A stretch of DNA of 64,000 bases from Ramlibacter pallidus (lineage in GTDB: Bacteria; Pseudomonadota; Gammaproteobacteria; Burkholderiales; Burkholderiaceae_C), in the NCBI RefSeq assembly GCF_015070875.1, contig NZ_JADDIV010000001.1, forward strand, positions 527,144 through 591,143, given 5' to 3'. Shown here in pieces: positions 1 to 64,000 of this stretch; position 1 is the first letter of the stretch, and each line of letters opens with the position of its first letter. A model generated the notes under the pieces. That model saw nothing but the letters and a program-made list of their open reading frames with translations. It was not told the DNA's origin and did no database searches. The translations under genes and the position numbers were made by a program.

Positions 1-78
1 GCCGGTGTGCAGGTCCAGGTCGAGGTTCTTGAGGTTGTGTTGTCTGGCGCCGCGGATGCGGATCGATCCCTGGGACAT
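1..78 (-). CDS. uvrA: UvrA excinuclease ABC subunit A, N-terminal fragment (runs off the window)
   Basis: Only the first 26 codons are inside the window. They read MSQGSIRIRGARQHNLKNLD followed by LDLHTG, which is the conserved opening of UvrA, the ATPase that recognises DNA lesions in nucleotide excision repair. The Walker A motif and zinc modules lie outside. The ATG at 78 is chosen because the family starts just before the IRIRGAR motif. The gene is transcribed leftwards, divergent from the hypothetical gene at 243. The fragment is too short to distinguish standard UvrA from the long tandem UvrA found in some Burkholderiales. Confidence 0.85.
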   Translation of the reverse strand, partial: MSQGSIRIRGARQHNLKNLDLDLHTG

Positions 79-156
79 GGAGGCCTTCTGGTGAGCAAGG
101 CGGAACATTCTAGGGACGTGCCTGCCCCTGCGCCGCGCAGCCCGGCCATACCCTCG

Positions 157-185
157 TCCTACCACGGGCATGGAAAACGTCCTAC
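157..185 (+). promoter_or_regulatory. Direct repeat TCCTAC-N17-TCCTAC upstream of gene 243
   Basis: TCCTAC occurs at 157-162 and again at 180-185, exactly 23 bp apart and both within CGTCCTAC. The pair lies about 60-85 bp upstream of the start at 243 and reads in the same direction as the gene. The same hexamer, sometimes with the same spacing, precedes several small genes elsewhere in the window. The function is inferred: it could be a regulator site or promoter elements of an alternative sigma factor. Confidence 0.4.
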
Positions 186-242
186 AGGAAAAGCTCATCC
201 GTGGTCGGTAAGTTCGGGGCCTCCCTTCCCGGAAACCTGCCC

Positions 243-551
243 ATGGCCGCGTGGAAGAACTGGCTGCACCACAGCAACTTCGAATGGCATTTCCATCCCA
301 CCGCCGCCGGGGTGGAGACGGCGCGCCGCCAGCTGCTCGAGGCGCTGGACGACTGCCAGGGTTTCGAGTGCGACCGGCTGCGCTGGAGGCTGCACACGGC
401 CGAACGCGCGCAGGAGCTCTGGCTGCTGAGGGAGTCGGTCTTCCAGGTGGTGGCCGGCCAGCATTGCCAGGCGCAGGCCGCCGAGCGCATCAACCGTCTC
501 GTCCCCGCCTTCCAGACGGTGTTGCCGCCCGGCGTCGTTACCCGGGTGTAA
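243..551 (+). CDS. Hypothetical protein, 102 aa
   Basis: I do not recognise a domain. The protein opens MAAWKNWLHHSNFEWHFHP and is rich in Arg, Leu and Glu, with no signal peptide or membrane segment. It is predicted to be cytoplasmic and mostly helical. An upstream in-frame ATG at 201 exists, but 243 gives a sensible start. The gene stands alone between divergent uvrA and the binding-protein gene at 645. A paired TCCTAC motif lies in its upstream region, linking it to the other small genes that carry this motif. Confidence 0.6.
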   Translation: MAAWKNWLHHSNFEWHFHPTAAGVETARRQLLEALDDCQGFECDRLRWRLHTAERAQELWLLRESVFQVVAGQHCQAQAAERINRLVPAFQTVLPPGVVTRV

Positions 552-644
552 CAGACGGTTTACGGGTTCCTCCTCTTGGGGTATGGACGAGCAAGTCTTA
601 GACTTCCTCGCGGCAGTACCACCAAGGTACCCAAGGAGCCCGAA

Positions 645-1745
645 GTGAGGAAGTACATCCTGGCGGCGCTGGCCGCCCTCGCGCCCGCATGGGCGTGTTC
701 GCAGATCCTGATCGGCCAGACGGCCGGATTCACCGGCACCGTGGCCGCCGGCGTGAAGGAGACCACCGATGGCGCCAAGCTCTGGATCGACAGCGTCAAT
801 GCCAAGGGGGGCGTGAACGGGCAGAAGGTCGAACTCCTGTCCATGGACGACAAGTTCGATCCCAAGATCGCCGCGGCCAATGCCAAGGTGCTGATCGAGG
901 AAAAGAACGTGCTGGCGCTGTTCCTGGTGCGCGGCACGCCGCACTCGGAGGCCATCATCCCGCTGCTGGACCAGCACGGCGTGCCGCTGGTGGCGCCTTC
1001 CACCGGCGCGATGTCGCTGCATCAGCCGATGCGCAAGCACGTGTTCAACGTGCGCGCGACCTACCAGCGCGAAGCCGAGAAGGCCGTGACGCACCTGCAC
1101 ACGCTGGGCATCACGCGCATCGCGGTGATCGTGGCCGACGACTCCTTCGGCGCCGACGGCCTGCAGGGCGCGCAGAACGGCTTCCAGAAGGCGGGCTTCC
1201 AGCCGGTGGCCGTCATCAAGGCCGACCGCATGAAGCCCGACTACGCCAAGATCATCCCCGAGGTGACGGGCAAGGAAGCGCAGGCGGTGGTCTGGGTGGC
1301 CTCGGGCAACGCCGTGGCCGACGGGGTGAAGGCGCTGCGCGCCGCGAAGTCGGCGGCGCAGGTGGTCACGCTGTCCAACAATGCGTCCGGCGGCTTCATC
1401 AAGAGCCTGGGCGACAACGCCCGCGGCGTGATCGTCACGCAGGTGTTCCCTTACGAGCGCTCCTATGCCTATGCGTTCATCAAGGAGGCGACGGCGCTGG
1501 CGAAGGAGAAGAGCATCGAGCTGAGCCCGGCGATGCTGGAAGGCTATGCCGGTGCGAAGGTGCTGGTGGAAGGCCTGCGCCGCGCGGGCCCGAACCCCAC
1601 GCGCGCGAAGGTGCAGGCCGCGCTGGAAGGCCTGAGCAAGTTCGACATCGGCGGGCTGGAGGTGAGCTACTCGGCGGCCGACCGCACGGGCCTGGACTTT
1701 GCCGACCTGTCCATCATCGGCAGCGACGGGAAGTTCAAGCGCTGA
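645..1745 (+). CDS. ABC transporter substrate-binding protein, branched-chain amino acid type (Peripla_BP_6)
   Basis: This 366-residue periplasmic binding protein belongs to the LivJ/LivK-like family that delivers amino acids or small organic acids to an ABC permease. The GTG at 645 is preferred because AAGGAG lies 7 bp upstream (633-638) and the encoded N-terminus (RKYILAALAALAPAW) is a signal peptide. The mature part opens ILIGQTAGFTGTVAAGVKE and continues with the typical GGVNGQKVEL region. No permease or ATPase genes are adjacent, so this is an orphan binding protein. Its ligand cannot be read from sequence. A rho-independent terminator follows at 1821. Confidence 0.88.
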   Translation: MRKYILAALAALAPAWACSQILIGQTAGFTGTVAAGVKETTDGAKLWIDSVNAKGGVNGQKVELLSMDDKFDPKIAAANAKVLIEEKNVLALFLVRGTPHSEAIIPLLDQHGVPLVAPSTGAMSLHQPMRKHVFNVRATYQREAEKAVTHLHTLGITRIAVIVADDSFGADGLQGAQNGFQKAGFQPVAVIKADRMKPDYAKIIPEVTGKEAQAVVWVASGNAVADGVKALRAAKSAAQVVTLSNNASGGFIKSLGDNARGVIVTQVFPYERSYAYAFIKEATALAKEKSIELSPAMLEGYAGAKVLVEGLRRAGPNPTRAKVQAALEGLSKFDIGGLEVSYSAADRTGLDFADLSIIGSDGKFKR

Positions 1746-1782
1746 CGGGGGACTCCCCGAACCGCCGCGCCCCTCGGGACAT

Positions 1783-1882
1783 CGTCATTCCCGCGCAGGC
1801 GGAAAGCCAGAGCTTCGGGAAAGCCGCCACCTGGCGGCTTTTTCATGCGAAGCGCTGGATCCCCGCCTGCGCGGGGATGACG
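1783..1882. repeat. Intergenic palindromic repeat element with 20-bp outer arms
   Basis: The outer arms at 1783-1802 and 1863-1882 are reverse complements at 19 of 20 positions (CGTCATTCCCGCGCAGGCGG type). This sequence resembles the short REP/MITE-like palindromes common between genes in Proteobacteria. A second hairpin, the terminator at 1821-1843, is nested between the arms. The element sits between convergent genes (645-1745 plus and 1920-2063 minus). No transposase or target-site duplication is evident. Confidence 0.7.
1821..1843 (+). terminator. Rho-independent terminator after the binding-protein gene
   Basis: An 8-bp perfect stem, AAGCCGCC/GGCGGCTT, with an ACCT loop is followed by a run of five T (1839-1843). 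It lies 76 bp downstream of the stop at 1745, inside the palindromic element. Confidence 0.8.
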
Positions 1883-1919
1883 AAATTCACCTCAACGCGG
1901 TGAAACCTTGGCGCGAAGC

Positions 1920-2063
1920 TCAGTGCTTCTTCTCGCCTTCGGCCGGAGCGGCCGTCTCCACGCCGTGCTTCTCACCGCCCATGTCGACCTTGTCGCCAGC
2001 CTTGAAGATGACGAACAGCGAGATGGCGGCGAAGGCGACGAAGCCGATGGCGATCTTCCACAT
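1920..2063 (-). CDS. Small single-pass membrane protein, 47 aa
   Basis: The protein starts MWKIAIGFVAFAAISLFVIF, which forms one N-terminal transmembrane helix. The charged tail (KAGDKVDMGGEKHG and a Lys/Glu-rich end) probably lies on one side of the membrane. An upstream in-frame ATG at 2126 would add 21 residues lacking membrane character, so 2063 is preferred; a GGAG lies about 9 nt upstream. It is 80 bp downstream of the MFS gene on the same strand, with a hairpin between. The function is unknown. It could be an accessory peptide of the transporter, but nothing in the sequence proves that. Confidence 0.6.
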   Translation of the reverse strand: MWKIAIGFVAFAAISLFVIFKAGDKVDMGGEKHGVETAAPAEGEKKH

Positions 2064-2096
2064 GGGGGTGTGCTCCGGGAAACGGTTGCTTGGGCA

Positions 2097-2123
2097 AAGG
2101 GCCCTCCGCGCGGGAAGGCCCTT
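2097..2123 (-). terminator. Hairpin after the MFS transporter gene
   Basis: The arms at 2097-2103 and 2117-2123 (AAGGGCC/GGCCCTT) form a 7-bp stem in the gap between the MFS gene and the 47-aa gene. On the minus strand only three U follow, so it is a weak or attenuating terminator at best. Confidence 0.4.
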
Positions 2124-2143
2124 CACTCAGTCAACCGCGCGCA

Positions 2144-3823
2144 TCAGTCGCGGGCGTAGATGTCGACGTCCTTGGTTTCGCGGATGAACAGCGTGCCGAT
2201 CACCACCGTCGCCGCGGCGATGATGATGGGGTACCAGAGGCCGTTGTACATGTTGCCGGTGGCCGCCACGATCGCGAAGGCGGTGGTGGGCAGCAGCCCG
2301 CCGAACCAGCCGTTGCCGATGTGGTACGGCAGGCTCATGGACGTGTAGCGGATGCGCGTGGGGAACATCTCCACCAGCATCGCCGCGATGGGGCCGTAGA
2401 CCATCGTCACCAGGATCACCAGGTACACCAGGATCGCGGTGACCATCAGCTTGTCGATCTTGGCCGGGTCGGCCTTGGCCGGATAGCCCGCCGCCTTCAG
2501 CGCGTCGGCCACCTGCTTCTTGAACGCGGCGATGGAGGCCACGCTGGCTTCGTCGAACTTGGAGTTGACGACGTTGCCCACCGGCGCGGTGATCACCGTT
2601 TCGCCGATCTTCACCGTCGCGGGCTGGCCCGCCGGGCCGGCGACGTTGGCGTAGCTCACCGAGCTCTGCGCCAGGTAGCGCTTGGCGATGTCGCACGAGC
2701 TGCGGAAGTCGATCTCGCGGGCGATCGGGCTGCCCTGGAAGGAGCAGTCGGCCTCCGGCGCCGTGACCACCACCTGGGTGCGGGCCTGCGCAGCGGCGAG
2801 GTCGGGGTTGGCGGCCTTGGTCAGCGCGTTGAACACCGGGAAGTAGGTCAGCGCGGCCAGCAGGCAGCCCGCCATGATGATCGGCTTGCGGCCGATCTTG
2901 TCGGAGAGCGCGCCGAACACGATGAAGAAGGGCGTGCCGATCACCAGCGCCGCCGCGATCAGCAGGTTGGCGGTGGCGTTGTCCACCTTCAGCGACTGCG
3001 TCAGGAAGAACAGCGCGTAGAACTGGCCCGTGTACCAGACCACGGCCTGGCCGGCGGTCAGGCCCACCAGCGCGAGGATCACGATCTTCAGGTTCTTCCA
3101 CTCGCCGAAGGATTCCTTCAGCGGTGCCTTCGAGGTCTTGCCCTCGGCCTTCATGCGCTGGAACGCGGGCGACTCGGACATCGACAGGCGGATCCACACC
3201 GAGATGGCCAGCAGCAGGATCGAGACGAGGAACGGGATGCGCCAGCCCCAGTCGGCGAACGCCTGCTCGCCCATGGCCGTGCGGGTGCCCAGGATGACGA
3301 TCAGCGACAGGAACAGGCCCAGCGTCGCGGTGGTCTGGATCCAGGCCGTGTACGCGCCGCGCTTGCCGTGCGGCGCGTGCTCGGCGACGTAGGTCGCGGC
3401 ACCGCCGTACTCGCCGCCGAGCGCGAGGCCCTGCAGCAGGCGCAGGCCGATCAGGATGACGGGCGCGGCGACGCCGATCGTGGCGTAGCCGGGCAGGATG
3501 CCGACGATGAACGTCGACAGGCCCATGATCAGGATGGTCACCAGGAAGGTGTACTTGCGGCCGATCATGTCGCCGAGGCGGCCGAAGAAGATCGCACCGA
3601 ACGGCCGCACCAGGAAGCCGGCGGCGAAGGCCAGCAGCGCGAAGATGAACGCCGACGTCGGGTCGAGCGCGGAGAAGAACTGCTTCGCGATGATCGCGGC
3701 GAGCGATCCGTACAGGTAGAAGTCGTACCACTCGAACACCGTGCCGAGCGAGGAGGCGAAGATCACCTTCTTCTCCTCGCCGGTCATCGGGCGGTCGGCG
3801 GCTGCGGGAAGCACTGCGGCCAT
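2144..3823 (-). CDS. MFS transporter, metabolite:H+ symporter (MHS) type, with soluble insert
   Basis: This 559-residue secondary transporter of the MHS branch (ProP/KgtP/ShiA-like) probably imports an organic acid or osmolyte with protons. Seen directly: the FEWYDFYLYGSLAAII motif in helix 1, the Gly-Arg-rich loop DMIGRKY, the GLALGGEYGGAATYVAEHAP helix-4/5 stretch and a symmetric DKIGRKP loop. It is longer than the usual ~430 aa because roughly 120 polar residues (PDLAAAQART through KADPAKID) are inserted before the last three or four helices. The ATG at 3823 follows a GGAG, and the longer reading frame upstream is unlikely. The substrate is not determinable. Confidence 0.88.
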   Translation of the reverse strand: MAAVLPAAADRPMTGEEKKVIFASSLGTVFEWYDFYLYGSLAAIIAKQFFSALDPTSAFIFALLAFAAGFLVRPFGAIFFGRLGDMIGRKYTFLVTILIMGLSTFIVGILPGYATIGVAAPVILIGLRLLQGLALGGEYGGAATYVAEHAPHGKRGAYTAWIQTTATLGLFLSLIVILGTRTAMGEQAFADWGWRIPFLVSILLLAISVWIRLSMSESPAFQRMKAEGKTSKAPLKESFGEWKNLKIVILALVGLTAGQAVVWYTGQFYALFFLTQSLKVDNATANLLIAAALVIGTPFFIVFGALSDKIGRKPIIMAGCLLAALTYFPVFNALTKAANPDLAAAQARTQVVVTAPEADCSFQGSPIAREIDFRSSCDIAKRYLAQSSVSYANVAGPAGQPATVKIGETVITAPVGNVVNSKFDEASVASIAAFKKQVADALKAAGYPAKADPAKIDKLMVTAILVYLVILVTMVYGPIAAMLVEMFPTRIRYTSMSLPYHIGNGWFGGLLPTTAFAIVAATGNMYNGLWYPIIIAAATVVIGTLFIRETKDVDIYARD

Positions 3824-3870
3824 TGCGTTGTCTCCGTTGTGTGGGTAGAGCGGCGCATTCTTCGCCCGCG

Positions 3871-3931
3871 CTCTGACCCAGCTCTGACGCGAATCCAACA
3901 CCCGCTTGCGCGGAACTGAACGCACTCTGAC
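3871..3931. promoter_or_regulatory. Three CTCTGAC direct repeats upstream of the MFS gene
   Basis: CTCTGAC is present at 3871-3877, 3882-3888 and 3925-3931. The first two are 11 bp apart, about one helical turn. They lie 48-108 bp upstream of the MFS start at 3823 (read as GTCAGAG on the gene strand). The arrangement fits an operator, but no known regulator is recognised. Confidence 0.3.
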
Positions 3932-4014
3932 GAACTCGGGTGAAACCCGCGCCTTCGCTTTCACGATGTGGGGAGTGCAGGCTTTCGCCGCGCTCGCCCG
4001 CAGCCTGCCGTGGC

Positions 4015-4653
4015 TCAGCGGCGGGTCTGGCCGGCCGGCAGGGCGGCAGCGTGTTCCCAGGCGCCGGACCCGAACCACGCATCGCCTTGCAGGTAGGCGC
4101 GCAGCATCGGCAGGCTGTCGAAGCCCCAGAAGAGTCGGCCGTCGACCTCGATGGTCGGCACGCCGAACAGGCCACGGGCGACCGCGGCATCGGTGTTGGC
4201 CTTCAGCTCCGCCTTCACGGCATCGCCGGCCGGGTCGCGCCGCGGCTGCAGCAGCGCGCGCGCCTGCTCCAGCCGCCCGGCATCGGCCGCGTCCGCGCCG
4301 CCGCGCCAGGCGTGGCGGAACAAGGTCTCCGCCACATAGCGGTTCACGCGGCCGTCCTCGCCGCACGCCAGCGCGAGGCGCAGCAGGCCGAGGGGGTTGA
4401 AGGGGTGGGCGGCCGGCAGCTGCAGCGGAATGCCGTGCGCGTGCGCGTGCCACAGCACCTGCCGGTAGGTCCAGTCGCGCTTGGGCGGAATCTCCGCCGG
4501 CCCGAGCTGGCCATGGTGCTTGAGCAGGCCCGCGAACAGCAGCGGCCGGTAGTCCACCGCATAGCTCAGTCCCTTCAGCGCTTCGGGCAGCTGCTCGAAC
4601 GCGAGGTAGGCGTAGGGCGAGATGAAGTCGAAATGGAAGGTGAGTTGCTTCAT
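4015..4653 (-). CDS. 2-hydroxychromene-2-carboxylate isomerase family protein (DsbA-fold, GST-kappa like)
   Basis: This 212-residue cytoplasmic protein carries the opening KQLTFHFDFISPYAYLAFE. The FDFISPYAY motif with its serine places it in the NahD/GST-kappa branch of the thioredoxin fold, whose characterised members isomerise 2-hydroxychromene-2-carboxylate in naphthalene degradation. A second family motif, GLFGVPTIEVDGRLFWG, lies near the C-terminus. No aromatic pathway genes are nearby, so the substrate is uncertain. The start at 4653 overlaps the DUF1289 stop by 4 nt (ATGA), indicating translational coupling. It is the last gene of the minus-strand liu-linked operon. Confidence 0.85.
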   Translation of the reverse strand: MKQLTFHFDFISPYAYLAFEQLPEALKGLSYAVDYRPLLFAGLLKHHGQLGPAEIPPKRDWTYRQVLWHAHAHGIPLQLPAAHPFNPLGLLRLALACGEDGRVNRYVAETLFRHAWRGGADAADAGRLEQARALLQPRRDPAGDAVKAELKANTDAAVARGLFGVPTIEVDGRLFWGFDSLPMLRAYLQGDAWFGSGAWEHAAALPAGQTRR

Positions 4654-4868
4654 GCCTGCGCGCGCTCCACGAGAGCCCGCCAGACCCGCCGCCTCTCGGC
4701 ATCGGAGGCCAGGCCCCAGGCCGCGATCTCGTCGAGCGTGCGGAAGCAGCCTTCGCACCAGCCCGTCGCCGCATCCATGCGGCACACCGAGATGCAGGGC
4801 GATGGCACGCCCGCGCCGGCGTCGAGCGCGCGCCACTTCTCCAGCAGCAGTTCGCGCGCCGAATTCAT
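4650..4868 (-). CDS. DUF1289 domain protein, 72 aa
   Basis: This small protein contains PCISVCRMDAATGWCEGC, the four-cysteine signature of the DUF1289 family, which suggests metal or Fe-S binding. The Trp-rich C-terminal helix (EIAAWGLASDAERRRVW) is also typical. The family has no established biochemical role. It overlaps both the upstream ybaK-like gene (ATGA at 4865-4868) and the downstream isomerase (4650-4653), so the three are translated from one message. Confidence 0.85.
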   Translation of the reverse strand: MNSARELLLEKWRALDAGAGVPSPCISVCRMDAATGWCEGCFRTLDEIAAWGLASDAERRRVWRALVERAQA

Positions 4869-5368
4869 CCGGCCGGCACCTGCACCACGTCGGCCACGGG
4901 CGCGCCGGTCAGCTTCTCCAGGTCCTGCGGCCGCAGCTTGAAGACGCCGTGCGGATGCCCGGCGGCGGCCCAGATCTCCTCGAAGCGGAACAGCTCGCGG
5001 TCGATCAGCGTCACCGGCGGCTGGGCATGCGCAACGGGCGAGACGCCACCGATGGTGAAGCCGGTCTTCGCCTTGACGAAGTCGGCATCCGCCCGGCCGG
5101 TCTTGCCGACGATGGCATCGACCTTCTTCTCGTCCACGCGCCGGTCCCCCGACGTCACGACCAGCACCGCGGCGTCATCGGACTTGCGGCGGAAGATGAT
5201 GCTCTTGGCGATCTGCCCGACCTGGATGCCGAGGGCATCGGCCGCCTGCTGCGCCGTGCGCGCGGCGTCGTCCAGCATCAGGGGCAGGTGCGCATGCCCC
5301 GCCTCCTGCAGCACGCGGGCCACGCGCTGCACGGCTTCCGGAAGGGAGCGGAGTTCGGAACCGCACAT
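4865..5368 (-). CDS. YbaK/EbsC family aminoacyl-tRNA deacylase-like protein
   Basis: This 167-residue protein matches the YbaK/ProX editing-domain fold, which hydrolyses mischarged tRNAs in trans (Cys-tRNAPro or Ala-tRNAPro in characterised members). Visible features are QIAKSIIFRRKSD with the conserved lysine, VVTSGDRRVDEKKVDAIVG, and the loop FTIGGVSPVAH before the last strand. The specificity cannot be told from sequence. The start at 5368 lies 7 bp after the HMG-CoA lyase stop. Confidence 0.85.
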   Translation of the reverse strand: MCGSELRSLPEAVQRVARVLQEAGHAHLPLMLDDAARTAQQAADALGIQVGQIAKSIIFRRKSDDAAVLVVTSGDRRVDEKKVDAIVGKTGRADADFVKAKTGFTIGGVSPVAHAQPPVTLIDRELFRFEEIWAAAGHPHGVFKLRPQDLEKLTGAPVADVVQVPAG

Positions 5369-5375
5369 GGTCGCG

Positions 5376-6287
5376 TCAGGCCGGCACGCGCTTGTTGAGC
5401 AGGGCCGTCGCCGCGCGCGAGTTCGGCTTGCGGCCCAGGAAGTCGCTGATGTACTGGCCGGCGTCGACCAGCTTGTCGAGGTCGATGCCGGTGTCGATGC
5501 CCATGCCGTGCAGCATGAAGACCACGTCTTCCGTGGCGACGTTCCCGGTCGCGCCTTTCGCGTACGGGCAGCCGCCGAGCCCCGCGATGGAGGAGTCGTA
5601 CTGCCAGATGCCCATCTCCAGGCAGGCCAGCGTGTTCGGCAGGGCCTGCCCGTAGGTGTCGTGGAAGTGGCCGGAGACTTCGTCCAGCGGGTAATGCTTC
5701 AGCGCCGCTTCCATCGCCAGCTGCACCTTGCGCGGCGTGCCCACGCCGATGGTGTCGGCCACGCCGCAATGCTGCACGCCGATCTGCTTCATCAAGCGGG
5801 CGACCAGCTCGACCCCTTCGGGACTGACGTCGCCTTGGTAGGGGCAGCCGACCGCCACCGAGATGGCCCCGCGCACGTGGATGCCCTTGGCCCGCGCCGC
5901 CTCCACCACGGGGGCGAAGCGCTCGATGCTCTCGGCGATGGAGCAGTTGATGTTGCGCTGGCTGAAGGCCTCGCTGGCCGCGCCGAACACCACGATCTCG
6001 TCCGGCTTCGACGCGACCGCCGCGTCGAAGCCCTTCATGTTGGGCACCAGCACCGAGTAGCGCACGCCGGGCTGGCGGCGGATGCCGGCCATGACCTCGG
6101 CGTTGTCGGCCATCTGCGGCACCCACTTGGGCGACACGAAGCTGGTGACCTCGATCTCGCGCAGGCCCGCGGCCTGCAGCCGGTGCACCAGCTCGATCTT
6201 GACGGCCGCCGGCACCGGCGACTTCTCGTTCTGCAGCCCGTCGCGCGGGCCCACGTCGACGAGCTTGACCTTGGCGGGATATTTCAT
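5376..6287 (-). CDS. mvaB: Hydroxymethylglutaryl-CoA lyase (liuE-type)
   Basis: This 303-residue enzyme cleaves HMG-CoA to acetyl-CoA and acetoacetate, the last step of leucine catabolism. The N-terminal VDVGPRDGLQNEK motif holds the catalytic Arg-Asp pair, GHFHDTYGQALPN supplies metal-binding histidines, and the signature GLGGCPYAKGATGN contains the catalytic cysteine. An in-frame ATG at 6314 would overlap ghrA, so the ATG at 6287, 4 nt after the ghrA stop, is preferred. The gene lies in the same operon as mccA, mccB and liuC. Confidence 0.95.
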   Translation of the reverse strand: MKYPAKVKLVDVGPRDGLQNEKSPVPAAVKIELVHRLQAAGLREIEVTSFVSPKWVPQMADNAEVMAGIRRQPGVRYSVLVPNMKGFDAAVASKPDEIVVFGAASEAFSQRNINCSIAESIERFAPVVEAARAKGIHVRGAISVAVGCPYQGDVSPEGVELVARLMKQIGVQHCGVADTIGVGTPRKVQLAMEAALKHYPLDEVSGHFHDTYGQALPNTLACLEMGIWQYDSSIAGLGGCPYAKGATGNVATEDVVFMLHGMGIDTGIDLDKLVDAGQYISDFLGRKPNSRAATALLNKRVPA

Positions 6288-6291
6288 GGCC

Positions 6292-7212
6292 TCAGTATCC
6301 TTTCTTCCGGTCAACCACGCCGGCGATGGGTTCTCCGCGCTCGAAGGCGCGGATCTTGCGCGCGATCTGGGCGATGCTTTCCTCGCGCAGGGTGCGGGCG
6401 GAGGTGTGCGGCGTGACGGTCACCTTCGGGTGACGCCAGAACGGATGTTCCTTCGGCAGCGGCTCCGTGCGGAAGACGTCGAGCGCCGCGCCCGCCAGGT
6501 GGCCTTCGTCGATGAGCGCGAGCAGGTCCTCGTCGACCAGGTGCGCGCCGCGGGCGACGTTGATCACGTACCCGCCCGGGCGCAGCTTCGACAGGGTGCG
6601 GCGGTCCAGGATGTCGCGCGTGTCCGGCGTCAGCGGCAGCAGGTTGACCAGCACGCGCGTGCCCGCCAGGAAGGCGTCGAACTGCTCCGGCCCGGCGAAG
6701 CCCTGCACGCCGGGCACCTCCTTGCGGCTGCGGCTCCAGCCGAGCACCGGGAACTCGAAGCCGGCGACCGCCTGCGCCACGCGCTGGCCCAGGACGCCCA
6801 GGCCCATCACTCCCACGGGGAAGTCGGCGCGCAGCCGCGGCTTGCGGAAGCCCCACTTGCCCTCCACCTCGTCGCGGCCGTACGCATCGAGTTCGCGGAA
6901 GTGCCGGATGAGCGCGTGGCAGACGAACTCCGCCATCTGCACCGACATGCCCGCGTCGTCCAGCCGCACCACCAGCGTCTGCGGCGGGATGCGCAGCTTC
7001 ATCAGCGCGTCGACGCCGGCGCCGATGTTGAACAGGCCCTTCAGGCCGGGCTGTTCGTCCAGGAACTGTTGCGGCGGCGACCAGACCATGGCGTGGTCGG
7101 CGGCCGGCGCGCCGGGACGCCATTCCTCCACCTCGGCCTCGGGCAGGGCGGCCCGCAGGCCTTCGATCCAGGGAGCGGTCTTGGTGTCGCTGCAGCAGAC
7201 GGTGATGCGCAT
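6292..7212 (-). CDS. ghrA: Glyoxylate/hydroxypyruvate reductase A, D-2-hydroxyacid dehydrogenase family
   Basis: This 306-residue NAD(P)H-dependent reductase resembles E. coli GhrA. The Rossmann motif GVMGLGVLGQRVA, the NVARGAHLVDEDLLALID segment with its catalytic Arg, and the catalytic His in VTPHTSA are all visible. It would reduce glyoxylate or hydroxypyruvate. It is embedded between mccA and HMG-CoA lyase (13 bp and 4 bp gaps), so it is co-transcribed with leucine degradation, although it has no known step in that pathway. Confidence 0.9.
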   Translation of the reverse strand: MRITVCCSDTKTAPWIEGLRAALPEAEVEEWRPGAPAADHAMVWSPPQQFLDEQPGLKGLFNIGAGVDALMKLRIPPQTLVVRLDDAGMSVQMAEFVCHALIRHFRELDAYGRDEVEGKWGFRKPRLRADFPVGVMGLGVLGQRVAQAVAGFEFPVLGWSRSRKEVPGVQGFAGPEQFDAFLAGTRVLVNLLPLTPDTRDILDRRTLSKLRPGGYVINVARGAHLVDEDLLALIDEGHLAGAALDVFRTEPLPKEHPFWRHPKVTVTPHTSARTLREESIAQIARKIRAFERGEPIAGVVDRKKGY

Positions 7213-7225
7213 GCCGCGATTCTGC

Positions 7226-9213
<1,988 letters not shown>

Positions 9214-9214
<1 letters not shown>

Positions 9215-9855
9215 CAACCCAACTCCCGCGGCATGGGCCGCCCCTTGAAGAAACCACTCACCGCCTGCAGCACCTTGCGCAGGAACTTGAACAGCACCAC
9301 CAGCAGGACCACGGCCAGCACGATGCTGACGACCAGCACCACCGCGAAGATGCCGGGGTGCGCGGCGGACAGCCACAGCAGGAAGACCACCAGCCCGTCC
9401 TCGGCCAGCGAGAGGATCGTGTTCGAGAACGGCTCCGGCGAGGTGTTCACCGCGGCGCGGGTCGTCATCTTGGTGGCGTGGCTCGTCGCCGCCAGGCTGC
9501 CGCCGACGAGCGCCGCGACCCAGCCCATCGCCTGGCTGTCCGCGCCGAGCGCGCCGGCCGCCAGTGCGGCCCCCGCGGGGATGCGGATCACCGTGTGCAC
9601 GGCGTCCCAGGCCGAATCGACGAAGGGGATCTTGTCGGCGAAGAACTCGACGAACAGCATGAAGCCGCTCGCGCCCAGGACCGCCGGGTGCTGCAGCACC
9701 TGCAGGCCGGGCGGAAGGTCCATCCAGCCCATCCAGCCGGCCAGGCCGGTCAGGAACACCACGGCGTAGAGCCGGAAGCCGCTCGCCCAGCCCAGGGCCG
9801 CCGCCAGCGCGAGCAGCTGCGGGGTGTCGACGAGGCTGCCCAGGGACTCGAGCAC
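9214..9855 (-). CDS. DUF4126 family integral membrane protein
   Basis: This 213-residue protein has several hydrophobic segments (LAAALGWASGFRLYAVVFLT, the Gly/Ala-rich centre, and VVLVVSIVLAVVLLVVLFKF near the end) and the conserved DUF4126 motif SGFRLY. The GTG at 9855 is preferred because it sits 1 nt from the liuC stop at 9857 and avoids a long overlap. The family has no known function. Its position inside the liu operon, overlapping mccA, implies co-expression with leucine degradation. Confidence 0.82.
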
Positions 9856-9856
9856 G

Positions 9857-10642
9857 TCAGGCCCCCGGCAACCAGTTGGGCTTGCGCTTGGCCAGGAAGG
9901 ACTGCACGCCCTCGCGGCCCTCGTGGCTGGCACGGATGTCGGCGATGGCTTCCACCGTGCGGCGGACCAGCCCGGCGTCGATCGCGTGGCCGGCCACGTC
10001 GTGCAGCAGCTTCTTGCAGGCTTTCACGGCCTCCGGGCCGGCGGTCACGAGACTGCGCGCGACCTCCGCCACCTTGCCGTCCAAAGCATCGGCGGCCACG
10101 ACTTCATGCACGAGCCCGATGCGCTGAGCTTCCACGGCGCCGAAGCGCTCGGCGGTCAGGAAGTAGCGGTGCGCCATGCGCGCACCCATGGCGCGGATCA
10201 CGTACGGGCTGATCGTCGCCGGGATCAGCCCCAGCTTGACCTCGCTCAGGCAGAACTGCGCCGGCTCCGCCGCGATCGCGATGTCGCAGGCGGACACCAG
10301 GCCGATGCCGCCGGCATAGGTGTCGCCGTGCACGCGCGCGATGGTGGGCTTGGGCATCCGGTAGAGCTGCTCGAGCATGCGCGCCAGCCCGGACGCATCG
10401 GTCAGGTTCTCGTCGCGGGAATAGCCGGCGATGCGCTTCATCCAGTTCAGGTCGGCGCCGGCGCAGAAGGCCGGGCCGTTGCCGGCTAGCACGACGCAGC
10501 GGACTTCGGTGCGCTTCTCCAGCTCGAACAGCACGGCGGTGAGCTCCGCGATCACCTCGTCGTTGAAGGCGTTGCGCAGCTCGGGACGGTTCAGCGTGAC
10601 GGTGGCCACGCCATGGCCGAAGGAGAGTTCGAGGTGGTTCAT
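9857..10642 (-). CDS. liuC: Enoyl-CoA hydratase/isomerase family, probable methylglutaconyl-CoA hydratase
   Basis: This 261-residue crotonase-fold enzyme probably hydrates 3-methylglutaconyl-CoA to HMG-CoA between the carboxylase and the lyase. The oxyanion-hole motif AGNGPAFCAGADLNWMKR and GDTYAGGIGLVSACDIAIA are visible, along with SEVKLGLIPATISPYV. The specific assignment rests on the operon (mccB, mccA, HMG-CoA lyase). The start at 10642 overlaps the upstream hydrolase stop by 4 nt (ATGA). Confidence 0.9.
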   Translation of the reverse strand: MNHLELSFGHGVATVTLNRPELRNAFNDEVIAELTAVLFELEKRTEVRCVVLAGNGPAFCAGADLNWMKRIAGYSRDENLTDASGLARMLEQLYRMPKPTIARVHGDTYAGGIGLVSACDIAIAAEPAQFCLSEVKLGLIPATISPYVIRAMGARMAHRYFLTAERFGAVEAQRIGLVHEVVAADALDGKVAEVARSLVTAGPEAVKACKKLLHDVAGHAIDAGLVRRTVEAIADIRASHEGREGVQSFLAKRKPNWLPGA

Positions 10643-11526
10643 CGTGGGGCCTTCAGAGGTGGGACGGGGATCGGCACGGCGTAGCCGTGCCGCGAAAGGA
10701 AGGCATCGACCCGGGCGTGCCACACGCCGGGCCAGTGGGCAAACAGCGCATGGCCGTCGCTGCCATGCGGGCCGTACTGCTGGAACTCGGCGGGCGCGCC
10801 GCCTTCCGCATAGGCGGCGAACCATCGCCGCGGCAGCTCGGCCCCGAAATAGCGGTCGTTCTCGGCGTACACCCAGAGGACGGGCACCCGGGCATGCCGC
10901 CCGTACTCGCGCAGCATGGCCTCCATCCGGTCGGGCCCGCAGGGCTGGCCCGGACGCGCCCGCGGATTGCCGCCGCCGCCACCGGCGAAATTGATGCCGG
11001 CCTGCACGCCGGCCAGGTTGGAAGCCGCGAGCGAGAGGGTGGTCACGCCCCCGAAGGACTGGCCGACCAGCAAGGTCTGGTCGGGCCGGACGTCGGGGCG
11101 GCCGCGCAGGTGCTCGACGACGGCCTGCACCTGGCGGGCGGCCGCGTCGTAGGCCGGGGCGAAGTCCCGGTGTTCGCAGGGGCCGCTGTCTTCGAGGTCG
11201 GGGCCGCCCGTCCTGCCGTAGCCCACCCGGGTGGGCACCGCGACCACGAAGCCGCGCTCCAGGAAGAACGGGACCACCTTGGGATAGCTGGCGCGCCCCA
11301 GGGCCTGCCGGGCCTTCGCGTCCGGGCTGCGGCCATGGCTGATGACGACGAGGGGCGCCGGCCCCGTTCGCGCATCGTCCCGGTAGAACAGGACTTCGAC
11401 CGGCTGCTCCACCGGCTCGCCACGCAGCGTCGTGAAGCGCACGGGGACCCGCAGCGCCTCCTCCACCGGAGCGGCATGCCCCACCGCGCAGGCGGCCAGC
11501 AGCAGGAGCAAGGCGGCCGGTCGCAT
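10639..11526 (-). CDS. Secreted alpha/beta-hydrolase (dienelactone hydrolase/acetyl-esterase like)
   Basis: This 295-residue protein starts with a signal peptide (MRPAALLLLLAACAVGHA). The alpha/beta-hydrolase core shows the nucleophile elbow GQSFGG, an oxyanion region VISHGRSPDAK, an acidic residue in WVYAENDRYFG and a candidate catalytic His in HGSDGHALF. It is a predicted exported esterase or peptidase-like hydrolase of unknown substrate. It begins 2 nt after the mccB stop and overlaps liuC, so it is translationally locked into the liu operon although it would act outside the cytoplasm. A GTG at 11532 is a possible alternative start. Confidence 0.8.
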   Translation of the reverse strand: MRPAALLLLLAACAVGHAAPVEEALRVPVRFTTLRGEPVEQPVEVLFYRDDARTGPAPLVVISHGRSPDAKARQALGRASYPKVVPFFLERGFVVAVPTRVGYGRTGGPDLEDSGPCEHRDFAPAYDAAARQVQAVVEHLRGRPDVRPDQTLLVGQSFGGVTTLSLAASNLAGVQAGINFAGGGGGNPRARPGQPCGPDRMEAMLREYGRHARVPVLWVYAENDRYFGAELPRRWFAAYAEGGAPAEFQQYGPHGSDGHALFAHWPGVWHARVDAFLSRHGYAVPIPVPPLKAPR

Positions 11527-11528
11527 GG

Positions 11529-13151
11529 TCACATCCGGAACACGCCGAACTTCACGTCCGGGATGGGCGCGTTCAACGCGGCCGACAGGCCCAGTGCGAG
11601 CACGCGGCGCGTGTCGGCCGGGTCGATGACGCCGTCGTCCCACAGGCGGGCGCTGGCGTAGTAGGGGTGCGACTGGTGCGCGAACTGCTCCAGCAGCGGC
11701 TTCTTGAAGGCGGCCTCTTCTTCCGCGCTCCAGGCGCCGCCCCGGCCCTCGATGCCGTCGCGCTTGACCGTCGCCAACACGCTGGCCGCCTGCTCGCCGC
11801 CCATCACCGAGATGCGCGCGTTCGGCCACATCCAGAGGAAGCGCGGCGAGTAGGCGCGGCCGCACATGCCGTAGTTGCCGGCGCCGTAGCTGCCGCCGAT
11901 GATGATCGTGAACTTGGGCACGTTGGCCGTGGCCACCGCCGTCACCATCTTCGCGCCGTGGCGGGCGATGCCTTCGTTCTCGTACTTGCGGCCCACCATG
12001 AAGCCCGTGATGTTCTGCAGGAAGACCAGCGGAACCTTGCGCTGGCAGCACAGCTCGATGAAGTGCGCGCCCTTCTGCGCCGATTCCGAGAACAGGATGC
12101 CGTTGTTGGCGACGATCCCGACGGGCATGCCCTCGACGTGCGCGAAGCCGCACACCAGCGTGTTGCCGAAGCGCGCCTTGAACTCGTGGAACTCGGAGCC
12201 GTCGACGATGCGGGCGATGATCTCGCGCACGTCGAAGGGCTTGCGCGCGTCGGTCGGGATCACGCCGTACAGCTCGCGGCCGTCGTACTTCGGCGGCACC
12301 GGTTCGCGCAGCTGCACCGGGGCCTGCTTGGGGCGGTTGAGGGCGGCGACGGCCTGCCGCGCCAGCGCCAGCGCGTGGGCGTCGTTCATGGCCAGGTGGT
12401 CGGCGACGCCGGACAGGCGCGTGTGCACGTCGCCGCCCCCGAGGTCCTCCGCGCTCACCACCTCGCCGGTGGCGGCCTTCACCAGCGGCGGGCCGCCCAG
12501 GAAGATGGTGCCCTGGTCCTTGACGATGATGGTCTCGTCGCTCATCGCCGGCACGTAGGCGCCGCCTGCCGTGCAGGAACCCATCACCACCGCCACCTGC
12601 GCGATGCCCTGCGCGGACAGGTTGGCCTGGTTGTAGAAGATGCGGCCGAAATGGTCGCGGTCGGGGAACACCTCGTCCTGGTTCGGCAGGTTGGCGCCGC
12701 CCGAATCGACGAGGTAGATGCACGGCAGGCGGTTCTGCGCGGCGATCTCCTGCGCCCGCAGGTGCTTCTTCACCGTCATCGGGTAGTAGGTGCCGCCCTT
12801 CACCGTGGCGTCGTTGCAGACGATCATGCAGTCGACGCCGCTCACGCGGCCGATGCCGGCGATCATGCCGGCGCAGGGGGCGTCCATGCTGCCGTCCTTC
12901 GCCAGGTACATGCCGTGCGCGGCCAGGGGCGCGATCTCCAGGAAGGGCGTGCCCGGGTCCAGCAGCATCTGCACCCGCTCGCGCGGCGGCAGCTTGCCCC
13001 GCGCCTCGTGCTTCTTGCGCGCCGCTTCGCCGCCGCCGGCGGAATGCACGGCCACCTGGGCGTTCAGGTCGTCGACCAGGGCCTGCATGGCGGCCACGCT
13101 GGCCTGGAAGTCGGCGGACCGGGGGTTCAGCTGGGAGGGCAGGACGGGCAT
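11529..13151 (-). CDS. mccB: Methylcrotonoyl-CoA carboxylase beta subunit (carboxyltransferase)
   Basis: This 540-residue carboxyltransferase moves CO2 from biotin to 3-methylcrotonyl-CoA. The family opening [17 protein letters not shown], the region [20 protein letters not shown], and the second-half motif [20 protein letters not shown] with [18 protein letters not shown] match MccB. The length is normal. The ATG at 13151 is chosen over the upstream 13211 because it matches the family start and is preceded by AGAAAGAGAG. It is the first gene of the liu operon; isovaleryl-CoA dehydrogenase (liuA), often adjacent, is absent from this window. Confidence 0.95.
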
Positions 13152-13273
13152 GTCTCTCTTTCTCGCGAAGGCGCTGCGCGACGATAGCGCCAAAGGCGCG
13201 AGCTTAGGCAAAGTCGCCGTCGCGCGGCTGACCCACGGGGTGCAAATCCTGCCACTCGCCTACACTCCGCCCC

Positions 13274-14299
13274 ATGGCTTCCCGCAGCACCAGCCGGCCC
13301 TCGGCAGCCGTCACACCCATGGCGTTCGCCCGGGCCATCGTGGCGGCGTACCGGCGCCACGGCAAGGACCCGGTGGCCGCCTTGCGACTGGCACAGATCA
13401 CGCCAGCGCAGCTGCAGAAGCCGGACGGCCGGATGCGCGCGCGGCAGATGGAGACCCTGTCCGCCGCCGCCATGCAGGAGCTGGACGACGAGGGACTGGG
13501 CGCCTTTTCGCGGCGTCTCCCATGGGGCAGCTACGGCATGCTGGCGCGCGCTTCCCTCGGCGCCCCGAACCTGGGCGTCGCGCTGAAGCGCTGGTGCCGG
13601 CACCATGCGCTGCTGACCGATGACATCCGGCTGGAACTGCAGACCAGCGGCAGCACCGCGCAGCTCACCCTGCACGAGCCCGTTCCGTTGCCGCGCGAAG
13701 TCCGCGAGCTGAGCCTGGCCTTCCTGCTGCGCAACGCCCACGGGCTGGCGTGCTGGTACGTCGATTCGCGCATTCCCTTGCTCGCCGCAGCCTTCCCCTT
13801 CCCCGCACCGGCACATGCCGACGCGTACCCGCACATGTTCCCCGGGCCGCTGCGTTTCGACGCGCCCGCGGCCAGCATCGCCTTCGATGCGCGCTACCTG
13901 CAGTTGCCGCTGCGGCGCGACGAGAAGGCGCTGGCCCGGATGCTGCAACGGGCGCTGTCCATCACCGTGCTGCCCTACCGGCGCGACCGACTGCTGGTGC
14001 CGCAGGTGCGGCAGGCGCTCGCCGCGCACCCCGAGCGCGCGCACAGCGCCGAGGCGCTGGCCGGGCTGCTGCACGTGTCCGCGCGCACGCTGCACCGGCA
14101 GTTGAAGGAGGAAGGCGCCAGCCTGCAGCAGTTGAAGGACGAGGTGCGGCTGGAGCGCGCGAAGGACCTGTTGTGGCGCACCGACCGGCCGATCAAGCAG
14201 GTCGCGGCCGCGGTCGGCTTCCGCAACGAGAAGAGCTTCGCGCGGGCCTTCCGGCAATGGGTGGGGATGGCGCCGGCGGCGTTCCGCGCCACCGCCTGA
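13274..14299 (+). CDS. AraC family transcriptional regulator with Arabinose_bd-type N-terminal domain
   Basis: This 341-residue regulator has an effector-binding domain of the Arabinose_bd (PF12625) type in its first ~210 residues (for example MLARASLGAPNLGVALKRW). The C-terminal AraC helix-turn-helix pair shows LAGLLHVSARTLHRQLKEEG and IKQVAAAVGFRNEKSFARAF. It is divergent from mccB across a 122-bp gap that must contain both promoters. It is therefore the best candidate regulator of the liu operon, in place of the MerR-type LiuR seen in Pseudomonas. That role is inferred from position only. Confidence 0.9.
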   Translation: MASRSTSRPSAAVTPMAFARAIVAAYRRHGKDPVAALRLAQITPAQLQKPDGRMRARQMETLSAAAMQELDDEGLGAFSRRLPWGSYGMLARASLGAPNLGVALKRWCRHHALLTDDIRLELQTSGSTAQLTLHEPVPLPREVRELSLAFLLRNAHGLACWYVDSRIPLLAAAFPFPAPAHADAYPHMFPGPLRFDAPAASIAFDARYLQLPLRRDEKALARMLQRALSITVLPYRRDRLLVPQVRQALAAHPERAHSAEALAGLLHVSARTLHRQLKEEGASLQQLKDEVRLERAKDLLWRTDRPIKQVAAAVGFRNEKSFARAFRQWVGMAPAAFRATA

Positions 14300-14305
14300 A
14301 GCCGC

Positions 14306-15151
14306 TCAGGCGAGCGGGCGATGCATCAGCAGCTGGTGCAGCGGGAGCGGCTGGAATCCCAGCCGCCGCAAGGCGTCCCCGCCCAGGTCGTCGCGCTGCA
14401 GCTGCGGCACGTGCAGGCTGGCCTCCGGCCACTGCTGCCGCAGCGCACCGATCAGGGCCGGCGTGCCGCCCTGCCCCGGCTCCGTGTCGAGCAGACTGAG
14501 CACCGTCACCTGGTCCGGCGCGGTGCCGGCCGCCACCACCTGCGCGCCGTTGCAACGCCAGGCGTGCAGGTGCATCGGCTGCGCCCGCAGCGACACCGAC
14601 GTGACCTGCAGCGGCAGGTCACCGCGGGCGCGTGCCAGCCCGTCGATCCACGCGAAGGCTTCGTCCAGTCCCACCGGCACCGCGCCGCTGGCCAGGCCGG
14701 AAGGGCCGACGCCCTCGCTGCCGTACCCGTGCAACGGCGCGACGCCGGCGAAGCCGCGACCGCGGTACAGGCGCAGGCCACGCTCGTTCTGCGCGAAACA
14801 TTCGAGTTCCACCCGCCGCTGGCCCTCGCCTTTGGCGCGCGCGATGAAGTCGTCCAAGAGCGCGGGCGCCGCGCCGGTGCCGCGCGCGGCTGGCACCGCG
14901 CCCATCACGCCGAGGCGCCAGCTCGCCACGTCGGCGCGCGGCGCGACGAGCGCGAAGGCGAGGATGCCGGCGTCGCCCACCGCGACGCGGCTGCGGCCGA
15001 TGTCCACGCCCTGGCGCGCGAGGAAGCGCGGCCACAGTTCCAGCGGCTGGCGGAACGGCCCGATCAGGTAGTCCGCGAAGGCCGTGGTGAAGGCCGCGTG
15101 CAGGTCGGCGGGCGCGACGTCGGCGGCGGGATGCAAACGAAAGTGCGGCAT
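14306..15151 (-). CDS. GNAT family N-acetyltransferase
   Basis: This 281-residue protein has a GNAT core in its first half. The acetyl-CoA binding strand-loop is seen as LGVMGAVPAARGTGAAPALL, followed by ECFAQNERGLRLYRGRGF. The C-terminal ~130 residues (LQVTSVSLRAQPM and LHVPQLQRDDLGGDALRRLG) look like a second, degenerate acetyltransferase half. The substrate is unknown. It is convergent with the AraC gene (6-bp gap between stops) and diverges from the MFS gene at 15199. Confidence 0.82.
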   Translation of the reverse strand: MPHFRLHPAADVAPADLHAAFTTAFADYLIGPFRQPLELWPRFLARQGVDIGRSRVAVGDAGILAFALVAPRADVASWRLGVMGAVPAARGTGAAPALLDDFIARAKGEGQRRVELECFAQNERGLRLYRGRGFAGVAPLHGYGSEGVGPSGLASGAVPVGLDEAFAWIDGLARARGDLPLQVTSVSLRAQPMHLHAWRCNGAQVVAAGTAPDQVTVLSLLDTEPGQGGTPALIGALRQQWPEASLHVPQLQRDDLGGDALRRLGFQPLPLHQLLMHRPLA

Positions 15152-15198
15152 CCCCGGAGTATCGCGCCGCTACACTGGGCCGCTTTCGCGCATTCACC

Positions 15199-16422
15199 TT
15201 GAAGATCTTCTACGGCTGGCGGATTGCCGCGGCAGGCGCCGGCATCCACTTCCTCCATTCCGCGCTGTTGCTGCAGGCTTTCGGCGCCTACGTCGCGGTG
15301 CTGTCCGAGGAGAACGGCTGGAGCAAGACGGCGCTCGCCGGCGGCGCCGCGCTGCAGTCGCTCGAAGGCGCCCTGCTCGGCCCGCTCCTCGGCTGGATGG
15401 TCGACCGCTTCGGGCCGCGGCTGCTGGTGCAGGCCGGCATCGTGCTGCTGTCCCTCGGCTTCCTGCTGTTCAGCCAGCTGCAGACCATCGGCGACTTCTA
15501 TGTCGCCCTCGTGGTGATCTCGGTCGGCGCCAGCTTCTCCGGCTACTTCCCGCTCTCGGTGGCGCTGGTGCACTGGTTCGAGAAGCGCCGGGCCCGCGCG
15601 CTGTCCTTCATGAGCCTCGGCCTCGCGCTGGGCGGCGTCGCCATCCCGCTGGTGGGCTGGGCGATGCAGACCTACGGCTGGCGCCGCACCGCGCTCGCGA
15701 CCGCGGTGATCGTCCTCGTGGCCGGCCTGCCGCTGGCGCGCATCGTCCGGCGCAACCCGGCGGAGGTGGGCGAGACCATGGACGGCCTGCCGCCGCAGCC
15801 CGCGCCCGAGCCCACGCTCGGCGGGACGCTGCCGGCGCCCGCGCGCTCCTTCACCGCGCGCGAGGCCCTGCGCACCCGCGCCTTCTGGCTGCTGGGACTG
15901 GGACACGGGTTCGCGCTGCTGGTGGTGACGGCCATCAACGTGCATGCCATCTCGCACATGAAGGAGGGGCTGGGCTACACGCTGGCGCAGGCCTCCTTCG
16001 TGATCACGCTCATGACCCTGTCGCAGGCCGCGGGTGTGCTGCTGGGCGCCGCGATGGGCGACCGCTGGAACAAGCGGCGCGTGGCGGCGGGCTGCATGCT
16101 GGCGCACATGGCCGGACTGCTGATGCTCACCTACGCGGTGCACCCGGTGATGCTCGGCCTCTTCGCCGTCTCGCACGGCGTCGCCTGGGGCTTGCGCGGA
16201 CCGTTCATGCAGGCGCTGCGGGCCGACTACTTCGGCCTGCAAGCGATCGGCATGATCCTCGGGCTGTCGGCGGTGATCATCGCGCTCGGTCAGGTCGCCG
16301 GCCCGATGGTCGCCGGCCTCTTCGCCGACCTCACCGGCAACTACCGCGCCGGCTTCACGGTGCTGGCGCTGGTGGCAGGATCCGGCTCCCTGCTTTTCCT
16401 GCTGGCACGCAAGCCGGCCTGA
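15199..16422 (+). CDS. MFS transporter, monocarboxylate/OFA-like
   Basis: This 407-residue, roughly 12-helix MFS permease opens KIFYGWRIAAAGAGIHFLHS. The FYGWRI start with SEENGWSKTAL is typical of the MCT/OFA-like MFS group. Loop 2-3 is MVDRFGPRLL, and a central hydrophilic linker (EVGETMDGLPPQPAPEPTLG) separates the halves. The only plausible start is TTG at 15199; the next in-frame Met is deep inside. No Shine-Dalgarno sequence is obvious. The substrate is unknown; relatives carry carboxylates. Confidence 0.85.
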   Translation: MKIFYGWRIAAAGAGIHFLHSALLLQAFGAYVAVLSEENGWSKTALAGGAALQSLEGALLGPLLGWMVDRFGPRLLVQAGIVLLSLGFLLFSQLQTIGDFYVALVVISVGASFSGYFPLSVALVHWFEKRRARALSFMSLGLALGGVAIPLVGWAMQTYGWRRTALATAVIVLVAGLPLARIVRRNPAEVGETMDGLPPQPAPEPTLGGTLPAPARSFTAREALRTRAFWLLGLGHGFALLVVTAINVHAISHMKEGLGYTLAQASFVITLMTLSQAAGVLLGAAMGDRWNKRRVAAGCMLAHMAGLLMLTYAVHPVMLGLFAVSHGVAWGLRGPFMQALRADYFGLQAIGMILGLSAVIIALGQVAGPMVAGLFADLTGNYRAGFTVLALVAGSGSLLFLLARKPA

Positions 16423-16474
16423 GGCGGTGGTTCACCGCCGAGCTTGCGTGCGCCGGCCGGTGCTCGCGCGCGGC

Positions 16475-16480
16475 TCCTAC
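16475..16480 (+). promoter_or_regulatory. TCCTAC motif upstream of the CigR-like gene
   Basis: A single TCCTAC lies 55 bp upstream of the start at 16535, in the sense orientation. It is one member of the recurrent motif described under the TCCTAC finding. No convincing second copy is seen at +23 bp. Confidence 0.25.
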
Positions 16481-16534
16481 ACGCGGCGGGATGCCTCTCG
16501 CCAATGCTTGGGCCAGACCAACGGAGAACCATCC

Positions 16535-16972
16535 ATGCACGACATCCAGAAGACACTGCTCGCGGCGGTGCTCGCCGCCGTCGCCTCGGCCCCCGTGCTC
16601 GCCAAGGGCAACGACAAGCACGACGACCGCCACGGCCACGTGCAGAAGCACGAAGGCAAGCACCACAAGCATGCCGGCAAGCACGGCCGCGGCAACGACG
16701 ACCGGTACCACGCGTACAGCGGCTACCACGGCGCCGGCTGCCCGCCGGGCCTCGCGAAGAAGGGCAACGGTTGCATGCCGCCGGGACAGGCGAAGAAGGT
16801 CGCCGTCGGCTATCCCCTGCCGGCCGGCGCCGTGTACACGATCCCGCGGCACGTGCGGGCGGACCTGCCACCCCCGCCCCCGGGCTACCGCTACGCCGTG
16901 GTGCACAACCAGGTGGTGCTCGTCTCGCGCGACCACCTCGTGGTGGACATCATCCGCAGCCTCCTCGGCTGA
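16535..16972 (+). CDS. CigR/RcnB-like periplasmic protein
   Basis: This 145-residue protein has a signal peptide (DIQKTLLAAVLAAVASAPVLA). A His/Lys/Asp-rich stretch, HDDRHGHVQKHEGKHHKH, could bind metal. The conserved module GCPPGLAKKGNGCMPPGQAK and the C-terminal PPPPPGYRYAVVHNQVVLV are typical of the CigR/RcnB-like family. In Salmonella CigR is an anti-virulence inner-membrane protein; RcnB affects Ni/Co homeostasis. The role here is unknown. GGAG at 16523-16526 supports the ATG at 16535 over an upstream in-frame start. Confidence 0.8.
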   Translation: MHDIQKTLLAAVLAAVASAPVLAKGNDKHDDRHGHVQKHEGKHHKHAGKHGRGNDDRYHAYSGYHGAGCPPGLAKKGNGCMPPGQAKKVAVGYPLPAGAVYTIPRHVRADLPPPPPGYRYAVVHNQVVLVSRDHLVVDIIRSLLG

Positions 16973-17040
16973 CGTCCAGCACGAACACGTTCCAGGACCC
17001 GGCCAGCAGGCGCGCGCGCAGGCCGCCCGCGGCCAGCCTC

Positions 17041-17225
17041 TCACGTGGCATTCGACCGGAACCAACCGCGTCGGCACCAACAGTCCAGGCGCACGGGCCG
17101 CTGTTCGACCGGCCCCGCGCCGTCCTCCCAGTCGTGCCCGACACGAAATGGCCGCCGGGACAGCGCACGAGGGTGGCGCCCAGCTCGACGAAGTCGCGGT
17201 CGAACGCCAGCCGCGTGCGCATCAT
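17041..17225 (-). pseudogene. Small cysteine-containing gene interrupted by an apparent one-base deletion
   Basis: From the ATG at 17225 the frame reads MRTRLAFDRDFVELGATLVR then CPGGHFVSG, with strong GC3 codon bias, and then degenerates. Adding one base near 17130-17138 restores a coherent continuation, HDWEDGAGPVEQRPVRLD then CWCRRGWFRSNAT and a stop at 17041. The intact product would be about 62 aa with a C-x4-H and a C-x-C motif. It starts 10 nt after the aldose epimerase stop, so it would be the last gene of that operon. The break may be a real mutation or an assembly error. The function is unknown. Confidence 0.55.
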
Positions 17226-17235
17226 GCCGGGAACT

Positions 17236-18189
17236 TCAGTCCCACTGCGGCCGCAGCGTGAAACGCGCCTGCAGCGCTTCGCCGGGCGCGAGCCGCGCCC
17301 CGCCCAGCGGGCCTTCGCCGTACCGGGGCAGCAGGTTCAGCCAGTCCGTGCACTGGCTGACCGGCTCGGCGCAGAACGCGTCGGCACCGCGCGGGCAGTA
17401 CAGCACGAAGTAGTCCAGCGGCGCATCGGCCTCCATCACCAGGCTGCGGGCGGGACCGTGCAGGTCCTGCGGCCAGTCGATGCGCGTCGAGCGCTGCCAG
17501 CCGGTGAAGTTGTTGTCCAGGTCCAGCTGCGCGAGTTCGACCCCGCGGCGCAGCGCATCGACCGGGCCGCCGCTTTCGAGCGCGACGGGCATCACTTCGG
17601 CGTCGCCGCGCCACATCGCTTCGGCGGCACTGTTGACGCGGGTGCCGGGATGGTGCGGGAAGTAGGGATGGTGGCCGATGCCCAGGGGCATGGCGGCGGT
17701 GTCGTCGTTGCGCACCTCCATGCGGACCTCGAGCGCGCGCTCCTTCAGCGTGAAGTGCTGCCGCGCCGAGAAGCGCCACGGCCACGCCTCGCTCGCCTCC
17801 ACCGAAAGCGCCAGCACCGCGCTGTCCGGCCCGGAAGACGCGACCTGCCACGGCCGCAGCCAGCCGATGCCGTGCAGCGGGTGCGGCGCATCCTCGCCCG
17901 GATGGTTCGGCGGGAAGCGGATCTCCCGGCCTTCGAAGGCGGCGCGGCCGTCGCGGATGCGGTTGCAGAACGGCACCAGCGGGAAGCTCGCCATGTCCAG
18001 CGGGTTGCGGGCGGCCAGTCCCGTGGCCGTGGCGGGACGCAGCCAATGCAGCTGGCGGCGGCGGCGCCCTTCCTGCCAGTGCCGGCTGAACGCCGCGATG
18101 GAGCCGCCGGCGTCCGGCGCCAGGACCAGCTGCAATTCGCCGGCCGAGAGCACCACCAGCGGCGTGGTCACGTTCGATTCGTCGGTCAT
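17236..18189 (-). CDS. Aldose 1-epimerase (galactose mutarotase family)
   Basis: This 317-residue protein belongs to the galactose mutarotase-like superfamily, which equilibrates alpha and beta anomers of hexoses. Family features are FPLVPFCNRIRDGRAAFEG, HPLHGIGWLRPW with a catalytic His, GIGHHPYFPH with the second His, and a late acidic residue. It lies near the Leloir genes (galE, galK, galT) but in a different transcription unit, so a role in galactose entry is plausible but unproven. GGAG lies just upstream of the ATG at 18189. It follows the PhyH gene by 8 nt. Confidence 0.88.
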   Translation of the reverse strand: MTDESNVTTPLVVLSAGELQLVLAPDAGGSIAAFSRHWQEGRRRRQLHWLRPATATGLAARNPLDMASFPLVPFCNRIRDGRAAFEGREIRFPPNHPGEDAPHPLHGIGWLRPWQVASSGPDSAVLALSVEASEAWPWRFSARQHFTLKERALEVRMEVRNDDTAAMPLGIGHHPYFPHHPGTRVNSAAEAMWRGDAEVMPVALESGGPVDALRRGVELAQLDLDNNFTGWQRSTRIDWPQDLHGPARSLVMEADAPLDYFVLYCPRGADAFCAEPVSQCTDWLNLLPRYGEGPLGGARLAPGEALQARFTLRPQWD

Positions 18190-18197
18190 GGACTCCT

Positions 18198-18995
18198 TCA
18201 GTAGGCGAAGCTGCGGTAGGTTTCCTCGCCCTGCACGAGCGCGTCGTCGGGCACCACCGGATTGTGTCGCAGCAGGCTGCGGCCGAGCGGCGAGAGCCGC
18301 TCCCATCCGCTTTGCGGAATGCGGATCTGGACCTCCGGACGGAAGTACCACCGCCGGCTGTAGCCGATGACGACCATCGGCCGCGGCTGGTCCGTGAGGT
18401 TGGGCGTGCCGCGGTGCACCGCGCGCACGTCGCGGATCATCACGTCGCCCATCTTCATCGGATAGCGGTGCGCGGCGATCGCGCCGGACGCGATGCCGGC
18501 CAGCGCCTTCGCCTTGTCCATGCGATGCGTCCCGTGCGTGGTCTCGAACGGGCCGTTGTCCTGGCCGACGTCGCACAACGCGAAGTTCACCGCCAGCTGG
18601 AAGGACGGCGTGTCGTTGTTCCCGGTTTCCGGGAACAAGGCCGGCGTGTCCGCATGCCACGGCTGGTAGTCCGACCCCTTCAGCGGCGTGTCCGACGCCA
18701 GCTGGCACATCACGGGCTCGGGCCCGGCCACGCGCTCGACGATGGCCAGGATGTCACGGTCCTCGTAGATCTCCGGGTCGGCCCATGCGCCGGTGAAGGG
18801 CAGGGTCACGTAGAAGCGCTGCGCACCGCGGCTGGACGCCTGCGTCTCCCTGGCGATCTGCGCCTGGAGCAGCGGCGGGAAGGCGGCCGCCCACAGGGCC
18901 AGCTTCTCGCGCGGCAGGTGGTCGCGCAGGACGACCAGGCTGTCGCGGTTGAAGTCGCGGGCGAAGGCGTCGTGTTCGGCGGCGGTGTAGCGCAT
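18198..18995 (-). CDS. Phytanoyl-CoA dioxygenase (PhyH) family protein
   Basis: This 265-residue Fe(II)/2-oxoglutarate-dependent oxygenase is predicted to be cytosolic. The HxD iron motif is in YQPWHADTPALF, and the distal histidine and 2-OG-binding Arg region is in RDVRAVHRGTPNLTDQPRP. Family members hydroxylate diverse small molecules and the substrate here is unknown. It forms a two- or three-gene unit with the aldose epimerase (8-nt gap) and the frameshifted small gene. Confidence 0.85.
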   Translation of the reverse strand: MRYTAAEHDAFARDFNRDSLVVLRDHLPREKLALWAAAFPPLLQAQIARETQASSRGAQRFYVTLPFTGAWADPEIYEDRDILAIVERVAGPEPVMCQLASDTPLKGSDYQPWHADTPALFPETGNNDTPSFQLAVNFALCDVGQDNGPFETTHGTHRMDKAKALAGIASGAIAAHRYPMKMGDVMIRDVRAVHRGTPNLTDQPRPMVVIGYSRRWYFRPEVQIRIPQSGWERLSPLGRSLLRHNPVVPDDALVQGEETYRSFAY

Positions 18996-19075
18996 GGCGG
19001 AAGTGGCGTCAGGATGGAAGCACCCATGCTTCCACCCCCGCGGGCCCGGTGCAAGCTCAGCACCGGGAGGCGCGT

Positions 19076-19687
19076 TCAGCCCGCGATGCGGCCGGCCAGG
19101 TCCTGCGCCTGCTTCAGGTGCGCCTGCAGCGTCGGCAGCGTCTTGTCGATGAACGCCTGCAGGTCGCGGTCGGCCACGGTGCTGCGGCTTTGCTGGAAGG
19201 CGTTGATCGCGGCCATGTGGTCCTGCACGCCGGTGTTGCGGATGAATTCGCGGTCGAAGGCCGCGCCGGAGAGGCCTTGCAGCATGGTCACCTTCTGCTG
19301 CAGCGGGGCGGGCAGCCCCGGGGCGATCCGGTGGCCCTTGCGGCCGACCAGCGCCATCAGCTCGTTGTTGTTGGCGGTGTGGTGGTCCACCAGCATCTGG
19401 GCATAGGCGCGCACCTGCGGGTCGGCCGCGCGTGTCAGCGCCACGCGCGACGCTTCGACCTCGTACATGCCGGCGCCGGCGGCCTGCGCCACGAACTGCA
19501 GGTCCGCGGCAGACAGGCGGGCCGCGGCGGCGGGCGTGGTCGTGCTCGTGGCGGACGTGCTCGTGGTGGTGGTGACGGCCGCGGTGGAAGCGCCTGCGCC
19601 CATGCTGGTCTGCTGGCGCGACGCGCAGCCCGCCAGCGCGAGGGCGGCGACGGCGACGAGGGAGAGGGTGACGTGCGACTTGTTCAT
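19076..19687 (-). CDS. DUF4142 domain lipoprotein
   Basis: This 203-residue protein has a lipoprotein signal (LVAVAALALAGC, lipobox Cys at residue 21). A Thr/Ser-rich linker (TAAVTTTTSTSATSTTTP) leads to a DUF4142 four-helix domain with FVAQAAGAGMYEVEASRVAL and YAQMLVDHHTANNNEL. The family resembles ferritin-like bundles and is common among stress-induced envelope proteins, but the biochemical role is unknown. Two TCCTAC motifs lie upstream in the sense direction (19772-19777 and 19866-19871, minus strand). Confidence 0.88.
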   Translation of the reverse strand: MNKSHVTLSLVAVAALALAGCASRQQTSMGAGASTAAVTTTTSTSATSTTTPAAAARLSAADLQFVAQAAGAGMYEVEASRVALTRAADPQVRAYAQMLVDHHTANNNELMALVGRKGHRIAPGLPAPLQQKVTMLQGLSGAAFDREFIRNTGVQDHMAAINAFQQSRSTVADRDLQAFIDKTLPTLQAHLKQAQDLAGRIAG

Positions 19688-19771
19688 CGATGGCTCCTTG
19701 CGTGAATGCGACGCTGCGGATGTTCACCGGTGCAGGACGGCACCGACGTAGTGACAAGTCCGTTGGGCGAT

Positions 19772-19871
19772 GTAGGAAACCGCAAGCGCCGCGCATTCCC
19801 TGGCTCTGCCGGGCGCGCGGCGCCGCCGCCTACAAACGGCCCGCCAGACAACGCGAGGGCGGCGCGTAGGA
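19772..19871 (-). promoter_or_regulatory. Two TCCTAC motifs upstream of the DUF4142 gene
   Basis: GTAGGA on the plus strand (TCCTAC toward the gene) is found at 19772-19777 and 19866-19871, 94 bp apart and 85-184 bp upstream of the start at 19687. This 245-bp intergenic region (19688-19933) also holds the start region of the divergent glycosyltransferase operon. No other feature is seen in it. Confidence 0.3.
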
Positions 19872-19933
19872 CGCAGACTATTTGATCGAACGCCGTGCGC
19901 ATGGTCGCGCAATCGGTGCCGAGAATGGGTCCC

Positions 19934-21115
19934 ATGAAATCACTCGTCGTCTTCTCCCACCTCCGCTGGAACTTCGTCTACCAACGGCCGCAGCACGTGC
20001 TGTCGCGCCTGGCGCTGCGATGGCCCGTGATCTTCATCGAGGAACCGATGCCCGGCGCGGGCGAGGACCGGATCGAGTTCATCGACGCCGCGCCCGGCGT
20101 CGAGGTGTGGCGCCCGCACGTGCGCGGCGCGGCGCACGGCTTCCATGCCGAGCACAAGGCCGTGCTCCAGCGGCTCGTCGGGCAGGCGATGCAGAAGCAG
20201 GGCCTCCGCGACTACTGGATCTGGTTCTACACGCCGATGGCCCTGCCCATGGCCGAGAAGTTGCAGCCCGAGGGCATCGTCTACGACTGCATGGACGAGC
20301 TCTCGCTCTTCCGCGGCGCGCCGCGCGAGCTGATCGACCAGGAAACCGCGCTGTTCAAGGCGGCCGACGTCGTGTTCACTGGCGGCCGCAGCCTGTACAA
20401 CGCCAAGAAGACGCGCCACCGCAACGTGCACTGCTTCCCGAGCAGCGTCGACGCGCTGCATTTCCGTCCCGGCACGGGAGACCACCCCCTGCAGGAGGAC
20501 CTCCCCGCGCCGCGCCTGGGCTATTGCGGCGTCATCGACGAACGCATCGACCTGGAACTGATCGCCGGCGTGGCGGACGCGCGCCCCGACTGGCAGCTCG
20601 TGATGGTGGGGCCCGTGGTGAAGATCGACCCGGCCACTTGCCCGCAGCGTCCCAACGTGCGCTGGCTCGGCCAGCAGGGCTACCAGGACCTGCCTTCCTT
20701 CATCAACGGCTGGGACATCTGCCTGCTGCCCTTCGCGCTCAACGAATCCACCCGCTTCATCAGCCCCACCAAGACGCTGGAGTACATGGCGTGCGGCAAG
20801 CCTTCGGTCAGCACGGCCATCCGCGACGTCGTGGAGCCCTATGGCCACGTCGTGCCGATCCGCGCCGACGCCGCCGGCTTCGTCGAAGCGAGCGACGCGA
20901 TCCTGCGGCGGACGCCGGAAGAACGCGCGGTGCATGACCGCGCGGTCGGCGAGATCATCGCGCGCACCTCCTGGGACGCAACGGCCGCGGCGATGGGCGA
21001 GTTGATCGCCCGGGCCGAGGCGGCGCGCGAGGCGCAGGAGCTCCCCGCCGTCGCCAGCATCGCCGTCGAACTGGCACGCGCCTCCGGCGCCAGCGCCGCC
21101 GCAGGCGCCGCCTGA
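19934..21115 (+). CDS. Glycosyltransferase (GT4-like) of the UDP-Galf module
   Basis: This 393-residue GT-B enzyme opens KSLVVFSHLRWNFVYQRPQH, typical of a glycosyltransferase group next to glf genes. The C-terminal nucleotide-sugar motif FISPTKTLEYMACGKPSVS fits a retaining GT4-like active site. The start ATG at 19934 is preferred over an upstream in-frame ATG at 19895. It is first in the operon GT-glf-glycosidase/RmlD-galE, so a galactofuranose or galactose transfer role is inferred. Donor and acceptor cannot be read from sequence. Confidence 0.85.
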   Translation: MKSLVVFSHLRWNFVYQRPQHVLSRLALRWPVIFIEEPMPGAGEDRIEFIDAAPGVEVWRPHVRGAAHGFHAEHKAVLQRLVGQAMQKQGLRDYWIWFYTPMALPMAEKLQPEGIVYDCMDELSLFRGAPRELIDQETALFKAADVVFTGGRSLYNAKKTRHRNVHCFPSSVDALHFRPGTGDHPLQEDLPAPRLGYCGVIDERIDLELIAGVADARPDWQLVMVGPVVKIDPATCPQRPNVRWLGQQGYQDLPSFINGWDICLLPFALNESTRFISPTKTLEYMACGKPSVSTAIRDVVEPYGHVVPIRADAAGFVEASDAILRRTPEERAVHDRAVGEIIARTSWDATAAAMGELIARAEAAREAQELPAVASIAVELARASGASAAAGAA

Positions 21116-21180
21116 ACCTCCTCCGGCCGGGTCGGCCGCTGGCCGATCCGGCCGACCCGCAGCAGTACCGAGAACCTCCC

Positions 21181-22395
21181 ATGGACAAGATCAGCCAACA
21201 CCTCGAGCGGGCCGCCGCGGCCACCATTCCCGGCCGCGCCGGGTTCGACTACCTCATCGTCGGCGCCGGCTTCGCCGGCAGCGTGCTGGCCGAAAGGCTG
21301 GCCAACGTGCTGGGCCAGCGTGTGCTCATCGTCGACAAGCGCCCGCACATCGGCGGCAATGCCTACGACCGCTACGACGACGCGGGCGTGCTGGTGCACC
21401 CGTACGGACCGCACATCTTCCATACCAACTCGGAGGACATCTTCGAGTACCTCTCGACGTTCACGCAGTGGCGGCCGTACCAGCACCGCGTGCTCGCCAG
21501 CGTCGACGGCCAGATGGTGCCGATGCCGATCAACCTGGACACCATCAACAAGCTGTACGGCCTGAACCTGACCTCCTTCGAGGTCGAGAAGTTCTTCGAA
21601 TCGGTCGCCGAGAAGAAGGACGAGGTGAAGACCTCCGAGGACGTCGTGGTCAGCAAGGTGGGGCGCGAGCTGTACAACAAGTTCTTCCGCGGCTACACGC
21701 GCAAGCAGTGGGGGCTGGACCCGTCCGAGCTGGACGCCAGCGTCACCGCGCGGGTTCCCACCCGCACCAACCGGGACGACCGCTATTTCGCCGACAAGTT
21801 CCAGGCCATGCCGCTGCACGGCTACACCCGCATGTTCGAGAGGATGCTGGCGCACCCGAACATCAAGGTGATGCTGAACACGGACTACCGGGAGATCGCG
21901 GACGTGCTGCCGTGGAAGCACATGGTGTACACGGGCCCGGTCGACGAGTTCTTCGACTGCAAGTACGGCAAGCTGCCTTACCGCAGCCTGCGGTTCGAGC
22001 ACGTCAACATGCCCCGCGAGCGCTTCCAGCCGGTCGGCACGGTGAACTATCCCAACGACTACGGCTACACGCGCATCAGCGAGTTCAAGCACATCACCGG
22101 TCAGGAACACCCGACCACCTCGGTGGTCTACGAATACCCTTGTGCCGAGGGCGACCCTTACTACCCGGTGCCGCGGCCCGAGAACGCGGAGCTGTACCGC
22201 AAGTACGAGGCCGAGGCGGAAGCCACGCCGAACGTCACCTTCGTCGGCCGCCTCGCGACCTATCGCTACTACAACATGGACCAGGTGGTCGGCCAGGCGC
22301 TGGCCGCCTTCCGCAAGCTGCAGGCCGCGCACGACGCCACGCAACGCACCCTCGGCGAGGCCGCGGCCCTGGCGACGACCGCGGCGGCCGGCTGA
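21181..22395 (+). CDS. glf: UDP-galactopyranose mutase
   Basis: This 404-residue FAD enzyme converts UDP-galactopyranose to UDP-galactofuranose, the donor for Galf-containing glycans. The FAD motif is YLIVGAGFAGSVLAERLA. Conserved features include HIGGNAYDRYDDAGVLVHPY, GPHIFHT, the substrate-binding RKQWGLDPSEL, and TVNYPNDYGYTRISEFKH. It has a slightly extended N-terminus (DKISQHLERAAAATIPG) and a C-terminal tail. Its stop overlaps the next start by 1 nt, and galE two genes on supplies its substrate. Confidence 0.96.
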   Translation: MDKISQHLERAAAATIPGRAGFDYLIVGAGFAGSVLAERLANVLGQRVLIVDKRPHIGGNAYDRYDDAGVLVHPYGPHIFHTNSEDIFEYLSTFTQWRPYQHRVLASVDGQMVPMPINLDTINKLYGLNLTSFEVEKFFESVAEKKDEVKTSEDVVVSKVGRELYNKFFRGYTRKQWGLDPSELDASVTARVPTRTNRDDRYFADKFQAMPLHGYTRMFERMLAHPNIKVMLNTDYREIADVLPWKHMVYTGPVDEFFDCKYGKLPYRSLRFEHVNMPRERFQPVGTVNYPNDYGYTRISEFKHITGQEHPTTSVVYEYPCAEGDPYYPVPRPENAELYRKYEAEAEATPNVTFVGRLATYRYYNMDQVVGQALAAFRKLQAAHDATQRTLGEAAALATTAAAG

Positions 22396-24572
22396 TGCCG
22401 CTGGAGCTCTGGGCCGGCCCCGAGTGCACCTTCAACCGCGTCGGCGACCGGTTCAAGGACCAGCTCGCGGCCAGCGGATTCGCCGAGCGGCTGGACGACC
22501 TGGACCGGCTCGCGGGGCTCGGGGTGCGGCGCGTGCGCTTCCCGCTGGTGTGGGAACGCACCGAATCCGAGCGCGGGCGCTTCGCCTGGGAGTGGAGCGA
22601 CCTGCGCATCGCCCGGCTGCGCGAACTCGGGGTGGCGCCGATCGCCGGCCTGGTGCACCACGGCAGCGGCCCGCGCTGGACCGACCTGCTGGACCCGGCC
22701 TTCCCTGAACTGCTGGCCGGGTACGCCCGTGCCGCCGCGGAGCGCTATCCGGACGTCGAGGACTGGACGCCGGTGAACGAGCCGCTCACGACGGCGCGTT
22801 TCAGCGGGCTCTACGGCTTCTGGTACCCGCACCGGCACGACGACGCGAGCTTCGTGCGCGCGCTGCTGCACGAGCTGCGCGGCACGGTCCTCGCCATGCG
22901 CGCCATCCGCGAGGTGAACCCGCGCGCGCGGCTGGTGCAGACCGAGGACCTCGGGTTCATCACGAGTGCGCCTTCGCTGGCCGACCAGGCGGCGTTCGAG
23001 AACCTGCGGCGCTGGCTGACGTTCGACCTGCTCACGGGCCGGGTCGGCCCGGGCCACGGACTCTGGGACTACCTGCGGACCGCCGGCGGCGCGACCGAGG
23101 CGGAGCTCCTCTTCTTCCGCGATGCGCCGTGCCCACCGGACATCGTGGGCATCAACAGCTATCTCACCAGCGAACGGCACCTGGACGACCGGGTCGACCT
23201 GTACCCGCCGCACTACCTGGGCGGCAACGGCCGCGACCGCTATGCCGACATCGAGGCCGTGCGCGTGCTCGGCGCCATCGTCGGCAGCTTCGAGGCGCGC
23301 CTTCGCGAGACCGCGCAGCGCTATGGCCTGCCGGTCGCCATCACCGAGGTGCACCTCGGCTGCACGCGCGAGGAGCAGCTGCGGTGGCTGCACCATGCGT
23401 GGCGCGGCGCCGAGGCGGTTCGGGCCGAAGGGCACGACATCCGTGCGCTCACCTGCTGGGCGGCTTTCGGCAGCCACGACTGGAACAGCCTGGTGACGCG
23501 CGACGACGGGCACTACGAGCCCGGCCTGTGGGACGTCCGCTCGGACCCGCCCCGCCCCACCGCGCTGGCCGCGCTGGCGCGCGAGCTGGCCACCGGCCAG
23601 GCGCCGACCCATCCCGTGCTCGACGCGCCGGGCTGGTGGCAGCGGGAAGACCGCCTCGCCTACCCTGCGCACGGCGACGTGCAGGCGGCGCGCGTGCGCG
23701 GCCGGCCGCTGCTGATCACCGGCGCGACGGGCACGCTGGGCCAGGCCTTCGCGCACGCCTGCCGCTCGCGTGGCCTGCCGTACCACCTCCTGCACCGCGC
23801 GGAGCTGGACGTGGGGGACCCGGCCAGCGTGGAAGCGGCGCTGGAGCACTGGCAACCCTGGGCCATCGTCAACACCGCCGGCTTCGTGCGGGTGGACGAC
23901 GCCGAGGACGACGGGCGCCAGTGGCGCGAGAACGTGACGGGGCCCCAGCTGCTGGCGCAGGCGTGCGCGCGCGAGGGCGTGCGCCTCGTGACCTTCTCCA
24001 GCGACCTGGTGTTCGACGGCCTCCACACGGCGCCGTACATCGAGCGGGACATGCCGCGTCCATTGAATGCCTACGGCCGCGCCAAGCACGAGGCGGAACG
24101 GCGCGTGCTCGCCTTGGCGCCCGGCGCGCTGGTGGTCCGCACCGCCGCCTTCTTCGGGCCGCACGACCGCCACAACTTCGTCACCTGCGCGCTCGGGGCG
24201 CTGCGGCGCGGCGAGCGCTGGCAAGCCGCGCAGGACCAGTGGATCTCGCCCACTTACGTGCCGGACCTCGTGAGCGCCACGCTCGACCTGCTCGTGGACG
24301 GCGAGTCCGGCATCTGGCACCTGGCCAACCGGGGCGTGGTGAGCTGGGCCGACCTGGCGCTGATGGCCGCCGGGGCGGCACGCCTGGACACCACGCTCAT
24401 CGAGCCGGTCCCGGGGAACGCCCTCGGCCAGCGTGCCGTCCGTCCGCGCTACGTGCCGCTGGCCAGCGAACGCGGCGTTATCATGCCCGTGCTCGAGGAC
24501 GCCCTGGGACGCTACCTTGCCGAAGCCGCCGCGCACGCCGCGCGGTCCACCGAAGCCCCTGCCCTGCCATGA
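22395..24572 (+). CDS. Fusion: GH1-like glycoside hydrolase + dTDP-4-dehydrorhamnose reductase-like (RmlD) domain
   Basis: The 725-residue protein has two enzyme domains. Residues ~1-415 resemble family 1 glycosidases, with the acid/base Glu129 in WTPVNEPL and a candidate nucleophile Glu318 in VAITEVHLG. Residues ~436-720 are an extended short-chain dehydrogenase of the RmlD type, with Rossmann motif LLITGATGTLGQAF (440s), FSSDLVFDG, and catalytic Tyr560/Lys564 in AYGRAKHEAE. It overlaps glf by 1 nt and galE by 4 nt. The fusion suggests coupled handling of a sugar and a nucleotide sugar in envelope glycan synthesis. The exact reactions are unknown, and the GH half may act as a transglycosidase or be non-hydrolytic. 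Confidence 0.85.
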   Translation: MPLELWAGPECTFNRVGDRFKDQLAASGFAERLDDLDRLAGLGVRRVRFPLVWERTESERGRFAWEWSDLRIARLRELGVAPIAGLVHHGSGPRWTDLLDPAFPELLAGYARAAAERYPDVEDWTPVNEPLTTARFSGLYGFWYPHRHDDASFVRALLHELRGTVLAMRAIREVNPRARLVQTEDLGFITSAPSLADQAAFENLRRWLTFDLLTGRVGPGHGLWDYLRTAGGATEAELLFFRDAPCPPDIVGINSYLTSERHLDDRVDLYPPHYLGGNGRDRYADIEAVRVLGAIVGSFEARLRETAQRYGLPVAITEVHLGCTREEQLRWLHHAWRGAEAVRAEGHDIRALTCWAAFGSHDWNSLVTRDDGHYEPGLWDVRSDPPRPTALAALARELATGQAPTHPVLDAPGWWQREDRLAYPAHGDVQAARVRGRPLLITGATGTLGQAFAHACRSRGLPYHLLHRAELDVGDPASVEAALEHWQPWAIVNTAGFVRVDDAEDDGRQWRENVTGPQLLAQACAREGVRLVTFSSDLVFDGLHTAPYIERDMPRPLNAYGRAKHEAERRVLALAPGALVVRTAAFFGPHDRHNFVTCALGALRRGERWQAAQDQWISPTYVPDLVSATLDLLVDGESGIWHLANRGVVSWADLALMAAGAARLDTTLIEPVPGNALGQRAVRPRYVPLASERGVIMPVLEDALGRYLAEAAAHAARSTEAPALP

Positions 24573-25567
24573 CCCTTTCGTCCCTTCCCTGCGTCGTCGT
24601 CGCCGGCGGCGCCGGCTACATCGGCTCGCACATGGTCCGCATGCTCTCGGAGTGCGGCTACCACGCGGTCGTGGTCGACAACCTGGCCACCGGCCACGCG
24701 GAGGCCGCACGTGACGCCACCTTCCGCCAGGGCGACATCGGCGACGCCGCGTTCATGGAGCCGCTGCTGCGCGAGTTCCGCCCGCAATGCGTCATGCACT
24801 TCGCGGCGGCCAGCCTGGTCGGGGAGTCGATGACGGCGCCGGCCAGGTACTGGCGCAACAACCTCGTGCAGACGCTGGGCCTGCTGGACACGATGCTCGC
24901 CTGCGACATCCGGCAGTTCATCTTCTCCTCCACCGCGGCCGTCTACGGCAACCCGGTCGAAGTGCCGATCACCGAGCAGCATCCGCAGCGGCCGATCAAC
25001 CCCTACGGCAACAGCAAGCTGGCGGTGGAGACGGCGCTGCAGGACTACGCGCGCGCCTACGGGCTGCGCTCGATCACGCTGCGCTACTTCAACGCGGCCG
25101 GCGCGCATCCGGACGGCACGCTGGGCGAGCGGCACGAGCCCGAGACGCACCTGATCCCGCTGGTGCTGCAGGTGGCGTCGGGGCGCCGTGCGTTCATCTC
25201 GCGCTTCGGCTCGGACTTCCCCACGCCCGACGGCTCCTGCGTGCGCGACTACATCCACGTGCAGGACCTGTGCACCGCACACCTGCTCGCGTTGAAGAAG
25301 CTGGAGGAAGGTGCCGTGACCGCCGTCTACAACCTGGGCAACGGCAACGGACACTCGGTCAACGAGGTGATCGAGGCCGCGCGCCGCGTGACCGGCCACC
25401 CGATCCCGCTGCGCGACGATCCGCGCCGCGAAGGGGACCCGCCGGTGCTGGTGGCGGACGCGACCCGGGCGCGGCAGGATCTCGGCTGGATCCCCCAGTA
25501 CCCCGACATCGAGCAGATCATCGCCCACGCCTGGCAGTGGGAGCAGAAGGGAATGGGGCACGGCTGA
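24569..25567 (+). CDS. galE: UDP-glucose 4-epimerase
   Basis: This 332-residue NAD-dependent short-chain dehydrogenase interconverts UDP-glucose and UDP-galactose. The Rossmann motif is VVAGGAGYIGSHMV, the catalytic Ser/Thr region FSSTAAVYGNP and the Tyr-Lys pair NPYGNSKLAVE; LRYFNAAGAHPDG and VRDYIHVQDL are typical of GalE. The ATG overlaps the previous stop (ATGA at 24569-24572). It supplies UDP-Gal for glf and closes the Leloir pathway with the converging galK-galT operon, whose end is 36 bp away. Confidence 0.95.
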   Translation: MTLSSLPCVVVAGGAGYIGSHMVRMLSECGYHAVVVDNLATGHAEAARDATFRQGDIGDAAFMEPLLREFRPQCVMHFAAASLVGESMTAPARYWRNNLVQTLGLLDTMLACDIRQFIFSSTAAVYGNPVEVPITEQHPQRPINPYGNSKLAVETALQDYARAYGLRSITLRYFNAAGAHPDGTLGERHEPETHLIPLVLQVASGRRAFISRFGSDFPTPDGSCVRDYIHVQDLCTAHLLALKKLEEGAVTAVYNLGNGNGHSVNEVIEAARRVTGHPIPLRDDPRREGDPPVLVADATRARQDLGWIPQYPDIEQIIAHAWQWEQKGMGHG

Positions 25568-25602
25568 GGCCGACGGCCCTGTGGCGGCGCTGGCTCGGGC
25601 AC

Positions 25603-26652
25603 TCAGGGCACCAGCTGCTTCCCCTGGTGCCCGGCGCCGTTGTACTTCTCCAGCACCGATTGCGCCACCTGCCGTTCCGCGCCGCTGCGGCAAAGCGCCA
25701 CGCAGGCGCCGCCGAAGCCGGCGCCGGTGAGGCGCGCGCCGAACACGCCCGGCTCCGCCTGCAGCCAGCGCACCAGCAGGTCGAGTTCCGGCGTGGAGAC
25801 GGAATAGTCGTCGCGCAGGCTGAAGTGCGATTCGTTCATCAGCTTGCCGAAGGCGACCGGGTCCGTGCACCCGGCGGCTTGCAGCACGCGCGCGTTCTCG
25901 GTGAACACGTGCCGCGCCCGCCGCAGCAGCAGCGGCGGCAGCACCGCGAGTTCGCCTTCCCGCTGCACGTCGCGCAGGGAGGCCACGCCCAGCATCCGCG
26001 CCGCCGCCTCGCATTCGCTGCGGCGCTCGTTGTACCCGCTGCCTGCCAGCGTCCGCGGCACGCCCGAATCCAGCACCAGGACCGTGCTGCCCGGCGGCAG
26101 CGGCACGTCGCGCCGCTCCAGCGACCGCGTGTCGATCAGCAGCGCGCGGTCGGTGCCGGCCAGGCTGGAGGCCATCTGGTCCATGATCCCGCAGCGCACG
26201 CCGGCGTATTCGATCTCCGCGCGCTGCGCGAGCTGCGCGACCTGCACGTCGTCGAAGGGCAGGTCCAGCAGCGTGCGCAGGCAGCGCAGCGTCGCCACCT
26301 CCAGCGCCGCGCTCGACGACAGCCCCACGCCGATCGGCACCTCGGAGTGGACCTCGATGTCGAGGCCCGGCACGTCCGCGCGTTCGGCCCGCGCGAGGGC
26401 GAGGCAGCCGAAGACGTAGCTGGCGAAGTGTTCGGCGGGGGGCGCGTCGAAGCCGAATGACACGCTCTGCCCGAGCTCGGCCGCATGCAGGTTGAACCGG
26501 TCCGTGCCATTGCGCCACATGGCCACCCGCGTGCGCTGCGCGATCGCCACCGGCAGCACGAAGCCGTCGTTGTAGTCGGTGTGTTCGCCCAGCAGGTTGA
26601 CGCGCCCCGGCGCGTCGGCGACGGCGTCCGCCGGCCTCTCGTGCAGCGTCAT
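25603..26652 (-). CDS. galK: Galactokinase
   Basis: This 349-residue GHMP kinase phosphorylates galactose to galactose-1-phosphate. The galactokinase signature [19 protein letters not shown], the ATP loop [15 protein letters not shown], and the GHMP C-terminal motif [12 protein letters not shown] are all present. The start overlaps the galT stop by 4 nt. The N-terminus is short but ends up at the conserved [12 protein letters not shown] position as expected. It is convergent with galE. Confidence 0.95.
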
Positions 26653-27734
26653 GCGATCCTCGCTTCCACCTGCTGCAGCTCGCGCGCCTTCTCCTCCGGC
26701 AGCGCATCCATGGCGAAGAAGCCGGCGGCGAGTTCGGTTCCGGCCAGGTACTTGAGCCGGTCGCGCGTGCGGTAAGGCGGCCACAGCTGCGCGTGCAGGT
26801 GCGACTCGGGGTGCGGCCGGCCGTCGGTGGGCGCCTGGTACCAGGCCATCAGGTAGGGGAAGGGGCGCTGCCACAGGCCGTCGAACTTGAGCAGCACGGT
26901 CTTCAGCGCGCGCGCGAGGTCGGCGCGCTCCGCATCGCCCAACTGCGCGAAGCCCTCTACAGGCCGGGTCGGCGCGATCCACACTTCGTACGGATAGCGC
27001 GCGCAGGCCGGCACGAAGGCGACCGCGTGCGGCCCTTCGTAGAGCATGCGGGCGCCGTCGCGCCGCTCGGCCTCGATGTGCATCTCCAGCACCCCGCGGC
27101 CATGCTTCGCAAGGTGCTCCTCCGCCACCTGCTGCATGCGCGCGGGCACCGGCGGCACCACGGGATAGGCGTAGATCTGTCCATGGGGATGGTGCAGCGT
27201 CACGCCGACTTCGGCGCCACGGTTCTCGAAGGGCAGCACATACCGGATCGCCTCCTCCGCGCCGAGGCGTGCGGTGCGGTCGCCCCACACCTGCAGCAGC
27301 AGTTCGATGTGGTCCAGCGACAAGGCGCCCAGCGACGACCCGCGGTCCTGCGTGAACACCACGACCTCGCAACGGCCGTGCGCCGGCGCCGTCGGCACGA
27401 TCAGCTGCGGCGGCGCGGGCACGGAGCCGCCCAGCGACGGGAAGCGGTTCTCGAACACGGCGATGTCCCAAGGCCCCTCCGGCACCTCGGTCGGGTTCGA
27501 CGGGTCGGTCATCGGCGCGAGCGGGTTGTACTCGGGCGGCGGCAGGAAGGTGCGGCCCTGCCGGTGCGCCGCATACGTCACCCATTCGCCGCGCAGCGGG
27601 TGCCAGCGCAGGTGGGCGCCACCGGCCAGCGGGTCGCGGAACGGGCTGGGGGCGGCCAGGCCCGGCGGCAGCGGCCGCCGCGCATAGAGCGTCATGCGGC
27701 GGCCGTCCGGTTTCGTCAGCTCCAGGGCGTGCAT
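26649..27734 (-). CDS. galT: Galactose-1-phosphate uridylyltransferase
   Basis: This 361-residue HIT-superfamily enzyme exchanges Gal-1-P and UDP-glucose for Glc-1-P and UDP-galactose. The active-site motif [11 protein letters not shown] contains the nucleophilic His. The opening [15 protein letters not shown] with [19 protein letters not shown] is typical of the GalT family, as is [13 protein letters not shown] near the end. The gene overlaps the GH2 gene by 1 nt upstream and galK by 4 nt downstream, forming one operon. Confidence 0.95.
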
Positions 27735-29539
27735 CAGGCGGCCCCGGGGATGAAGGTGCGGGACATCGAGGTCACCTTGCGGATGCGCTCCAGCGGGATC
27801 TTCGGCGTGCGGTCCGCATGCAGCAGCCCGTTGGCCTCCTGGAAGGTGTCGGCGAACTGCGTGTAGCAGAAGCCCGAGAACAGCGCCGTGTGGACGATCG
27901 TCTCCAGCAGCTGCTCGTACATGCGCGCGAAGGCCTCGGCGTCGCCGATCTCCGTGTAGCCCCAGGTCTTCTTCACGCCCTCCTCGGCCTGCGCCTGGTA
28001 GGTGATGCCGCCGAACTCGGTCAGCATGATCGGCTGCCCCTGGTGCGGGTAGCCGTCGAGCGTGAGCACGCGGCCGCCGGGACGGCGCCGGTCGAACAGC
28101 TTCTCGGTCTCGATCTCCGGGCCATAGCGCTGGCGGATGTGCTCCAGGTTGGAGTCGTAGTCGTGGATGCCGATGATGTCGGTGGCCGAGGACTCCCAGC
28201 CGTCGTTGCCGATGACCGCGCGGGTCTGGTCCAGCGTCTTGGTCAGGTGGTAGAGCGCCTCCACGGCATGGCGGTGGGCCTGCACCGACGGCAGCTCGGG
28301 CACGCCCCACGATTCGTTGAACGGCACCCACACGATGATGCAAGGGTGGCTGTAGTCGCGATCGATCGCCTCGGTCCATTCGCGCACGGTGCGCTTGATG
28401 GCCGTGCGCGTGAAGCGGTAGGCGGAAGGCATCTCCTCCCAGACCAGCAGCCCGAGCCTGTCGGCCCAGTACAGGTAGCGCGGGTCCTCGATCTTCTGGT
28501 GCTTGCGCACGCCGTTGAAGCCCATCGCCTTGGCGAGTTCCACGTCCTTGCGCAGCGCGTCGTCGCCCGGCGCCGCCAGCAGCGTATCGGGCCAGTAGCC
28601 CTGGTCGAGCACCATGCGCAGCACGTAGGGCCGGCCGTTGAGCATGAAGCGGTCGCGCAGGACGTTCGCCGAGCGCAGCGCCGTGTACGACTGCACTTCG
28701 TCGACCATCTCGCCGTTCTTCCACAGCCGCAGCCGCGCGTCGATCAGCGTCGGCCGCTCCGGGCTCCACAGCAGCTCGTTGCGGAAGTCGTCGATGCCGG
28801 GGTCGGACAGCACCACGAAGCGGTCGACCTCGCCATCGACCACCCGGTAGCGGTCGCGGGCCAGCAGGCGTTCGCCGTGGCGCAGTTCCAGTTCCAGCGA
28901 CAGGTCGTCGTCCACCTGGCCGCCCACGCGTGCCTCGACGCCGATCGCGAAGCCCTCGAGCCGCGGGGTCCAGCGCACCTTGTCGATGTAGGTGTGCGGC
29001 ACGCGCTCGATCCAGACCGTCTGCCAGATCCCCGTCGTGCGCGGATACCAGATCGAATGCGGCTCGAGCTGCCAGTCCTGCTTGCCGCGCGGCTTGGTCA
29101 GGTCGTGCGGGTCATCCTCCGCCCGCACGGTGATGGTCTGGCGGCCGTCGGCCTTCAGCATGTCGGTGATGTCCGCGAAGAACGGCGTGTGCCCGCCCTC
29201 GTGCGTGGCCGCCAGGTCGCCGTTGACCCACACGCGGGCGGCATAGTCGACCGCGCCGAAGCGCAGGATCACGCGATCGTTGCCCGGCTTCAGCTCCACG
29301 TCGCGCTCGTACCAGCAGGCCTTGTGGAAGCCGCGGTCGCCGATGCCGCTGGCCTTGCTCTCCGGCGGATACGGCACGGTGATCTGCAGCGGCCATTCGG
29401 TCACGTCCGCGGGCGTCGCGAGGGCGGCATCGTTGTCGAAGCAGAAGCGCCACTTGCCGTTGAGGTTGATCCACTGGGCGCGCTGCAGTTGCGGGCGCGG
29501 ATAGCCGTGTTGCAAAGCCTGACCTCCGGGGGAATGCAT
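27734..29539 (-). CDS. GH2 family glycoside hydrolase (beta-galactosidase/glucuronidase-like)
   Basis: This 601-residue cytoplasmic enzyme lacks a signal peptide. A jelly-roll domain at the N-terminus ([50 protein letters not shown]) is followed by a beta-sandwich and a TIM barrel. The acid/base is Glu409 in PFNESWG and the nucleophile Glu508 in [10 protein letters not shown]. It is shorter than E. coli LacZ and closer to the compact GH2 enzymes. As the first gene of the operon with galT and galK it probably releases galactose, but GH2 also includes glucuronidases and mannosidases. Confidence 0.9.
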
Positions 29540-29621
29540 GGAGCGGACAAGCTTTGCGCGACGCGGCCTGCGTCCATGTCGGACAAGGGCCCGAATCGCC
29601 TCGCGGGGCGTGGCGCGCGGG

Positions 29622-29984
29622 CTAGTGGACGTGGCCGCCGGGCGCGGCGTAGCCCTCGCACTCCTGCCGCAGGCCGCGCAGCAGCGCACGGTGGCGCTCG
29701 TGCAGGGCGACGACCTTGCCGTTCACGCGTGCCGGCTCGCGCACGCTCCACAGCGCATGCGTGAGTTCCACCCGGCTGATCAGCAGCTCGGTCCAGCCGT
29801 AGCCCAGGCGCGGCAGGCCCGTGGCCAGCAGCTGCATGCGGTCGAAGGCGTCGGAGAGGTTGCGGTACAGATCCGGGTCCCAATGGCCTTGCAGCAGGTC
29901 CTGCAGGCCCGCCTCGTAGCCCGCAAGCTCGGCCGCCAGCTGCGCGGCGATGCAGGCTTGTTCGGGAGAGTGGGAGCGCGACAT
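29622..29984 (-). CDS. Hypothetical protein, 120 aa
   Basis: I do not recognise this family. The protein is predicted helical, with no signal or membrane segment (AAQLAAELAGYEAGLQDLLQ, SDAFDRMQLLATGLPRLGYG). Trp and Arg residues toward the C-terminus and a His-containing tail (GGHVH) are visible. Codon bias matches its neighbours, which supports a real gene. It is monocistronic, 82 bp downstream of nothing coding on its strand. Confidence 0.55.
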   Translation of the reverse strand: MSRSHSPEQACIAAQLAAELAGYEAGLQDLLQGHWDPDLYRNLSDAFDRMQLLATGLPRLGYGWTELLISRVELTHALWSVREPARVNGKVVALHERHRALLRGLRQECEGYAAPGGHVH

Positions 29985-30069
29985 CGGCCGGCCACTTTAC
30001 AGAGCGGATACACGGCCCGCAACGTGCTCGGCCGTTCCCGACCAAACTACCCGGCCATGCAGGGAATGT

Positions 30070-30570
30070 TCACGGGCGCCCGCCGGCGCTGCGCGCGTGC
30101 AGCGGGAACAGTCCCGCCAAGTCCTCCAGCGCCTGCTCCACATCGTGGTATTGGATGAAGATGCCGCCGGCGCCTTCCCAGAGATGGCGGTACTTGAGGT
30201 TGTCGTCGACGAGCACGTCGCCGTGCGCGCAATGGTCGCGCTTGTCGGCGGCCAGCGTGGTGATGATCTTCGTGCCGGGGAAGTGTTCGGCGGCCCAGCG
30301 CACCTTCTGTGCCGCGGCCCAGTTGCCGCGCGGCAGGCCGGTGAGGATCACGGGATGGAGGTGGCGCACCGCGGCGAAGAGCTCGGTCGCGCCGGGCATC
30401 AGCGGCAGCTTGCCGAAGAAATCCGGCGTCTGTGCGAGGCGTGCCCAGAACCGTCCACGCCCGTGCCGCGCCTCGTACGCCTTGGGCGTCATGCCGAGCA
30501 CCTGCTCCGCGCCGCGGTCGAAATCCGCCAGCACGCCATCGCAATCCAGGTACAGCCGTCGATCCACCAT
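30070..30570 (-). CDS. HAD-superfamily 5' nucleotidase-like protein
   Basis: This 166-residue protein shows HAD motif I as LYLDCDGVLADFDRG, motif II Thr in VILTGLPRGNW, and a C-terminal acidic motif VLVDDNLKYRHLW. This matches the short 5'(3')-deoxyribonucleotidase (NT5C-like) group, cytoplasmic phosphatases of unknown substrate in many bacteria. The ATG at 30570 puts the catalytic Asp close to the N-terminus, as usual; an ATG at 30587 adds six residues. Confidence 0.8.
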   Translation of the reverse strand: MVDRRLYLDCDGVLADFDRGAEQVLGMTPKAYEARHGRGRFWARLAQTPDFFGKLPLMPGATELFAAVRHLHPVILTGLPRGNWAAAQKVRWAAEHFPGTKIITTLAADKRDHCAHGDVLVDDNLKYRHLWEGAGGIFIQYHDVEQALEDLAGLFPLHARSAGGRP

Positions 30571-30725
30571 GGCGCCATGGTGCCGCATCGGCCGGGGCGA
30601 CCGGGCCGGGCGCCTTGAATCTCCCGGGTGGGACGCCGCCCTTTCACACGTCAGCCTGGTCCGGCAGGGGCCGGACCGGTGGCCTGCAGGTCTGAGGCAG
30701 TCGTGCGCCGCGCCGGCGCGCGGCT

Positions 30726-31046
30726 TCAGCCGCAGCGGGCGGCGGTCACGCGGCCTGCGGCATCGAGTTGCAGGTTCAGGCGGCCGCCGTCGAACTCCAG
30801 CGTGACCGCCTGGCCCGGCCGGATGGCGCGCACGCGGGTGGCCGAAGCACGGGCGCGCGCTTCCTGCGCCAGCGCCTCGGTGTACGCCTGCCCCACCGCG
30901 AAGCGGGCGGCGTCGGCCTGGCAGGTGCCGCCCGGCGCCGGGGCGGGGGAAGGTGCGGGCGATGGCGACGGCGCGGCGGGCGGCTGGGCACACGCGGCCA
31001 GCGCCACCGCAAGCAGTGCGCCGCAGGGGATCTTCAGATTCGGCAT
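30726..31046 (-). CDS. I78 family peptidase inhibitor-like lipoprotein
   Basis: This 106-residue protein has a lipoprotein signal (GALLAVALAACAQ, lipobox Cys at residue 19) and a Pro/Ser/Ala linker. Its C-terminal domain (CQADAARFAVGQAYTEALA and VRAIRPGQAVTLEFDGGRLN) matches the inhibitor I78 fold, found in periplasmic inhibitors of serine peptidases. Inhibitor activity is inferred from family. It sits 26 bp after the histidine kinase stop on the same strand. Confidence 0.75.
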   Translation of the reverse strand: MPNLKIPCGALLAVALAACAQPPAAPSPSPAPSPAPAPGGTCQADAARFAVGQAYTEALAQEARARASATRVRAIRPGQAVTLEFDGGRLNLQLDAAGRVTAARCG

Positions 31047-31072
31047 GGGGAGGTCCTGGTGATGTTGCAGCG

Positions 31073-32953
31073 TCAGTCCGCCAGCGGCAGGCGCACGGTG
31101 AACGTGCTGCCGCGGCCCGGACCATCGCTGTGGGCCATGATCGTGCCATGGTGCAGTTCGACCAGCCGTCGCACCAGCCACAGGCCGATGCCGAGACCGC
31201 CCTGGCCGCCGTGCGCCATCTGGCTGCCCTGCGCGAAGAGGTCGAACACCTGCGGCAGCACCTCGGCCGCGATGCCGCTGCCGTTGTCGGTGACCGCGAT
31301 GCGCGCCCGGCCCGCGTCGCGGCGCACCTGCACGTCGATGCGCCCGCCTCGCGGCGTGTACTTGCTGGCGTTGTTCACCAGGTTGCTGAACACCTGCGCG
31401 AGGCGCGTGAGGTCGCCGCGCACCACCAGCGGTTCCGGCGGCAGGTCGAGCGCGAGCACGTGGCCCGCGGCGTCCACGGACGGCTGGCTGGCCTCGATGG
31501 CGTGGTTCAGCACCTGCTCCACGTCGAGCCGCTCGGTGCGCAGCTCCAGCTTGCCGCGGCTCACGCGCGAGACGTCGAGAAGGTCGTCGACCAGGCGCAC
31601 CAGGTGCGTGAGCTGCCGCTCCATCATGTCGCGCGTGCGGGCGGCCGGCGGCGGCAGCTCGCCCACCCGCCGCAGGATCTCGAGGCCGGTGCGGATCGGG
31701 GCCAGCGGATTGCGCAATTCGTGCGCCAGCGTGGCGATGAATTCGTCCTTGCGGCGGTCGGCCTCCACCACGTCGGTGATGTCCGTCGACACGCCGCAGA
31801 CGGCGTAGACCCGCCCCGCCTCGTCGTACAGAGGGAACTTGCTGGAGCGGAAGGTGACGTGCTGGCCCCGCAGCAGCACGCGCTCCTGCACGAGCACGGG
31901 CTCGCCCGACGCCGCCACCTTCTCGTCGTTGGCCCGCATCTCGGCGATGTGCTCCGGCCCGAACAGCTCGGCATCGGTGACGCCCTGCGTCTGGTCGGGG
32001 GCCAGTCCGTGCAATGCACGCCAGGCCTGGTTGGACAGGATGTAGCGGCCCTGCAGGTCCTTGGCGTAGACCAGCGCCCCCGCACCCTCGATGACCGATT
32101 CCGTCAGGCGTTGCGCCGCGCGCAGCCGGCTTTCGGCCACCATCTCGGTGGTGACGTCGCGCGCCGCGCAGATGCCGAGGCGCGGCACGCGCATCCCTTC
32201 GGCTTCCGCGAACACGATCTGCAGGCGGATGTGCAGCCAGCGCACCGCGCCGCTCGGCACCAGCGCGCGGACGTTGATGGCGAGGTGGCCGTTGCCGGCG
32301 GGGTCGAGCGTGCGGGCGATCTCGCGCAGGTAGCGGTCGCGGTCTTCCGGATGGATGCGGTCGAAGATCGCCTGCCGCGGCACCACCATGTCTTCGTCGC
32401 CCAGTTCCAGCAGGCGCGCGAGCTCGGCGGAGATGTGGTTCTCGTTGGTGAAGTAGTCGATCTCGGCCATCACGAGCCCGGCCGCCTGCACGCCCATCTC
32501 CAGCTTCAGGCGGCTCGCCTCGCGCTGCGCTTCGGCGGCCTTGCGTTCGGTGATGTCGCGCGCGATGCCGAGCAGGCCGACGAGCGTGCCGTCGGCGTCG
32601 CGCAGCGGCATCTTCCGCGAATGCCACTGCGTCAGCCGCCCATCGGTCGTGCGGAGCGTTTCCTCCAGCTCGGTGGCCTGCCCGCGGTCCATCACTTCGC
32701 GGTCGGTCGCCATGATGCGCCGCGCAAGCTCCTGGTCGTGCATGAACTCCAGGTCGGTGCGGCCCAGCACCTGTTCGGCCGTGCACGCCACCGCGGCCAG
32801 CGTCGCGGGGTTGGCGAAGTGGTACCGGCCCTGCAGGTCCTTGGCGAAGATGACGTCGTCCGTCGCCTCGGCAATGGCGCGCACGAGCAGGCCCGGGTCG
32901 CCGAACAGGCTGGTGCCGGAAGGGTCGGTCATGGTCGTTGCATTCTCATGCAC
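31073..32953 (-). CDS. Soluble sensor histidine kinase with three PAS domains
   Basis: This 626-residue kinase has no membrane segment, so it senses a cytoplasmic signal. There are three PAS/PAC units at about residues 20-135, 150-265 and 275-395. Next come HisKA with the phospho-His in FIATLAHELRNPLAPI, then the HATPase domain with N-box NLVNNASKYTPRG, G1 VTDNGSGIAAE and G2 GLGIGLWLVRR. No response regulator is adjacent, so its partner is unknown. The ATG at 32953 is used; the ATG seven codons later (32932) is an equally plausible start. Confidence 0.9.
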   Translation of the reverse strand: MHENATTMTDPSGTSLFGDPGLLVRAIAEATDDVIFAKDLQGRYHFANPATLAAVACTAEQVLGRTDLEFMHDQELARRIMATDREVMDRGQATELEETLRTTDGRLTQWHSRKMPLRDADGTLVGLLGIARDITERKAAEAQREASRLKLEMGVQAAGLVMAEIDYFTNENHISAELARLLELGDEDMVVPRQAIFDRIHPEDRDRYLREIARTLDPAGNGHLAINVRALVPSGAVRWLHIRLQIVFAEAEGMRVPRLGICAARDVTTEMVAESRLRAAQRLTESVIEGAGALVYAKDLQGRYILSNQAWRALHGLAPDQTQGVTDAELFGPEHIAEMRANDEKVAASGEPVLVQERVLLRGQHVTFRSSKFPLYDEAGRVYAVCGVSTDITDVVEADRRKDEFIATLAHELRNPLAPIRTGLEILRRVGELPPPAARTRDMMERQLTHLVRLVDDLLDVSRVSRGKLELRTERLDVEQVLNHAIEASQPSVDAAGHVLALDLPPEPLVVRGDLTRLAQVFSNLVNNASKYTPRGGRIDVQVRRDAGRARIAVTDNGSGIAAEVLPQVFDLFAQGSQMAHGGQGGLGIGLWLVRRLVELHHGTIMAHSDGPGRGSTFTVRLPLAD

Positions 32954-33041
32954 AAGCGTGGCGCGGGGTGGCGCCGGTTCAGGGTGCGTTCATGGGATGT
33001 TGCCTAAGCTGACTCCATACACCAACCACTGGAGGTACCTC

Positions 33042-34049
33042 ATGCGATCCACCGTCCGCAACCATTTCGCCGCCCTCATGATGCTCGTCCCCGCGGCTGC
33101 CGTCCTGGTCGCCGCACCGGCCCAGGCACAGCAGCGCGCGGTCGTGGCCCAGCCCGCCATCCGCGCCTTGGGCCTCAATTCCAACGCCGGCCTGGCACCG
33201 GGCGCCGTGCTGCGCGTGCAGCTGGTCGCCACGCCGGGTGCCCGCCAGGCCGACGTCGTGCTGGCCGACGGCGTGCGTGTCGCGCTGGCCGAGCAGGACG
33301 CCGGCAATTATGTCGGCACCCACACCATCCGGCGGGCCGACCGCATCGATCCGCTGCAGCTGATCGCGGCGCATGCCACTTTCGGCGGACGCACGGTCGT
33401 GCAGAACTTCAGCTTTCCGGCGTCGTTCCAGGCCCTCGCGATGGGCGGGCCGGCCGTCGCCGTGCCGACCGTGGCCATCGAACAGTTCACGGTCCGGCCG
33501 CAGGGCCGGCTGGTTCCCGGACGCGAGCTGCGCTTCCGCCTCGAAGGCGCCGCCGGCGGCCGGGCCTCGCTGGACATCCCTGGCGTGGTGAGCGACGTCG
33601 CGATGCGCGAGACGCGCCGCGGCGTCTACGAAGGCACGTACACCGTGCGCCGCCGCGACGACCTGCGGGCGTTCGACGCGGCGGTGGCCACGCTGCGGGT
33701 CGGCGGGCAGCGCGCGACCGCGCGGGTGGACCTGCCGGAAGCGCGCGCGGACCGCCGCGACGAGCAGGCGCCGCGCGTGACGCAGCTGGCGCCGTCCGAC
33801 GGCGCACGCGTGGCCGAGCGCGGCCGCACCTTCATTCAGGCCCGGCTGAGCGACGACGGCAGCGGCGTCGACCCGGCGTCCGTGCGCCTGCTGGTGGACG
33901 GACTCGACGTCACGCGCAACGCCCGCATCGCGGCCGACGAGATCGGCTATCGCGAGGAACTGGGCCGGGGCCGGCACAGCGCCGAACTCGTCGTGCGCGA
34001 CCGTGCAGGCAACGTGACGCGCACCGCCTGGACCTTCCAGGTGGTCTGA
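33042..34049 (+). CDS. Exported protein with a duplicated beta-domain, 335 aa
   Basis: A signal peptide (HFAALMMLVPAAAVLVAAPAQ) precedes two related ~95-residue units. Unit 1 contains GLAPGAVLRVQLVATPGARQ and GNYVGTHTIRRAD; unit 2 contains GRLVPGRELRFRLEGAAGGR and GVYEGTYTVRRRD. A C-terminal segment (APRVTQLAPSDGARVAE to VRDRAGNVTRTAWTFQVV) looks like an Ig-like/fibronectin-type domain. It is a predicted secreted or surface protein of unknown function. GGAGG at 33031-33035 supports the start. No neighbours suggest a partner. Confidence 0.75.
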   Translation: MRSTVRNHFAALMMLVPAAAVLVAAPAQAQQRAVVAQPAIRALGLNSNAGLAPGAVLRVQLVATPGARQADVVLADGVRVALAEQDAGNYVGTHTIRRADRIDPLQLIAAHATFGGRTVVQNFSFPASFQALAMGGPAVAVPTVAIEQFTVRPQGRLVPGRELRFRLEGAAGGRASLDIPGVVSDVAMRETRRGVYEGTYTVRRRDDLRAFDAAVATLRVGGQRATARVDLPEARADRRDEQAPRVTQLAPSDGARVAERGRTFIQARLSDDGSGVDPASVRLLVDGLDVTRNARIAADEIGYREELGRGRHSAELVVRDRAGNVTRTAWTFQVV

Positions 34050-34055
34050 CGCAAC

Positions 34056-34078
34056 GCGACCGTGGGAGGCACGGTCGC
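34056..34078 (+). other. Perfect 9-bp hairpin just after gene 33042
   Basis: GCGACCGTG (34056-34064) and CACGGTCGC (34070-34078) are exact reverse complements around a GGAGG loop, starting 7 bp after the stop. No T-run follows, so it is more likely an mRNA 3'-end stabiliser or a Rho-dependent end than an intrinsic terminator. Confidence 0.5.
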
Positions 34079-34215
34079 CGCCCGGCGACGAGCGGCGGCC
34101 GCTGCTGCAAATCTCACGGCCGCCGCCATCTTTACGCTGGCGGCACACCGCCGCCAGGCTGGCGCGGAGCATCATTCCCTCGGGCCTGGGTGCACAGGCT
34201 CAGGATCTCTCGATT

Positions 34216-34246
34216 GGGGCTGCCGCAAGGCGGCCCCTCTTTTTTT
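34216..34246 (+). terminator. Strong rho-independent terminator with GCAA tetraloop
   Basis: The stem at 34216-34224/34229-34237 (GGGGCTGCC with GGCGGCCCC, one G-U pair) is closed by a GCAA tetraloop and followed by TCTTTTTTT. It lies 167 bp after the stop at 34049 and only 17 bp before the ATG at 34263. It ends either a long 3' UTR of gene 33042 or an unannotated short transcript in 34050-34215. Confidence 0.75.
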
Positions 34247-34262
34247 GCGGCACGATCGCCGC

Positions 34263-34934
34263 ATGCGCACCGGCATCGACTTCAGTTCCTGGCAGGCCCT
34301 GTTCACCACGCTGCTCGGGCTGGGCGTGGTGACGCTGGTGATGGTGGGCATCCGCCTGCTCGTGATGCAGACGGTGCAGCGCCGGCGCGAACGCGAGAAC
34401 CGGCAGATCAACGAACGCCTGCGCACGCTCATCGCCGCGTACAAGACGCTGGGCGGCTCCTTCACGGGGGACCTGTCGGTGGACCCGACGCACCTGCGCA
34501 CCGCGCGCGAACGGGGCGCTGCCGAAGCCAGCGAGACCGGCGGCGAACGGCGCCGGCGCATCCGCGATGCCGTGGAGGCCGCGCTCTCCGACGTCATCCT
34601 GCTCGGGACCGCGGAGCAGGGGCGACTGGCCGTCGCGGCGGCGACGGACCTCGTCGCGGGCCGCAAGGTCGAGACGGCGGAGCTGGTGGTGTCGCTCCGC
34701 AACTTCATCCGCGAGGCCCTGGATCTGGAAGCGGTGCCACCGCTGCACATCCCGCGCCAGGGGCCGAGCCGGAGCGTCGGCGCGGCAGGGCGCAGCGGCG
34801 CGCGCAGTCCGGGTGGGGAAGGCCGAGGCGCCGGAGGCGGCCGTGGCGGGGCGGGAGGCGGCGGTGCGGAAGGGCTTGGCGGCATGGCGATGGGCGCGGG
34901 TGCGGTCGGACGTTCGCGCGACGAGCCGCCCTGA
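34263..34934 (+). CDS. Membrane-anchored hypothetical protein with Gly-rich tail, 223 aa
   Basis: One transmembrane helix near the N-terminus (LLGLGVVTLVMVGIRLLVM) is followed by a basic stretch QRRRERENRQINERLRTLI and a helical cytoplasmic domain (RRRIRDAVEAALSDVILLG, VVSLRNFIREALDLE). The last ~55 residues are an Arg/Gly/Ala low-complexity tail, probably disordered. I recognise it as a conserved proteobacterial type of protein, but no function is known. The ATG at 34263 sits immediately after the terminator, so its own promoter must lie within or before that hairpin. Confidence 0.7.
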   Translation: MRTGIDFSSWQALFTTLLGLGVVTLVMVGIRLLVMQTVQRRRERENRQINERLRTLIAAYKTLGGSFTGDLSVDPTHLRTARERGAAEASETGGERRRRIRDAVEAALSDVILLGTAEQGRLAVAAATDLVAGRKVETAELVVSLRNFIREALDLEAVPPLHIPRQGPSRSVGAAGRSGARSPGGEGRGAGGGRGGAGGGGAEGLGGMAMGAGAVGRSRDEPP

Positions 34935-34946
34935 TCACCCGGCCGT

Positions 34947-34975
34947 TCCTACGGCAGCCGCCACGTTCGTCCGAT
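34947..34975 (+). promoter_or_regulatory. TCCTAC-N17-TCCGAT pair upstream of gene 35065
   Basis: TCCTAC at 34947-34952 is followed exactly 23 bp later by TCCGAT (34970-34975), a 4-of-6 match to the same hexamer. The flanking TTCCTACGGCAGCCGCCACG resembles the corresponding region upstream of the gene at 61115, whose product shares a peptide motif with this one. The pair is 90-118 bp upstream of the start. Confidence 0.4.
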
Positions 34976-35064
34976 ACGGACGGAAAGCGGCCGTTCCAAA
35001 CTGCCTCGTACACAGTCGCCGGCCACGGCCGCGCATCACACAACCGAACTGTACGGAGCACCTC

Positions 35065-35571
35065 ATGAACAAGACCTCCCGCACACGAGCCCTCTTCCTG
35101 GCCGGCGCCATCGGCCTCGCCGGCGCGGCCCAGGCCGACGCCATCTTCTACCCCGACGGCACGATGGTGGACCTGGGCGAAAACGGCGCCGAAACCCTGG
35201 CACTGGACAGCACGCCTTCCATCGACACGAGCGTGCTGGGCGGCCCGGCGGCCGACGTGACCACGACCACCACCACGACCGTGGTTCCTTCGACCAGCTA
35301 CGTCTACGTGCAGCCGAACATCCACTTCGACCGGCACGCGGTGGTGTCGCAGCTGCGCCATGGCCATGCCGCGTCCGGCACCCACGTGATGGGCAACCGC
35401 CACGCCGCTGCCGCGACCTTCGACGTGCCGGCGCGCGCCGGAGAAGCGAGCACGATGACCGGCGGCGCACCGAACGTGGTCACGGACAACCAGGCCTTCG
35501 TGGTGGGCAGCCGACACATCCCGTACAGCGCCATCACGGTCGGCGAGCCGTACTACGTGATGTCGTTCTGA
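35065..35571 (+). CDS. Exported protein with one RAGEASTMTGGAPN motif, 168 aa
   Basis: A signal peptide (RTRALFLAGAIGLAGAAQA) leads into a Thr/Val-rich region (VTTTTTTTVVPSTSYVYVQP), a His-rich segment and, at 35434-35475, the peptide RAGEASTMTGGAPN. The same 14-residue peptide occurs twice in the protein at 61115-61426. The C-terminus (AITVGEPYYVMSF) is hydrophobic-aromatic. I recognise no known domain. It is predicted periplasmic or secreted. GGAG lies upstream of the ATG, and a TCCTAC-type pair is in the promoter region. Confidence 0.75.
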   Translation: MNKTSRTRALFLAGAIGLAGAAQADAIFYPDGTMVDLGENGAETLALDSTPSIDTSVLGGPAADVTTTTTTTVVPSTSYVYVQPNIHFDRHAVVSQLRHGHAASGTHVMGNRHAAAATFDVPARAGEASTMTGGAPNVVTDNQAFVVGSRHIPYSAITVGEPYYVMSF

Positions 35572-35618
35572 CGGCGCACGAACGGCAAGGGCCCGGCCTG
35601 CCGGGCCACACTTCCCCG

Positions 35619-36029
35619 ATGCACACCGCGAGCGAAGCCTTCCGCAAGGCCAGGCCAGGGCCCTTCGTCATCGGCTGGAAGCTGGACCGCGAGGAGCGCG
35701 AGCTGCTGCTCGCCCGCTTCCCTCCCGCTTACGCGCGGCCCATCGCCGACCACGTCACCCTGCGGCCGCGCGTGCACGCGGGCACGGTCCTGCCGCCGGC
35801 GGTGCGCGCGGTCATCGTGGGGCGCGCCGACGACGGGCAGGGCCTCGAAGCGCTGGTCGTCCACGTGGATGGCAGCACGGAGCGGCCCGGCGGCGGCACG
35901 TACCACGTGACCTGGTCCCTGGAAGCGGGACGCAAGGCGGTGGAGAGCAACGACGTGATCGCCGCGCGTGGATGGCAGCCCGTCGACCCGCCGGTCGCCT
36001 TGCAGCTGGTGCCCGCGCGCTTCCGCTGA
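35619..36029 (+). CDS. Putative 2H phosphoesterase-like protein, 136 aa
   Basis: The short cytoplasmic protein contains two H-x-T-x motifs, DHVTLRPRVH (residue ~45) and TYHVTWSLE (residue ~97). Such paired motifs define 2H phosphoesterases (RNA ligase/cyclic phosphodiesterase fold), where the two histidines act on 2'-5' or cyclic phosphates. The assignment is inference from the motifs and their spacing; the family match has not been tested. The gene begins 47 bp after 35571 and ends 2 bp before the convergent metallopeptidase stop. Confidence 0.6.
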   Translation: MHTASEAFRKARPGPFVIGWKLDREERELLLARFPPAYARPIADHVTLRPRVHAGTVLPPAVRAVIVGRADDGQGLEALVVHVDGSTERPGGGTYHVTWSLEAGRKAVESNDVIAARGWQPVDPPVALQLVPARFR

Positions 36030-36031
36030 CT

Positions 36032-37189
36032 TCAAGCGCCCGTCGCCGCCGGCTGCGCTTCGGCCGGCGCGGGGTCCATCACCTGCTGCGACTTGCCCTC
36101 GCCGATGCGCGCGCGGCGCGACTGCTGGATCACGTCGTGGACGAAGCGCAGCTTCTTCAAGGCGCCGGGCGAAAGCGCGAACGGATACGCGTCTTCCTGT
36201 CCCAGGCTGCGGTTCAGGCTGTTGACCAGCAGCGTGATCGGCACCCACTGCTGTACCAGCTCGTCGAAGTCCGGGCTGCGGGTCTCGAAGGGATTGGTGA
36301 CCTCCTCGAGTTCTTCCTCGCCTTCGCCGGGGAGCGTGATGCGGGTGTTGTAGCCGGCCGCGGTCTCCAGCAGGTCGACCATGTGGAGGTAGTGCGTCCA
36401 CGTCTCGGCCCAGTCCTCCCATGGATGCGAGGTGGCGTACGCGCTGACGAAGCTGTCCTGCCAGCCCTCGGGCTGCCCGCCGGATTCGTAGTGGGCCTGC
36501 AGCGCCTGCTGGTAGTCGACCGATTCGTCGCCGAAGATGGCGCGGCACGCCTCCAGCCGGCCGCCGTCGCGGATCAGCACGTCCCAGTAGTAGTGGCCGA
36601 TCTCGTGGCGGAAGTGGCCGAGCAGCGTGCGGTACGGCTCGTGCAGCGCGACGCGGCGGGCGACGCGCTCGTCGTCGTCCGCTTCCGCGACGTTGATCGT
36701 GATCAGGCCGTCGGCGTGCCCCGTCATGACCTGCCGGCCCGGCTGGTCCTCCAGGAACTCGAAGACCAGGCGCTCGGGCTCCTCGATGCGCGGATCCGGC
36801 GACAGCAGCCCCAGCCGCACCAGCGTGTAGAACAGCCGCCGCTTGGCGATCTCGATGCGGGTCCAGCGCTGCAGGTTCTCGGGGGTGGAAAGGTTGGGCA
36901 GCACGCGCGTGAGGCGGCAGCTCGCGCAGAGGGGGTTCGGGTCGTCGGCGGGCACGGCGAAGTTGCAGGTGCCATGGTCCAGGCGGGTCTGGCACAGGCG
37001 GTACCTCCGCGGGGCCTTGCGGGGCTTCTTCGCGTACGGCCGGTACACCCCCTCCTCGCCTTCGACTTCCTCGATGGGCGCCAGGTTCATGCGGTCGGGC
37101 AGGAAAGCCAGCCGGCTGCTGCAGCTGAGGCATTGCACGTTCTCGAAGAACAGCGGCTGGCCGCATTTCTGGCAAAGGAAGGTGCGCAT
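36032..37189 (-). CDS. Zinc-ribbon putative metallopeptidase (Peptidase_Mx type)
   Basis: This 385-residue protein has an N-terminal zinc ribbon (CQKCGQPLFFENVQCLSC) and a second Cys cluster (CNFAVPADDPNPLCASC). The catalytic motif is LLGHFRHEIGHYYWD (HExxH), with downstream acidic residues in SHPWEDWAETWTHYLH likely completing the zinc site. It has no signal peptide. The family is widespread, with no defined substrate. The ATG at 37189 places the first Cys pair right after the start, as in the family. Confidence 0.85.
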   Translation of the reverse strand: MRTFLCQKCGQPLFFENVQCLSCSSRLAFLPDRMNLAPIEEVEGEEGVYRPYAKKPRKAPRRYRLCQTRLDHGTCNFAVPADDPNPLCASCRLTRVLPNLSTPENLQRWTRIEIAKRRLFYTLVRLGLLSPDPRIEEPERLVFEFLEDQPGRQVMTGHADGLITINVAEADDDERVARRVALHEPYRTLLGHFRHEIGHYYWDVLIRDGGRLEACRAIFGDESVDYQQALQAHYESGGQPEGWQDSFVSAYATSHPWEDWAETWTHYLHMVDLLETAAGYNTRITLPGEGEEELEEVTNPFETRSPDFDELVQQWVPITLLVNSLNRSLGQEDAYPFALSPGALKKLRFVHDVIQQSRRARIGEGKSQQVMDPAPAEAQPAATGA

Positions 37190-37326
37190 GGATCTCGGTC
37201 GTTGTCGTTGGGGCTCGCGCAGCACGCGCGAGGTCGAAGCTTAGGCGCTGCACGCGACCGGCGGGGTGGGGCACGCCCGGCTCGCGGCGTCGTCCGCAGC
37301 CGACAGCGAGGTTGGCCGCGGCCAGC

Positions 37327-37356
37327 AAAAAAGGCCAGCGCCGTGAGGCGCTGGCC
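37327..37356 (-). terminator. Rho-independent terminator of gene 37381
   Basis: A perfect 10-bp stem GGCCAGCGCC/GGCGCTGGCC with GTGA loop is followed on the minus strand by six U (A-run 37327-37332). It lies 24 bp after the stop at 37381. Confidence 0.85.
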
Positions 37357-37380
37357 CAAGGGAGGGGAGTCCAGCGGGGA

Positions 37381-37845
37381 TCAGTTGCGGTCGGCGCGGG
37401 CGGCACGCGTGGAGCCACCGCCACCAGCGGCTGCGCCGCTCGAACTGCCCATGTCGCTGCTGCCGGACGCGCCGGTACTGCCGGCCATGCTGCCGCTGCC
37501 CGTGCTGCCCGACATCGAGCCGCTGCCCGTCGTCGCGCTGCCGGCCCCGAGGGCCGTGCCGGAAGAACCCGACGTGCTGCCCGTATCGGTGCTCGCGCCG
37601 GCGGTGCCGGACGCACCGGTGGTGCCCGTGCCGCTGCTGTTGGTGGCGCCGGCCGTGCCCATGCTGCTGCCGGTGGAGCCGGCGGTGCCGGCACCGACGC
37701 CGCTGCTGCCCGCCGCGCCGGCGGTGCTGCCCGCCGTGCCCGACGAACCGCTGGCGCCGCCGGAGGATTGGGCCACGGCGACGCCGCCGAAGGCCAGGGC
37801 GGCGGCGGCCGCAAGGACGGAGAGGGTGGTCTTGGTCGATTTCAT
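37381..37845 (-). CDS. Secreted Ser/Gly/Thr/Ala low-complexity protein, paralogue A, 154 aa
   Basis: A signal peptide (TTLSVLAAAAALAFGGVAVAQ) is followed by a long imperfect repeat of Gly-Ser-Thr-Ala units such as GSSGTAGSTAGAAGSSGVG and GSMSGSTGSGSMAGSTGASG, ending in TRAARADRN. It has no Cys and almost no hydrophobic residues, so it is probably disordered once exported. Paralogue B at 38162 shares the signal peptide and the RADxN end. A GTAGGC/GTAGGA pair with 23-bp spacing lies about 130-150 bp upstream. The function is unknown. Confidence 0.75.
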   Translation of the reverse strand: MKSTKTTLSVLAAAAALAFGGVAVAQSSGGASGSSGTAGSTAGAAGSSGVGAGTAGSTGSSMGTAGATNSSGTGTTGASGTAGASTDTGSTSGSSGTALGAGSATTGSGSMSGSTGSGSMAGSTGASGSSDMGSSSGAAAGGGGSTRAARADRN

Positions 37846-38161
37846 GAGGGGTCCTTCCAGTGAGTGATGCTGCGAGTGGTGTTCGAGAGTGACGGCGTGG
37901 TGACCGCGTCACAGGGACACCTTAGGTGGGGCCCGGCGGCGCCCGGGTGGGGAGACCGCGTCTGGCGCCGTAGGCCCGAGGGCGACACGCGCGTAGGACA
38001 CGCGGGCACGCGTAAACGGCTGTGCTTCCTGCCAGCCCATGCGTGAAGGGCGCACCGGCCGAGGCATGGCGCCATGCGTGCTCCTGCAGGAGAACGCAGT
38101 CCCATGTCGGACAAAAGAAAAAGCCAGCGGCGGCCGCTGGCTTGTGGACGGGACGTGGGCG
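37846..38161. promoter_or_regulatory. Intergenic region between the two Ser/Gly-rich paralogues
   Basis: This 316-bp gap contains the upstream region of gene 37381 and the terminator of gene 38162. A pair of motif copies toward gene 37381, GTAGGC (37970-37975) and GTAGGA (37993-37998), is 23 bp apart. Nothing else coding is supported. Confidence 0.45.
38113..38142 (-). terminator. Rho-independent terminator of gene 38162
   Basis: The stem GCCAGCGG/CCGCTGGC at 38123-38130/38134-38141 with a 3-nt loop is followed on the minus strand by UUUUUCUUUU. Its core resembles the terminator of paralogue A at 37327, consistent with an ancient tandem duplication. Confidence 0.8.
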
Positions 38162-38527
38162 TCAGTTGGGGTCCGCGCGCGGGGGCTGCATGTCGGAGCC
38201 GCCCGAGGTCGCGCCCCCCGACGAAGCCTCGCTGCCCGCACCCAGCGTGGTGGTGCTGGACCCGTCCGTGCCGGCCGAGCCCCTGTTGCCCATGGCCTGC
38301 GTGTTCACGCTGCCCGAAGACGGGTCCTGGGTGCCGGAGGCGCCGAGCGAGCCGTTGCTGTTCACGCTGGAGTCCGCGCTGTTCAGCGTCGTGCCGCTGT
38401 TCAGGCTGGTGCTGCTCCCGGTCTGGCTGCCGCTGGAATCGCCGGCCGACTGCGCGACGGCAACGCCGCCGAACGCGACCGCCGCGGCGGTGGCGAGGAT
38501 CGAGAGGGTGTGCTTCGTGGATCTCAT
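38162..38527 (-). CDS. Secreted Ser/Gly-rich low-complexity protein, paralogue B, 121 aa
   Basis: The signal peptide (HTLSILATAAAVAFGGVAVAQ) is nearly identical to that of the gene at 37381. The mature part is rich in Ser, Gly, Asn and Thr (GSQTGSSTSLNSGTTLNS, GNRGSAGTDGSSTTTLGAG) and ends PPRADPN, matching the RADRN end of paralogue A. It is likely disordered and exported. AAGGAAG precedes the ATG at 38527. A TCCTAC motif (38632-38637 on the complementary strand) lies 105 bp upstream. The function is unknown. Confidence 0.75.
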   Translation of the reverse strand: MRSTKHTLSILATAAAVAFGGVAVAQSAGDSSGSQTGSSTSLNSGTTLNSADSSVNSNGSLGASGTQDPSSGSVNTQAMGNRGSAGTDGSSTTTLGAGSEASSGGATSGGSDMQPPRADPN

Positions 38528-38712
38528 CAGGTCTTCCTTTCCATGCTGGGGAGCCCGGCCGCTCGCCGGGGGCGTGCATGACAGGTGGGGAGCCTCCGGG
38601 GGCCCCAAAGTGCGACACCGGCGGTCGGTCCGTAGGACATCCCGGCGCGGCGTTGCAGCGGTGAAGCAAGTCGCTATACCGCGCCGCGCGCCGCTGCCTT
38701 ATGCTTCCGTGC

Positions 38713-39069
38713 ATGAGCCTGGAGATCAAGGTCGAACACCGCGAGGGCTACTCCGTCGTCCGCGTGGAGGGCGAGCCCACGCTGGGCCAGTTCCTGTCCT
38801 TCCTGCAGCTCATCGGCGTCGAGACGTCCGGCTGGGCGGCGAAGCGCGTCATGTTCGACCTGCGCGGGGTGCGCACGCTGACCACCTTCACCGAACACTT
38901 CGCGGTGGGGGAAGAAGTGGCCCGCCAGCTGAAGCACCTGCACCGCATCGCCTCCGTGGTGCCCGCGGACCGCATCACGCGTGCCAGCGAAAAGACGGCG
39001 CGGCAGTCCGGCGTGAACCTCATGGTCTTCACCGACGAGGCCGAAGCGGTCGCCTGGCTGCGCGACTGA
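38713..39069 (+). CDS. STAS/SpoIIAA-like protein, 118 aa
   Basis: The alpha-beta pattern (EGYSVVRVEGEPTLGQFLSF, KRVMFDLRGVRTLTTFTEHF, GVNLMVFTDEAEAVAWL) fits a small SpoIIAA/STAS-like domain of the PF11964 type. Such single-domain proteins are common in Proteobacteria, with no assigned substrate. The ATG at 38713 is preferred over 38701 because MSLEIKVEHREGY matches the usual first strand. It lies 21 bp upstream of the thiamine operon promoter but has its own stop and is separated by the riboswitch. Confidence 0.65.
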   Translation: MSLEIKVEHREGYSVVRVEGEPTLGQFLSFLQLIGVETSGWAAKRVMFDLRGVRTLTTFTEHFAVGEEVARQLKHLHRIASVVPADRITRASEKTARQSGVNLMVFTDEAEAVAWLRD

Positions 39070-39089
39070 GGCCGCGCGCGGCCGCCGTC

Positions 39090-39095
39090 TATACT
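39090..39095 (+). promoter_or_regulatory. Probable -10 box of the thiamine operon promoter
   Basis: TATACT (5 of 6 match to TATAAT) lies just before the riboswitch, placing transcription start near 39102. The -35 region is weak. Confidence 0.5.
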
Positions 39096-39100
39096 TGCGT

Positions 39101-39190
39101 TCCGCTCCGGGGTGCGACCGGCAGGTGCCGGCCGCTGAGATGGCGATGGGCCAAACCCGTGAACTTGATCCGGTTCGTACCGGCGTAAGA
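39101..39190 (+). ncRNA. TPP riboswitch (THI element)
   Basis: The conserved sequence blocks are present in order: GGGGTGC (39109-39115), GCTGAGATGG near 39133-39142, AAACCCGTGAACTTGATC (39153-39170) and GGTTCGTACCGGCG. These form the P1-P5 core of thiamine pyrophosphate riboswitches. Its 3' end is within ~10 nt of the thiO start codon at 39197, so control is probably at translation initiation by sequestering the ribosome site. It should repress thiO-thiS-thiG, and perhaps the downstream exonuclease gene, when TPP is abundant. Confidence 0.95.
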
Positions 39191-39196
39191 AGAGCC

Positions 39197-40246
39197 ATGC
39201 ACCCCTCCCCTTCCCAGCCCCTGCTCCGCGTCGGCATCGCCGGCGCCGGCCTGCTCGGGCGCCTGCTGGCGCTGCAGCTCTCGCGGGCCGGGCACGAGGT
39301 CCACGTCTTCGATCCCGCCGCGCACGCGGAAGCCCGGGGCGCCGCCGGCTGGACGGCCGCCGGCATGCTGAGCCCGCTGGCGGAACTCGAATCGGCCGAC
39401 GCCAACGTCTTCCGCCTGGGCTGGCGCTCGCTGGAACTGTGGCCGCGCCTGCTGGAGGCGCTGCCGCTGCCGGTGGAGTTCCGGCAGGACGGCAGCCTGC
39501 TGCTGGCGCACCGCGGCGACGAAGGCGCGGCGCGGCGGGTCGTCGACCTGCTGCGGTCCAAGGCCGGCGCGATCGGCGACCACAGCCTGCAGCCCCTGGA
39601 CGCCGCGGGATTGCGCGAACTCGAACCCTCCGTGCAGGGGCCGGCCCATGCCTGGCTGTTGCCGCGGGAAGGCCGCATCCACACCGTGCAGGCGATGCAG
39701 GCGCTGGCCGCCGGCGCGACCCGCGTGCAATGGCACTGGGGACGCGCCGTCACGCGAGCGGAAGCCGGTACGTTGGCCACCGACGCCGGCGAACAGCGCT
39801 TCGACCACGTGTTCGACGTGCGCGGCACGGGCGCGCGCCCGCAATTGCCCGTGCGCGGCGTGCGGGGAGAGATCTTCTGGCTGCAGGCACCGGGCCTCGG
39901 GCTGCAGCGGCCGCTGCGCCTGCTTCATCCGCGCCACCGCGTGTACATCGTGCCGCGCGCCCCCGACCTCGTGGTGGTCGGCGCCAGCGAGATCGAAAGC
40001 GAGGATCGCTCGCCGGTGTCGGTGCGCAGCACCGTGGAACTGCTGGCCGCGGCGCACAGCGTGGTGCCCGAACTCGCGGAAGCGCGCGTGGTGCACAGCG
40101 AGTCCAACCTGCGCCCCGCCCTGCCCGACAACCTGCCGCTGCTGCAGCAGGAGGAGGGGCTGACGCGCATCAACGGCCTTTTCCGCCACGGCTGGCTCAT
40201 CGCCCCGGCGCTGGTGGAAGAGGCGCTTCGCGAGTGGACGCCATGA
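39197..40246 (+). CDS. thiO: Glycine oxidase-like FAD enzyme for thiazole synthesis
   Basis: This 349-residue FAD-dependent amine oxidase oxidises glycine to iminoglycine for thiazole formation. The dinucleotide motif is VGIAGAGLLGRLLALQLSRAG minus its last residue, followed by AGWTAAGMLSPLAELE and the C-terminal NLRPALPDNLPLL and GLFRHGWLIAPALVEE segment. The TPP riboswitch sits directly upstream. Its stop overlaps the thiS start by 4 nt. Confidence 0.93.
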   Translation: MHPSPSQPLLRVGIAGAGLLGRLLALQLSRAGHEVHVFDPAAHAEARGAAGWTAAGMLSPLAELESADANVFRLGWRSLELWPRLLEALPLPVEFRQDGSLLLAHRGDEGAARRVVDLLRSKAGAIGDHSLQPLDAAGLRELEPSVQGPAHAWLLPREGRIHTVQAMQALAAGATRVQWHWGRAVTRAEAGTLATDAGEQRFDHVFDVRGTGARPQLPVRGVRGEIFWLQAPGLGLQRPLRLLHPRHRVYIVPRAPDLVVVGASEIESEDRSPVSVRSTVELLAAAHSVVPELAEARVVHSESNLRPALPDNLPLLQQEEGLTRINGLFRHGWLIAPALVEEALREWTP

Positions 40247-40449
40247 GCAAGACGATCACGGTGAACGGCGAACCGCGCAGCCTCCCCGACGGCGCCACGC
40301 TGGCGGACCTGGTCGCCGACCTGGGGCAGCCGCCGCAGGCGCTGGCGACCGCCGTCAACGGCGAGTTCGTCCCGCGTGGCGCGCGTGCGGGCGTCCACCT
40401 GGACGACGGCGACGCCGTGTTCACTTTCCAGCCCATCACAGGAGGTTGA
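40243..40449 (+). CDS. thiS: Sulfur carrier protein ThiS
   Basis: This 68-residue ubiquitin-like sulfur carrier ends in PITGG, the diglycine tail that is adenylated and thiocarboxylated. The opening ITVNGEPRSLPDGATLADLV and LATAVNGEFVPRG are typical. It donates sulfur to the thiazole made by ThiG. It overlaps thiO and is 3 nt before thiG. Confidence 0.95.
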   Translation: MSKTITVNGEPRSLPDGATLADLVADLGQPPQALATAVNGEFVPRGARAGVHLDDGDAVFTFQPITGG

Positions 40450-40452
40450 CGC

Positions 40453-41229
40453 ATGACGCTGCGCATCGGCGACACCACACTCACCAGCCGCTTCTTCCTC
40501 GGCACCGCGGGCTATCCGTCGCCGCAGGTGCTGCAGGAGGCCATCGCCGCGTCGGGCACGCAGGTGGTCACGCTGGGGCTCAAGCGCCAGCTGGCGGCCG
40601 GCAACGCGACCAACGACTTCTACCGCATCATCCGCGCGAGCGGCGCCCGCCTGCTGCCCAACACCGCCGGCTGCCGCACGGCGCGCGAGGCCGTGACGCT
40701 GGCGCAGATGGCCCGCGAGATGTTCGACACGCCCTGGATCAAGCTGGAAGTCGTCGGCGACGACTACACGCTGCAGCCGGACCCGTTCGAGCTCGTGGAA
40801 GCCGCGCGCACGCTGGCGCGCGACGGCTTCGAGGTGTTCCCGTACTGCACCGACGACCTGGTGACCTGCCGCCGCCTGCTGGACGCGGGTTGCCGCATCC
40901 TCATGCCCTGGGGCGCACCCATCGGCTCCGGCCAGGGCCTGCTGAACCCCACCGCCCTGCGCACGCTGCGCGCGCGCCTGCCCGACGTGCCGCTGGTGGT
41001 CGACGCCGGCATCGGCTCGCCGCGCGACGCGGTGCAGGCGATGGAACTGGGCTACGACGCCGTGCTGGTGAACTCCGCGGTGGCGCAGGCGCACGACCCG
41101 GTGCGCATGGCGCAGGCCTTCCGCCTCGGCGTCGAGTCCGGCCGCATGGCGTACGAAGCCGGCATCATGGCGCGCCAGGAAATGGCGGTGCCCACCACGC
41201 CGGTCACGGGACAGCCCTTCGTGCTGTGA
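40453..41229 (+). CDS. thiG: Thiazole synthase
   Basis: This 258-residue TIM-barrel enzyme condenses dehydroglycine, DXP and ThiS-thiocarboxylate to the thiazole phosphate. Visible features are [20 protein letters not shown], the Schiff-base Lys in [28 protein letters not shown] and [25 protein letters not shown] at 40441-40445 is its ribosome site, lying inside the thiS 3' end. thiE, which often follows, is replaced here by exonuclease III. Confidence 0.96.
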
Positions 41230-42005
41230 AGGTCGCCACCTTCAACGTCAACGGCGTGAAGGGGCGGCTGCCGCGGCTGCTGGAGTGGCTGGCGGAGACG
41301 GCGCCGGACGTCGCCTGCCTGCAGGAGATCAAGACGGGTGACGCGACCTTCCCGATCGCACCGATCCGCGCGGCGGGCTACGACGCGGTCTGGCACGGCC
41401 AGCGCTCGCACCACGGCGTCGCGATCCTCTCGCGCGTGGGCACGCCGGTGGAAGTGCGGCGGGGCCTGCCGGGCGACGACAGCGACCTCGCCTCGCGCTA
41501 CGTCGAGGCGGACGTCGGCGGGCTGCGCATCGCCTCGGTCTACCTGCCGAACGGCAACCCGGTGCCCAGCCCCAACTTCGACTACAGGCTGCGCTGGATG
41601 GAGCGCTTCATCGCCTACGCGCAGGACCTGATGGCATCGGGATTGCCGGTGGTGCTGGCCGGCGACTTCAACGTGGTGCCGACCAACGCGGACATCTACA
41701 ACGCCGGCAGCTGGCGCTTCGACGCCGTGCTGCAACCCGAGACGCGCGAGAAGTGGGCGCGGCTGATGGAGCAAGGCTGGGTCGATGCCACGCGCCACCT
41801 GCACCCGAAGGAGCGCATCTACACGTTCTGGGTGAACGAGGCGGCGTTCCGCCGCAACGCGGGCTTCCGCATGGACTTCCTTCTGCTGTCTCCCGCGCTG
41901 GTCGCTCGCCTGCAGGCCACCGGCGTCGACGCGGAGCACCGGGGGCGCGAGAAGCCCAGCGACCACGCGCCGGCATGGATCCGGCTGGCGCCCTCCAACG
42001 GCTGA
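41226..42005 (+). CDS. xth: Exodeoxyribonuclease III
   Basis: This 259-residue Mg-dependent AP endonuclease/3'-5' exonuclease of the EEP family acts in base excision repair. Visible features are [23 protein letters not shown] with the metal Glu, [16 protein letters not shown], and the catalytic [11 protein letters not shown]. Translation starts at GTG 41226 within the thiG stop (GTGA), so it is coupled to thiG and falls under the riboswitch-controlled message unless an internal promoter exists. Confidence 0.93.
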
Positions 42006-42102
42006 GTCGCCGCGCGGGACGCCGGAGACGGCTGCCGTCCGACAGGCTGCCCGACGCCCGCCGGCTAGCATGGCTTGGACTCAGACCCCATAACGACATG
42101 CC

Positions 42103-42396
42103 ATGGATGACATCGAAGCCCTCAGGACGGAGGTGCAGCACCTGATCGCAATGCACACCGCCTCGTACGTGACGCTCACTTCGCTGGTGGCGACGCATCC
42201 GCACCCCGAACACTTCCAGCTGCACCTGATCTCGGCGCTCGAGGGCGTCCTGGGATCGGAGCGGCTCGCGAAGTGGACGGACGACCAGAAGCAGATCGTG
42301 CGGCGCGTCGTCGAGACCTTCCAGAACGTGAAGCCCGCCGACCCGATCGACCCGCTGAAGGCCGCGCTGGGCGACCGCGATCCGCGCCAGCGCTGA
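42103..42396 (+). CDS. Hypothetical protein, 97 aa
   Basis: I do not recognise this family. It is an alpha-helical, soluble, acidic small protein (DDIEALRTEVQHLIAMHTAS, PEHFQLHLISALEGVLG, QKQIVRRVVETFQNVKP) with no signal peptide. Codon bias supports expression. It is convergent with hemW (stops 4 bp apart) and has its own short upstream region of 97 bp. Confidence 0.6.
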   Translation: MDDIEALRTEVQHLIAMHTASYVTLTSLVATHPHPEHFQLHLISALEGVLGSERLAKWTDDQKQIVRRVVETFQNVKPADPIDPLKAALGDRDPRQR

Positions 42397-42400
42397 GCGC

Positions 42401-43585
42401 TCAATCGGCCAGGAACAAGGCCTGCAGGTCGGACAGGAAGTCGAAGCCGCGCTCGGTCGGCTTCACGCGCGCCAGGTCGCGCTCCACCAGGCCTTTCGCC
42501 TGCGCTTGCTCCAGCGGCTTCGCGATGGCGGACAGCGGCAGGCCGGTGCGCTCGACGAAGTCCTGCAGCAGGAAGCCGTCCTTCAGCCGCAGCGCGTTGA
42601 GCATGAACTCGAACGGCAGGTCGCCGCGGGCGACCTCATCGTCCTGTGCCACGGCGTTGCCGGCCAGCGCGTTCTCCATGTACAGCCGGGGCTCGCGAAA
42701 GCGGACCTGCCGCACGATGCGGTGCGGGAAACTCAGCTTGCCGTGGGCGCCGGCGCCGATGCCCAGGTAGTCGCCGAACTGCCAGTAGTTCCAGTTGTGC
42801 CAGCAGCGGTGGCCGGGCTTGGCGTACGCCGAGACCTCGTAGCGCTCCAGGCCCGTCGCCGCGGTCATCTCGGTGATGCGGTCGAGCATGGCGTAGGCGA
42901 GGTCGTCCGGCGGCGTCACCGGCGGGAACTTGGCGAAGTAGGTGTTGGGTTCGATCGTCAGGTGGTAGATCGACAGGTGCGGGGGCGCCAGCGCGAGCGC
43001 CTGGGTCACGTCGGCCTCGAGCTGGTCCAGCGTCTGGCCGGGCAGCGCGTACATCAGGTCGAGGTTGAAGGTCTCGAAGGCCGTGGCCGCTTCGGTGACG
43101 GCGGCGATCGCCTGCGCGCCGTCGTGCACGCGGCCCAGCGCCTTCAGGTTCGCGTCGTCGAAGCTCTGCACGCCCACAGACAGCCGCGTCACGCCGGCGG
43201 ACCGGAAGGCACGGAACCGGTCCTTCTCGAAGGTGCCGGGGTTCGCCTCCAGCGTCACCTCGCAGTCGGCCGCGAGCTTCAGGCGGGCGCGGATGTCCGA
43301 GAGCAGCCGCTCGATGCCCTGCGGCGAGAACAGGCTGGGCGTGCCGCCGCCGATGAAGATGCTGTGGACCTGGCGGCCCCACACCAGGGGCAGCGCCTGT
43401 TCCAGGTCGGCGCGGAGTGCGTCGAGGTAGCGTGCCTCGGGGAGTTCCCCCTGGTTCTCGTGCGAGTTGAAGTCGCAATAGGGGCACTTGCGCAGGCACC
43501 AGGGCAGGTGCACGTACAGCGACAGCGGCGGCAGCGCCGGCAGCTGCAGCGTCCCGGGGCGCAGGTAGTGCTGGACGTCCTTCAT
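42401..43585 (-). CDS. hemW: Radical SAM heme chaperone HemW
   Basis: This 394-residue radical SAM protein binds heme and delivers it to respiratory enzymes. The CxxxCxxC cluster motif is in PWCLRKCPYCDFNSHE, followed by IFIGGGTPSLFSPQGIERL, LEANPGTFEKDRF and the HemW-specific C-terminal winged region. It was formerly named as an oxygen-independent coproporphyrinogen oxidase, but the CPYC form lacking the HemN extra Cys favours HemW. It is the last gene of the kinase-phosphatase-rph-rdgB-hemW operon, 1 nt after rdgB. Confidence 0.93.
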   Translation of the reverse strand: MKDVQHYLRPGTLQLPALPPLSLYVHLPWCLRKCPYCDFNSHENQGELPEARYLDALRADLEQALPLVWGRQVHSIFIGGGTPSLFSPQGIERLLSDIRARLKLAADCEVTLEANPGTFEKDRFRAFRSAGVTRLSVGVQSFDDANLKALGRVHDGAQAIAAVTEAATAFETFNLDLMYALPGQTLDQLEADVTQALALAPPHLSIYHLTIEPNTYFAKFPPVTPPDDLAYAMLDRITEMTAATGLERYEVSAYAKPGHRCWHNWNYWQFGDYLGIGAGAHGKLSFPHRIVRQVRFREPRLYMENALAGNAVAQDDEVARGDLPFEFMLNALRLKDGFLLQDFVERTGLPLSAIAKPLEQAQAKGLVERDLARVKPTERGFDFLSDLQALFLAD

Positions 43586-43586
43586 G

Positions 43587-44186
43587 TCAGAGCCAGCGGT
43601 CGCGAATGAGCTGCACCATCTGCTGCGCCGCCTGGCCGCGGTGGCTGTGCGCGTTCTTCACTTCGGGCGGCAGCTGCGCGAAGGTCTGGCCGAAGGCGGG
43701 GATGAACATCACCGGGTCGAAGCCGAAGCCGTTGCGGCCCACCGGCTCGCGCGTGATCTGGCCGACGGCGCGGCCGACCGCGATCAGGGGTTCGGGATCT
43801 TCCGGCGAACGCACAGCGACCAGCGTGCTGACGAGCGCGGCGCGGCGGTTGCCCACGTGCTCCATCTGCTCCAGCAGCGCCTTCACGTTCCAGTCGTCGC
43901 CCTTCGGATAGCCGAACTGCGTCGCGTAGTACGCGGTGTCCACGCCCGGCAGGCCGCTGAACGCGTCGACGCACAGGCCGGCGTCGTCCGCCAAGGCGGG
44001 CAGCCCCGTGTGCGCCGAAGCATTGCGCGCCTTGGCCAGCGCGTTCTCGACGAAGGTGCGGTGCGGCTCGTCCGCTTCGGGCACGCCGAGCTCGCCCTGG
44101 CGCACCAGCTGCACGCCGAGCGAAGCGAACATGGCCTGCAGCTCGGCGAGCTTGCCGGCATTGTTGGAAGCGAGGACCAGTTTCAC
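43587..44186 (-). CDS. rdgB: dITP/XTP pyrophosphatase (RdgB/HAM1)
   Basis: This 199-residue enzyme hydrolyses non-canonical purine NTPs (dITP, XTP) to prevent misincorporation. Motifs are [45 protein letters not shown] and [14 protein letters not shown]. The start is GTG at 44186, overlapping the rph stop (GTGA). Confidence 0.95.
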
Positions 44187-44914
44187 GGCGCCTTCAGCGC
44201 GGCCGCTTGCAGCGCGACGAGTTCGGCGATGCCCTTCTCGGCCAGGCGCAGCAGTTCGTCCATCTCCGCGCGCGTGAAAGCGGCGCCTTCGGCCGTGCCC
44301 TGCACTTCGACGTAGTGGCCGGCGCCCGTCATCACGACGTTCATGTCGGTGTCGCAGGCGACGTCCTCGACGTACTCCAGGTCCAGCAGCGGCGTGCCGT
44401 CGACGATGCCCACCGAAATGGCCGCGACGGGACCCGTCACCGGCGACTCGGCCAGCTTGCCCCCGGCCAGCAGCTTGTTCACCGCGTCCTGCGCGGCGAC
44501 GAAGGCACCGGTGATCGCCGCCGTGCGCGTGCCGCCGTCGGCCTGCAGGACGTCGCAGTCCAGCGTGATGGTGCGTTCGCCCAGCTTCTTCAGGTCGAAC
44601 ACGGCCCGCAGGGACCGGCCGATCAGGCGCTGGATCTCCTGCGTGCGGCCGCTCTGCTTGCCGCGCGCCGCCTCGCGGTCGCCGCGGGTGTGCGTGGCGC
44701 GCGGCAGCATGCCGTATTCGGCCGTCACCCAGCCCTCGCCGCTGCCGCGCTTGTGCGGCGGCACGCGCTCTTCGACGGAGGCGGTGCACAGCACGCGCGT
44801 GCCGCCGAACTCGATGAGCACGGAGCCTTCGGCGTGGATGGTGAAGCCGCGCGTGATGCGCACGGGACGGAGCTGGTCGGGCGCGCGCCGGCCGCTGCGT
44901 TGGAAAGTCGTCAT
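44183..44914 (-). CDS. rph: Ribonuclease PH
   Basis: This 243-residue phosphorolytic 3'-5' exoribonuclease trims tRNA 3' ends. Family motifs include [41 protein letters not shown], the phosphate-binding [12 protein letters not shown], and [19 protein letters not shown]. The length is normal and the frame is intact, unlike the truncated E. coli K-12 copy. It overlaps rdgB and follows the PP2C gene by 43 bp. Confidence 0.96.
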
Positions 44915-44957
44915 CCCGGGATCATAGGCAAGCCCGAAAGGGCCCGCCCGGGGAAGG

Positions 44958-45860
44958 TCAGGCCTTCTTGGCGGCCGAGCGCCGGATGGCCTCGTTGATC
45001 TCGGCGATGGAGCGCTCGATGGCCGCGTCGTCGAGGTCGTCCACCAGCGTGTCGAGCACGCCGGCCTGGATGGTGGAGGCGAAGACGCCGTCCGAGATGC
45101 TGTCGGTGGAGATGCCGCGGGTGGACTCGTAGGTGTCCGGCGTCTCCCACTCCATGGCGATCACCGTGACGTTGTCCGAGTGTTCGCCACCGTTGCGCAG
45201 GGCGCCCTCGACGAGGTCGGGCACCGCTTCGGCGACGGGCTTGGCGCTCAGTTCGCGCACGATGTCGACGTCTTCCAGGCTGCCCCACAGGCCGTCGGAG
45301 CACAGCAGGATCTTGTCGCCCTGCTGCAGCTGCACCGGCCCCGTGACGTCGAACACCGGCTTGGTCGGCGAGCCGAGGCAGGTGAAGAGGATGTTGCGGT
45401 TGATCCGGTCCATGCGGATCACGCCGGCGTTCTGCTGTTCCAGGTAGCTGTGGTCGCGCGTGCGCGTGAGCAGCTCGTTCTCGCGCACGACGTACAGGCG
45501 CGAGTCGCCGCAGTGCACCCAGGTCGCGTGCTGGCCCTGCACGATCGCCGCGACCAGCGTGGTGCGCGGCGTGTCGAGCATGCCCTTTTCGCTGGCGTAG
45601 CGGATGATCTGGTGGTGCGCCGCCATCAGGGCGACGGACAGGAACTCGGTGACGTCCTTGACGATGGGACGCGCTTCCTTCTGGTACAGGGCGGAGATGG
45701 TCTGCAGCGCCAGCTGCGCGGCGACTTCGCCCTCGGGGTGGCCGCCCATGCCGTCGGCCAGCAGGAACAGCCCGGACTCGCGCGTGTAGCAATAGCCCAT
45801 GCGGTCCTCGTTCTTCTCGCGACCGCCCTTGCGGCTGATCTGGAAGACCGAGAATTTCAC
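44958..45860 (-). CDS. PP2C-family protein phosphatase
   Basis: This 300-residue Ser/Thr phosphatase carries the PP2C metal-binding motifs [45 protein letters not shown] and [11 protein letters not shown]. It is expected to dephosphorylate targets of the adjacent kinase and probably the kinase itself. The start is GTG 45860, overlapping the kinase stop by 4 nt (GTGA), so the pair is translated together. It is soluble and cytoplasmic. Confidence 0.94.
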
Positions 45861-46864
45861 TTGGCTTTCACTCCGCCGAAGCCCGTCTTCTTCATGCTTT
45901 TCTTGGTGTCCGTCACCATGTTGTCGAACTGGAGACGCATCTTCTCACCGACGGAGAGCTTCGTATAGCGCCGTTCGCCTTCCCGGCTCAGCTCCTTCTG
46001 GAGCGCGAACACCGATTGCGGGCGGGACAGCGGATCGAGCGACATGCACCATTCCACCACCTCGATCAGGTTGTCGGAATAGACACCGCGCAAACGCGAC
46101 AGGGCAAGCGACAGGCGGTCCTTTTCCAGTCGCTGCGGCGCGTCATTCGGGGGGTAGCCCTGCATGCACGCGTAGATGCAGGCGCCGATGGCGTAGATGT
46201 CCGTCCAGGGGCCCATCGACGAGTCGCGGCGGTACATCTCCGGCGCGGCGAAGCCCGGCGTGTACATCGGGCGGATGAAGTTGCCTTCCTTGGACAGCAC
46301 TTCGCGGGCGGCGCCGAAGTCGATCATCACGGCGCGGTTGTCGTCGGTGATGAAGATGTTCGCCGGCTTGATGTCCAGGTGCAGCATCTTGTGCTGGTGC
46401 ACGATGCGCAGCCCGCGCAGGATCTCGTCGAACAGCGACCGGATGGTCGACTCGCGGAAGACCTTCTGCTTCTTCAGCTCGCGGGCGGTGATGATGAAGT
46501 CCTGCAGGGTCGCGCCCTCCAGGTAGTTCATCACCATGTAGACGGTCTCGTTCTCGCGGAAGAAGTTCAGCACGCTCACCACGGAGCTGTGCGAGATCTG
46601 GGCCAGCGAGCGGCCCTCTTCGAAGAAGCTTTTCAGGCCGAGGCGGTACAGGGAGAGCTTTTCGGGCGCGACCTGCGGCAGCAGCTCGCCCGGCGGGCGG
46701 GTGGCCAGGGAGGACGGCAGGTATTCCTTGATGGCGACCTGCTGGCCCTCGTTGTCGACCGCCAGGTAAACGACGCCAAAGCCGCCGGCGGAGAGCTTGC
46801 GCACCACCCGGTATCCGCCGATCACGGTGTCCGGCGGCAAAGGGGCCGGTTTCAGCTTTGACAT
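45857..46864 (-). CDS. Eukaryotic-type Ser/Thr protein kinase
   Basis: This 335-residue soluble kinase shows the glycine loop KLSAGGFGVVYLAV, catalytic Lys in VAIKEYLPSS, the catalytic loop MLHLDIKPANIFI, DFGAAREVLSKEG and APEMYRRDSS. The usual HRD motif is HLD here, so it may not need activation-loop phosphorylation of the RD type. There is no transmembrane or PASTA region. It forms a kinase-phosphatase pair with the PP2C gene and heads the operon continuing to rph, rdgB and hemW. It diverges from yicC across 75 bp. Confidence 0.93.
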   Translation of the reverse strand: MSKLKPAPLPPDTVIGGYRVVRKLSAGGFGVVYLAVDNEGQQVAIKEYLPSSLATRPPGELLPQVAPEKLSLYRLGLKSFFEEGRSLAQISHSSVVSVLNFFRENETVYMVMNYLEGATLQDFIITARELKKQKVFRESTIRSLFDEILRGLRIVHQHKMLHLDIKPANIFITDDNRAVMIDFGAAREVLSKEGNFIRPMYTPGFAAPEMYRRDSSMGPWTDIYAIGACIYACMQGYPPNDAPQRLEKDRLSLALSRLRGVYSDNLIEVVEWCMSLDPLSRPQSVFALQKELSREGERRYTKLSVGEKMRLQFDNMVTDTKKSMKKTGFGGVKAK

Positions 46865-46939
46865 AATTTGAAGAATGGGGCGCCGCGGCGCCCCTGGCTG
46901 ACTCTGAAATCCCCTCAACGAACCTCGAGAATCCTCTGC

Positions 46940-47860
46940 ATGCCAGTTTACAGCATGACCGGTTACGCCTCGGCGCAACAAAGCCCGGGATCGGCACCGG
47001 CCGGCACGGATGGCGGCAAGTCTGCAACACCCTCCCGGCTCGGGCTGGAGATCCGCTCCGTCAACAGCCGCTTCCTGGACCTGTCCTTCCGCCTCGGCGA
47101 GGAGCTGCGGGCCCATGAACCGGCCCTGCGCGAGCTGATCACCGCCCGCATCAAGCGCGGGAAGGTCGAAGTGCGGGCCAACGTGGAGGGGGTGGGCGCG
47201 GAAACCGTGCGCGAACCCACCATGGGCACCCTGCAGCGCCTGGGCGCGCTGCAGGACACGGTCAAGACCTGGCTGCCGACGGCGGCTTCGCTGTCGGTGG
47301 CCGAGATCCTGCGGCTCGCCTCGGCCGACGAGACGTCGACGGTGGACTGGACCGAGACCCTGAACCAGGTGGCGGCCCAGGCGCTGAAGGACCTGGTCGC
47401 CGCCCGCGAGCGCGAAGGCGCCCGGCTCGCCACCATGCTGCTCGGGCACCTGGAGCAGCTGCGCGCGCTCGCCGCGCAGGCCAAGCCGCTCGTGCCGCAG
47501 CTGGTGGAGCAGCAGCGCCAGCGCTTCCTGGAGCGCTGGAAGGAAGCGATGGCGCTGTCCGAAGGCACGGCGACGCCCGAAGCCGCGCAGGACCGGGCGC
47601 TGACCGAAGCCACGGCCTTCGCGATCCGCATCGACGTCGCCGAGGAACTGACCCGGCTGGCCGCGCACCTCGACGAGATCGAGCGGCTGGTGAAGAAGGG
47701 CGGCGAAGTCGGCAAGCGGCTGGATTTCCTGATCCAGGAACTGCATCGCGAAGCCAACACGCTGGGGTCCAAGTCCGCGCTGCTGGAGCTCACGAGGATC
47801 TCCGTGGACATGAAGGTCCTGATCGAGCAGATGCGCGAGCAAGTGCAGAACATCGAATAG
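46940..47860 (+). CDS. yicC: YicC family endoribonuclease-like protein
   Basis: This 306-residue protein has the conserved YicC start [12 protein letters not shown], the [17 protein letters not shown] segment, and the C-terminal DUF1732 region EEVGKRLD-like ([20 protein letters not shown]). The E. coli homologue is an endoribonuclease affecting sRNA stability. It is expected to be cytoplasmic and hexameric by family. An ATG farther upstream exists but [10 protein letters not shown] fixes the start. It is 29 bp before gmk. Confidence 0.94.
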
Positions 47861-47889
47861 CCCGCTTCCGGCGGCCAATACAATCCGGC

Positions 47890-48507
47890 ATGGATTACCC
47901 CGGCAACCTCTTCGTGGTGGCCGCCCCGAGCGGGGCCGGCAAGTCCAGCCTGGTCAAGGCGCTGCTGGAGCTCGACGCCCGCGTCCAGCTTTCCGTCTCG
48001 CACACCACGCGCTCGCCGCGCGGCCAGGAAAAGCATGGCCGCGACTACTTCTTCGTCTCCGAAAGCGAGTTCGACCAGATGGTGCTGGCCGATGCCTTCG
48101 TCGAGTGGGCCAACGTGCACAAGCGGCGCTACGGCACGTCGAAGAAGGCGATCGAGGACCGCATCGCGCACGGTGCCGACGTGATCCTGGAGATCGACTG
48201 GCAGGGCGCGCTGCAGATCAAGCGCATCTTCACCAACGCGGTCCTGGTCTTCATCCTGCCCCCGAGCTGGGAAGAGCTCCGGTCGCGGCTGGAGCGGCGG
48301 GGCGAGGATGCTCCCGACGTCATCGAGATGCGGCTCGAGAACGCGAAGATGGAACTGGCGCAGGCAAGGGAATTCGACTTCGTTATAATCAACGAGTTAT
48401 TTGAGCGCGCGCTTTTTGACCTCAAAGCGATCGTGCACGCCCAGCGGCTGAAGTACACGTCCCAGCGCCGCGCCCGCGCGGACACCTTCCAAGCCCTCGG
48501 CATCTAG
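47890..48507 (+). CDS. gmk: Guanylate kinase
   Basis: This 205-residue P-loop kinase converts GMP to GDP. Motifs are [19 protein letters not shown] (P-loop), [19 protein letters not shown] (GMP binding) and [13 protein letters not shown]. It is essential for nucleotide metabolism and sits in the classical yicC-gmk-rpoZ-spoT order. Confidence 0.97.
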
Positions 48508-48526
48508 CCCCCACACCGGAGAGACC

Positions 48527-48730
48527 ATGGCCCGCATCACCGTCGAAGACTGCCTCGCGAAGATCCCCAACCGTTTCCAGCTGGTGCTGGCCGCGACCTA
48601 CCGCGCCCGCATGCTGAGCCAGGGCCACGCGCCCAAGATCGAAAGCAAGAACAAGCCGGGCGTGACCGCGCTGCGGGAGATCGCCGAAGGCAAGATCGGC
48701 CTGGAGATGCTGAAGAAGGTTCCGGGCTGA
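48527..48730 (+). CDS. rpoZ: RNA polymerase omega subunit
   Basis: This 67-residue omega subunit starts [20 protein letters not shown] and contains [14 protein letters not shown] and [15 protein letters not shown], all typical of RpoZ, which helps assemble RNA polymerase and contributes to a ppGpp site. GGAGAG lies upstream of the ATG. A terminator follows, separating it from spoT. Confidence 0.97.
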
Positions 48731-48754
48731 GGTTTTCCTCGGCTCGCTGAGAAA

Positions 48755-48779
48755 AGCACCCTTTCGGGTGCTTTTTTTT
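48755..48779 (+). terminator. Rho-independent terminator after rpoZ
   Basis: A 7-bp stem AGCACCC/GGGTGCT with a TTTC loop is followed by eight T (48772-48779). It lies 25 bp downstream of the rpoZ stop and implies that spoT has its own promoter or depends on read-through. Confidence 0.9.
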
Positions 48780-49093
48780 CGCCATCGGCAGCAGGGCGGG
48801 CCGACTGCGCGCGATCTCTCTCGATGCCGGCCGTGCCATGGATCGCCGGCGTGATGAGGTTGGGGGTTGGGGGTCCGACCGCAGGGACGATTCGCGCTAC
48901 CTGATACCTGGTGCACCTGACCGCTCGTCCGCATTGGAGGCTCTCACTCTCCATGGCCGCGGATTGCGCGAGCCTGGACCGGAGGGCGGGCCCCCGGCCC
49001 CCAACCTCGCCCTGGACGCCGGATCACCCCGGACAGCAAGCTCAAATACAGCAACAAGTCCCGCCACGAACGCCTTGCCCCTATCATGGGCCC
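48780..49093 (+). other. Untranslated leader of spoT with a long imperfect inverted repeat
   Basis: This 314-bp gap has no convincing gene. Its main structure is a 21-nt arm at 48856-48876 (GAGGTTGGGGGTTGGGGG then TCC) and its complement at 48988-49008, matching at 18 of 21 positions. The three mismatches become G-U pairs in RNA, so an mRNA could form a continuous 21-bp stem enclosing about 110 nt. It may be a regulatory leader of spoT or an element relic. No family was recognised. Confidence 0.5.
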
Positions 49094-51358
49094 ATGAGCG
49101 CGGTGCTCCACCCGACTTCGGGAAGTGGAAAGCGGCCCAGCAGCCCGATCCTCCCCTCCCCCGCCGCGGCCAACGCCGCCGCGGCGAGCTTTGCCGCGCT
49201 GACCGCGCGCCTGGACTACCTGGGCGCCGAGGACGTCGACCTGGTCCGCAAGGCCTACCGCTTCGCCGACGAGGCGCACCTGGGCCAGATGCGCGCCAGC
49301 GGCGAGCCCTACATCACCCACCCGATCGCCGTGGCGGCGCAATGCGCCGAGTGGAAGCTGGACGCCCAGGCCCTGATGGCGGCGCTGCTGCACGACGCGA
49401 TCGAGGACTGCGGCGTCAGCAAGTCGGAGCTGATCGAACGCTTCGGCGTCGCGGTGGCCGACCTGGTGGACGGCCTCACCAAGCTCGACAAGCTGCAGTT
49501 CAACACGCGCGAGGAAAACCAGGCCGAGAGCTTCCGCAAGATGCTGCTCGCGATGGCCCGCGACGTCCGCGTCATCCTGGTCAAGCTGGCCGACCGCACC
49601 CACAACATGCGCACGCTCGAAGACGTGCCGCGCGAGAAGTGGCACCGCATCGCCAGCGAGACGCTCGACATCTACGCGCCCATCGCGCACCGCCTCGGCC
49701 TGAACACCACCTACCGCGAACTGCAGGAACTCTCGTTCCGCTACCTGCGGCCGTGGCGCTACGCGACGCTGTCGAAGGCCGTGGGCAAGGCGCGCAGCCG
49801 CCGCCGCGACCTGATCCAGAAGGTGCAGCGCGACGTCGAAAGCGCTTTCGAGACCGCCGGCATGCGGGTGCGCATCGCGGGCCGCGAGAAGACGCTCTTC
49901 TCCATCTACAAGAAGATGGACGAGAAGCACCTGAGCTTCGCGCAGGTCACCGACATCTACGGTTTCCGCATCATCGTGCCGACGGTGACGGACTGCTACA
50001 CGGCGATGGGCCTGCTGCACCAGCTGTACAAGCCGGTGCCGGGCAAGTTCAAGGACCACATCGCGATCCCCAAGATCAACGGCTACCAGTCGCTGCACAC
50101 CACGCTGGTGGGCCCGTCGGGCGTGAACGTCGAATTCCAGCTGCGCACCGAGGCGATGCACCTGGTGGCGGAATCCGGCGTGGCCGCGCACTGGCTCTAC
50201 AAGGCCAGCGTGCCGCAGGACGAAGGCACCGAACGCCTGGGCACCAAGTGGCTGCAGTCGCTGCTGGACATCCAGAACGAGACGCGCGACGCCGCGGAGT
50301 TCTGGGACCACGTCAAGATCGACCTGTTCCCGGACGCGGTCTACGTGTTCACGCCGAAGAGCCAGATCATGGCGCTGCCGCGCGGCGCCACCGTCGTCGA
50401 CTTCGCGTATGCCATCCATTCGGACGTCGGCGACCACACCGTGGCGGCCCGCATCAACGGCGCGCAGGTGCCGCTGCGCACCGAGCTGAAGAACGGCGAC
50501 GTTGTGGAGGTCGTGACCGCCCCGGTGTCGACGCCCAACCCGGCGTGGCTCGGCTTCGTGCGCACGGGGCGCGCGCGCTCCAAGATCCGGCACCACCTGA
50601 AGACGCTGGCGCATGCCGAGTCGCAGGAGCTCGGCGAGAAGCTGCTGACGCAGGCGCTGCGCGCCGAAGGCGTCGAGAAACTGCCGCCGGACGACGAGAC
50701 CTACCACGCGATCTGGGACAAGCTGCTGCGCTTCACGGGCAACCGGAGCCGCGCGGAGCTGCTGACGGACCTGGGCCTGGGCAAGCGCATCGCCGGCATC
50801 GTCGCCAAGCGCCTGATGACGATGCTGGCCGAACGCGGCGAACGACCCGATGCCGTGCTCCTGAGCCGCGAGCGCTTCACGGCGCACGAGAACGTGTCGC
50901 AAGGCGGGCTGACGCTGGACGGCAGCGAGAACGCCTCGGTGCAGTTCGCCAGCTGCTGCCGCCCGGTGCCCGGCGACCCGATCCTGGGTTACCTGGGCCG
51001 CGGCGAAGGCCTGGTCGTGCACACCACCGATTGCGCGGTCGCCAAGCGGCTGCAGCACAAGGACGCCGAGCGCTTCATCGGCGTCGAATGGAGCGACGAG
51101 CCGCTGCGCGCGTTCGAGACCGGCGTGCTGGTCACCGTGGCCAACGGCAAGGGCGCCCTGGCGCGCGTGGCCGCCGCGCTGGCGAACGCGGAGGCGGACA
51201 TCACCCATGTCGACATGGACGACGAGCGCGCGCAGGACGCGACCGACCTGCGTTTCGTCGTTTCCGTGCGCGACCGCGCCCACCTCGAGTCGGTGCTGCG
51301 CAACCTCAAGCGCACGCCGAGCGTGATGAGCGCGCGGCGCATCCGCCCGGGCGGCTGA
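49094..51358 (+). CDS. spoT: Bifunctional (p)ppGpp synthetase/hydrolase SpoT/Rel
   Basis: This 754-residue stringent-response enzyme has, in order: an HD hydrolase domain (ALLHDAIEDCGVSKSEL, LVKLADRTHNMRTLEDV), a RelA/SpoT synthetase domain (AQVTDIYGFRIIVPTVTDCY), a TGS domain (VYVFTPKSQIMALPRGATVV), a conserved Cys region (VQFASCCRPVPGDPI) and a C-terminal ACT domain (VANGKGALARVAAALANAEA). The intact HD motif supports hydrolase activity and the intact synthetase motif supports a bifunctional enzyme. The gene order gmk-rpoZ-spoT-greB is conserved in Burkholderiales. Confidence 0.95.
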   Translation: MSAVLHPTSGSGKRPSSPILPSPAAANAAAASFAALTARLDYLGAEDVDLVRKAYRFADEAHLGQMRASGEPYITHPIAVAAQCAEWKLDAQALMAALLHDAIEDCGVSKSELIERFGVAVADLVDGLTKLDKLQFNTREENQAESFRKMLLAMARDVRVILVKLADRTHNMRTLEDVPREKWHRIASETLDIYAPIAHRLGLNTTYRELQELSFRYLRPWRYATLSKAVGKARSRRRDLIQKVQRDVESAFETAGMRVRIAGREKTLFSIYKKMDEKHLSFAQVTDIYGFRIIVPTVTDCYTAMGLLHQLYKPVPGKFKDHIAIPKINGYQSLHTTLVGPSGVNVEFQLRTEAMHLVAESGVAAHWLYKASVPQDEGTERLGTKWLQSLLDIQNETRDAAEFWDHVKIDLFPDAVYVFTPKSQIMALPRGATVVDFAYAIHSDVGDHTVAARINGAQVPLRTELKNGDVVEVVTAPVSTPNPAWLGFVRTGRARSKIRHHLKTLAHAESQELGEKLLTQALRAEGVEKLPPDDETYHAIWDKLLRFTGNRSRAELLTDLGLGKRIAGIVAKRLMTMLAERGERPDAVLLSRERFTAHENVSQGGLTLDGSENASVQFASCCRPVPGDPILGYLGRGEGLVVHTTDCAVAKRLQHKDAERFIGVEWSDEPLRAFETGVLVTVANGKGALARVAAALANAEADITHVDMDDERAQDATDLRFVVSVRDRAHLESVLRNLKRTPSVMSARRIRPGG

Positions 51359-51364
51359 GCGCGC

Positions 51365-51925
51365 TCAGTGCGGCGGCGGGTACGCCACCTTCAGCACTTC
51401 CACTTCCTTCGCGCCGGCCGGCGTCACCAGCTTCACGACATCCCCTTCGCGCGCCTTGAGCAGGGCGCGGGCGATCGGCGAGATCCAGCTCACCTGGCCC
51501 GCGGCGCTGTCGGCCTCGTCGATGCCCAGGATGGTGACGGTGCGCTCGGCGCCGGTGTCCTCCTCGGCGTAGGTGACGGTCGCGCCGAAGAACACCTGGT
51601 CGTGGCCGTGGTGCAGCGAAGGGTCGGTCACTTCCGCGATCTCCAGCCGCTTGGTGAGGAAGCGGATGCGGCGGTCGATCTCGCGCAGGCGCTTCTTGCC
51701 GTACAGGTAGTCGCCGTTCTCCGAGCGGTCCCCGTTGCTCGCCGCCCAGTGGACCACCTCCACCACCTTGGGACGCTCGTCGTCGATCAGCTGCAATAGT
51801 TCGGCACGCAGGCGCGCGTAGCCGGCCGGCGTGATGTAGTTCTTGCCGCCCGGGGGCAAGGGAGGCAGGCCGCCGCCTTCCTCCTCGTCGTCGCCGTCGG
51901 TTTCGCGGGTGAACGCCTTGCTCAT
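51365..51925 (-). CDS. greB: Transcription elongation factor GreB
   Basis: This 186-residue factor stimulates RNA cleavage by backtracked RNA polymerase. Visible features are YITPAGYARLRAELLQLIDD, the GreB-type loop ASNGDRSENGDYLYGKKRL with its acidic tip, and the C-terminal FKBP-like part GQVSWISPIARALLKAREG. The N-terminus has an acidic extension (ETDGDDEEEGGGLPPLPPG) not found in E. coli GreB. The gene is convergent with spoT (6-bp gap). Confidence 0.93.
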   Translation of the reverse strand: MSKAFTRETDGDDEEEGGGLPPLPPGGKNYITPAGYARLRAELLQLIDDERPKVVEVVHWAASNGDRSENGDYLYGKKRLREIDRRIRFLTKRLEIAEVTDPSLHHGHDQVFFGATVTYAEEDTGAERTVTILGIDEADSAAGQVSWISPIARALLKAREGDVVKLVTPAGAKEVEVLKVAYPPPH

Positions 51926-52025
51926 GCGGGCAGCATAGCGGCGTCTCCTCCAATCTGGGTAGGCGCCGGCGGCGGTCCTTGCCCAGAATCCGCGGGATCG
52001 CTGCAGCTCCCTTTGCGCCGCCACC

Positions 52026-52493
52026 GTGAAGCCCCCCGAAGAGCCCACCTCCACCCTCGAAACGGCACGCTCGCGCGTGCCGACCTTGCGGCGCTCGCTC
52101 GTCGCCGTGCTGCCGTTCGGCGCGCAGGGCGATGACCCCGGCCTGCGCCTGCTGGGTTCGGAGCTGGCGGACGTCCTGCGCGAACAGCTCGGACGCGACC
52201 CTGCCATGCAGGCCATCCTGATCAGCTCCGACTTCCTCGCGAAGGCGCCGCCGCATGCCATCGAACTGATCTGCCGCGAACTCGGCGTCGGCTACGTGAT
52301 CACGGGCAAGTGCCACTTCTTCGGCGAAGGCGCCTCGCTCTACGTCGAACTCGCCGACACGCGCCAATGGCACATCCGCTGGGCGAATTTCTATCGCGGC
52401 CAGGCGCACGCGCTGCTCGCCGGCGAAGGCGAGCTCATGACCGGCATGGTCCAGGCGCTGCGGCGCACGCTCGCCGAACACCCTCCGCGCTGA
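52026..52493 (+). CDS. TolB-like N-terminal/FlgO-type domain protein, 155 aa
   Basis: The segment RSLVAVLPFGAQGDDPGLRL, followed by LGVGYVITGKCHFFGEGASL, matches the TolB-like N-terminal fold found in FlgO and at the ends of some adenylate cyclases and CadC-like regulators. In this protein it stands alone, with no output domain or signal peptide. Such free-standing copies have no established function. The start is GTG at 52026. It diverges from greB. Confidence 0.6.
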   Translation: MKPPEEPTSTLETARSRVPTLRRSLVAVLPFGAQGDDPGLRLLGSELADVLREQLGRDPAMQAILISSDFLAKAPPHAIELICRELGVGYVITGKCHFFGEGASLYVELADTRQWHIRWANFYRGQAHALLAGEGELMTGMVQALRRTLAEHPPR

Positions 52494-52571
52494 GGCCGTT
52501 CTCCTGTTCGGGGGATGCCCGCACTAGGCGCATTCCCTAGCATGGCCGCTGTCCAGAGAGGATGCAACACC

Positions 52572-52814
52572 ATGGCCAGCTACTTCGTCACCTCCAGCGC
52601 GCAGTCCGACGGCCGCCATACGGTGCACGACCGGGACCGCTGCCCGCCGTCCCGCTTCGCCCTCGGCGGCATGGAGTACCTCGGCGAGTTCGGCGACGCG
52701 CAGCAGGCGGTCGTCGTCGCGCGCGTACGCTACGCCCATGCGCGCGGCTGTCCGTGCTGCGATCCGCGGGCTCCCCTGGCACCGCTGGCGCCGCGGCACG
52801 CCACCCAGGCCTGA
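52572..52814 (+). CDS. Hypothetical cysteine-containing protein, 80 aa
   Basis: The protein reads ASYFVTSSAQSDGRHTVHDR then DRCPPSRFALGG and later ARGCPCCDPRAP. The isolated Cys followed by a C-x-C-C motif suggests metal binding. It has no signal peptide. AGAGAGG precedes the ATG at 52572. I recognise it as a Burkholderiales-type hypothetical only; the function is unknown. Confidence 0.6.
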   Translation: MASYFVTSSAQSDGRHTVHDRDRCPPSRFALGGMEYLGEFGDAQQAVVVARVRYAHARGCPCCDPRAPLAPLAPRHATQA

Positions 52815-52877
52815 GCGCACCGCGCCGGACTTCCGGCGGCGCCCAACGTCCTCGTCCGCGGGGAAGCGTCGGCCCCG

Positions 52878-52883
52878 TCCTAC
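52878..52883 (+). promoter_or_regulatory. TCCTAC motif upstream of the CvpA-CAP gene
   Basis: TCCTAC lies 37 bp before the start at 52920, in the sense orientation, within CCGTCCTACTTCATCAG. No matching second copy is found 23 bp away. It belongs to the recurrent motif set. Confidence 0.25.
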
Positions 52884-52919
52884 TTCATCAGTTCACGCGC
52901 TTGCCCAGACTGGGCGCGC

Positions 52920-53882
52920 ATGCCGCTCAACCCCGTCGACATCCTGCTGGTCGTGATCGTGCTGGTCGGTGCCGTCACCGGGTGGTCGCGCGGCTTCGTG
53001 TTCTCGGCGCTCGACCTGCTCACCTTGGCCGCCAGCCTGGCCGTCGCCTTCGTGGGCTGGCGCCATGCCACCGACCTGGTGGCCGGCTTCGCCCCCGCGC
53101 TGGGGGTCTGGATCGCGCCCCTCGCCTTCGTCGGCATCTTCCTGCTGGTGCACCTCGTGCTCGGTACGCTGGTGCTCCGGCTGGCGCTGCGCCTGCCGCA
53201 GGCACTGCACCGCAACGTGGGCAACCGGCTGCTGGGCCTGCTGCCCGGCACCGTCAACGGCGCGATCCATGCCGTGGTCGCCGCCGTGCTGCTCCTGACG
53301 CTGCCGCTGGGCGCCCGCGTGGGCACCTGGTCGCACGAGAGCGCGCTGGCGCCGCGGCTGGCCGCGCCCGCCGAATGGGTCGAGGTGCAGCTGTCGCCCA
53401 TCTTCAACCCCGCGGTGCAGCGGACGCTGCAGGCGCTGGTGGTCCAGCCGGAGTCCCGCGCCAGCATCCCGCTCGGCTACCGGCTCGCCAGCGCGCCGCC
53501 GCGGCCCGACCTGGAAACCCGCATGCTGGAACTGGTCAACGCCGAACGGCGTGCCGCCGGCCTGCAGCCGGTGCGGCCCGACCCGGAACTCACGCAGGTG
53601 GCGCGCGCGCACAGCCGCGACATGTTCGCCCGCGGCTACTTCGCGCACGTCTCGCCGGACGGCAAGGACCTCGGCGACCGCCTGCAGGCCGCGCGCGTCG
53701 GCTACCTCACGGCCGGCGAGAACCTGGCGCTGGCGCCGACGCTTGCCAGCGCGCACACCGGCCTCATGCACTCGCCCGGCCACCGCCGGAACATCCTGCG
53801 GCCGCAGTTCGGCCGGCTCGGCATCGGCGTGCTCGACGGCGGCCGGCGCGGACTGATGGTCACGCAAGCCTTCCGCAACTGA
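52920..53882 (+). CDS. CvpA-family membrane domain fused to a CAP (SCP/PR1) domain
   Basis: The 320-residue protein begins with four or so membrane helices of the CvpA type (NPVDILLVVIVLVGAVTGWS, RGFVFSALDLLTLAASLAVA). From about residue 200 it continues as a CAP domain, with LETRMLELVNAERRAAGLQP, HSRDMFARGYFAHVSPDG, AGENLALAPTLASAH and GLMHSPGHRRNILRP. CAP domains of the bacterial type bind metal or hydrolyse peptides in some cases. Here the CAP part would face the periplasm if the helices end outside. It is just upstream of the topoisomerase gene. Confidence 0.85.
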   Translation: MPLNPVDILLVVIVLVGAVTGWSRGFVFSALDLLTLAASLAVAFVGWRHATDLVAGFAPALGVWIAPLAFVGIFLLVHLVLGTLVLRLALRLPQALHRNVGNRLLGLLPGTVNGAIHAVVAAVLLLTLPLGARVGTWSHESALAPRLAAPAEWVEVQLSPIFNPAVQRTLQALVVQPESRASIPLGYRLASAPPRPDLETRMLELVNAERRAAGLQPVRPDPELTQVARAHSRDMFARGYFAHVSPDGKDLGDRLQAARVGYLTAGENLALAPTLASAHTGLMHSPGHRRNILRPQFGRLGIGVLDGGRRGLMVTQAFRN

Positions 53883-55063
53883 CCGATGAAGGCCATGGAA
53901 GCCCTCGCCCGACACCCGCCGACCCGCGCGAGGCCGCGGAGTCGGCCGGCCTCGTCTACGTCACCGACGAGGAGCGGGGCATCCGCCGCGAGCGCAAGGG
54001 CGACGCGTTCGTCTACTACAAGCCCAACGGCGATCCCGTCACGGACGAGGCGACGCTGGAGCGCGTGCGCAAGCTGGCGATCCCGCCGGCGTACGTCGAC
54101 GTGTGGATCTGTCCCCGGGCCAACGGCCACCTGCAGGCCACCGGCCGCGACGCGCGGGGCCGCAAGCAGTACCGCTACCACCCGCAGTTCCGCGAGCTGC
54201 GCGAGAGCACCAAGTACGAGCACATGATGGAGTTCGCGCGCGCCCTGCCGGCGATCCGCGCGAAGCTGGCCGAACACATGGCCCTGCGCGGGCTGCCGCG
54301 CGAGAAGGTCCTCGCCACGGTGGTCCACCTGCTGGAGACCACCCTGATCCGCGTCGGCAACGACGACTACGCGAAGACCAACAAGAGCTATGGCCTCACG
54401 ACGCTGCGCAACCCGCACGTGAAGGTCGACGGATCGGAACTGCGCTTCCAGTTCAAGGGCAAGAGCGGCAAGACCTGGCGGCTGCAGGTGAAGGACCGGC
54501 GCATCGCCAGGATCGTGCGGGCCTGCCAGGACCTGCCGGGGCAGCGCCTGTTCCAGTACAAGGACGAGAACGGCGAAGTGCGCGAGGTGACTTCGGCGGA
54601 CGTCAACGCCTACCTGCGCGAGGTGACCGGCACCGACATCACGGCCAAGGACTTCCGCACCTGGGCCGGCACCGTGATGGCCGCCCTGGCGCTGCAGGAG
54701 TTCGAGGCCTTCGACACCCAGGCCGCGCAGAAGAAGAACCTGAAGGCGGCCATCGAGCGGGTGTCGTCGCGGCTCGGGAACACGCCGACCATCTGCCGCA
54801 AGTGCTACATCCACCCCGAGGTGCTCAACGCCTACGTCGAGGGCAACCTGCTGCTGGAGATCAAGGACCAGGTGGAGGAGGAGCTGCGCGAGGACCTCGC
54901 CACGCTCAGGCCGGAGGAAGCCGCGGTGCTGGCGATGCTGGAAAGCCGCCTCCAGCGCACGCTGGAGGATTCGCTCAAGGACAGCCTCGCCGCCGCCGGC
55001 AAGGCGAAGCCTGCCGCGAAGAAGACCCGCAAGCCAGCGAAGAAGAAGGCGGCCGCGGCCTAG
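53879..55063 (+). pseudogene. DNA topoisomerase IB with disrupted N-terminus (apparent one-base deletion)
   Basis: The body is a poxvirus-like bacterial topoisomerase IB. It shows VYVTDEERGIRRERKGDAF, AYVDVWICPRANGHLQATG, the active-site region TTLIRVGNDDYAKTNKSYGL, KGKSGKTWRLQVKDRR and the C-terminal Tyr region TPTICRKCYIHPEVLNAY, followed by a Lys/Ala-rich tail. No ATG, GTG or TTG lies in frame near the expected start. ATG 53886 (MKAMEALARH) is out of frame by one base. Adding one C in the CCC run at 53915-53917 joins it to PADPREAAESAGLVYV. Otherwise initiation would need CTG at 53879. It may be an assembly error, a mutation or unusual initiation. Confidence 0.75.
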
Positions 55064-57090
55064 CCCGGGTGCCGGGCCGCCCGCACCTTCACCAGCACCC
55101 GCAGCACTTCGGCCACGCTCCACGCCTGCGCGACGCAGCCGCGCGGGGTGAACGGCGGCTCCGCATCGAAGATCTCGCTGATCGACCCGATGCACGCCTC
55201 GCCGAGGTGCGCCGCGAAGCCGTCGACGAGGTGCTCGATGCCGCGGTTGTCCTCGGGATGCACCTTCAGCCAGGCATCCGCGAACGGCCCGGCCAGCCAG
55301 CCCCAGACCGTTCCCTGGTGGTAAGCCGCATCGCGCGCGCGCAGGTCGCCGTCGTAGCTGGCCTTGTAGTCGGGGTGGCCGGGTGCGAGCGAGCGCAGGC
55401 CCACCGGCGCCAGCAGCAGCCGGTGGGCCACCTCCATCACGCTGCGCCAGCGCTCCGTGTCCAGCACGGGGTTCGGCAGCGCGATGGAGAACAGCATGTT
55501 CGGCCGGATGGCCGGATCGTCGCCCGCTTCGCCGTCGACCACGTCGAACAGGCAGCCGGTCTGCGGATTCCAGAAGCGGCCATTGAAGCTCTCGTGCACG
55601 CGCTGCGCGTGCCGGGCCATCTCGGCGCTGCGCTCCTCGTCGCCCTCTTCCCGCAGCCAGCGTTCCAGCAGGCGCAGCGCGTTGTAGAACAGCGCGTTCA
55701 GCTCCACCGCCTTGCCGCGCCGCGGCGTCACCACCCAGCCTTCGACCTTCGCATCCATCCAGGTCAGCTGGTAGCCTTCGGCGCCCTGCCGCAGCAGGCC
55801 GTCGCGCGGGTCGACGCCGATGTTGAAGCGCGTGCCGCGCAGGTGGTGCTCGACGATGGCGACGAAGGTGGGCAGCGCCTGGCGCAGCGTCAGCCGGTCG
55901 CCGGTCACCGAGACGTAGCGGTCCATCGCGTGGAAGAACCACAGCGTGGCGTCGGCCGTGTGGTACAGGCCTTCGTTCTGCCCCTCGGGGAACATGTTGG
56001 GGATCAGCCCGTCGCGCACGTAGTGCAGGAAGGTCCGCAGGATGTAGCCCGCCTCGGCGTGCCGGCCGGTGGCGAGCGTCAGCCCCTCCAGGCTGATCAT
56101 CGTGTCGCGGCCCCAGTCGGTGAACCAGTGGTAGCCGGCGATCACGGTGCGGGCCTGGTCGCCTTCCGCCTGCGCCCGCGCGGCATCGGCCTGCCGGCTG
56201 AAGGGCGAGATGATGAACTGGTCCGCCGCCAGCACCAGTTCGGCGGCGCGGCCGCTGCGGGCATGCGGGTCGGCCTGCTCCAGCAGGCGCTCGCGCCGGT
56301 GGAACTCGGCCTGCACGGCCTGCTGCGGGGTGAGGGCCTGCACCGTGTCCCAACCTTCGGTGGACGCGATCAGCGTGCACTCTTCGCCGGGCGCGAGCTC
56401 GGCGCGGAAGCGGCCGGGCGTCCAGACCCGCCCGCGCGACGGGTAGCCGCGCGAGGCTTCGACGCGGTAGAAGAACTCGTCGTAGGCGCCGCCTTCCAGC
56501 ACCAGTTCCGTGTCGCGGCCGTGCAGCATCATGCGCAGCGGCGGCAGGTGCGCGTCGCGCTGCGAATGCACCTCGAAGCGCCGGCCCAGCACGTGCAGCC
56601 GGCAGTCCTCGTCGCAGGGCTCCGACACCGGCATCTCGTGGCCCCGGAAGTTCAGGCGCGGCCGCAGGATCAGGCGCACGCCGTGGTGGCCGCCCGTCAT
56701 CCGGTAGTTCACGTGCACCGTGTTCTGGCCGTACGGCAGCAGGATGCGTTTCTCGACGGCGACGTCGCCGACGCGGTAGCGCCAGACCGGCAGGCCCATC
56801 TCCAGCCGGAACTCGGTCAGGATCTCCGGCAGCTGGTAGGGCGTGTCGGCCCGTTCCTCGCCGGCCAGCCGCACCACGCGCTTGTCCGGCATCTGCAGCC
56901 ATTCGCCGAGGTGGCTCAACATGACCGTGCGGCCGATCGGCGTGGGCAGCGCGGCGATCAGGAGACCGTGGTAGCGGCGGGTCGCGACGCCGGCGATCGA
57001 GCCGGAGGCATAGCCGCCCAGTCCGTTGGTCACCAGCCACTCGCGCGTGAGCAGGCGCTCTGGCTCCTCGGTGTTGCCCGGCCAGGGCAT
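55060..57090 (-). CDS. Amylo-alpha-1,6-glucosidase / glycogen debranching enzyme
   Basis: This 676-residue enzyme opens with the GDE_N segment NGLGGYASGSI and RRYHGLLIAALPTPIGRTV. The catalytic GH133-type C-terminal domain is seen in YHWFTDWGRDTMISLEGLTL, NMFPEGQNEGLYHTADATLW and QLTWMDAKVEGW. It removes alpha-1,6 branches from glycogen-like glucans. The ATG at 57090 follows the treZ stop by 16 bp, forming a two-gene operon for glucan/trehalose metabolism. Its stop overlaps the topoisomerase stop in a shared CTAG (55060-55063). Confidence 0.9.
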   Translation of the reverse strand: MPWPGNTEEPERLLTREWLVTNGLGGYASGSIAGVATRRYHGLLIAALPTPIGRTVMLSHLGEWLQMPDKRVVRLAGEERADTPYQLPEILTEFRLEMGLPVWRYRVGDVAVEKRILLPYGQNTVHVNYRMTGGHHGVRLILRPRLNFRGHEMPVSEPCDEDCRLHVLGRRFEVHSQRDAHLPPLRMMLHGRDTELVLEGGAYDEFFYRVEASRGYPSRGRVWTPGRFRAELAPGEECTLIASTEGWDTVQALTPQQAVQAEFHRRERLLEQADPHARSGRAAELVLAADQFIISPFSRQADAARAQAEGDQARTVIAGYHWFTDWGRDTMISLEGLTLATGRHAEAGYILRTFLHYVRDGLIPNMFPEGQNEGLYHTADATLWFFHAMDRYVSVTGDRLTLRQALPTFVAIVEHHLRGTRFNIGVDPRDGLLRQGAEGYQLTWMDAKVEGWVVTPRRGKAVELNALFYNALRLLERWLREEGDEERSAEMARHAQRVHESFNGRFWNPQTGCLFDVVDGEAGDDPAIRPNMLFSIALPNPVLDTERWRSVMEVAHRLLLAPVGLRSLAPGHPDYKASYDGDLRARDAAYHQGTVWGWLAGPFADAWLKVHPEDNRGIEHLVDGFAAHLGEACIGSISEIFDAEPPFTPRGCVAQAWSVAEVLRVLVKVRAARHPG

Positions 57091-57106
57091 CGTGTTCAGG
57101 ATGGCT

Positions 57107-58984
57107 TCAGCCAACGTCTTCGTCCTCCAGGGGATGCGGCACCAGCACCGCGGTCGCGTGCGCGGGCAGCCGCCAGCTGTGTTCGCCGTCGGGCTCGGCC
57201 ATGCCGTTGCCCTGGTAGCGGGGGTCCTCGCTGTGCCACAACAGCTTCCAGCGGCAACCGGCGGGTGGTGCCAGCAGCGGCTCGGGCATCGGCACGAGCG
57301 GCAGCGTGGCGCCGAGGTTCGTGACGACCAGCCGGTCGTCGCCATCGGGCGCCAGGAACCGCAGCAGGAAGGCCTCGGGCCCCAGGACGGCCCCGTGCAT
57401 TCGGCCGGCGTCCTGCGCCGAGAACACCGGGTCTTCGCGGCGCAGGCGCAGCAGGTCGCGGTGCAAGTGCAGGACGTGGGCGTTGCGCTCGCGTTCCGCG
57501 TGGTCCAGCTGGCAGGCCCGGAAGGTCGCCTCGTCGGCGGGGACCGCGAGCAGCCGCGCGCCGTGCGGGTTGCCGATGTTCGGGAACTGCGCGAGGAACT
57601 CGTGCCGTCCCTTGCGCACCAGCTCGTCGAGTCCGTCCTCGTGCGAAGCGAAATACAGGAAGGGCGCACTGGCCGCGAACTCCTGCCCCTGGAACAGCAG
57701 CGGCGTGCCGGGGGCCAGCAGCAGCAGCGCGGTGAGCGCGCGCAGCCGGCCGGGCGAGGTGAGCTGGTGCAGTCGCTGGCCCCTGGCGCTGTTCGCCACC
57801 TGGTCGTGGTTCTGCAGAAACTGGATGAAGGCATGCGCCGGCAGGTCCAGCGACGGATGGCCGCGGCGCTTCTTCTGCCAGGCGTAGTACTGGCCCTGGT
57901 ACAGGAAGCCCCACTTGAGCGCGGAGACGAGCTCCTGGGGCGTTCCCCGTGTCTCCGTGTAGTAGGCCTCGCAGGCGCCGGTGGCCGCGACCGTGGCGCT
58001 GTGGTGGAAGTCGTCGTTCCAGAGCGCATCGAGCCCCTGGCCGCCGGCGTCCGGGGCTCGTGCGAGTTCGGCGTGCTGCGGCTCGTTCTCCGCCGAGATG
58101 TAGATGCTGCGCCGCCCCGCCGCCGCCCGCGCGGCCCGCGTGATGTCGGCCACGATGTGCGTCGTGCTGCTGTCGAACAAGCACTGCGTCGCGTCCAGTC
58201 GCAGGCCGTCGAAGTGGAACTCGTCGATCCAGTAGGCGGCGTTGCAGGTGAAGAATTCGCGCACCGGCGCGCTGTTCTCGCCGTCGAAGTTGATCGCGTC
58301 GCCCCACTCGTTGACGTATTTCCTGCTCAGGTACCAGGGCGAAAAGCGCGGCAGGTAGTTGCCGCTCGGCCCGAAGTGGTTGTAGACGACGTCGTGGATC
58401 ACGCCCAGGCCCAGCGCATGCGCGCGGTCGATGAAGCGGCGCAGGTCGTCCGGCGTGCCGTACAGGCGCGTGGGCGCGAACAGGTTGACGCCGTCGTAGC
58501 CCCAGCCGAACGGTCCGTTGAATTCGTTGACCGGCATCATCTCGATGACGGTGACGCCGAGGTCGCGCAGGTACGGCAGGTGCGCCTGCGCCGCCGCATA
58601 GGTGCCCACCGGCGTGAAGGTGCCGATGTGCATCTCGTACAGCACCTGGCCCTTCGCGGTCACGCCGTGCCACGCGCCGTCGGTCCACTCGAAGGCCGAC
58701 GGATCGACGACCTCCGAAGGTCCGTGCGGACCCTCGGGCTGCCGGCGCGAGGCGGGATCCGCGAAGGCCTCCCCACCGTCGAGCCGGAAGCGATACCGCG
58801 TGCCCGGCAGCGCCCTCTCCACCACGCCGCTGAAGTAGCCGCCGGCCTCTTCGCGCAGCGGCACCGACCCGCCTGCCTCCACCTGCACCTCCACTTTGCG
58901 GGCGGCCGGCGCCCACACGCGGAAGTGCGTGCCTTCGGAAGGCCGGTACTCGGCTCCGATGGGAAGACGCCGCGGGCTGGTCAT
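57107..58984 (-). CDS. treZ: Malto-oligosyltrehalose trehalohydrolase
   Basis: This 625-residue GH13 enzyme releases trehalose from maltooligosyl-trehalose. An N-terminal CBM48-like region (THFRVWAPAARKVEVQVEAG) precedes the TIM barrel with VLYEMHIGTFTPVGTYAAA, IHDVVYNHFGPSGNYL, the nucleophile Asp264 in DGLRLDATQ and the acid/base Glu299 in ISAENEPQH, then FLQNHDQVANSARG. The ATG at 58984 is chosen because MTSPRRLPIGAEY matches family starts; upstream in-frame codons are likely untranslated. treY and treS are not in this window. Confidence 0.93.
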   Translation of the reverse strand: MTSPRRLPIGAEYRPSEGTHFRVWAPAARKVEVQVEAGGSVPLREEAGGYFSGVVERALPGTRYRFRLDGGEAFADPASRRQPEGPHGPSEVVDPSAFEWTDGAWHGVTAKGQVLYEMHIGTFTPVGTYAAAQAHLPYLRDLGVTVIEMMPVNEFNGPFGWGYDGVNLFAPTRLYGTPDDLRRFIDRAHALGLGVIHDVVYNHFGPSGNYLPRFSPWYLSRKYVNEWGDAINFDGENSAPVREFFTCNAAYWIDEFHFDGLRLDATQCLFDSSTTHIVADITRAARAAAGRRSIYISAENEPQHAELARAPDAGGQGLDALWNDDFHHSATVAATGACEAYYTETRGTPQELVSALKWGFLYQGQYYAWQKKRRGHPSLDLPAHAFIQFLQNHDQVANSARGQRLHQLTSPGRLRALTALLLLAPGTPLLFQGQEFAASAPFLYFASHEDGLDELVRKGRHEFLAQFPNIGNPHGARLLAVPADEATFRACQLDHAERERNAHVLHLHRDLLRLRREDPVFSAQDAGRMHGAVLGPEAFLLRFLAPDGDDRLVVTNLGATLPLVPMPEPLLAPPAGCRWKLLWHSEDPRYQGNGMAEPDGEHSWRLPAHATAVLVPHPLEDEDVG

Positions 58985-59124
58985 CGTGGAGAGGGTCTGC
59001 AGGGCACGCGGAAATTGTGCAGTGCAGAACGCGGTTCGTGGGTCGATCGCAATGTCCGCCTGCAACCTCACGCAATGCAGGACCAGTCGTGCATCATGGA
59101 GCGCATCCAGGACAGGAGACAACG

Positions 59125-60099
59125 ATGGGCCACCCTCATGCGCCGAGCCGTCGCGGCTTCCTCGCGGCTGCGCTTGCACTCTCCGCGCCCTGGGCCGGCG
59201 CGCAGTCTTATCCGAACAAGCCCATCCGCATGATGGTGGGCTACGCCGCCGGCGGCGGCGTCGACGCCCTTGCGCGCATGCTGGCGCAACGGCTGGCCCC
59301 GTTGCTGGGCCAGCAGGTGGTGGTGGAGAACCGCGCCGGCGCCTCCGGGATGATCGCGGCCGAAGCGGTGGCCAAGTCGGCGCCCGACGGCTACACGCTC
59401 GGCATGGGCGAGAGCGGCATGCTCATCAGCTCACATCTGCAACCGCGCGCCGGCTTCGATCCATTGCGCGCGTTCGCGCCGATCGCGGGCACCTTCATCG
59501 CGCCGCTGCTGATCGTGGCGAACAACGACACCGGCCTGGGTTCGCCCAGGGAACTGATCGCGCTGCTCAAGGCGAACCCGGGCAGGCTGTCGTACGCGAC
59601 GTCGGGCGTGGGCACCGTGCACCACCTGGGCTTCGAGCTGCTGAAGGCGCAGACCCGGACCTTCGCCGTGCACATCCCCTACCGCGGGGCCTCGCAGATC
59701 CTCCCCGACGTGATCAGCGGCCAGGTGCCGCTTGCCGTCGTCAGCGCGGCGGGCGGACTGGCGCAGGCGAAGTCCGGACGGGTGCGGGCGGTCGCGATGA
59801 TGAACCGCGCCGTGCTGCCGGGTGCCGAGAACGTGCCCGCCATGGCCGACGCGCTGCCCGGCTTCGACGTGGCGCCGCGGTTGATGCTGCTGGCCCCCGC
59901 GGGGACGCCGCCGGCGATCGTGGACCGCCTCCACGAAGCGGTGCGGTCGGTGCTGGAAAGCCCGGAGTTCGCCCGGGCAGCGGCACAGCAGGGTGCCATG
60001 CCGGCCTACATGGCGCCGGCCGCCTTGGCGGCGGACCTGGTCCGGGAGTCGGCCAGCTGGGCGCGCCTGATCAGCGCCCAGAAGATCGTGGTGCAGTGA
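59125..60099 (+). CDS. Bug/TctC family tripartite tricarboxylate transport substrate-binding protein
   Basis: This 324-residue periplasmic protein has a twin-Arg style signal (SRRGFLAAALALSAPWAGA). The family sequence follows: YPNKPIRMMVGYAAGGGVDA, VVVENRAGASGMIAAEAVAK, HIPYRGASQILPDVISG and the terminal LISAQKI. Many such orphan Bug proteins occur in Burkholderiales without adjacent TctA/TctB. The ligand is unknown. AGGAG precedes the ATG, which overrules the upstream in-frame start. Confidence 0.9.
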   Translation: MGHPHAPSRRGFLAAALALSAPWAGAQSYPNKPIRMMVGYAAGGGVDALARMLAQRLAPLLGQQVVVENRAGASGMIAAEAVAKSAPDGYTLGMGESGMLISSHLQPRAGFDPLRAFAPIAGTFIAPLLIVANNDTGLGSPRELIALLKANPGRLSYATSGVGTVHHLGFELLKAQTRTFAVHIPYRGASQILPDVISGQVPLAVVSAAGGLAQAKSGRVRAVAMMNRAVLPGAENVPAMADALPGFDVAPRLMLLAPAGTPPAIVDRLHEAVRSVLESPEFARAAAQQGAMPAYMAPAALAADLVRESASWARLISAQKIVVQ

Positions 60100-60310
60100 G
60101 TGGCGCCTCGGCGTCCGGCGAGACGGGCGACCGGCGCTCGCGCCCGGCATTCCTCAACGAGCTGAAGAGGAAAGTGCCCTGGTGCAGGTCGACCCCCGCA
60201 TACCACTGGCAATAAGCGGTGTCGCCACTGGCGGCGCGCACCACCATCGGCGGGCCGCCCGTCTGCAGGCGGACCACGTCGCCCGCTTCGAAAACCGGTT
60301 CACTTTCCAC
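60071..60310 (-). CDS. DUF2158 (YodC-like) protein, 79 aa
   Basis: The core ESEPVFEAGDVVRLQTGGPP then MVVRAASGDTAYCQWYAG and LHQGTFLFSSL matches DUF2158/YodC, a small SH3-like beta-barrel family of unknown function. GTG 60310 gives the family-like N-terminus and has AGGAGG about 12 nt upstream. ATG 60340 is an alternative. The C-terminal ~27 residues run into the Bug gene's 3' end (29-bp overlap of convergent genes). A TCCTAC motif (60355-60360 complement) lies 45 bp upstream. Confidence 0.7.
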   Translation of the reverse strand: MESEPVFEAGDVVRLQTGGPPMVVRAASGDTAYCQWYAGVDLHQGTFLFSSLRNAGRERRSPVSPDAEAPLTAPRSSGR

Positions 60311-60354
60311 ACCGGGATTCTGCCCTCCTGCCGCGGCCATGTCATCGCGGTGGC

Positions 60355-60360
60355 GTAGGA
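60355..60360 (-). promoter_or_regulatory. TCCTAC motif upstream of the DUF2158 gene
   Basis: GTAGGA on the plus strand reads TCCTAC toward the gene and lies 45 bp before the start at 60310. No second copy is found at 23 bp. Confidence 0.25.
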
Positions 60361-60397
60361 CAGGGCCGGAAACCTCTCCAGCCGCCCGCCCGCGTGG

Positions 60398-60760
60398 CTA
60401 GGCACCCTGCTCCGCCACCCAGCGCACCAGGGCTTCGCTGTCGCTCTTGTCGAAGACGGCATCGGCACCCAGCCTTTCGCAATGCCACCGGATGCCGTCG
60501 GTGACGTAGCTGCTGAACACCACGACCTTCTTCGCCGCGGAAGCGGCACGTGGGATCACGCCGAAGCCGGAGCCCTGGTCCAGGACGAGGTCGATGATGG
60601 CGACGTCCCAGTCATCCGGGTGCTCGGCCAGCCACGACTTCGCTTCGGCTTCGGTGATGGCCGTGGCGACGATGGCCGAACCGCCGGCTGCGGCGAGGCG
60701 TTCCCGCAGCAGCACCTGCATGTCGTGCCGGTCTTCCACCAAAAACACCCGTGCGGCCAC
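60398..60760 (-). CDS. Single-domain response regulator (receiver only), 120 aa
   Basis: This CheY-like receiver domain has FLVEDRHDMQVLLRERLAAA (acidic pocket at the start), the phospho-acceptor Asp in WDVAIIDLVLDQG and the conserved Lys in FDKSDSEALVRW. There is no output domain. The start is GTG 60760, with GGAGG 4-5 nt upstream. It may receive phosphate from an unlinked kinase such as the PAS kinase at 31073, but that is speculation. It lies 49 bp after the 70-aa gene at 60810 on the same strand. Confidence 0.85.
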   Translation of the reverse strand: MAARVFLVEDRHDMQVLLRERLAAAGGSAIVATAITEAEAKSWLAEHPDDWDVAIIDLVLDQGSGFGVIPRAASAAKKVVVFSSYVTDGIRWHCERLGADAVFDKSDSEALVRWVAEQGA

Positions 60761-60809
60761 ACAGCCTCCAACAGCATGCACAAGCTCGTCCCGTCGCGTC
60801 CGCGGCGAT

Positions 60810-61022
60810 TCAGCGCGTGCCGATCGTGGCCACCGCCTTGGCGAACACGACGTCGCACAGCAGGCGCAAGGCCCGCACATGCTCCTGGCCGGCGTCGAGC
60901 GCCTGTTGCGTGACGGTACCCGCCGCATAGCCGGTCGCCAGCTGCTCGAGCGTGCGCTCCGCTTCCAGGAGAGCCCGGTGCGCTTTGAGCCAGTCCTGCA
61001 GCGTTGTTGAATTCGCGACCAT
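60810..61022 (-). CDS. Hypothetical helical protein, 70 aa
   Basis: The protein (VANSTTLQDWLKAHRALLEA, ERTLEQLATGYAAGTVTQQA, LLCDVVFAKAVATIGTR) is predicted to form a helical hairpin, with no signal peptide. GGAGAG lies upstream of the ATG at 61022. It is the first gene of a likely two-gene unit with the receiver protein at 60398. I recognise no family. Confidence 0.55.
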   Translation of the reverse strand: MVANSTTLQDWLKAHRALLEAERTLEQLATGYAAGTVTQQALDAGQEHVRALRLLCDVVFAKAVATIGTR

Positions 61023-61114
61023 CCAGGCACTCTCCGTCAGGCGGCCCGGCGGGGCCGCGCGAGGGATTGTGCACGAGGATGGCGCCCTCGCCGGCAAGGC
61101 GCCGGCGAGCCGGG

Positions 61115-61426
61115 TCAGTTCGTGGTCTTCTTGTTCGGCGCGCCGCCGGTCATGGTGCTGGCCTCGCCCGCGCGGTCCGGCACGTTGGTCGTGGCCGCGG
61201 CGCTGCCCTTGGTGGCGGCCTTGCCGCCCTTGGCCGACTTGCCGGCCTTGGTCTTGCCGGACGTGGTGGTGGCGTTGCTCGTCTTGGCGTTCGGCGCGCC
61301 GCCCGTCATGGTGCTCGCCTCTCCGGCGCGCTGCGGCGTGTTGGTGGTTTCCGCGGCCTGCTGGGCGTGGGCGGCGCCGGTGGCGAACGCGGCGGCGATG
61401 GCGATCTGGATGAGGTTCTTGACCAT
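61115..61426 (-). CDS. Exported small protein with two RAGEASTMTGGAPN motifs, 103 aa
   Basis: A signal peptide (VKNLIQIAIAAAFATGAAHA) precedes two copies of RAGEASTMTGGAPN, at 61289-61330 and 61133-61174. They are separated by a Lys/Thr/Ala-rich linker (SGKTKAGKSAKGGKAATKG) and each is followed by a Lys-Thr tail (AKTSN, KKTTN). The same peptide occurs once in the unrelated gene at 35065. It is predicted periplasmic, basic and disordered. A TCCTAC pair with exact 23-bp spacing lies 75-103 bp upstream. The function is unknown. Confidence 0.75.
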   Translation of the reverse strand: MVKNLIQIAIAAAFATGAAHAQQAAETTNTPQRAGEASTMTGGAPNAKTSNATTTSGKTKAGKSAKGGKAATKGSAAATTNVPDRAGEASTMTGGAPNKKTTN

Positions 61427-61500
61427 GCGATGTCTCCGGTGGTGATGTGTCAGCGCTGTTTGCGCAGCCCCCCAGTAGGCGCCTGCCATCGCGGCGAACG

Positions 61501-61529
61501 GTAGGACCGTGGCGGCTGTCGCGGTAGGA
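61501..61529 (-). promoter_or_regulatory. Direct repeat TCCTAC-N17-TCCTAC upstream of gene 61115
   Basis: GTAGGA at 61501-61506 and 61524-61529 reads as TCCTAC twice, 23 bp apart, toward the gene starting at 61426. This is the same spacing as the pair at 157-185. The rest of the gap 61427-61671 shows no gene. Confidence 0.45.
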
Positions 61530-61671
61530 ACACGGCCGCAGGTGCCCGGGGTCACGAAGGGGCCCGTCGCAGGGCAGTGCACGCGCAAGCTGCTGTAAAT
61601 TGCTGCTTCGACCAGCGATCCAGGCAGCCGAGGCCACCCAGACCGCGTTTCTGTACGGAACCGCGCCTGCC

Positions 61672-61884
61672 ATGCTCAACGCCTGCGAAGTCATCGTGCC
61701 CGGGATGTACTGGTACTACCAGAGCGTGGGCAGTCCCCCGCGCCTGGTGGAAGTCACGCGCACACCCGAAGGCCTGGTGGCCAATCTCGACGCCACCGAT
61801 GGAGGGGACGGCCCGGTGCTGCTCGCCCGCCTGGACGGCGCCTTCGAAGGCCCGGTGCGGCCCGCCCAAGGAACGCCGCGGTGA
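61672..61884 (+). CDS. Hypothetical protein, 70 aa
   Basis: The protein reads LNACEVIVPGMYWYYQSVG then PPRLVEVTRTPEGLVANLD and ends GTPR. It looks like a small beta-rich protein with no signal. A TTG at 61600 would give 94 aa, but ATG 61672 is preferred. Its stop overlaps the next start (GTGA at 61881), so it is coupled to the 83-aa gene. I recognise no family. Confidence 0.5.
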   Translation: MLNACEVIVPGMYWYYQSVGSPPRLVEVTRTPEGLVANLDATDGGDGPVLLARLDGAFEGPVRPAQGTPR

Positions 61885-62132
61885 GCCGGGAGTTCGCACC
61901 GGACGAACAGTTGCCGGTGTACCGGACGCGCGATGCCGTCGCGACGCTCACCGCCATGCGCGACCTGGTCGCGGACCTCGAGTCCGGGGCGATCGCCGAA
62001 GCCCTGTTCCGCGTCGAGCATCACGACGGGACGCGCTTCACCTACCACCTGAGCTATGCGACGCCGGCCCAGCGGAATGCCACCCTGCTCCTGATGCTGA
62101 CGCTGCGTGCCGAGCTGCAGGGCGCCGCCTGA
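61881..62132 (+). CDS. Hypothetical protein, 83 aa
   Basis: This small soluble protein (REFAPDEQLPVYRTRDAVA, LVADLESGAIAEALFRVEHH, YHLSYATPAQRNATLLLML) starts at GTG 61881 overlapping the previous stop by 4 nt. I recognise no family. The pair forms a two-gene operon upstream of the oppositely oriented tRNA-Arg. Confidence 0.5.
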   Translation: MSREFAPDEQLPVYRTRDAVATLTAMRDLVADLESGAIAEALFRVEHHDGTRFTYHLSYATPAQRNATLLLMLTLRAELQGAA

Positions 62133-62147
62133 GGCGCGCCAAAGAAC

Positions 62148-62179
62148 AAGGGCCTACGTCCGTGAAGACGTAAGCCCTT
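62148..62179 (-). terminator. Hairpin downstream of tRNA-Arg
   Basis: AAGGGCCTACGTC (62148-62160) and GACGTAAGCCCTT (62167-62179) form an almost perfect 13-bp stem with a 6-nt loop. On the minus strand it lies 18 bp past the tRNA 3' end and is followed by GUUCUUU, so it probably terminates the tRNA transcript. Confidence 0.6.
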
Positions 62180-62197
62180 GATTTGACTCGCAAATTT

Positions 62198-62274
62198 TGG
62201 TGCGGCTGGCAGGATTCGAACCCACGACCCCTTGGTTCGTAGCCAAGTACTCTATCCAACTGAGCTACAGCCGC
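62198..62274 (-). tRNA. tRNA-Arg (anticodon ACG)
   Basis: The minus strand reads GCGGCTGTAGCTCAGTTGG at the 5' end, an anticodon arm CTTGG-CTACGAA-CCAAG with anticodon ACG, a T arm with GGTTCGAATCC, and an encoded CCA end (TGG at 62198-62200). The 77-nt cloverleaf is complete. Position 34 A is normally edited to inosine, allowing it to read CGU, CGC and CGA. Confidence 0.97.
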
Positions 62275-62320
62275 GAAGCCCCGGAGTATAGCAGCACTCG
62301 CGGGGGCCTTTCCGGCGCGG

Positions 62321-63502
62321 CTAGATCGCCCCGGCGGCGCGCAGCCGGTCCAGATCGGCATCGCCCCTTCCGAGTTCGCGCAGGATGGCCTCGGTGTGCT
62401 GTCCCACGGCGGGGATCGCGTCCATGCGGTAGTCGAAGCCATCGTGCACGCCCGGCGGCAGCAGGGCCGCCAGCGGTCCGGCCGGCGAAGCGACCTCGGC
62501 CACGCGGCCACGGGCCCGCAGCTGCGGGTGGTTCCACAGTTCGCCGACCTCGTTGACGTGCGCGTTGGCGATCTGTGCCTCGTCCAGCCTGGCGATCACC
62601 TGCTCGGCGGAAAGCCGGCCGAACGTGGCGAGGATCACGGCCTGCAGTTCGGCCCGATGGGTGTTGCGCTGGCTGTTGGTTGCGAAGCGCGCGTCCGTGG
62701 CCAGGTCCGGCTGCAGCAGCACCTTGTCGCAGAACAGCTTCCACTCGCGCTCGTTCTGCAGCCCGAGCATCACGGTCTTGCCGTCGCCGGCGGCGAAGGG
62801 ACCGTAGGGATAGATCGTCGCGTGCGCGGCACCGCTGCGCGGCGGGGGCGACGCGCCGCCATAAGCGTAGTACATGGGGAAACCCATCCACTCGCCCAGC
62901 GCTTCCAGCATGGAGACGTCGACGTGCGAGCCGCGGCCGGTCTTCTGCCGCTGCAGCAGCGCGGCGAGGATGCTCGAATAGGCGTACATGCCGGCGGCGA
63001 TGTCGGCGATGGAGATGCCGGCCTTGCTCGGTTCCTGCGGCGTGCCGGTCACGGAAAGCAGCCCCGCCTCGCTCTGGATCAGCAGGTCGTAGGCCTTCTT
63101 GTCGCGATAGGGCCCGTCGTTGCCATAGCCGGAGATGTCGCACACCACCAGCTTCGGGTGCCGCGCGGAGAGTTGGGCATACCCGAGACCCATGCGCTCC
63201 GCCGCGCCCGGCGCGAGGTTCTGCACCAGCACGTCCGCCCGCGCCACCAGGTCCTGCAGGACCTGCATCGCCTCCGGGTTCTTCAGGTCGAGCGTGAGGC
63301 TCTCCTTGGAGCGGTTCACCCAGACGAAGTGCGAGGCCAGGCCTTGGGCACGCTCGTCGTACGCGCGCGCGAAGTCCCCGCTGCCGGGCCGCTCCACCTT
63401 GATCACGCGCGCGCCCAGGTCGGCGAGCTGGCGCGTGCAGAACGGCGCCGCGATCGCATGCTCGATGGAGACGACGGTGACGCCGTCGAGGGGCCGTCCC
63501 AT
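62321..63502 (-). CDS. CaiB/BaiF class III CoA-transferase
   Basis: This 393-residue enzyme transfers CoA between acyl donors and carboxylic acids. The family opening PLDGVTVVSIEHAIAAPF, LDLKNPEAMQVLQDLVARAD, GYGNDGPYRDKKAYDLLIQ and VDVSMLEALGEWMGFPMYY are visible. The substrate is not determinable, but coupling with an acyl-CoA dehydrogenase (1-nt overlap at 63502) suggests activation and oxidation of a carboxylic acid. Confidence 0.9.
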   Translation of the reverse strand: MGRPLDGVTVVSIEHAIAAPFCTRQLADLGARVIKVERPGSGDFARAYDERAQGLASHFVWVNRSKESLTLDLKNPEAMQVLQDLVARADVLVQNLAPGAAERMGLGYAQLSARHPKLVVCDISGYGNDGPYRDKKAYDLLIQSEAGLLSVTGTPQEPSKAGISIADIAAGMYAYSSILAALLQRQKTGRGSHVDVSMLEALGEWMGFPMYYAYGGASPPPRSGAAHATIYPYGPFAAGDGKTVMLGLQNEREWKLFCDKVLLQPDLATDARFATNSQRNTHRAELQAVILATFGRLSAEQVIARLDEAQIANAHVNEVGELWNHPQLRARGRVAEVASPAGPLAALLPPGVHDGFDYRMDAIPAVGQHTEAILRELGRGDADLDRLRAAGAI

Positions 63503-64000
63503 CAGAAGGACCTCGGCAGCCCGAGCAGGTGCTCGGCCACGTACGAGTAGACGAGGTTCGTCGAGATCGGCGCGACCTGGTACAGGCGCGTCTCGCGGAA
63601 CTTGCGCTCCACGTCGTATTCGTGCGCGAAGCCGAACCCGCCGTGGGTCTGCAGGCACACGTTGGCCGCTTCCCACGAGGCCTTGGCCGCGAGGTACTTG
63701 GCCATGTTGGCCTCGCCGCCGCACGGCTGGCCGGCGTCGAACAGCGCGCAGGCCTTGAAGCGCATCAGGTTCGCGGCCTCCGTCTCGATGTAGGCGTCGG
63801 CGATGGGGAACTGCACGCCCTGGTTCTGCCCGATCGGCCGGTTGAAGACCACGCGGTCGGTGGCGTAGCGGCGCGCCTTGTCGACGAACCAGTAGGCGTC
63901 GCCGATGCATTCGGCGGCGATCAGCGTGCGCTCCGCGTTCAGGCCAGTGAGGATGTAGCGGAAGCCCTGCCCTTCCTCGCCGATCAGGTTCTCCACCGGG
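63502..64000 (-). CDS. Acyl-CoA dehydrogenase, C-terminal part (runs off the window)
   Basis: The in-window part, about 166 residues, is the C-terminal domain of an acyl-CoA dehydrogenase. PVENLIGEEGQGFRYIL opens just beyond the window, followed by LNAERTLIAAECIGDA, RVVFNRPIGQNQGVQFPIAD, THGGFGFAHEYDVERKFRE and SYVAEHLLGLPRSF. The flavin-dependent enzyme oxidises an acyl-CoA to an enoyl-CoA. It is upstream of, and overlaps, the CoA-transferase gene. It is not the missing liuA as far as can be judged, because it pairs with a CoA-transferase. Confidence 0.9.
   Translation of the reverse strand, partial: PVENLIGEEGQGFRYILTGLNAERTLIAAECIGDAYWFVDKARRYATDRVVFNRPIGQNQGVQFPIADAYIETEAANLMRFKACALFDAGQPCGGEANMAKYLAAKASWEAANVCLQTHGGFGFAHEYDVERKFRETRLYQVAPISTNLVYSYVAEHLLGLPRSF

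Follow-up and report, generated by a model that had tools for sequence, protein, structure and literature searches.

A putative two-fold symmetric TCCTAC operator and its predicted NarL/FixJ-type regulator in Ramlibacter

Introduction

BvgA of Bordetella is a NarL-family response regulator that binds as head-to-head dimers at a spacing of 22 bp, the proximal one lying directly against the -35 element, and its optimal, strong Pfha site is given as TAAGAAATTTCCTA (PMC7250471). The published Gac-box is TGTAAGN6CTTACA (PMC11837529), while the LuxR-type regulator CrbR of gammaproteobacteria is described with the ACTU motif, an imperfect inverted repeat (PMC5715377). No binding site for EvgA was found in the literature searched and this regulator was therefore left out of the comparison.

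Ramlibacter is a soil genus with desiccation-resistant cysts. The window analysed here is the whole 64-kb stretch of DNA from one genome of this genus, where the original prediction had pointed out a recurrent hexamer, TCCTAC, often as a pair spaced by 23 bp, and had offered either tandem binding of a response regulator or the promoter elements of an alternative sigma factor as its meaning. Judged from the sequences compared below, the hexamer is part of a real, conserved operator, most likely that of a two-component regulon, and it very likely forms one half of a two-fold symmetric site of about GT[A/C][G/A]GA-N4-[T/G]CCTACA. We consider it probable that this operator is bound by NarL/FixJ-type response regulator dimers, often two in tandem 21-23 bp apart, which would switch on genes for exported, membrane and signalling proteins. 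No description of a TCCTAC box in Burkholderiales was found in the literature searched; preprints and most subscription papers fall outside its coverage, so the box may already have been published.

The likeness to BvgA is drawn from the DNA sites, the regulon and its gene content being different. The BvgA site, TAAGAAATTTCCTA, fits TARGA-N4-TCCTA, which is the core of the Ramlibacter box in the same register. In both cases inverted half-sites make up the dimer site (here with a gap of 4 in 69 of 70 receiver promoters) and dimer sites follow each other at about 22 bp (here 21-23 bp in 118 of the 150 matches listed), whereas the Ramlibacter box keeps an extra C, and often an A too, after TCCTA. 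Full dyads in both tandem positions were seen in some promoters only. The box can serve as a comparison case for BvgA-type promoters outside pathogens.

GacA/UvrY/SirA sites share the same 6-6-6 symmetric geometry, with CCTACA here against CTTACA, and this family provides the best NCBIfam model for the candidate regulator NarL-1. However, NarL-1 scores 190 bits where the family model requires 280, and the targets recorded are genes for proteins instead of the known Rsm small RNAs (the RNA search covered the window). Identity with the Gac-box was rejected since the right half is CCTAC, not CTTAC, in nearly all of 68 distinct sites. CrbR shows the same combination of a LuxR-type regulator and an imperfect inverted repeat in gammaproteobacteria; this motif was also rejected, as the listed ACTU sites (TACTACCATCGTCGAAT, for example) differ from the box and CrbR targets are acetate-use genes (PMC5715377).

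Geometry of the half-sites

The genome comprises 4.31 Mb in 6 contigs, from which 60 stretches of 20 kb together with the window gave a sample of 1.264 Mb, with genes called by a home-made gene caller. The sample contained 70 non-coding copies of TCCTAC. Ten of them lie in one stretch with duplicated rRNA genes (L055) and were removed afterwards, leaving 60 sites.

Exact direct pairs in the non-coding part of the sample were limited to spacings of 21, 22 and 23 bp (1, 2 and 3 cases) and exact inverted pairs, GTAGGA followed by TCCTAC, at spacings of 10, 11 and 34 bp (one each), while no everted pair occurred within 60 bp. Genome-wide, seven exact direct pairs were observed at gaps of 0-30 bp, six of them at gaps of 15-17 bp, and the inverted places numbered three at a gap of 4-5 bp and one, resembling a stem-loop, at a gap of 28 bp. 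A long inverted repeat at G000:C2:593163-593202 (L068:13163-13202), which starts with GTAGGA and ends with TCCTAC, resembles a stem-loop rather than an operator. When the half-sites were widened to KCCKAY and RTMGGM, a second box was present at +23 in 6 of the 60 sites, against an average of 0.28 per offset, and 5 of the 60 had a left half at -10 (average 0.22), two of these five being both strands of one palindrome.

A search for TCCTAC-N11..23-TCCTAC in 59 Ramlibacter genomes gave matches in 56. Among the 150 matches listed, 118 direct pairs had spacings of 21, 22 or 23 bp (30, 46 and 42 rows, respectively) and nine other spacings had 0-4 rows each. A second, minor peak of 15 rows among the same 150 was noticed at spacing 25 and may be partly coding. 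The inverted partner, GTAGGA-N4-TCCTAC, thus stands at 10-11 bp and the direct partner at 21-23 bp. TCCTAC accordingly behaves as a half-site, with symmetry over one turn of the helix and recurrence after about two. Together with the conserved boxes on both sides of a NarL-type gene described below, this geometry supports the tandem response-regulator option of the original prediction. Many boxes have no clear left half.

Conservation of the promoters across species

The dyad GTAGGA-N4-TCCTAC was found at 28 forward places in 24 of 150 family genomes, against 8 for the reversed control pattern. At the 23 dyad places fetched from other genomes, a receiver match lay beside 15 and a NarL-type match beside 15. 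Conversely, when loci were fetched by NarL homology, the receiver gene adjoined the NarL gene in 28 of 30 (the exceptions being L125 and L140). With gaps of 3-6 tried, gap 4 was the best for the receiver dyad in all 28 (gap 6 did equally well in one), and these dyads had no mismatch in 9 cases, one in 11, two in 7 and three in 1. The set found by the motif had included eight of these 28 promoters.

The best-conserved dyad belongs to the promoter of this receiver gene, which is convergent with NarL-1. Of 80 named loci, 10 were dropped and the other 70 had a receiver gene with enough upstream DNA; gap 4 was the best of 13 gaps in 69 of these 70, compared with 5.6% of shuffles. Among 68 distinct receiver sites the G, T and G of the left half and the C, C, T, A and C of the right half were constant in 67 or 68. 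The DUF1328 operon beside the regulator was present with upstream DNA in 55 of the 80 loci; TCCTAC was observed in 54 of these promoters, in a single orientation at -118 to -155, and gap 4 was the best dyad gap in 29 of the 55 (5.8% in shuffles).

Further, unrelated promoters keep the box as well. A HAMP-array hybrid kinase of 2,203 aa (11 HAMP, GAF, HisKA, HATPase and two receiver stretches) has a box in all 30 loci fetched from the genus, with 30 TCCTAC and 2 GTAGGA, and its left half at gap 4 starts with GT in 29 of 30 and reads GT[AC]GG in 22 of 30. Many of these promoters (L287-L316) also contain the near-palindrome CCAGTACTGG about 15-24 bp after the box start, perhaps another operator or a core promoter element. 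DUF4142 genes carry a box in 8 of 30 loci, with 11 boxes that all point the same way. Six of the seven closest homologues belong to these eight loci, one of them being the gene in the window itself.

The exported family of window gene 61115 has a box in 25 of 30 fetched loci (25 TCCTAC and 2 GTAGGA boxes), and three of the five loci without a box resemble internal matches with a misplaced gene start. Alignment on the box gave 27 rows, four from this genome, in which GTCCG occurs at +22 in 22, TAAGGT at +51 in 10 and TANNNT at +51 in 14. The second box of this family reads as a dyad in its own right in a minority of rows, a GT left half being present in 9 of the 27 only.

The candidate regulator and its locus

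NarL-1 (L329:7314-7946) has an N-terminal receiver (Pfam Response_reg, 94.7 bits) and a C-terminal GerE, LuxR-type DNA-binding domain (59.9 bits), both above the cut-off, which is the domain order of a NarL/FixJ-type regulator. Its best NCBIfam match, UvrY/SirA/GacA (NF007018), scores 190.3 bits against a cut-off of 280 and NarL-1 is therefore not an equivalog member. In all 72 named loci with a CHASE3-HisKA_3 kinase gene inside the flank this gene is divergent from NarL-1, and in all 70 with the single-domain receiver gene the latter is convergent with NarL-1. Beyond the kinase lie, in this genome, DUF1328, DUF883, a holin-like gene and a BON gene. Since the receiver and DUF1328 genes sit on either side, the regulator pair is flanked by two box-bearing promoters. 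NarL-1's own promoter showed no conserved dyad, a degenerate one being present in G000 and G097 only.

A NarL-family regulator is the likely binder because the site and its geometry agree with the Gac-box and the BvgA sites. We propose that this binder would be NarL-1, encoded between the divergent CHASE3 histidine kinase and the convergent receiver gene, with which NarL-2 may share the box. That the main binder is instead another LuxR/NarL-type protein, either NarL-2, NarL-3 or several paralogues acting on one box, appears unlikely. NarL-2 (L327:7254-7955) is a paralogue at 66-67% identity, present as a second copy in both Ramlibacter genomes of the family draw; it adjoins a ClpB-like gene that in G097 has a box upstream. 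NarL-3 (L330:9595-10236) stands beside a PAS-type kinase. Either may act as the main binder: direct pairs are abundant in Ramlibacter only, where the second NarL copy exists, distant NarL-type genes (42-45% identity) adjoin perfect dyads in L102 and L103, and the cluster around NarL-3 has boxes in four intergenic regions. Against this, the dyad is tied family-wide to the NarL-1 locus through the receiver and DUF1328 promoters. The cluster around NarL-3 (L330:4552-13928) is a signalling cluster with a receiver paralogue, a GGDEF-EAL protein, the PAS-type kinase, NarL-3, a penicillin-binding protein and a gene that by eye is CsbD-like.

NarL-1 was found at 80% identity or more in 35 of the other 148 family genomes. 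Direct pairs at gaps of 15-17 bp were frequent only in the two Ramlibacter genomes of the draw (6 and 7 pairs). Twenty of the other 148 had any such pair, with 1-2 each except G020, and a pair was present in 8 of the 35 genomes with NarL-1 at that identity versus 12 of the other 113. The large regulon would accordingly be a feature of the genus, as direct pairs are frequent only there. In G020, which belongs to another genus, a tandem array of the 7-bp unit TCCTACT (G020:C12:2456-2552) is the source of 11 of the 13 pairs.

Position relative to promoter elements and the predicted regulon

Counted from the first base of the right half-site, a -10-like hexamer begins at +28 in 66 receiver promoters, most often as CATGAT (20), CACAAT (13), CAGAAT (7) or CATCAT (4). 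The TAAGGT at +51 in the exported family would stand at the same distance of 28 bp past a second box at +23. Around the 60 sites of the sampled genome the -10 score gave no clear peak, with TANNNT at +29 in 4.

These distances bear on the option that the 6-17-6 layout represents the -35 and -10 elements of an alternative sigma factor, as had also been suggested. Promoter elements typically have 17 bp between them, and most boxes lie 30-180 bp ahead of genes. This option is nevertheless very unlikely: the exact pairs are one word used twice rather than two different elements, the 30, 46 and 42 rows at spacings 21, 22 and 23 among the 150 matches listed show no single preferred spacing, inverted dyads are widespread and conserved, and the -10-like hexamer at +28 in the receiver promoters is too far away for TCCTAC to be its -35 element.

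In the mechanism that we propose, NarL/FixJ-type response regulator dimers would bind head-to-head on GTAGGA-N4-TCCTAC dyads, often two dimers side by side at 21-23 bp. The proximal dimer may cover the -35 region, where it would take over the role of a -35 element in recruiting RNA polymerase. Boxes also precede the genes of the receiver and the HAMP-array hybrid kinase, so that the regulon is predicted to feed back on its own relay. Several observations speak against this reading: the promoter of NarL-1 itself shows no conserved dyad, many boxes have an unclear left half, the boxes of this genome give no clear -10 peak, frequent direct pairs are confined to Ramlibacter even though NarL-1 is found more widely in the family, and the orientation bias across the genome is weak.

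Box-bearing genes with a Pfam family encode receivers (L049 and L074), the HAMP kinase, an RsbRD-STAS protein, a penicillin-binding protein and an M23 peptidase, while a third receiver (L054:17372) lies on the far side of its box. Further Pfam families among the box-bearing genes are DUF2927, DUF3606, DUF2383, ChaC, CopD, CvpA-CAP, DUF4142, DUF2158 and DUF1328, and several targets have no Pfam family. The targets had been thought to look like an envelope or stress regulon, and gene names such as DUF4142, DUF1328, DUF883, BON, RsbRD-STAS and penicillin-binding protein fit that description; going by these names, a stress or envelope role may be suggested.

There is nearly an even chance that an ancestral, one-locus Comamonadaceae switch (CHASE3 kinase, BvgA/GacA-like regulator, receiver and DUF1328-BON operon) has expanded in Ramlibacter to a self-rebuilding, BvgA-style global regulon of roughly a hundred promoters, its own HAMP-array kinase and receiver included. 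An operator that is tied to one locus across the family seems, in a single genus, to have spread throughout the genome. With the operator, its geometry and the candidate regulator, a set of Ramlibacter genes for DUF and small exported proteins would become a single regulon open to testing. A convergent network is reported for Ramlibacter tataouinensis, with 82 histidine kinases and 49 response regulators (PMC3164672), and the predicted regulon would give this network a candidate output.

Over-representation and orientation

In the non-coding part of the sample the 70 copies of TCCTAC compare with 24.3 expected from trinucleotides. Counting each hexamer together with its complement once, it was the second most over-represented non-coding hexamer after TCTCCT, the Shine-Dalgarno complement, and non-coding DNA carried it at 10 times the density of coding DNA. 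By raw non-coding count it comes only 4th of the 60 hexamers that its letters can form; the excess exists in relation to trinucleotides that are themselves rare. Extrapolation of the excess suggests roughly a hundred boxes in the genome. The base profile around all 70 boxes showed little except a weak A after TCCTAC.

The boxes had been described as always reading toward the gene, which holds for 12 of 12 in the window but fails genome-wide. Of the sampled boxes between genes of the same direction, 17 point toward the gene compared with 9 that point away (p = 0.17), and the nearer gene is faced by 14 of the 27 boxes in divergent regions. Orientation is nearly constant inside the conserved promoter families and only weakly biased across the genome. 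Convergent regions of the sample contained no boxes after two window genes missed by the gene caller were added, namely 37381-37845, to which the box at 37993 points, and 60071-60340, to which the box at 60355 points. A divergent gene is also present in three of the box regions of the window.

We regard it as highly improbable that the boxes are chance occurrences or remains of dispersed, REP-like repeats headed by GTAG. The inverted repeat at G000:C2:593163-593202 starts with GTAGGA and the raw count ranks as given above; however, flanks differ between loci, convergent regions are free of boxes, and the box is kept at orthologous promoters of many species, which refutes this explanation for most boxes. 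RsmA/CsrA proteins have GGA-type binding sites, and an RNA-level element of that type, to which GUAGGA on the opposite strand would correspond, is scarcely credible here, as the strand toward the gene carries TCCTAC rather than GTAGGA (25 to 2 and 30 to 2 boxes, 54 to 1 loci) and in the receiver promoters the -10-like hexamer is found downstream of the box.

Boxes and putative target genes in the window

All 12 copies of TCCTAC in the 64-kb window lie at the positions originally predicted. The excess over 5.9 expected copies is modest, 12 or more being reached in 3 of 100 dinucleotide shuffles, and pairs with up to three mismatches were not enriched in the window (15 observed, 14.7 expected). 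The exact 23-bp pairs at 157/180 and 61501/61524 and the near pairs at 37970/37993 and 34947/34970 were all found to be real.

The distal box at 61524-61529 and the proximal box at 61501-61506, both on the minus strand and 23 bp apart, precede gene 61115 (61115-61426, minus strand), a putative target whose small exported product belongs to a family with repeats (RAGEAST) and matches no Pfam family; a box is kept in 25 of 30 homologue loci of the genus. Two genes downstream (60398-60760, minus strand) lies a single-domain response regulator, receiver only, with a Pfam Response_reg score of 30.5 bits at a cut-off of 30.2. This gene is of the same kind as the conserved single-domain receiver and lies inside the box cluster at 60355-61529. 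The box at 60355-60360 (minus strand) reads toward the DUF2158 gene at 60071-60340 (minus strand), where the domain begins at residue 19 and the true start may be further in.

On the plus strand, the distal and proximal boxes at 157-162 and 180-185 precede small gene 243 (243-551), which has no Pfam family, and a single box at 16475-16480 precedes an exported protein (16535-16972) with weak DUF1236/RcnB similarity under the cut-offs. Exported protein 35065 (35065-35571, plus strand), a paralogue of 61115 by partial match and promoter alignment, has a distal TCCTAC box at 34947-34952 and, 23 bp on, a proximal TCCGAT box at 34970-34975, where 22 of the 27 aligned promoters have GTCCG. The dyad GTCGGC-N4-TCCTAC at 52868-52883 (plus strand), the sole zero-mismatch match to the widened dyad in the window, lies ahead of a protein with Colicin_V (CvpA) and CAP domains (52920-53882, plus strand).

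The remaining boxes are on the minus strand. The DUF4142 lipoprotein-like gene (19076-19687; Pfam E 4e-37) has a distal box at 19866-19871, kept in L229 and L232, and a proximal box at 19772-19777, kept at -80 to -96 in the five closest homologues from other genomes. Two exported Gly/Ser-rich proteins are further putative targets on this strand: paralogue A (37381-37845) has a TCCTAC box at 37993-37998 with a second box, GCCTAC, 23 bp on at 37970-37975, and paralogue B (38162-38527) has a single box at 38632-38637.

The Rfam search of the window returned a tRNA and a TPP riboswitch and nothing else. The tRNA gene is located at 62201-62274 on the minus strand, and the riboswitch, at 39098-39208 on the plus strand, stands immediately ahead of thiamin-type genes (39197 onward).
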